From a virus: a stretch of 25,831 nt of DNA. The notes beneath the pieces were generated by a model. That model was not told the DNA's origin, made no database searches, and saw only the letters and a program-made list of their open reading frames with translations. Shown piece after piece: positions 1-25,831 of the stretch. Where the stretch lies: the IMG/VR virus record IMGVR_UViG_3300043470_001313, positions 1 to 25,831 of that record. One strand, written 5' to 3'. Both the position numbers and the translations under genes were made by a program. Numbering within the stretch: the first letter of the stretch is position 1; each line of letters starts with the position of its first letter.

Positions 1-1179
1 AATCATCAAAACATTGGGGTAATTAAACAATCTAACCTATGTAATGAGATTTACCAATATACTGATGAGACCACTACAGCAATCTGTACATTATCATCTA
101 TGGTATTGAAAAACTTTATTGTTAAAGGAGAGTTTGATTTCAAATTACTTTATAGTGAAGTTAGAAAGGTTGTTAGAGCACTTAACAAAGTTGTTGACAT
201 TAATAGTTATTCAACTGAACAAGGTAGAAAAGGTGGTTTAGAACAAAGAGCAATTGCAATTGGAACTCAAGGTCTTGCTGACGTATTCTTTTTAATGGAT
301 TATATCTTCACATCTGAAGAGGCAAAACAATTAAACAAAGAAATATTTGAAACAATCTACTTTGCAGCAATCACCGAGAGTATGGAATTATGTAAATCAG
401 GTGAATACAAACCATACAAATTCTTTAAAGGTTCACCAATGTCAAAAGGTATATTCCAATTTGATATGTGGGGGTTAGATTACGAAGGATTAGGTAGAAT
501 GTGGGATTGGGATTCACTTAAGTTAGAAGTGTCTAATCACGGGGTTTGTAATTCGTTATTCACGGCTCAGATGCCAGTTGCATCTTCTGCTAAAATAACA
601 GGTTCATTTGAAATGACTGAACCGGCTCACTCGGCATTATTTAATCGTCGTGTAGTTGGGGGTGAAATTCTAATTGTTAACAAATACTTAATTAGTGATT
701 TTGAAAAAATTGGTATTTGGTCTGAAGATTTGAAAAATGAAATCATTATGAATGAAGGGTCAATTCAAAATATTAACTTTAATAATTATCTTGACCAAGA
801 AGATAAAAATTACAACAAGAAAGTTAAAAGAATTGAACATTTAATTCCAAAATATAAAACAATTTGGGAAATATCTCAAAGAGAATTAATTGATATGGCG
901 GCAGACAGAGCACCATTCATTGACCAATCACAATCAATGAATATCTATATGTCCAATCCAACATTATCAAAGATTTCATCATCACACTTCCATTCTTGGG
1001 GTAAAGGATTGAAAACTCTTTGTTATTATGTTAGAACAAAGGCAATATCGACCGGAGCTAAACACTTGGCGGTGGACATATCTAAAGTAGGTCAACCAAA
1101 ACCAATTGAAAAACCAACAGTTGAACTAACTTCAAAACCAACAGACACAGAATTTGAGTGTTTTGGGTGTGGTTCTTAA
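1..1179 (+). CDS. nrdA: Ribonucleoside-diphosphate reductase large (alpha) subunit, 3' part (5' end outside window)
   Basis: Catalytic subunit of class I ribonucleotide reductase, which reduces ribonucleoside diphosphates to deoxynucleotides for phage DNA synthesis. The frame is open from base 1, so the ATG at 100 is internal and the gene is cut by the window edge; 392 residues are visible, roughly the C-terminal half of a 760-800 residue protein. Seen directly: the active-site block SNLCNEI, whose Cys (bases 40-42) matches the thiyl-radical Cys439 of E. coli NrdA with its flanking Asn and Glu; AICTLSS, whose Cys (85-87) matches Cys462; the FIDQSQS motif; the Tyr-Tyr pair (1024-1029) of the radical-transfer path; and a C-terminal Cys-x-x-Cys tail (1159-1170), the shuttle thiols. 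The FIDQSQS wording and the ending CFGCGS resemble the eukaryote-like NrdA branch more than the E. coli type. No beta subunit is in the window. A strong terminator follows. Confidence 0.95.
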   Translation, partial: NHQNIGVIKQSNLCNEIYQYTDETTTAICTLSSMVLKNFIVKGEFDFKLLYSEVRKVVRALNKVVDINSYSTEQGRKGGLEQRAIAIGTQGLADVFFLMDYIFTSEEAKQLNKEIFETIYFAAITESMELCKSGEYKPYKFFKGSPMSKGIFQFDMWGLDYEGLGRMWDWDSLKLEVSNHGVCNSLFTAQMPVASSAKITGSFEMTEPAHSALFNRRVVGGEILIVNKYLISDFEKIGIWSEDLKNEIIMNEGSIQNINFNNYLDQEDKNYNKKVKRIEHLIPKYKTIWEISQRELIDMAADRAPFIDQSQSMNIYMSNPTLSKISSSHFHSWGKGLKTLCYYVRTKAISTGAKHLAVDISKVGQPKPIEKPTVELTSKPTDTEFECFGCGS

Positions 1180-1189
1180 TAAGAATATA

Positions 1190-1220
1190 AATCACGACAT
1201 TAAGTCGTGATTTTTTATTT
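1190..1220 (+). terminator. Rho-independent terminator after nrdA
   Basis: A perfect 9-bp stem (AATCACGAC at 1190-1198 pairing with GTCGTGATT at 1204-1212) with a 5-base loop ATTAA, followed by a T-rich run to about 1220. It starts 10 bases after the nrdA stop codon and separates the nucleotide-metabolism gene from the tail cluster. Confidence 0.9.
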
Positions 1221-1226
1221 TAGGGG

Positions 1227-1264
1227 TATTTATAAAAAATAATTACGACACTATATTTATAGAT
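1227..1264 (+). promoter_or_regulatory. AT-rich leader of the baseplate cluster, possible promoter
   Basis: The space between the nrdA terminator and the gp25-like start must hold the signal that starts the tail cluster if the terminator is efficient. It contains TATTTATA twice (1227-1234 and 1254-1261, 27 bases apart) and TATAAAAA at 1231-1238, one base different from the T4 late-promoter element TATAAATA and 27 bases before the ATG. There is no Shine-Dalgarno motif before the ATG. The promoter call rests on position and weak motif similarity only. Confidence 0.3.
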
Positions 1265-1723
1265 ATGGCAGATGGAAAAACATATGGTATTAATTTCCCT
1301 TTTAGGGATTCTTATGATGGAAAGTATTTAGACCTTTCTACAGATAGTGCTGAAGAAACAAGAACGGATTTAATACATTTATTATTGACTAGAAAAGGAA
1401 GTAGATATTTTTTACCTGATTTTGGAACAAGATTGTATGAATTTATTTTTGAACCATTAGACGGTCCAACCTTTTCAGATATTGATGCAGAAATTAGAGA
1501 TGCGGTTGAAGAATATATACCGGGAATAACAATAAAAAATATAAGTATTACTGCAGCATCAGATGGTGAGGAGGATAAAGGTACTTATATTGACCAATAC
1601 GATACTCGTGTATATAGAGTACCGGGTATTGGAACTAAAGAACATACTGCAAAGGTAAAAATAGATTATCAAATAAATAATGACGTGTTTAACGCTAGTG
1701 ATTTTGTAATCCTAAATATTTAA
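1265..1723 (+). CDS. Baseplate wedge / sheath-initiator protein, gp25-like (GPW/gp25 family)
   Basis: 152 residues. Members of the GPW/gp25 family sit at the top of the baseplate wedge and form the platform from which the contractile sheath polymerises. The typical pattern is visible: RTDLIHLLLTRKGSR (residues 33-47), then the PDFGTRLYEFIFEPLD segment (51-66), an acidic helix, and a beta region around ITIKNISI (88-95). T4 gp25 is 132 residues; the extra length lies in an acidic insertion near 97-125. The Glu-Pro-Arg triad common in this family appears to be Ile-Pro-Gly at residues 85-87. The gene opens the rightward cluster and is followed after 6 bases by the gp6-like gene, the same functional pair that meets in the T4 wedge core. 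The start is AT-rich with no Shine-Dalgarno motif. Confidence 0.9.
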   Translation: MADGKTYGINFPFRDSYDGKYLDLSTDSAEETRTDLIHLLLTRKGSRYFLPDFGTRLYEFIFEPLDGPTFSDIDAEIRDAVEEYIPGITIKNISITAASDGEEDKGTYIDQYDTRVYRVPGIGTKEHTAKVKIDYQINNDVFNASDFVILNI

Positions 1724-1729
1724 AAGAAT

Positions 1730-3568
1730 ATGGCAAATAAAAAAATATCGTATACTACGAGAGATTTCCAATCAATTAGAACAGAGTTAGTAAATTTTAC
1801 TAGAACTTATTATCCGGATTTAGTTGACAACTTTAATGATGCAAGTGTATTCTCTGTATTATTAGACTTAAACGCTGCGGTTACTGATAACCTTCAATTT
1901 AATATAGATAGAAGTATTCAGGAAACAGTATTACAATATGCTCAACAAAGGTCATCAGTTTTTAATATAGCCAAGACTTATGGATTAAAAGTTCCGGGTC
2001 AAAGACCTTCAGTTGCTTTAGTTGATTTCTCAATAACAGTTCCTGCTTTTGGTGATAAAGAAGATTTAAGATATTGTGGTATACTACGTAGAGGTTCTCA
2101 AGTAAATGGTGCCGGTCAAGTATTTGAAACGGTTTATGATATTGATTTTTCATCACCTTCAAATGCTGAAGGATTTCCAAATAGATTAAAAATACCGAAT
2201 TTTGATTCTAATAATAAATTACTGAATTATACTATAACTAAAAGAGAAACTGTTGTTAATGGAATTACCAAAGTTTTTAAAAGAGTTATTACAGCAAATG
2301 ATGTAAGACCATTCTTTGAATTATTTTTACCTGAAAAGACTGTTTTAGGAGTTACAAGTGTTTTATTGAAAGATGGGACACAATATGCTAATGTTCCTTC
2401 AAATCAAGAATTTTTAGGTGTTGATAATCGATGGTTAGAAGTTCAAGCGTTGGCTCAAGATAGAGTTTTTATTGAAGACCCAACAAAAGTTTCGGATAAT
2501 CCGGGTATAAAAGTTGGTAGATATGTTGCCACAGCAACTAAATTTATTACTGAATTTACACCTGAAGGTTTCTTTAAAATGACGTTTGGTGGTGGTACAC
2601 AATCGGCAGATGAACAATTAAGAGAATTTGCTAGAGATGGTAAACCATTAAATTTATACAAATATTCTAATAACTTTGCTTTAGGTAGTACTTTAAAACC
2701 TAACTCAACTCTATTTGTCCAATATAGAATTGGTGGTGGAACAGGAAGTAATTTAGGTGTTGGAGTTATAACTCAAATAGGTACTGTTTCATTCTTTGTG
2801 AATGGTCCATCTGAATCTGTAAACACAACTGTTGTTAATTCATTAAGATGTAACAATGTGACCGCAGCGATTGGTGGGGCTAATTACCCGACAACCGAAG
2901 AAGTAAGAAATTTAGTATCATATAACTTTACAGCACAAAACAGAGCGGTTACCGTAAATGATTATGAATCAATTATTAGAACAATGCCATCACAATTTGG
3001 TGCGCCGGCTAAAGTGGCAATAACTGAAGAAAACAATAAGATTAAAGTTCAAATGTTATCATATGATGAAACCGGTAGATTAACCGAAATAGTTTCAAAT
3101 ACTTTAAAAAATAATGTTGCGAATTATTTATCAAATTATCGTATGATTAATGATTATGTGTCAATTGAAAGTGCTAATGTTATTGATTTAGCAATCAATG
3201 TAGATGTGGTATTAGATAACTCACAAAATCAAGGTTCTATAATTTCTCAAGTAATTAATATAATAACTGACTATTTTGACCCAACAAACCAAGAAATGGG
3301 TGAGAATGTTAATGTTTCTGAATTAAGACGATTAGTTCAAAGTGAAAATGGTATAATTTCAGTTTCTGATATGACATTCTTTAATAAAGTTGGTGGACAA
3401 TATTCATCTTCTCAAACATCACAAAGATATATTGACTCTGAAACCAAACAAATTGAATTAGTCGATGATACAATTTTTGCTGAACCAAGACAAGTGTATC
3501 AGATTAGATATCCAAACAAAGATATCAATGTTAGAGTTAAGAATATTAAAACAGTTAATTTCTCTTAG
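1730..3568 (+). CDS. Baseplate wedge protein, gp6-like (baseplate J family)
   Basis: 612 residues, close to T4 gp6 (660). In T4, two gp6 copies per wedge form the ring that holds the baseplate together and rearranges on contraction. The N-terminus shows the family opening (YTTRDFQSIRTELVNF, then a DNFNDASVFSVLLDLNA segment at about 33-51), followed by helices carrying NLQFNIDRSIQETVL. The baseplate-J signature NRAVTVNDYESIIRTMP lies at about residues 404-420 and leads into the C-terminal beta domains. Length and order match the family and no frameshift is seen. The position directly after the gp25-like gene supports the call. The TAG stop is followed by a 71-base gap, the longest in the cluster. 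Confidence 0.9.
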   Translation: MANKKISYTTRDFQSIRTELVNFTRTYYPDLVDNFNDASVFSVLLDLNAAVTDNLQFNIDRSIQETVLQYAQQRSSVFNIAKTYGLKVPGQRPSVALVDFSITVPAFGDKEDLRYCGILRRGSQVNGAGQVFETVYDIDFSSPSNAEGFPNRLKIPNFDSNNKLLNYTITKRETVVNGITKVFKRVITANDVRPFFELFLPEKTVLGVTSVLLKDGTQYANVPSNQEFLGVDNRWLEVQALAQDRVFIEDPTKVSDNPGIKVGRYVATATKFITEFTPEGFFKMTFGGGTQSADEQLREFARDGKPLNLYKYSNNFALGSTLKPNSTLFVQYRIGGGTGSNLGVGVITQIGTVSFFVNGPSESVNTTVVNSLRCNNVTAAIGGANYPTTEEVRNLVSYNFTAQNRAVTVNDYESIIRTMPSQFGAPAKVAITEENNKIKVQMLSYDETGRLTEIVSNTLKNNVANYLSNYRMINDYVSIESANVIDLAINVDVVLDNSQNQGSIISQVINIITDYFDPTNQEMGENVNVSELRRLVQSENGIISVSDMTFFNKVGGQYSSSQTSQRYIDSETKQIELVDDTIFAEPRQVYQIRYPNKDINVRVKNIKTVNFS

Positions 3569-3639
3569 CAATTTATTTTAAAATTTATTGAATTATCTTT
3601 TGAAAATAGTATATAAACTATTTATTAAAAAAGATTATT
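3569..3639 (+). promoter_or_regulatory. AT-rich 71-base gap with inverted repeat, possible promoter or operator
   Basis: The only sizeable gap in the rightward tail cluster. It holds an inverted repeat, AAATAGT (3604-3610) and ACTATTT (3617-3623), with the six-base loop ATATAA. TATAAACT (3612-3619) overlaps it, loosely resembles the T4 late element TATAAATA, and lies 20 bases before the next ATG. The stem is only A/T-rich, so it is too weak for a convincing terminator. A promoter or processing site for the giant downstream gene is plausible but unproven. Confidence 0.25.
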
Positions 3640-6600
3640 ATGTCCAATTCATTTAGAATACGTACCGAGCCTGGTGTTGATAAATCACTTAACGTCTTGA
3701 TAGACCAAGAATTTGAGTATTTAGAAATATTATCTCTAAAATTATTACCAAGTCAAATATATACTAGACAATGCTCAGATTATGGGGTTATTGTTGGTAG
3801 AGTAAGTGTAAACAATGGTTTTGGTATTCCAAATGCTAAAGTATCCGTATTTATTCCTTTAGATACAAATGATGAACTTAATCCTGTTGTTTCAGACTTA
3901 TACCCATACAAAACATTAACAGATTTAAATGAAGATGGTTATAGATATAATCTATTACCATATGTTAAATCCCATTCCGGACATAATCCAACAGGAACTT
4001 TTTTTACAAGAGACAATGTTTTAACTGACCCTACTTTAATACAGGTATATGACAAGTATTACAAATATTCTACAGTAACAAATTCTAGTGGTGACTATAT
4101 GATTTTTGGTGTACCTGCCGGAAGTCAAACAATTGTGGTTGATATTGACTTATCAGACATTGGTGAATTTTCGTTGTCACCTCAAGATTTGATAAGAATG
4201 GGTCTTGCAACACCAACTCAAGTTGCGGGTATAAATTTTAAAGCCTCATCAAATTTAAATTCTTTACCTCAAATTATTACTATTAATAGAACTATTGAAG
4301 TTGAGCCGTTATGGGGTCAACCTGAAATATGTAATTTGGGTATAACAAGAACTGATTTTGATTTATCTAAAGAATCCGGTATTGATATTAGACCAACATC
4401 AATTTTTATGGGGTCTATTGTATCAAGTAATGATGATGACGCTCTTCCAAGAAATTGTAAACCGAGACTTAAATCCGGTTCACAATGTACTTTAGTTGCA
4501 GGTCCGGGAGAAATATTAGCGATAAGACAAACTATCTTTTTAGATGCTCAGGGTAAACCAATTTTAGAGACAGTTGATTTAGAAGAAGGTGGTCAAGTTA
4601 TTGATGATAATGGTGCGTGGTTAGTTGATGTCCCAATGAATTTAGATTATTTAATAACTAATGAGTTTGGTGAACAAGTTATATCTGATGACCCTAAAAA
4701 AGGAATTCCAACTAAAGGTAAATATCGTTTTAAAGTTAAATGGAATCAATCTCCGTCGTTATCTGAATCAGTTAAACGAGGATATTTTTTAGTACCAAAT
4801 GTTAAAGAACATGGGTGGACTAATAGTGGTTCAAACCCAAATTCAATTAAAAAACATAAGTCATATGCGTTTAGTTTAGATTGGGATGATTATGTTGATT
4901 TTCAATCAGCGATTGATTGTACGGATACTTTTTATTTAATGCAATATAATAAAGTTTATACTGTATCACAATTGGTTGACCAATTTAGAAAAGGATATTT
5001 AAATAGTCAATTTATTGGTATTAAAAATATTTTAGACGAATCTTGTGAAAGTGAAAATAATAAATTCCCAACAAATGATGGTGTTTTTAGGTTTGATTTA
5101 ATTTATTTTTTATTTTGGATAATGTTATTTTTATTCAGACCGGTTTTTATATCATTAATACCTGTTATCCATATCCTTTGGTTTGTTCTTAAAATTTTGG
5201 CGGCAATAATGTCGGGTATAATTTTTCTAGTAGTAGCCGTTGTTGCAGTAATCTGTGGTATTTTAAGGTCGGTTTTAGGAGGTTTAGCTAATTTACCTCG
5301 TTGGTTAGGGGGTAGGTTTTTTAGAAGATTAAGAGATAAACTTGATTGTCCAACAATCGACGACGCTAGGCGTATTGCAGCTCAAATTCTTGAATTTCCT
5401 GATAAGTTAAAAAATATTAAAATACCAAATTTGTCTTATCCGGAGTGTTCTTTTTGTGATTGCGGAGATAATGGTGGATTACCAAAAGACGAACCTGGTA
5501 TTGCACAATTAGAAGTTCAAACCCCACCACCTGGAGAGGTTCCTGAAGCTCCTGGTACGTCATTATTAACACCATTTCAAATTTCTTCACAATATGTGAT
5601 TAATAGATTATTTAATGGAACATTAGGTTCACCAAATGTTAATACTGCGGATTCTGTTTATCAAACATTATTTGCGGGTGATGGTTTGGGGAATGCTAAT
5701 GCTGCATCATTTACTCCATCAACAAGAGTTCCTGGTTTATTTACTACAACAAATAATGATGAAATACCAACCACAACAACAAATCCTACAGACCCTGAAT
5801 TTGGGTATTTTACGTCAAGTTTAAGTGTATCAGAAAGATTAAACTTATTTAATACAAAGGCAAAATATTTTAATGAAAGTGGTAATAATCCTGGTGGTGG
5901 AGTTAATAGAATTAAAGTAACATTCCAACCGGATTTGAATAATTCAACAACTAATTTTCATTATGATAATGTAATTGCTATTGTTTGTACCCCAAGTGCG
6001 GCTAATTTAGAAGCGGGTGTTATGTTATCTTTCCAAGATTTTGTACAATCAAAAGATTTAAATGTTATTAATACAGGGACTACTTTAAATGACTATGGTA
6101 CTAACACGATAACAGGTACAACAATAAATAGTGGGTCAACAACTAACCCCGGAACAATAACAATTAACTATGCGAATCCAGATGGTTCAGGTAATATGGC
6201 TACACCGGTAACTTATCAAATTGTTACTTTTTCAGGTGACCCTCGATATGCTAGATTCCCTATGGATGTTGAGTATTTCCAAGTCATTACAGGTATGACC
6301 TATTCTGAATATAGTGGAATGTGTAATAGTAGTTCTATTTCTGTTACAGGGGATTGGAATAATAATAATTCATTTAATAATAGGTTTTTAAGTAACGATA
6401 TGAGATTTTATCGTATAACACAACCTCAAGAAGATGAATATTTTCCTGTACCTATTAATTGTGGTAAAAATTTATCTTGGTCAACAATAAATAGATTATT
6501 TTCACCTATAGACTATTATAAATCAATTGATAAACAAAAAGTAATATTTTTAGTTAGAGGGGTTGACCCAAATTCATCTAGAACTAAAGTTCAATATGAT

Positions 6601-9600
6601 TTAAGTAGATTATTTGGTTATAACTTCGATAATCCGTCAACAATAGTGACAGGTGATAAATATAAGTTAAATTATCCAATTCAGGGTACTTTAAATTGTG
6701 AAAACCACATAAGTGATGGTGGTGTTGGTGTTAACAATCTAAATGTAAATTATTATTATGATTCATTTCGTTTTGAACCTTCTTTAACAGCACCCGCACC
6801 TCCACCACCTCCTGGAGGTAACCCAACTTCAACATTTGGTTTTAGTTCGTTTACATCTAATTTACAATCATATTATTCTAATTTAGATACTACAAATGGT
6901 AGTTTTACTCCCGGACAAAGTGCTCCATCATTGTCATCGGTAACTTTACCATTATCTACAATATCTAAAGTTGTTGATACTTATACAAATACTGCTCCAC
7001 CACCATCACCGGTATCGGATATTTATTTCTATCAAGGTTCTAGTGCGTCTCAAAGTGTACCAATATCCCCATTAATTACTGATAATTTAATCTCAAATCA
7101 AGATACGGGCACTCAAACTATAATAACTACTTCAAATTTTAGTATCAGTGACGGTAATACTACTATAGTTCAATTTATTACTCCGGCAACACCATTTGAT
7201 GATTTAATAATATCTTCAGGAAATTGGGTAAATTATTTATATGCTCAAGAAATAGCAGGGTCAGGAATACTTAAATATTGGATTGATATCGATGAAATGC
7301 AGTCAGATGGAACTACTGTAATTGCGAATATTGCGACGGGAAATTCATTTTATTTCAACGAGAGTCAAAATTCAGATGTATCAGGATATAAAGTTTTATC
7401 TCAGACACCTACATCCGTATCGACTCAAACAGTGACAACAAATTTAACAAGTAACCAACAAAATGTTTTGGTTTCCGATTATATAACACCACAATTAGGA
7501 TTTTCGGTTATTCCGAGTGGTGTACAAACATTTAAGTTACATTATCTAAAACAAGCATCGAGTGATGATATTAAGGCTTATGTTGAAATTCAATTAGCCG
7601 ATTCAACGGGAACACCAATAGGGCCAACAATAACATCTAATGTTGCTTCAATTGGGTGGGTTAGTGCGGCGGTACCTGTTGTGGTTAATCTTAATATTAC
7701 TTTACCAACAACAACAATTAACCCAACAAATAGAATGATTGTTAGATTATATTTGAATAATGATGAATCATTCCCAAAATCAGTTGTATATTATACTGAA
7801 GGTAATTCATATTATTCACTTGTTGTTACATCGTTAGGTACAACAATTACAAGTACTCTTACGGATTATATGTATAGTATATCTCTACCCACATATGTGT
7901 TAAGTTCAGTTAATTCAAGAATTAGAATTAGTGTTAGGGCGTTAACAACCGGTATAAATAACTCTTTTTCGATTAGAATGGGAGGTTCAGCTCCGTCAAG
8001 AATAGAGATACCATTACCTCCAATTGAAATTGGAACACAAGGTTGGAATGGGTTTATTGCTGAGTGGGATGTGCCGTATTTATACCGTATTAACTGTTCT
8101 CTTGGTTTTCCTAAATTTTATAGTAGATACGCGGGGTCATATAATTTAACTCCGAATGACAATAGAGGGTATTATCCTGGTGAGATTGTTGAGGGGGGTT
8201 CTATGATGTATCAGCGATTGGATATTAATCAAACAACCGGTGCCGGTGACACTTCAATTTTACTTGAAGGTGTTTATTACGCTCCAAGATATTCAAGTGG
8301 ATTAACCTTAAATTATCAGTTAACAACTAGTAACCAAAAAAAGATAGTAATGAGGTCAGATAGATTACCAACATCAACATTTGTTCAGGATAATTTGGGG
8401 AATAGTTTTCCACTACATACTAACACCAATTTTTCAATTTTTGTGGTAACTGATGATGGGGCTACGATTAACCAAAGTGTTGATGGTACAGGTTCAAGTG
8501 ATTTATTTAATGGTGAAGGTGGTGCCTTTGTCCCTGAACCTCTTGTAGAACCGGCAGTTGTTAATCAAATTTTAGAGTCATTTAATTGTGGAAGCATGGC
8601 ACCATTAGGTTGTTATGACAGTAGAGAACCTTCTCCTGGTAAATATAATTTAATAATAGAACCTAAAAGTGATGATTGTTGGAGTTTTGGTGGTGGTAAA
8701 GTTAAATTTGATGGAGGGTGTTATATATTAATTACTCAACCAGTTTTTTCATTATTAGATGGTAGTGATTTTAGAATTGTGTTTGAATGGACAAATAGAA
8801 TTCAAGTTATGTTTGGGGCATGTAGAAATGTATTTTCCCATTTATTTACAAACAATTGGATTAATGGAGTTCTTTATCCTTTTTCATTCTCTAATGATGT
8901 TATTTTTAATAGTTTAAATCAACCGGTAAGTAGACTTTGTAATGATAATATATATTTTGACCAAGTTACTAATAATTTTTATTATAGAAGTAGCCCTTGG
9001 AATGATAGTACTTCTGAATTTGTTGGTATGGATAGACCTAGTCCTGGCGCAACTATAGAACTTCTATTTGGTGGTTATGGTGGTAATTTTAAAAATTTAA
9101 AATATCCTACAACTATCATGGATTTAGGGCCAAGAAATTTATATATACAAGAATTGGTTATGTCTGACGATTTTGATGGGTATGTTGCTAATCGATTAAA
9201 TACTACAACTTATGGTGATGTGTCTGAATTATTAAATCTTTTAATTATTACAAGATTAGCTAGCCCTACTTTTTTAACACAAATTGCAGGTGTTGGTATT
9301 CTAACATTTTTCACTAGAACTAAACTTATGGTTGATGGTGATTATGCTCAAATGATAGCAATTAATTCTGAATTATCTGTTGCTCCGTTTCAATCAATAA
9401 ATTATCCTGACAGACCTCCTGGAGAGCAAAACCCTATATACTATAATCCGTCAGGTAATATTAACGATATTGTATTTGGTGTTTTCTTTTCTTCTGATAC
9501 TCAAACACGAGATTTTATATCACCAAAAAGAACAATTATTGACCCTGATGGACTTGTAGACCAACCGTGTACTTTTAGTTATTTTTCTGTGTTTACTCAA

Positions 9601-9984
9601 GAAGTTCCATTTTACCAATGGAACATAAAAGGTCAAGATACAAACAGTATTTTTGGGTCTCAAGAAAATGAGTGGTATTCTAACCCGATAAATGGGTCGG
9701 CATTTTTTAGTTATCCATATCAATTATTAGATAGAACAAATTCTTCATCAAGATATATGAGAACATCACAAAGACCTGAAAATAAATATTTTAAAGGTTA
9801 TATTTATTCTGTTTATCCTGATGGGACTTTAAATCCGGAGTTTAATTCAATTTTTCCAAATTCAGATAACGATAGGTTGTTTAATACCGGTGCACCGTTT
9901 TATTTTTATTTTGGATTAAAAAAAGGTAAATCGGCTTTTGATAGATTCACAATTAAATGGTTAGATACAACAACAACATTATAA
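3640..9984 (+). CDS. Giant tail/baseplate structural protein (2114 aa) with carboxypeptidase-regulatory-like domain and hydrophobic block
   Basis: 2114 residues, placed where T4 has gp7 (1032 residues), so a wedge-associated structural role is inferred from context. About residues 50-170 resemble a carboxypeptidase-regulatory-like beta-sandwich: GVIVGRVSVNNGFGIPNAKV at the start and NSSGDYMIFGVPAGSQTIVV at the end. Residues 485-547 form a long, strongly hydrophobic block that could make two or three membrane segments, followed by a basic patch (GGRFFRRLRDK) and a cysteine cluster CSFCDC (603-608). Proline-rich linkers occur near 628-640, after 1049 (APPPPPGG) and near 1120. Two related beta-domain copies follow, centred on FITP (about 1179) and YITP (about 1282). 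The C-terminal ~500 residues are aromatic-rich and look compact. There is no signal peptide. The next gene starts one base after the stop. The exact role is not recognised; it may be a fused wedge and fibre-attachment protein. Confidence 0.7.
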   Translation: MSNSFRIRTEPGVDKSLNVLIDQEFEYLEILSLKLLPSQIYTRQCSDYGVIVGRVSVNNGFGIPNAKVSVFIPLDTNDELNPVVSDLYPYKTLTDLNEDGYRYNLLPYVKSHSGHNPTGTFFTRDNVLTDPTLIQVYDKYYKYSTVTNSSGDYMIFGVPAGSQTIVVDIDLSDIGEFSLSPQDLIRMGLATPTQVAGINFKASSNLNSLPQIITINRTIEVEPLWGQPEICNLGITRTDFDLSKESGIDIRPTSIFMGSIVSSNDDDALPRNCKPRLKSGSQCTLVAGPGEILAIRQTIFLDAQGKPILETVDLEEGGQVIDDNGAWLVDVPMNLDYLITNEFGEQVISDDPKKGIPTKGKYRFKVKWNQSPSLSESVKRGYFLVPNVKEHGWTNSGSNPNSIKKHKSYAFSLDWDDYVDFQSAIDCTDTFYLMQYNKVYTVSQLVDQFRKGYLNSQFIGIKNILDESCESENNKFPTNDGVFRFDLIYFLFWIMLFLFRPVFISLIPVIHILWFVLKILAAIMSGIIFLVVAVVAVICGILRSVLGGLANLPRWLGGRFFRRLRDKLDCPTIDDARRIAAQILEFPDKLKNIKIPNLSYPECSFCDCGDNGGLPKDEPGIAQLEVQTPPPGEVPEAPGTSLLTPFQISSQYVINRLFNGTLGSPNVNTADSVYQTLFAGDGLGNANAASFTPSTRVPGLFTTTNNDEIPTTTTNPTDPEFGYFTSSLSVSERLNLFNTKAKYFNESGNNPGGGVNRIKVTFQPDLNNSTTNFHYDNVIAIVCTPSAANLEAGVMLSFQDFVQSKDLNVINTGTTLNDYGTNTITGTTINSGSTTNPGTITINYANPDGSGNMATPVTYQIVTFSGDPRYARFPMDVEYFQVITGMTYSEYSGMCNSSSISVTGDWNNNNSFNNRFLSNDMRFYRITQPQEDEYFPVPINCGKNLSWSTINRLFSPIDYYKSIDKQKVIFLVRGVDPNSSRTKVQYDLSRLFGYNFDNPSTIVTGDKYKLNYPIQGTLNCENHISDGGVGVNNLNVNYYYDSFRFEPSLTAPAPPPPPGGNPTSTFGFSSFTSNLQSYYSNLDTTNGSFTPGQSAPSLSSVTLPLSTISKVVDTYTNTAPPPSPVSDIYFYQGSSASQSVPISPLITDNLISNQDTGTQTIITTSNFSISDGNTTIVQFITPATPFDDLIISSGNWVNYLYAQEIAGSGILKYWIDIDEMQSDGTTVIANIATGNSFYFNESQNSDVSGYKVLSQTPTSVSTQTVTTNLTSNQQNVLVSDYITPQLGFSVIPSGVQTFKLHYLKQASSDDIKAYVEIQLADSTGTPIGPTITSNVASIGWVSAAVPVVVNLNITLPTTTINPTNRMIVRLYLNNDESFPKSVVYYTEGNSYYSLVVTSLGTTITSTLTDYMYSISLPTYVLSSVNSRIRISVRALTTGINNSFSIRMGGSAPSRIEIPLPPIEIGTQGWNGFIAEWDVPYLYRINCSLGFPKFYSRYAGSYNLTPNDNRGYYPGEIVEGGSMMYQRLDINQTTGAGDTSILLEGVYYAPRYSSGLTLNYQLTTSNQKKIVMRSDRLPTSTFVQDNLGNSFPLHTNTNFSIFVVTDDGATINQSVDGTGSSDLFNGEGGAFVPEPLVEPAVVNQILESFNCGSMAPLGCYDSREPSPGKYNLIIEPKSDDCWSFGGGKVKFDGGCYILITQPVFSLLDGSDFRIVFEWTNRIQVMFGACRNVFSHLFTNNWINGVLYPFSFSNDVIFNSLNQPVSRLCNDNIYFDQVTNNFYYRSSPWNDSTSEFVGMDRPSPGATIELLFGGYGGNFKNLKYPTTIMDLGPRNLYIQELVMSDDFDGYVANRLNTTTYGDVSELLNLLIITRLASPTFLTQIAGVGILTFFTRTKLMVDGDYAQMIAINSELSVAPFQSINYPDRPPGEQNPIYYNPSGNINDIVFGVFFSSDTQTRDFISPKRTIIDPDGLVDQPCTFSYFSVFTQEVPFYQWNIKGQDTNSIFGSQENEWYSNPINGSAFFSYPYQLLDRTNSSSRYMRTSQRPENKYFKGYIYSVYPDGTLNPEFNSIFPNSDNDRLFNTGAPFYFYFGLKKGKSAFDRFTIKWLDTTTTL

Positions 9985-9985
9985 T

Positions 9986-11839
9986 ATGGGAAATAGAATT
10001 GATACTAGAGTAGTTTTAGGTTCATTACGATATAAATCGGCGCCAGACACCAATCTGATGTTCAATGTTCCTTTAGTTCAAACTGCTCAAATGAATGTTG
10101 AATTTGATAGGAATATTGATGTTAGTTTAGAACAAGTGTTTGATGATGAAAGACAAAAATCTGATATCTTTAGACCAACATGTAAGTTTTCATTACTTTT
10201 TAATAATTCATATACGGGTAATACAAATTATCAACCGTTTGAAAATAATTTATATTATGTAAATGAAGCGCAAGCGGCAATAAATAATTGTCCAATTAAT
10301 TTAAGTGTTGCTTGGACAGGATTACCCCAATATAATGAATTTGATTTTATTAGAACTGATTATGATGTTCCGGGTTATACTCAACCACCATACAATCATT
10401 TAACTTTTGTAAGCAAAAGTGCTTCAACATATAATTGGAATCATTTCGTAAGTTATCCTTTTGAAAACGATTATCAAAAACAATTAGAGGCGGTTATTAA
10501 AATAAGTTCAATTTCAAACGCAATAACATTAAATTGGGTTGCGTCAGATGGAATACCATTTGTTATTGAAAATGATGATACAACTGTTTATAATGGTAGA
10601 AACATTATAAAATTTATTTGTCCTATGAAACACGGATTAATTCCGGGAGAATTTGTTAAATTAAATTTTGGTTACAAGAATATAGATACATTTGAAGTAT
10701 ATAGTTTAGGTGATGGAAAATATGAAAGTGATTTATATATTTTTAACATTTTTAATGTTGGGTTTACGGGAACTACATTTACCACAGGAAAGGAAGGAAC
10801 GTTTAAACGAATTATTAATAGTGACAACCCAAGTGACACTATCTCAACATATTATGTTAGAAGACATAAAATTTTAACAAACCCTGAAAATGCTGTTTTA
10901 GTAAATGCGGGGTTTGACCAAAATATTTTTGGTGTTAAACGAAAGTTTGAAAGTAGTGGTTTTACCCCTAACAGAATTGCTAGAGTTTCAATTAAAGAGG
11001 GGTCTCAATCTTACACATTATCTTTTGATAAAGATATTAGAATTAATGGTTTAATTGATAATCAAAAAAGACCATTAACTGAATTATTTTTTACAACAAT
11101 TTGGAAAGGTTATTTTGGTTATATGTTTGGTAGATTGATAGGACCAGGGATGGGATATCAAGGTATGAAGTTTGGGTTTGATTTTAATTTACCTTTAAAT
11201 CCCCAAACTAAATTACCAACTGATTGGTGGGGTGAGGCTCAAAATTTGTCGGATACAAACATTCCAATAGATACCTATGTTAATACAACGTTAGGGCCAG
11301 ATGGGTTCCCGTTAGGTGAATATAATAATTCACCGATAGTTTTTACGTATAATAGGTCTTTAAAAGATGGTGATACATTAGATGGTGATTATTGTGAATG
11401 GAATAATTTTGAACAAACAGAAAGAGTTATTTCTAATTTATATCATAAGATAACGTATAACGCTAAGGTGTTCAATATTGGAACACCAAAAAGTTCAACA
11501 GGGAATCAAATGTCAACAACAAATCCGTTTGGTTATTATTATCAACCACATAATTCTTTAACTATACGACAATTTTCTGATTACATTGAAGAGGGAAATA
11601 AGAAAAATGTTGTGGATGTACCTAATTACGCGTATTACTCCCCAAGTAAAGATACTTTTTTATGGAAAGATTTATATAGTTATGGATTTGTTGACTCTAA
11701 TAATATTGGGGTTAATTATCCATTTTTAAATGGGGCTCATTACCCGTATTCAAACATTATTTTCAGAATAATACCTGAAGGTACTAATTATAATGAACAG
11801 AACATAACAGCAGAACCAATAATTGACGATTGTGAGTAA
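9986..11839 (+). CDS. Uncharacterised tail/baseplate protein (617 aa)
   Basis: 617 residues; no family recognised with certainty. It begins MGNRIDTRVVLGSLRYKSAP and is rich in Asn, Tyr, Phe and Thr with alternating beta-like strands, as in the surrounding virion proteins. No membrane segment, signal peptide or catalytic motif is seen. A Gly/Phe-rich stretch near residues 365-395 (GYFGYMFGRLIGPGMGYQGM) stands out. It starts one base after the stop of the giant gene, so it is almost certainly co-transcribed and perhaps translationally coupled. By gene order it lies where T4 encodes gp8, but no sequence resemblance to gp8 was found by eye. A structural role in the wedge is inferred from context only. 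Confidence 0.6.
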   Translation: MGNRIDTRVVLGSLRYKSAPDTNLMFNVPLVQTAQMNVEFDRNIDVSLEQVFDDERQKSDIFRPTCKFSLLFNNSYTGNTNYQPFENNLYYVNEAQAAINNCPINLSVAWTGLPQYNEFDFIRTDYDVPGYTQPPYNHLTFVSKSASTYNWNHFVSYPFENDYQKQLEAVIKISSISNAITLNWVASDGIPFVIENDDTTVYNGRNIIKFICPMKHGLIPGEFVKLNFGYKNIDTFEVYSLGDGKYESDLYIFNIFNVGFTGTTFTTGKEGTFKRIINSDNPSDTISTYYVRRHKILTNPENAVLVNAGFDQNIFGVKRKFESSGFTPNRIARVSIKEGSQSYTLSFDKDIRINGLIDNQKRPLTELFFTTIWKGYFGYMFGRLIGPGMGYQGMKFGFDFNLPLNPQTKLPTDWWGEAQNLSDTNIPIDTYVNTTLGPDGFPLGEYNNSPIVFTYNRSLKDGDTLDGDYCEWNNFEQTERVISNLYHKITYNAKVFNIGTPKSSTGNQMSTTNPFGYYYQPHNSLTIRQFSDYIEEGNKKNVVDVPNYAYYSPSKDTFLWKDLYSYGFVDSNNIGVNYPFLNGAHYPYSNIIFRIIPEGTNYNEQNITAEPIIDDCE

Positions 11840-12632
11840 TAAATTTACATTTGTAATCCCAAATGATGAGCAGTACATTCTTTTACCGATTGAACTGAAA
11901 TGGGATATGTACGGACAGGAAGATAGTATTGAACTTTATGAGGAAGACGTTATAAAGGACATAATTGGTGTTGCTGAAGATTTTGAATTATTAAGATTTT
12001 CTCATAAACCATATAATGAGGATACAAAAACTGATGTTAAATATGATTTTCATTTTTATAGTGGTAATGTTAATAATGTAATGACTGCGACTAGTAATGA
12101 TTGGGTGAATAGTTACTTACCTGAAGGGTTTGATAAAAGTGAAATTTATTATTATGAAAAACCTTTTACAAAATCGTTTTTCAAATTGGATTTTTACGAT
12201 ACTATGGATGGTAAATCTCAAACTAATTATTTCACAATAATTATACCGGTTCAACAGGGTTTTACTGAATTGGTTACATTATCACCTTATATTCCGGATG
12301 TTTTAATTAAACGTCCATCCTACAAATTAGATTTTGTTGGTGATAAGGAAGGGTTTTTCATTTATTGGTTAAAAAATATCAAATTTTATGATTTAACTAC
12401 TTTTTATATGAGTGCTAAATTTTTTGATGGTAAGTTGGGAGTATATGTTAAAATGATGAAAGTACCTCAAATTCCTCCAACAATACCAAGTGCTTTCGAG
12501 TTTGAGTCGAAGTATTTTTATTATAAAGTTAATTTAGATTATGTTAACAAAACCTATGAAATCTTGGATGATTTAAATGTTAGAGTAGGAACTACAAGTT
12601 CCATAAAATGGTATGAATATATTAATCCATAA
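11832..12632 (+). CDS. Uncharacterised tail-cluster protein (about 266 aa), GTG start
   Basis: Unknown family. The frame also allows a TTG start at 11823, but the GTG at 11832 gives MSNKFTFVIPNDEQY, overlaps the upstream stop by only 8 bases (GTGAGTAA) and is preferred here; there is no ATG near the beginning. The product is rich in Asp, Tyr, Phe and Lys with beta-strand character; KSFFKLDFYDTMDG followed by NYFTIIIP in the middle looks like a conserved core. No membrane segments or catalytic motif are seen. It shares one base with the next gene (TAATG). A small baseplate or fibre-connecting protein is likely from its position between structural genes. Confidence 0.6.
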   Translation: MSNKFTFVIPNDEQYILLPIELKWDMYGQEDSIELYEEDVIKDIIGVAEDFELLRFSHKPYNEDTKTDVKYDFHFYSGNVNNVMTATSNDWVNSYLPEGFDKSEIYYYEKPFTKSFFKLDFYDTMDGKSQTNYFTIIIPVQQGFTELVTLSPYIPDVLIKRPSYKLDFVGDKEGFFIYWLKNIKFYDLTTFYMSAKFFDGKLGVYVKMMKVPQIPPTIPSAFEFESKYFYYKVNLDYVNKTYEILDDLNVRVGTTSSIKWYEYINP

Positions 12633-13867
12633 TGAGTGCAAATACATATCGTATAAGGATATCTCCTGAAGTAATTAATGGTGATGTTTTTAAAATTAGT
12701 TATATCGGAGACCCATATCTTGAGCAACAGAGAATTCCTTTTTGTTGTGACATTTATACTAGAGAAGTGACCAAATATATTGATGGGTCTGCTTATGTAT
12801 ATTCATCAATGACTCAAATATTAACAGGTGCTACGGGAACAACAGCTACTTCTAATATTTCAAAAGCAACACTCAAACGAGGTACATCATTATTAACCGG
12901 AATGACTATTCCAATATTAATAACTGAAAATACCGTGGACGTTGGGTATTATTCTGTATTTGATGGTATGATTGTCCAACAAGAAGTTATGACTAATTTT
13001 TTATTTTCAGCCAATACTTTATCAGCATATACTTACAATTTTTATAATACTTCTGATGTTGAATTTAAAAAATATTTAGAATTTTCGTCTTATGAAATAG
13101 ATTGGGGTGATGGAACGCCAAAACAAACCGTCACAAATTTTAGTCCTAATTTTTATCAACACACTTATTCTCAAGCAAGTCCGGCTAGTGGGTTTACAAT
13201 TAGTATGTCAGGTATGAGTCCGTGGGGTTCTAATGTGGTAAAGAAAACGGTTAATGTACCATTTACAAACGCAACTATATTAGACCCAAAAGGTACAACT
13301 TGTTTTACTCCAATGGGTGGTAGTTGGTCGGCAACACCAATTTGTTATGACTTTATTTATAGTGGTGACGCTAGTTGTGATACATATCAAAGTGGTATTA
13401 ACCCTTATTTAACTGTACCATTAGTTGTTACAGGTTATACTCAATCATCAGTGGCGGATTTAAGAGTTTATGGTAACAAATCTACTTTAGTTGATGGGTA
13501 TTATAAGATTGGGGTTCAGATAACAGGTACAACCGGTGTGGTAGGGACATATTGGGGTGGAAGTGCAAATGGTAATCAATTATATACCGGATATACAATT
13601 AATGGTGTTGATTATTATGATTATAGTGATGGAACAACACTCTTTGTAGTTAGTGGTGTAACACCAATAGATACGGTATGTGAACCAATTGTAAAAAATG
13701 AAGCATTATTAAATGTAATTGACGAGCCAGAAGTTCAATCCAATGTATTTATAGAGAGAGGAAAAGTTTCCGGATTAGAATCAATGGAAAGATTAGGGGA
13801 AGTAGATAATTTAGGTGACCTTGAAAAATATGGTTACAAATTTTTTAACATAATAAAAATAGATTAA
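12632..13867 (+). CDS. Tail-cluster protein with PKD-like beta domain (411 aa)
   Basis: 411 residues. The start overlaps the preceding stop by one base (TAATG), suggesting coupled translation. A PKD-like immunoglobulin-fold module is visible: IDWGDGTP (residues 156-163), with the hallmark W-G-D-G at 158-161, followed by the closing HTYS at 177-180. PKD domains act as spacers or adhesion modules in surface proteins. Residues around 215-350 are Gly/Thr/Tyr-rich and fibre-like. The C-terminus (370-408) carries a conserved-looking charged tail, NVFIERGKVSGLESMERLGE then DLEKYGYKFFNI, which may be a docking segment that holds the protein on the baseplate. Function is inferred; a short fibre or decoration protein fits best. 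Confidence 0.6.
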   Translation: MSANTYRIRISPEVINGDVFKISYIGDPYLEQQRIPFCCDIYTREVTKYIDGSAYVYSSMTQILTGATGTTATSNISKATLKRGTSLLTGMTIPILITENTVDVGYYSVFDGMIVQQEVMTNFLFSANTLSAYTYNFYNTSDVEFKKYLEFSSYEIDWGDGTPKQTVTNFSPNFYQHTYSQASPASGFTISMSGMSPWGSNVVKKTVNVPFTNATILDPKGTTCFTPMGGSWSATPICYDFIYSGDASCDTYQSGINPYLTVPLVVTGYTQSSVADLRVYGNKSTLVDGYYKIGVQITGTTGVVGTYWGGSANGNQLYTGYTINGVDYYDYSDGTTLFVVSGVTPIDTVCEPIVKNEALLNVIDEPEVQSNVFIERGKVSGLESMERLGEVDNLGDLEKYGYKFFNIIKID

Positions 13868-13876
13868 AATAATAAT

Positions 13877-14791
13877 ATGGCAACAGGAACATACGGTACA
13901 ATAAGACCCGCAGATGTATCACCGGAAGATGTGGACATCATTCTTAATTATACACCATCAAGAGATGAAACAGATAATTTTGTATTAACAAAGTTAGATG
14001 CTGTATCAATATTAAGACCTTATTTTAATAATCAACAAACGAGCTCAAGCCCAAACCCTAATGTGGAAATATTAGGTGGATTATACAATTTAAGACTACC
14101 TGCTGAACAATTTAATCAATTAGGTATCTACACCTTATATATTAGACCAGCGGAGATTAGAACGAGTATTTTAGATTGTGGTGTGTTATCATCATTACCT
14201 AACGTAAAAGGAATTGTAATTGATTTGAACGATGTACCATCTCAATTTAGAAATAAATTCGTTAATCAAGGTTTAGTTGGTTTTAGAATTGAGTATTTAA
14301 ATTCTGATGGAACAAAAATACCTAATTTCTTTAGAATTGTTACATCATCATTCTTTTGTGAACCGGTTGTTCAAAATTTGACAAATACATCACAAAAAGC
14401 TATAAGATATAGATATACTGATAATAATACAAATATAATCTTTTGTACGGTTTCTCCGTCGTCATCTCCGACAAACAAACCAAACGCAACACCATATATT
14501 GGACAGCCAAATCAAAATATTATAATGTCTAATACCTTCTTTAATCCTATTACTCTTGATATTGAAATTGCTGACCAAGATTTCTCAACATTGGCTATTG
14601 CACTTTATGGTAATCAAACTAAATCTATGGATGACGGTATTTACACAATCTACGATGCAAATAATAACATTTACCAACAATATAACTTATACGAAATTAG
14701 AGACCAATTTAATACGTTGTTATATGAAGTTAGACAAAATAGAGGGGATAATATTGATTTTAGTAAAAACTTTACAAACATAACTGAATAA
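13877..14791 (+). CDS. Uncharacterised tail/baseplate protein (304 aa)
   Basis: 304 residues, no family recognised. It begins MATGTYGTIRPADVSPEDVD and has mixed alpha/beta character with repeated Asn and Ile. A segment near residues 100-125 (LSSLPNVKGIVIDLNDVP) looks like a folded core. The C-terminal ~80 residues (from PITLDIEIADQDF) end in a Tyr/Gln-rich helix, YLYEIRDQFN-like, suggesting a packing interface. No signal peptide, membrane segment or catalytic motif is seen. It follows the PKD-like protein after 9 bases and runs into the next gene through a TAATG overlap, so it probably belongs to the same virion substructure. Confidence 0.55.
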   Translation: MATGTYGTIRPADVSPEDVDIILNYTPSRDETDNFVLTKLDAVSILRPYFNNQQTSSSPNPNVEILGGLYNLRLPAEQFNQLGIYTLYIRPAEIRTSILDCGVLSSLPNVKGIVIDLNDVPSQFRNKFVNQGLVGFRIEYLNSDGTKIPNFFRIVTSSFFCEPVVQNLTNTSQKAIRYRYTDNNTNIIFCTVSPSSSPTNKPNATPYIGQPNQNIIMSNTFFNPITLDIEIADQDFSTLAIALYGNQTKSMDDGIYTIYDANNNIYQQYNLYEIRDQFNTLLYEVRQNRGDNIDFSKNFTNITE

Positions 14792-17700
14792 TGGCATTAC
14801 AAAAATTTACATGTCCTCCACAAGGTCCATCTGGTGCAAGTTCATTCTCTGATGATTTAGTTGGTTTCCAATTAGTCACAGGGGGTGGTTTGATGCAAGG
14901 TAATTTTGAATTTGCGACTTCTTTTAATGAGAAAACGAATAGAACTTTTAATACAGGAACATTTTCAGACCCAATTAGTTTAGAAGGATTAGGGTTAGAT
15001 AGTAATATTCAATCAAGAACAATATTTGAAAATAACTTTAAAGTTTATCCAAATTTTGATTTAAGTCAAATTACTAATTTTACTCAATACGGGTCTTTAG
15101 TGAAAAGATTATCAACATCTGTTGAGGTAATTATATCTAAATTCCCCGCGGCTCTTGAGGCGACTACTATGGGTGAAAATTATGTTAAAGGTGAAACCGC
15201 AACAAATATAACTTATGATGAAATTGTTAATATAACTAGTTTTGATTTAGATGTTTCTCGTTTAAGAAATCCATTTGCTATTGATTTTACAATAAATTCA
15301 ACTAGAAATCTTGCGTTAAAAGAAATTGAGGTATCTGCGCTTAGAGACATGACGGTTCAATACGCTAATTATAGTTTATATTATAATGGTAATGGTTATA
15401 ATGTAACCGCAATTATTCCTACAACATCTTTAACATCCGGAACATTAAACATAAGTGTTAGTGGCCATCCATTTCCATTTCAAACTGTTACTTTTGATGA
15501 TTTAGTTATTAGACCAAATGATTATGAAGTTAATCGAATTTTTAATGAAGATTTAGATGAAGTTGAAAATTTCTTACTAAATAGAAATGTGACCCCAAAA
15601 TATACTGCAAATTTTAATGTACCAAGAGATGCTGAAGACGGTAGTTATTTCACTTCACAAGAGTTCGTAACATTCCCATTAAATGGTTCTTGGAATCTTG
15701 ATATAGTAACAAATGCTTTCACAAATTATTTAGTTCAGTTAAATGATATTGGAGCATCAATGGATGAGTATAAAACAAACATTATTGCAAGATTTTTAAC
15801 TACCGGGGCATTCCAAGAATTTGACACATTAGGTCAAAAAATGGAAAAAGTATTACAAATTTACGGTAGAAGTTTTGATGAGACAAATAAATTTATAAGT
15901 GCTTTGGCATTTATGAATTCAGTACATTATAATCCTGGTGATGATATACCATCTCAATTACTTAAAAATTTATCACAAACATTAGGATGGCAAACAAATA
16001 TGTCACCAGTGTCAACTGATGATTTTTTAAGTTCTGTGTTTGGTCAAACAAATACAGACAGGTCTCAATATCCTGGTATATCAGATGCTACAACACCTGA
16101 TGAATTAAATTATCAATACTATAGAAATTTAATATTAAATTCTGCTTACCTGTTCAAATCAAAAGGAACAAGAAAATCAATTGAAACTTTAATGGCGTTA
16201 ATTGGTGCTCCGGATGCTTTGATTGAATTTAATGAGTACATTTACTTAGCCGACCAAAGAATTAATGTTAATCAATTTAATAGTGAGTTTGCTCAAATAT
16301 CAGGTGGTACGTATACTCAAGAATTACCAACACTTGAGGCGGGTAACACATATAAAATTAGAAATATTGAATACACTGGTTTTACAACTACCACAGTAAT
16401 TCAAGATGTTAATATAACCAAAGATGAATATCCAATGGATGTATTTGGTTTCCCTAAAGCTCCGCCAAATACAGAAGATTTTTTCTTTGAAAAAGGTAGT
16501 GGATGGTTTGAACAAACACCAAAACATAGAGCCCCTGAAGAAGTAAGTTTTACCAATAGTGTATTTACAGGTGCAAATCCTAACTATCAAACGGTTTTAA
16601 CGCCATATAGTTATGGTCAAGAATATTTTGATAGATTTAGACAATTCCCTTTTATGAATTTAGGGTATAATCTATCACAAACCATTGATAATAATAAAAG
16701 TTGGGTTGATACTGAAGTTGGGTTACGTTCAAATTTAGATGGTGGTTATAATGCAAGATACTATACAACAAATGACGATTTAGTTCTTAACGCCAAAAAT
16801 ACTGATTTATTTTTAAATCCTGCTCAAGGTTTATCATATGATGTGTGGGTGATGTCAAGGGAGTATAATTTTCCAATACCTAATGAAGGTTTAAATTATG
16901 TTCAACCAACTTATTGTGACCCAAATCCTGTTTCTAATTATCCAATGAGAGGTGGGGTGGATTGGACTGAAATAAATCCACAACCAAAACGTAAAACATT
17001 CTTTGAGTTTGCCCAAACATTTTGGAAAAACATGATTAATGTTAGAAACAGACAATTTTCAACAGATGGTAAGACAATGGGATATCCAACCCTTCAATCA
17101 ATTTATTGGAAATATTTAGACGCTCAGAAATTAGCTGGAGTACCGGATGGTAGTTTCAACTATAGTAATATGATTGAGTATGTAGATGGTATGGGTGATT
17201 ATTGGGTACGACTTGTGGAACAAATGATACCAGCAAGTACTATTTGGAATACAGGTGTTAAATATGAGAATTCAATCTTCCATAGACAAAAATTTGTTTG
17301 GAGAAGACAAGAAGGATGTCAGTTAATTCCTGTACCATGTAATCCATGTTCGATGGTTAGTAATCTATTTACTTATGATTGTTATGTACAATCAGTACAA
17401 TGTTCAATCTATCCATGGCAAACTAATCCACAATTACAATCATTTAATGCTGTGTTAGGTTATTTATTAAATAATTATTTAACATCTCAACAACCTCCTT
17501 ATGAGTTAAATGATTGTCAGCTGAATACTTTAAAAAGTACTTGGTATGTGGTGTTAAGTTTAGATGATGTCGTAATTGTTCAATATCAGTTCTTTACAGG
17601 TATAGGATATCTTAACACTGGTTTAGATTCACCAACAACAGCCCAATGGGATGCGGCGTTAATACCTGCATTAAATAGTTTAGATTTGTATGGTTTTGAG

Positions 17701-17814
17701 TATATTTTAAATGATACCGATGTAGTTATTTATAGTTCAATTTGTTCTGTAAATGATTCGGGAATCAATTTTAAATTGAATGTTGGAATAAATTTTGAAA
17801 TTTTATGTAATTAA
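14791..17814 (+). CDS. Large baseplate protein resembling phage tail protein I (1007 aa)
   Basis: 1007 residues. A central segment, NLILNSAYLFKSKGTRKSIE (from about residue 448), then LMALIGAP and FNEYIY, matches the helical motif seen in phage tail protein I and related baseplate proteins, where an SKGTR-type loop precedes a short helix and a hydrophobic strand. In P2-like phages protein I is part of the wedge and contacts the J protein, so pairing with the gp6-like protein here makes sense. The late segment GDYWVRLVEQMIPASTIWNT (about 805-824) followed by FHRQKFVWRR is another expected element. The last ~150 residues begin with a cysteine cluster (CQLIPVPCNPC) and may be a separate domain. 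Much longer than classical protein I (about 200 residues). It starts and ends with TAATG overlaps. Confidence 0.7.
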   Translation: MALQKFTCPPQGPSGASSFSDDLVGFQLVTGGGLMQGNFEFATSFNEKTNRTFNTGTFSDPISLEGLGLDSNIQSRTIFENNFKVYPNFDLSQITNFTQYGSLVKRLSTSVEVIISKFPAALEATTMGENYVKGETATNITYDEIVNITSFDLDVSRLRNPFAIDFTINSTRNLALKEIEVSALRDMTVQYANYSLYYNGNGYNVTAIIPTTSLTSGTLNISVSGHPFPFQTVTFDDLVIRPNDYEVNRIFNEDLDEVENFLLNRNVTPKYTANFNVPRDAEDGSYFTSQEFVTFPLNGSWNLDIVTNAFTNYLVQLNDIGASMDEYKTNIIARFLTTGAFQEFDTLGQKMEKVLQIYGRSFDETNKFISALAFMNSVHYNPGDDIPSQLLKNLSQTLGWQTNMSPVSTDDFLSSVFGQTNTDRSQYPGISDATTPDELNYQYYRNLILNSAYLFKSKGTRKSIETLMALIGAPDALIEFNEYIYLADQRINVNQFNSEFAQISGGTYTQELPTLEAGNTYKIRNIEYTGFTTTTVIQDVNITKDEYPMDVFGFPKAPPNTEDFFFEKGSGWFEQTPKHRAPEEVSFTNSVFTGANPNYQTVLTPYSYGQEYFDRFRQFPFMNLGYNLSQTIDNNKSWVDTEVGLRSNLDGGYNARYYTTNDDLVLNAKNTDLFLNPAQGLSYDVWVMSREYNFPIPNEGLNYVQPTYCDPNPVSNYPMRGGVDWTEINPQPKRKTFFEFAQTFWKNMINVRNRQFSTDGKTMGYPTLQSIYWKYLDAQKLAGVPDGSFNYSNMIEYVDGMGDYWVRLVEQMIPASTIWNTGVKYENSIFHRQKFVWRRQEGCQLIPVPCNPCSMVSNLFTYDCYVQSVQCSIYPWQTNPQLQSFNAVLGYLLNNYLTSQQPPYELNDCQLNTLKSTWYVVLSLDDVVIVQYQFFTGIGYLNTGLDSPTTAQWDAALIPALNSLDLYGFEYILNDTDVVIYSSICSVNDSGINFKLNVGINFEILCN

Positions 17815-20783
17815 TGGCTTGTAGTTTATCATATGTATTAGCGAGTTTATCGGGAGATTGTACTAACTCTAATTTAGGTGGGTTTAGTATTGATATAACA
17901 GGAACCGCACCGGATTATAGTATTCAGTGGGTTAACCCCCCATTAGGAACTATTGTTTTAGGTGCCGGAGTAACCGGTTATACCGCTACCACATTATCTT
18001 CAGGAACATATTCATTTAACATTCTTGATTCTTGTTTACCAACAATGACATCATTACCTGTGAATATTAATATATCTAGTGGTACTTGTGCTAGTATTGT
18101 GGGGATAGCAAATACGACGTGTAATGAAAATAATGGGTCGATAACAGGACAAACATCTAATTTTTATGGTTTAGGGACTTTTAATTTATACAATACCTTA
18201 ACCGGTTTTGTAAGTTCGGGATTATCAATTAGTAATAGTTATATTTTTAATGATTTATCTCCGGGAATTTATTACGTTACTGCTAATGATGGAGGTGGAT
18301 GTAGTGGACAAAGTGAAACCACAATAATTCAACCATCAACTAATATAAATTGGGGGTTTTATACTGTAATGGATTCCGGTTGTGCGAATGTTGATTCAGG
18401 TAAAATATATGTTACAGGATTAACAGGGACATCACCATTTACTTATTTATGGTCTAATGGTGAAACGGACGATTTTATAACAGGATTGACTGCAGGTAGT
18501 TATTCTGTACTTATAACTGATAGTTTGGGTTGTACATTATCTCAAACTGCGACAGTAACTGAAGTTGACCCATTAGGGTTTGGTTCATTTACCACAGTAC
18601 CTCCAACATGTTTTAATAATAATGGTGAAGTAACTCTTGTGATTACAGGAGGTACTGGTCCATACTATTATTCGGCATCAACTGGAGTGGTTAACTTATC
18701 GTTTAGTACCATTCAAACATTTTATAATATTGGTGGAGGTCCTTTTTCAGTTCAAGTTACAGATGCTGCTTTATGTAAAATAACACCAACTACAACAATT
18801 ATTCCACCAAACGGGTTTAATATTGTAAGTGTAACAACAACTAATTCAAATTGTGGTGGTAGTGATGGTAAAATAAATATTGAGATAAGTGGTGGTGCAG
18901 TTCCTTTTACTTACACTTTAACGGATTCTTTAGGTAATAGTATTATTCAACCTACTGAATTTAGAAGTTGGGTTTTTACTAATTTAGCGTCTGGGACTTA
19001 TACTTTAACTATTTCAGATAATGGGGGTTGTACTTATGTTAGTTCGCCTATTTCTATAAATAATACTCCTTTATTTACGTTTACTGTAGATACTACAGGT
19101 ACAACATGTAATTTAAATAATGGTTATGTTACAATTACAATATCAGGTGGTACACCACCTTATACCTATAATATTGGAAGTGAATCCTTCCAATCACTAT
19201 TAAGTGCATATACTTTTAATAATTTATATTCGGGGGCATATTCTTTAACTCTTACTGAATCAACTCCCGGTGTTATTTGTCGACAAACTTCTAATTTTGA
19301 TATTGCAACATCAAATGATGTTGATTTTTTAATATCAGGAACTGACGCTAATAATGGTAATGATGGAACTGTTTCCGCTTATATAACAAATGGTACACCA
19401 CCTTTCACATTATTATGGAGTAATAACGTAAATGGTCAAACAGGTTATTATTTAAGTAATTTAAGTGCGGGAACATATAGTTTACAAGTAACCGATAATA
19501 ATGGATGTGTTAAAACTCGAAGGGTAACTATAGACGGATTTGATTTAATAGCGTCATTTCAAACATTTAATATTTGTGATAGCGAATTTGAGAATATTGG
19601 GGAATTAGTTAAAAAAGGTCCGAAAGAAATGTTAAATGAAGGTTATTATGATTTAACATCCGGGTATACTAATTGTTTACTTAATCAGGCAATTTTTAAT
19701 ATTGTTGCGACTATTGGGAATGTTACAAAAACTTCAGAATTTTATATAAGTTATGCCTTAAATGATTTTCCAACTGATGAAGAATATTTTAACGCTTTAG
19801 TTGCTTTATTAGAAAGTTTTGACCAAGTTGCTCAAGTTAATATTGACCCATTAAATAATGGGATTCAAATCATTGCAAAATGTGAAGAACAATATTTGGT
19901 TGCGACGGATGTTACTGTTGATATGTTTATTGAATATAATATCTCATGTCAATATTGTGGTTTAACACCTACTCCGACACCAACGCCAACATTAACGCCA
20001 ACCCCAACATTAACAACAACACTTACACCAACACCTACGCCAACATCAACATCTGGAGCAACACCAACTAACACACCAACTCAAACACCGACTAATACTC
20101 AAACACCGACTAAAACACCAACTCCAACACCTACATCTAGTTCACCATCATTATGGTATTTGTATTCACCGTGTATAGGTACAACACGTATATTACAACC
20201 TGTATTAGTATTACCTGGTTTATTAATTGGGGACTCATTTAGTACTACTAACACATCAGGTAAACAAGAATGTTGGCAATTGAGAGCAATATATCAGGGA
20301 TTACCAAATCCATTACCGCCTAATACCACAACATATAACACTAATTATTTTACGACAATTAGTAACACTATTTATTCTTCAGAGGGTGATAAAGTTGATT
20401 CTTGTGAAAAATGTGAGAGTGATATTAATATTGAACCAACAAGAAATTTTCTTGTTAGTGTTATTAAAGATGATGTACAAATCACAGAAATTCAACCAGT
20501 ATCATTCTATCAATATGATAATCAATATAATTTCCCTGTGGCGGCATTAACCCCTATGTATGGTACTCAGTATGGTCTTAATAATCAAACAGTGACGGTT
20601 ACAATTTATTCAAATGATATTACACCTGTTTGTGTTTCATTAGTTGAGAATGGTAATATCATTGCTTCACTAACAGGGTCATTCTTGGCAGGAGGAGAAT
20701 TTATAAATGTAGTATTTCTTGGTGTGACAGTCGCATCAACATCAACATTAGAAATTATTGTAAATTCAGGTAGTTGTCAATAA
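17814..20783 (+). CDS. SprB-repeat adhesin-like tail fibre protein with Thr-Pro linker (989 aa)
   Basis: 989 residues in four parts. Residues 16 to about 575 hold seven SprB-type repeats of 76-87 residues; conserved positions start at about 16, 103, 190, 266, 347, 432 and 513. Each has a C-x-x-x-x-G opening, often an SGGTPPYTY-like strand, and a closing LSAGTYSLQVTDNNGC-like strand. Residues ~576-716 form a mixed domain with a charged ENIGELVKKGPKEML start. Residues 717-779 are a Thr-Pro linker. Residues ~780-989 form a C-terminal domain with several Cys (WYLYSPC, CEKCES). SprB is the mobile surface adhesin of gliding Flavobacterium; these repeats are common in Bacteroidota surface proteins. 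There is no signal peptide, as expected for a virion protein. Probably a host-binding fibre. It is the last gene before the convergent terminator. Confidence 0.8.
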   Translation: MACSLSYVLASLSGDCTNSNLGGFSIDITGTAPDYSIQWVNPPLGTIVLGAGVTGYTATTLSSGTYSFNILDSCLPTMTSLPVNINISSGTCASIVGIANTTCNENNGSITGQTSNFYGLGTFNLYNTLTGFVSSGLSISNSYIFNDLSPGIYYVTANDGGGCSGQSETTIIQPSTNINWGFYTVMDSGCANVDSGKIYVTGLTGTSPFTYLWSNGETDDFITGLTAGSYSVLITDSLGCTLSQTATVTEVDPLGFGSFTTVPPTCFNNNGEVTLVITGGTGPYYYSASTGVVNLSFSTIQTFYNIGGGPFSVQVTDAALCKITPTTTIIPPNGFNIVSVTTTNSNCGGSDGKINIEISGGAVPFTYTLTDSLGNSIIQPTEFRSWVFTNLASGTYTLTISDNGGCTYVSSPISINNTPLFTFTVDTTGTTCNLNNGYVTITISGGTPPYTYNIGSESFQSLLSAYTFNNLYSGAYSLTLTESTPGVICRQTSNFDIATSNDVDFLISGTDANNGNDGTVSAYITNGTPPFTLLWSNNVNGQTGYYLSNLSAGTYSLQVTDNNGCVKTRRVTIDGFDLIASFQTFNICDSEFENIGELVKKGPKEMLNEGYYDLTSGYTNCLLNQAIFNIVATIGNVTKTSEFYISYALNDFPTDEEYFNALVALLESFDQVAQVNIDPLNNGIQIIAKCEEQYLVATDVTVDMFIEYNISCQYCGLTPTPTPTPTLTPTPTLTTTLTPTPTPTSTSGATPTNTPTQTPTNTQTPTKTPTPTPTSSSPSLWYLYSPCIGTTRILQPVLVLPGLLIGDSFSTTNTSGKQECWQLRAIYQGLPNPLPPNTTTYNTNYFTTISNTIYSSEGDKVDSCEKCESDINIEPTRNFLVSVIKDDVQITEIQPVSFYQYDNQYNFPVAALTPMYGTQYGLNNQTVTVTIYSNDITPVCVSLVENGNIIASLTGSFLAGGEFINVVFLGVTVASTSTLEIIVNSGSCQ
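17859..19535 (+). repeat. Seven tandem SprB-type protein repeats
   Basis: Protein-level repeats of 76-87 residues inside the 989-residue gene. Most DNA copies have diverged, but TGGTACACCACCTT is identical at 19148-19161 and 19391-19404, in copies six and seven. Each unit probably folds as one immunoglobulin-like beta sandwich, giving an elongated rod. Confidence 0.8.
19962..20150 (+). repeat. Thr-Pro linker repeat with 18-bp tandem duplication
   Basis: Encodes about 63 residues dominated by Thr-Pro pairs, a flexible, extended spacer between the middle domain and the C-terminal domain of the adhesin. Within it, 20079-20096 and 20097-20114 are direct 18-bp tandem copies differing at one base, encoding TQTPTN then TQTPTK. 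Unit lengths are multiples of three, so gain or loss of copies would keep the frame. Confidence 0.85.
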
Positions 20784-20788
20784 TAAAA

Positions 20789-20810
20789 AACCCCTCCGTT
20801 AAGAGGGGTT
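20789..20810. terminator. Bidirectional terminator between convergent clusters
   Basis: Stem CCCCTC (20791-20796) pairs with GAGGGG (20803-20808), extended by AA/TT on the outside, with loop CGTTAA. On the plus strand the stem is followed by TTATTTATTTTA; on the minus strand it is followed by six T. It sits between the adhesin stop (20783) and the RuvC-like stop (20818), which face each other, so it can end both transcripts. Confidence 0.9.
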
Positions 20811-20817
20811 ATTTATT

Positions 20818-21417
20818 TTACCATATTTTTTCTTGTTTCATATGACCGATAACGCAACAGTAAGCATCTGTTTGGTCAAAGTTTTCTTTTTTAAGAGTAT
20901 TGTTTCTTGTGTATAACCAAGTGATTTGAGGTTCTTTTTTTGCAATTAGGTCCCATATAATCATTTTCTTGTCAATGTCTTTAGGAAGACCTCCAAATAA
21001 CACGTATTTACCTTTATCATTTAATTGTGTCAATTCCGGAAAGGCAAACTTACGAGAATTGTATGTTGATATGAAATCGGGTACAACACCTAATACATCA
21101 TATATTTCTTTAGTAACTAAAGTATTGAACCTTAATAAAGTTTGAACTGTATAAACATTGTTTGAGTTTAATAAAGGTTCTTCAATAATAACTTTAGTAA
21201 TACCCATGTCTTTATATTCTAAAAGTTTAGTTCTAAAGATTTGACCTTTTAGAAGTAATTCTTTTATTTTATTTTCTTCTTTTGGTTTTGGTATTGGTGA
21301 GATATGAGTTAATTCAAGTAGTTCTCGACTTTGTATATCAAATAATGCCCAACCAATTGTTTTGGTGCTCACATCTAATCCCAAAACTTTAGGACTTTCT
21401 TTAAGTGTTTTTTTCAT
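20818..21417 (-). CDS. RuvC-like Holliday junction resolvase / RNase H-fold nuclease
   Basis: 199 residues. The N-terminus VLGLDVSTKTIGWALFD (11-27) is the first beta hairpin of RuvC-type nucleases with the catalytic Asp15. VIIEEP (76-81) supplies the second acidic site (Glu79 or Glu80), and the C-terminal FDQTDAYCC (180-188) supplies the last acidic pair, Asp181 and Asp184. Order and spacing fit RuvC-like resolvases (E. coli RuvC is 173 residues), which cut four-way junctions in a metal-dependent way. In a phage this would debranch replicated DNA before packaging, the job done in T4 by the unrelated endonuclease VII (gp49). The start is 6 bases after the stop of the fibre gene, so it is probably the last gene of the leftward operon. 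Another RNase H-fold nuclease specificity cannot be excluded. Confidence 0.82.
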   Translation of the reverse strand: MKKTLKESPKVLGLDVSTKTIGWALFDIQSRELLELTHISPIPKPKEENKIKELLLKGQIFRTKLLEYKDMGITKVIIEEPLLNSNNVYTVQTLLRFNTLVTKEIYDVLGVVPDFISTYNSRKFAFPELTQLNDKGKYVLFGGLPKDIDKKMIIWDLIAKKEPQITWLYTRNNTLKKENFDQTDAYCCVIGHMKQEKIW

Positions 21418-21423
21418 ATTTTA

Positions 21424-23925
21424 TTAGAAATCAAATTTAACCAAAAACTGTTGAATACCTTGTCTTAAGACCGGTGATTGCAGCTTTGATATAATCATAA
21501 GATTCATATCAGAATCGTAAAGACCAATTTCAGTAATATATGAACTTGTTCCTTTAGTCCATGTTGGGTTTGAGGTTGATTGAAACTCGGCTTGACCAAG
21601 ATTTATTTTATATTTCATTTCATAAATGGTTGCTTCAATATCCGTTTCTAATGAACCATAGAAATAGTACTCATCACCAAAATTTAAAGAAGGTGTTGTT
21701 GTATTACCTGATACTAATGGAATGAAATCATTTAAATTATAATCGTCAGCCGCCGCATAGTTCTCTTCAGTGATGGTAAACGTTGTTCCTGTTAAACTAT
21801 CTACGGTTAGATAACCATTAACTGTTGTTGCACTTATTTGTGGTGTAAAATCAATGATTTTCCAATCAGCCGGGTCAGGTCTTTCTGTACCAATTACTTT
21901 TTGACAAATAATTTGTAATGTGTCTGCGTAGAACCCTGTAATTATATCACATGATGTTGGACATAATGTAGTCGTTGTGGTGGTTGTGGTTGTTGTTGGA
22001 TTAAATGATGGTTGATTTAAACAAGGGAATTCCGCTCCAAATCTAACTGATACGTTTTGTGCGATTAATGAACCACACGATATGTTTGGACCTTGAATTT
22101 TAGTGTAATAATTACAATGTAATGAATTTGTGAATAAACTATTATTACTAAATCTGTAAGTTACATACATATATTCAGTGTCTGCAGTTAAAATACCTTT
22201 AACTGTTGGTTGATTATTCTCAACAATACAAGTATTAGGTGTTGTTAATGCAATTTGAGGTGCCGGTAATGTCCAGTTACGATTTGATTTGTAAGACATT
22301 GCAGCAATTATCTCTTCATCATCAATTATAATAATTTGTGAGTCAGGAAATACTTTACCAATTCTATTTGGTAAACCATTACTCTCGTTAACATTATTAT
22401 CCCATAAATTATAATATCTAATACCCGGGTCATTCATACCTAAATTTTTAGTTGAATAAATGTAGTGAGGTGTAAATAATAAACTTTCTCCGGTATTTGA
22501 AACAAAATCTTCAAATCCTGGTGGGTCAACCCAAAAGGTTTGACCTTTACAACATTCAGGGTTTTTATGCCACATAAGCCATGGCAAATGTAATTTAAAG
22601 TTACGAGCTTCACCCGTTGTATCTGTAGGGTTATTTGGGTCGTAAGGTTCAAATGCAAATTTTTCACCATAGAAGAAATCAATTGATTGATTGGTGTAAT
22701 GAATAATTGCAATAGCTTTTTGTTCACTAGGTTGAACAACAACGGTTTCATCAAATGAATTATAATAATAAACAACACTTGTATCGGTTTGTCCACTGTC
22801 AGACATATATCCAAAGTATTCTTTACTACCTAAATAAGACGCTGAACCAAAATATTGATAACCTTTATATGTTGAATCATATAAACCGGCAGGATTTTCA
22901 GACCACGGAATATTCATATTCCAAACTTTAACATCAGATTCATCAGTACTACATAATGATTCAAAATTAATTACATTTTGATTCCAATGAGAGTTAGGTG
23001 TAATACTATCGTATATTGTTGTCATATTTGGTGGGTATACCAATACTCTTGCAAAACATCCATTTGAAAAGTTTGAAAAATCAGGTGTTGGTCTATCTAA
23101 TGTGTAACTACCGTTACAAATATCAATAATTTTATATGTTAATATTGGATAACAACTGCTCATTGACATTTCACAATCAGGTGGTGTCGGAGTAGGTGGT
23201 AAAGGTGTTGTGCAACAAGTTGCTGAAGGTGTTGGTGTTGGACCTTGGTCACATATATTGGCACTTTTAGTTATTGTTGGAGTTGGAGTTGGAGTTGGGT
23301 TTGCATCGTAACTAGGTGTTGGTGTCATTGTAGGAGTAGGGGTAGGTGTTGGTCCTGGTTCACAATAACAATTATATTCTCCTTGGCCATCATAGTATAT
23401 TGTTACAAAATCACCAATCATTGGTAATCTTACAATATTTGAATTACACCCTGAATATATTAATTGAACAACACTTCCACCTGTTAAGGTAGACATGTTT
23501 ACAAGATAGTTAGAGTTTATAGTATATTGGCTATTAGTTAAAGCACTCCAAGTTATGGTTGTCGCGGTAGTATCACCTGTGAAAAATCCTCTCATAGCAG
23601 CTCTATTATATACAGTTTGAGGAACTGACGCCATATAAGGGATTCCATATGTATTACCGGTTATTCCGTCAACATAATATGGATATTTAACATTTTGTTT
23701 GTTAGATTCAGGTTTACCTGTTGAATTTTGAGCATTAAACGCTGGCTCAAGAATTTTTGTTGAGGTTTGATTATAAGGTGTTCCGGTTAATGTATTATAA
23801 GACACTTCACTATCACCTACTTGAAAATAAGATATGTTAAAACTACCTTCTGATAGTTTTTGTCTTGCAGTATCGGTTAGTCTTGTACTAAGTAAACCTT
23901 GTGTATTTTTTAATATGTATCCCAT
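21424..23925 (-). CDS. Tail fibre/collar-like structural protein with Thr-Pro linker (833 aa)
   Basis: 833 residues. The N-terminal ~190 residues (MGYILKNTQGLLSTRLTDTA, then FQVGDSEVSY) look like a virion attachment domain. Residues 191-249 form a Thr-Pro linker with a Cys pair (ATCCTT). Residues ~250-640 form a large, Trp/Tyr-rich domain (VWNMNIPWSE, LHLPWLMWHK, SYKSNRNWTLPAP). A run of ten Thr lies at 644-653, followed by CPTSC. The C-terminus SSYITEIGLYDSDMNLMIIS resembles the end of the DUF3751-type tail-collar fibre domain, where ITEIGLYD is characteristic. A fibre or collar protein bound to the baseplate is the best reading. It is 30 bases downstream of the SprB-module gene and 6 upstream of the RuvC-like gene. 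The 30-base leader is A/T-only apart from a few bases and has no Shine-Dalgarno motif. Confidence 0.7.
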   Translation of the reverse strand: MGYILKNTQGLLSTRLTDTARQKLSEGSFNISYFQVGDSEVSYNTLTGTPYNQTSTKILEPAFNAQNSTGKPESNKQNVKYPYYVDGITGNTYGIPYMASVPQTVYNRAAMRGFFTGDTTATTITWSALTNSQYTINSNYLVNMSTLTGGSVVQLIYSGCNSNIVRLPMIGDFVTIYYDGQGEYNCYCEPGPTPTPTPTMTPTPSYDANPTPTPTPTITKSANICDQGPTPTPSATCCTTPLPPTPTPPDCEMSMSSCYPILTYKIIDICNGSYTLDRPTPDFSNFSNGCFARVLVYPPNMTTIYDSITPNSHWNQNVINFESLCSTDESDVKVWNMNIPWSENPAGLYDSTYKGYQYFGSASYLGSKEYFGYMSDSGQTDTSVVYYYNSFDETVVVQPSEQKAIAIIHYTNQSIDFFYGEKFAFEPYDPNNPTDTTGEARNFKLHLPWLMWHKNPECCKGQTFWVDPPGFEDFVSNTGESLLFTPHYIYSTKNLGMNDPGIRYYNLWDNNVNESNGLPNRIGKVFPDSQIIIIDDEEIIAAMSYKSNRNWTLPAPQIALTTPNTCIVENNQPTVKGILTADTEYMYVTYRFSNNSLFTNSLHCNYYTKIQGPNISCGSLIAQNVSVRFGAEFPCLNQPSFNPTTTTTTTTTTLCPTSCDIITGFYADTLQIICQKVIGTERPDPADWKIIDFTPQISATTVNGYLTVDSLTGTTFTITEENYAAADDYNLNDFIPLVSGNTTTPSLNFGDEYYFYGSLETDIEATIYEMKYKINLGQAEFQSTSNPTWTKGTSSYITEIGLYDSDMNLMIISKLQSPVLRQGIQQFLVKFDF
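21967..21999 (-). repeat. Codon run for Pro plus ten Thr in the fibre gene
   Basis: Encodes one Pro and ten consecutive Thr (residues 643-653) using mixed ACA, ACC, ACG and ACT codons, so the run is kept at protein level rather than being a simple triplet expansion. It separates the large middle domain from the collar-like C-terminal domain and probably acts as a flexible hinge. Confidence 0.85.
23179..23355 (-). repeat. Thr-Pro linker with GTTGGA hexamer repeat in the fibre gene
   Basis: Encodes residues 191-249 of the fibre protein, mostly Thr-Pro pairs broken by ICDQG and ATCCTT. On the plus strand it includes four hexamers in a row at 23276-23299 (three GTTGGA, then GTTGGG), encoding Pro-Thr pairs on the minus strand. 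The linker is similar in style to the one in the SprB adhesin on the other strand. Confidence 0.85.
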
Positions 23926-23955
23926 GTGATATAAATATTCTTATTTTTTTTATTT

Positions 23956-24981
23956 TTAACTAACACTTATTATTTCTACACGACAACATCCACAACCTGA
24001 TATAGTTGCGTTACCTATACTAAATGAATCTTGACTTGATGTGTAAGTACAAGATGTTAATGGGTCGTTCTGTGTAATTGTTGTTGTTGTATTTAATGTA
24101 ATAACATCAGAAGATGTAAAAGTTAATGATTCCCATATTTCATTATAAAAATTCAAATAGTTTGTTAAATTTTGACATCCTTGAATTGGATTATAATTTG
24201 TATTAGATGTTGAGGAAGTACTTGAATTTAATGGTATTGAAACATTATTTTTTGTTAATATTGTGTTTGTTGTTAAAGTGGCGGTGTTTATATTTGGTGA
24301 AACGTAGAATTGATTATTATGGTTAATATTAAAACTAATAGTTGTACCGATTGGTAATTCAGGTGTTACACTAACAGTTGTTGTATATTGATAGGTTAAT
24401 GTCGTATTATTATTAACCGGATTTGTTGATGTTGTTGTTAATTTTACACTATATAATGTTGGTGGTGCAGGTTCATTTAATGTTACATTATTGCTATTAG
24501 TGTTTCCACTTATATCAACGACTTTAATACTGTAGATACCTGAACACAATTGACTAAAAATTGGGGAATTAAAATAAGTAACACCATTATCTATTGAATA
24601 TTGATATGGTGGATAACCACCTGAAACCATTACCATTAAATTACCATCACATGAACATATTGGTTGATTAACACTATAAGTTAATGAGTTGATACCTAAT
24701 GGATTACAAACACCCTCATTAGCGGAAACAGTTCCGTTAGCACCTAATATATACCAAGAGTTAAGTGGGGGTACAGAAGATGGTAAGGAAGAATAAACCG
24801 AATATGGTAGATTACCACCATTCAATTTCCATCTACTTAATGAGGTGTCCCAATTAATTGAATATGTATAATCATCAGATACCCATTGATTATATCCATT
24901 ACCATCTAATCCATTTGGATTAAAATGAATTTGTAAGTTATTAATACTTATATTTAGACAAAAATTATATTCTATTTCCAT
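23956..24981 (-). CDS. Small adhesin-like protein with one SprB-type module (341 aa)
   Basis: 341 residues. The N-terminal ~98 residues (MEIEYNFCLNISINNLQIHF, later WYILGANGTV) are an unrecognised beta-type domain. Residues ~99-171 are one SprB-type repeat: CSCDGNLMVMVSGGYPPYQYS, then LCSGIYSIKVVDISGN, the same strand pattern as in the 989-residue adhesin. The remainder is a Thr/Asn/Ser-rich region with many short Thr runs and a cysteine-rich end (CGCCRVEIIS). No signal peptide or membrane segment is seen. It starts one base after the stop of the LRR-like gene, so the two are probably co-translated and may form one fibre complex. Host binding is inferred from the module. Confidence 0.65.
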   Translation of the reverse strand: MEIEYNFCLNISINNLQIHFNPNGLDGNGYNQWVSDDYTYSINWDTSLSRWKLNGGNLPYSVYSSLPSSVPPLNSWYILGANGTVSANEGVCNPLGINSLTYSVNQPICSCDGNLMVMVSGGYPPYQYSIDNGVTYFNSPIFSQLCSGIYSIKVVDISGNTNSNNVTLNEPAPPTLYSVKLTTTSTNPVNNNTTLTYQYTTTVSVTPELPIGTTISFNINHNNQFYVSPNINTATLTTNTILTKNNVSIPLNSSTSSTSNTNYNPIQGCQNLTNYLNFYNEIWESLTFTSSDVITLNTTTTITQNDPLTSCTYTSSQDSFSIGNATISGCGCCRVEIISVS

Positions 24982-24982
24982 G

Positions 24983-25831
24983 TTATGATATTATTACATC
25001 AACAGCTTTAGTTATGTCGATTGTGTCGTAAGATGATTGGTTTGTGAATCTAGGTAATGACGTACCTTTTATTCTTAATTTTCTAACAAATCCAATCCAA
25101 GTTGAATTAGCATAACTTGTTAGTAATTGATTAATATTAGTACTATTGAATCCACTACCAATAATTTCAATTTGTAGTAAACCTGTGAAAATTCTTGAAC
25201 TATCTGAGAATAATGATATTGTGTTATTACCATAAATATATAATGCTTGGGTGTTTAAATTAATTAATGATAAATCACCCGATATTGTGTTATTACCGTA
25301 TATCCCAATTTTTATTGCATTAGAAGGTAAATCTTGAATATTACCGTAAATATTATTATTACCTCTTATAGTTATTGAATCATATGCGTTAGAATTACCT
25401 AAAGTGGCGATATCACCTGTTAATGTATTGTTACCTTCTAATTGAAAAGAGGCGCCAGTTTTTAAATTTATTGTACTAATATTACCACTAATATTAGTAT
25501 TACCTAAAATTTCTATAAATGATAATGTTGAATAGTTTAAGGTGCTGATATCACCATAAAGGGTATTACCTCCCGGAGCGATTCCATGAACTCTAAGACT
25601 TGTTAAATTAGGTGGTAATGTTGATATATCACCTGTTACAGTATTTTTACCTAGTATTCTTATTTCGGTGACAGTATTTGATAATCCTCCTAAATCACCA
25701 GAAACACTATTATTACCAAATAAGTCAATTCGTAATAAATTAGGTGTAGACATCAATGATACATCGTTGGTGATAGTATTTAGACCATCGATAATTATAT
25801 AACGAAGTGATGAAGGGAAATCATATACATT
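24983..25831 (-). CDS. Leucine-rich-repeat-like solenoid protein, 3' part (5' end outside window)
   Basis: The reading frame stays open to the window edge, adding 25 codons upstream of the TTG-ATG at 25756-25751. These extra residues (SSLRYIIIDGLNTITNDV) continue the repeat pattern, so that start is internal and the gene is truncated by the window; 282 residues are visible. About nine repeats of 22-26 residues follow the pattern L-x-x-I-x-I-x-G-N-N-T-I-S-G-D-I-S-T-L-P, for example LRIDLFGNNSVSGDLGGL and IKIGIYGNNTISGDLSLI. This resembles leucine-rich repeats of the N-x-(I/L)-x-G-(D/N)-(I/L) type and should form a curved beta solenoid. The last ~70 residues (from about TGLLQIEIIGSG) depart from the pattern and may be a cap. 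A recognition protein of the fibre apparatus is likely. Confidence 0.75.
   Translation of the reverse strand, partial: NVYDFPSSLRYIIIDGLNTITNDVSLMSTPNLLRIDLFGNNSVSGDLGGLSNTVTEIRILGKNTVTGDISTLPPNLTSLRVHGIAPGGNTLYGDISTLNYSTLSFIEILGNTNISGNISTINLKTGASFQLEGNNTLTGDIATLGNSNAYDSITIRGNNNIYGNIQDLPSNAIKIGIYGNNTISGDLSLINLNTQALYIYGNNTISLFSDSSRIFTGLLQIEIIGSGFNSTNINQLLTSYANSTWIGFVRKLRIKGTSLPRFTNQSSYDTIDITKAVDVIIS
25200..25831 (-). repeat. LRR-like protein repeats (about nine units of 22-26 residues)
   Basis: In-frame repeats coding for GNNTISGD-like loops alternating with hydrophobic strands. On the plus strand the loops show as recurring ATATCACC and GTATTATTACC-like words (for example near 25270-25300, 25410-25435 and 25625-25650). 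The array continues beyond the window end, so its full length is unknown. Confidence 0.8.

Follow-up and report, generated by a model that had tools for sequence, protein, structure and literature searches.

To our knowledge, the transit of DNA across membranes after contraction is poorly understood in the contractile-tailed phages. In phage phi29, the hydrophobic segment of gp9 assembles on genome release into a barrel of helices whose outer surface is hydrophobic (PMC6542822). In the thylakoid contractile injection systems (CIS), baseplates are held by a putative transmembrane helix of the tail-fibre-like protein Cis13, and deletion of that helix left 9 of the 14 observed particles free-floating (PMC8894136). 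The core bundles of the wedge are helical in XM1 (PMC10457771) and conserved in AlgoCIS (PMC8894135), and further background is given in a paper on CisA (PMC12237407), a review of the T4 tail (PMC3004832), and a review of barrier breaching (PMC6116005). In T4, the GenBank record notes for gp7 that its "C-terminus is predicted integral membrane domain," and given this protein, a membrane segment in the wedge region is not wholly new. Here, we describe a much longer hydrophobic block in a viral protein encoded beside baseplate genes, and we tentatively favor, at somewhat less than an even chance, the view that the block belongs to a tail-baseplate-associated protein and inserts into a membrane at entry. 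A search of the literature on membrane segments of wedge proteins, most of it in a form short of full text, found no published account of this family.

The locus and its neighbors

The stretch of DNA analyzed, referred to below as the window, comes from IMG/VR, where it is a virus record 25,831 bases long. The genes that bear most directly on the block are the following:

1265..1723, plus strand: gp25-like baseplate wedge protein, a neighbor (PF04965, E 3.1e-10)
1730..3568, plus strand: gp6 or baseplate J-like wedge protein, a neighbor (PF04865, E 1.5e-8; phrog_219, E 2.4e-24)
3640..9984, plus strand: 2114-aa open reading frame (ORF) of an unannotated family, directly 3' of the gp25-like and gp6-like genes
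14791..17814, plus strand: 1007-aa protein with phmmer matches in three deposited relatives

The order of the gp25-like gene (1265), the gp6-like gene (1730), and the 2114-aa ORF (3640) matches the gp7-type wedge slot beside gp6. The initial annotation had described the product of this ORF as a giant baseplate protein; the size of 2114 aa is correct, and the word baseplate derives from gene order, with neither a family model nor wedge homology behind it. None of the Pfam, PHROGs, or NCBIfam models names the protein, the only matches being a sub-threshold PF13620 and, in one member of the family, Bys1, and no homology to known wedge or structural proteins was found in the libraries searched. 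The 1007-aa protein is the better candidate for a gp7-type partner of gp6, its gp7-like role being putative. In phmmer searches it gave one clear match, to the Microcystis phage Mel-JY01 (E 3.6e-9), and two weak ones, to Flavobacterium phage immuto (E 0.0031) and LR756508 (E 0.0044), and it had no match in the PDB.

Several other genes in the window are of interest in their own right. A 989-aa protein (17814-20783) combines SprB repeats (PF13573, E 2.7e-24) with a long tract rich in Thr and Pro, and may serve in host mimicry or as a fiber. Repeats of the SprB type are characteristic of surface adhesins in Bacteroidota. From these repeats, and from the presence of immuto among the relatives of gp6 (25% identity), we infer a Bacteroidota host. 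On the minus strand, a 199-aa protein (20818-21417) starts with an GLDVSTKTIGWALFD-like motif, which we take to recall RuvC/RNase H fold nucleases, and a further protein (24983-25831), open at the contig end, has short repeats built on GNNTISGDL-like units; neither has a Pfam match at E <= 0.01.

A long hydrophobic block in the 2114-aa protein

Positions 5092-5281 of the window encode residues 485-548 of the ORF at 3640-9984, and the hydrophobic block that had been reported there is real: its sequence is as quoted, and its hydropathy lies far above that of shuffles of the same protein. The features of this region are as follows:

3772..4959, plus strand: residues 45-440, conserved beta-rich N-terminal part, as modeled by AlphaFold2
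5044..5046, plus strand: Cys469, the first of four bracketing Cys (111 of 111 alignment rows; 184 of 185 distinct sequences by pattern)
5098..5289, plus strand: residues 487-550, hydrophobic block, predicted as a single continuous alpha helix
5098..5199, plus strand: residues 487-520, core helix, universal and hydrophobic on five of six sides
5290..5424, plus strand: residues 551-595, return segment, variable and mostly basic, hydrophobic in some relatives and Cys-rich in others
5446..5463, plus strand: residues 603-608, CSFCDC (CxxCxC), the closing half of the four-Cys site (182 of 185)

The analysis used the Kyte-Doolittle hydropathy scale and the Hessa free-energy scale. The block has a 19-residue Kyte-Doolittle maximum of 3.02, compared with at most 1.65 in the 13 other ORFs of the window that were checked. 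The 58-residue maximum is 2.37; in 1000 shuffles of the same protein it averages 0.88 and never exceeds 1.65. Charge within residues 487-548 is confined to R500, K518, and R543, plus H511. The longest run free of D, E, K, and R in the window's block is 24 residues, which is not exceptional, as it falls within the range of an N-terminal control (median, 18; maximum, 33; 111 rows); the median across the family is 40. Both features said to follow the block are present, namely a basic patch at R554-K567 and, at residues 603-608, the CSFCDC cluster, which is conserved in the family as CxxCxC. An artefact or frameshift as the source of the block is rejected, since it is read alike in 187 distinct sequences.

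Soluble wedge proteins had been said not normally to carry such a block, and for blocks of this length the T4 proteins broadly bear that out. No 55-residue stretch scores above 0.93 in 25 proteins of the T4 tail, baseplate, and head. T4 gp7 does have a 19-residue membrane-type segment: the 19-residue maxima of the same 25 proteins are 2.20 for gp29, 2.07 for gp7, 1.71 for gp18, and 1.66 for gp11, with the rest lower.

Hydrophobicity is conserved across the family while sequence is not

Relatives were gathered in five scans of viral contigs, taking the best 80 of each, which gave at least 381 loci, many of them overlapping on the same contigs, or 382 with the window's copy; the family is larger than the loci listed. 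Comparison of the first 700 residues leaves 244 distinct sequences among these 382, of which 187, the window included, reach residue 660 with a recognizable start. The Cys-anchor pattern fits 186 of the 187, with L178 missed (an earlier, stricter pattern matched 136 of 159, the remaining 23 being fragments or pattern variants). Cys were counted in 185 distinct sequences of 700 residues or longer, and the alignment used for column statistics has 111 rows, namely the window and 110 relatives, mutually less than 85% identical. Open frames among the members listed are up to 2605 aa, and a stretch of ~330 residues (~1122-1460; window 7003-8019) is missing from several relatives that are 80-84% identical elsewhere (such as L002, L010, L023, L024, and L025).

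The initial annotation recognized that homologues without hydrophobicity at this position would speak against a membrane role, and this is not what we found. The 19-residue maximum within residues 351-750 is 2.01 or higher in all 187 distinct listed sequences, window included (median, 2.74), and this peak falls within the block in all 186 anchored sequences, while the 55-residue maximum has a lowest value of 1.08 and a median of 2.05 in the 187. The same 19-residue measure over residues 1-463 has a median of 1.05 and a maximum of 1.59 (111 rows). Across the 54 well-filled columns of residues 487-545, mean hydropathy is 2.06 and column entropy 2.45 bits, against -0.37 and 1.05 bits for residues 1-463 (111 rows each). 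The block is thus both more variable and far more hydrophobic than the N-terminal part, which indicates that selection keeps its oiliness and not its letters. A few points are fixed: D486 is found in 107 of 111 rows, H511 in 98, and Pro501 in 64, and position 500 is Gln, Arg, Thr, or Lys in 94.

No relative was found in a phage collection (whole protein at E 1e-5; one divergent N-terminal part at E 1) or among the plasmids searched, and a scan of bacterial genomes with two peptide patterns returned 36 stretches, none of them a relative. Predicted viral structures gave one match, A0A8S5LA66 from the uncultured Myoviridae sp. ctPuP5, which is 40% identical across 441 columns. Within the collections searched, the family is known only from uncultured viral sequences, and with no relative in the phage, plasmid, or bacterial collections, host and function cannot be read from cultured cases.

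Predicted structure and helix geometry

The AlphaFold2 model, a monomer built with the 111 rows, has a mean pLDDT of 73 (an earlier 23-row model with a mean of 51 was set aside). It contains one 64-residue helix at 487-550, with 10-residue pLDDT means of 80-93 over 491-550 and 60 over 481-490, followed by short helices at 558-567, 573-585, and 588-591; confidence is low at 459-483, 601-605, and 609-645. A long hydrophobic helix is therefore what the model returns for the block, and it is drawn as one helix, not as the separate spans that had been proposed. In the relatives, charges, prolines, and the onset of length changes gather near 518-523, which bears on the choice between a continuous helix and a tight hairpin. 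The beta-rich N-terminal part has 10-residue pLDDT means mostly of 78-93, lower at 101-120, 201-210, 261-290, and 321-330. Its residues ~45-249 are possibly transthyretin- or carboxypeptidase-regulatory-like, judging from the model: the match to 2nsm has a Z of 6.9 and an rmsd of 2.0 over 79 aligned residues, a level that the tool's own note gives as usual background, and that to PF13620 (E 8.5e-4) scores 20.1 bits, below the cut-off of 32.3, with 8 of 23 members matching at E <= 0.01. Other searches were uninformative. PDB sequence searches returned only chance-level rows, such as a sperm cation channel subunit at E 0.33, and four such rows for the block alone. Foldseek hits in the PDB to beta-rich proteins (best, teneurin 2, E 8.5e-4) and pore-forming cytolysins had TM-scores too low to retain, and a resemblance of residues 505-596 to an acid-sensing ion channel (Z 5.9) was rejected as common for long helices.

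The mean hydropathy of residues 487-520 is periodic, with a peak at 100 degrees and a moment of 0.96 (shuffled mean, 0.43; reached in none of 2000 column shuffles, which ignore kinship among sequences). Over 487-550 the moment at 100 degrees is 0.84, likewise reached in none of 2000 shuffles, and over 558-591 periodicity is not clear (p 0.053). On a helical wheel, the six sectors have mean hydropathies of 3.37, 3.71, 2.91, 1.98, -1.07, and 1.86, and the polar stripe of the core helix runs through 489/493/497/500/504/511/518. As modeled, this fits an inverse-amphipathic helix, with one polar stripe and five of six sides hydrophobic, the opposite of a soluble coiled coil. Column entropy over 487-520 has no helical periodicity (p 0.70), and conservation along the stripe is no higher than elsewhere in the core helix.

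These data bear on a reading in which the block never meets lipid and is instead a structural helix buried in an oligomeric baseplate or fiber bundle, packing with gp6 or with its own copies. Such a helix would agree with the prediction of one long helix in place of a membrane hairpin, with the lack of helical periodicity in the conservation of 487-520, and with T4 gp7, whose 19-residue stretch (Kyte-Doolittle 2.07 at 886) lies in a chain of solved baseplate entries. The wedge core bundles, helical in XM1 and conserved in AlgoCIS, agree with it as well (PMC10457771, PMC8894135). Against burial, five hydrophobic sides of six over 34-64 residues would seem more than a bundle should need, block length varies widely, and some relatives add hydrophobic segments. 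Buried interfaces also usually conserve shape, but in this family the letters vary freely while hydrophobicity stays. We consider a purely structural role unlikely, if still deserving of serious attention.

The four-Cys site, flanking charges, and length variants

The block is bracketed by four Cys, with Cys469 before it and Cys603, Cys606, and Cys608 after it. In L145, L374, and L379 the third Cys is lost, but the total of four is kept by a new Cys located slightly upstream of the pair. AlphaFold2 models the region of this site with low confidence. We infer that these residues form a metal site or a disulfide pair; the literature search found no iron-sulfur cluster in baseplate wedges. The distance from D486 to the last Cys ranges from 62 residues up to 160-169. 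The shortest relatives (4 of 111; 62-69 residues) retain little beyond the core helix, many rows are close to 86 residues with a Cys-rich second half, and others gain extra hydrophobic segments. In L187, L199, L209, and similar sequences with a block of ~86 residues, the second half is Cys-rich and basic, not hydrophobic, which suggests a second Cys site, as far as can be judged from the sequences. A simple window count gives 1, 2, 3, and 4 segments in 10, 50, 44, and 7 of the 111 rows. We thus dropped the idea of an always even number of spans, which the short forms also contradict; of the original interpretation as two or three membrane spans, the membrane-type character of the segment stands, and the simple count gives 1-4 segments across relatives.

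The flanks differ in charge, the N-flank being net negative in 111 of 111 rows and the C-flank positive in 92, with a near-neutral middle; residues 551-595 have a mean net charge of +2.61 (positive in 92 rows, zero in 7, and negative in 12). This bears on whether the segment might lie in the inner membrane of the producing cell as an anchor at which baseplates assemble, in the manner of membrane-anchored contractile injection systems. Cys are conserved together on either side of the block, as would be expected if it crossed the membrane an even number of times and left the body of the protein in the cytoplasm. The Cis13 helix of the thylakoid CIS offers a parallel, since it holds baseplates in place and its deletion left 9 of 14 observed particles free (PMC8894136). 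An acidic N-flank (111/111) and a basic C-flank (92/111), however, contradict the positive-inside rule for a single crossing with the N-terminus in the cytoplasm, a lytic phage must leave the membrane later, and the shortest relatives (4/111) keep little beyond the core helix. An assembly anchor is, in our view, distinctly unlikely. With an odd number of crossings, the same flanking charges are contrary to an N-in inner-membrane anchor and fit insertion from outside.

Long relatives and deposited phages

A contractile-sheath match is present in all six long relative contigs (109-322 kb), over the cut-off in five, and a terminase match in three, which are the three longest. The open frames with the sheath match (G001-G006) are 1112-1271 aa, about twice the length of T4 gp18 (659 aa). 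In the three longest contigs (272-322 kb; G001, G002, and G003), in which 40, 71, and 37 ORFs were read, respectively, the tail module is collinear. Within the interval from baseplate to sheath, the family homologue alone has two or more windows at or above 1.8 in all three, and the next two proteins by length in that interval, candidate tape measures of 1637-2307 aa, reach at most 1.53; the tape-measure-sized proteins of the long relatives thus have no membrane-type windows. Outside this interval or as single windows, G002 has a 353-aa protein near 95 kb in which two windows peak at 2.22, along with single windows in ORFs of 119 aa (1.92), 886 aa (1.85), 98 aa (2.48), and 1329 aa (2.41), and G001 has a partial ORF with a single window of 1.82. 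A gene of 304-308 aa with an N-terminal hydrophobic window of 2.1-2.2 sits between gp6 and the block gene in G001 (L397:15447-16355) and G003 (G003:C1:124351-125274) and is absent there from the window and G002; the G001 copy, the only one scanned, is alpha/beta-hydrolase-like (PF05990, E 1.4e-4).

Three deposited phages have a related gp6, the isolates immuto and Mel-JY01 and the uncultured LR756508. They share gp25, gp6, and the 1007-aa protein (clear in one, weak in two) with the window. None has a block near gp6, where the 23 plus-strand ORFs of more than 250 aa that start beyond 10 kb in the stretch analyzed reach at most 1.70; elsewhere, immuto has two small ORFs (191 and 182 aa) with single windows of 2.14 and 2.47. 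The 2114-aa protein itself has no credible match in the three: its best E is 0.032 (3.1 bits) as a single sequence, 0.036 (4.3 bits) with an N-terminal profile, and 0.0048 (7.5 bits, to a 493-aa LR756508 frame) with a C-terminal profile built from the window and 60 of 123 distinct relatives. As these phages share the neighbors and lack a match to the 2114-aa protein, this protein is probably a lineage-specific addition, to which wedge status is assigned by position.

Such an addition might not belong to the virion at all and could instead be a late-expressed host-membrane protein that happens to be encoded in a baseplate operon, for instance in superinfection control or envelope remodeling. 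The absence of homology to known structural proteins in the libraries searched and the absence of the gene from the three deposited relatives of its neighbors are in keeping with this. However, the gene lies between baseplate genes in the window and, collinearly, in three long relatives, and its long beta-rich body seems closer to tail or adhesin proteins than to small membrane effectors. We regard a non-virion role as highly improbable.

A possible role in membrane insertion at entry

Several lines of evidence lead us to prefer, tentatively, the insertion of the block into a host membrane at entry. The segment of ~34 residues (487-520, extending to 550 in the window) is universal, and its hydrophobicity is conserved rather than its identity. 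The predicted helix combines 100-degree periodicity with inverse amphipathy. The gene is in the baseplate block of large phages that have a contractile-sheath gene, and its product is the sole protein with multiple membrane-type windows between the baseplate and sheath genes in three long relatives. There are also published precedents in phi29 gp9 (PMC6542822) and thylakoid CIS Cis13 (PMC8894136). Under insertion at entry, the 2114-aa protein would be part of the virion, with the helix shielded until the baseplate opens by packing against itself, its neighbors, or the spike region. After opening, several copies (six, if there is one per wedge) would insert their helices into a host membrane, each polar stripe turned toward its counterparts or toward a lumen. 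Once inserted, the helices could hold the opened baseplate in place, or they could form the lining through which the tube or DNA passes. The base of the helix would be secured to the protein body by the four Cys, acting either as a metal site or through disulfides.

Other observations temper this proposal. The charge asymmetry of the flanks is uninformative for an even number of crossings, relatives have anywhere from 1 to 4 segments by the simple window count, and the charge-free run of the window (24) is ordinary. T4 gp7, a chain of solved baseplate entries, has a membrane-type segment, so a wedge can hold such a helix. The AlphaFold2 helix comes from a monomer, which leaves room for burial in an oligomer, and baseplate status comes from gene order. 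For a helix attached to the wedge, the outer membrane would be easier to reach than the inner membrane, yet few outer-membrane proteins are helical. Outer-membrane helix barrels of the Wza type are a possible lead.

A more specific and rather unlikely form of membrane insertion is a helical pore borne by the baseplate. Across this widespread group of large, uncultured, contractile-tailed phages, several copies would insert on baseplate opening with the polar stripe inward and encircle the tail tube as a ring or channel, hinged at the four-Cys site. The polar stripe lacks extra conservation, contrary to what might be expected of a specific pore lining. If a pore were indeed formed, it would be the baseplate region, and not the tape measure protein, that carries out membrane passage. 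More generally, the part of the baseplate region that probably acts on membranes is marked by one conserved element whose physical signature is clear. Residues 469-608 provide a precise target segment, and the family grades naturally from members with one core helix to members with four segments.

Comparison with known systems

The nearest positional counterpart of the 2114-aa protein is T4 gp7, as both are large proteins encoded right after gp6 and both carry a membrane-type segment (gp7, 19-residue Kyte-Doolittle value of 2.07 at 886). The likeness does not extend to the form of the segment: gp7 has one 19-residue segment near its C-terminus and a 55-residue maximum of 0.44, whereas the 2114-aa protein has 34-64 or more hydrophobic residues in its N-terminal third. 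A family profile searched against PDB chains, T4 gp7 included, left gp7 unmatched at E <= 1, and identification of the protein as gp7 was dropped, given that it has no credible match in the deposited relatives that share gp25 and gp6. The resemblance to carboxypeptidase regulatory or transthyretin-like domains is weak (PF13620; Z 6.9), is confined to residues ~45-249, and is silent on the block. With phi29 gp9 the protein shares a long segment conserved as hydrophobic, here in 187 of 187 distinct listed sequences, although the phi29 tail is short and non-contractile and gp9 is its tail knob. The thylakoid CIS (Cis13 and Cis12) have a putative transmembrane helix in a baseplate-associated protein, and the 2114-aa protein has a membrane-type helix, with its placement at the baseplate taken from gene order. 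Cis13 is a tail-fibre-like trimer with a C-terminal helix that acts in the producing cell, whereas the helix reported here is internal to a 2114-aa phage protein.
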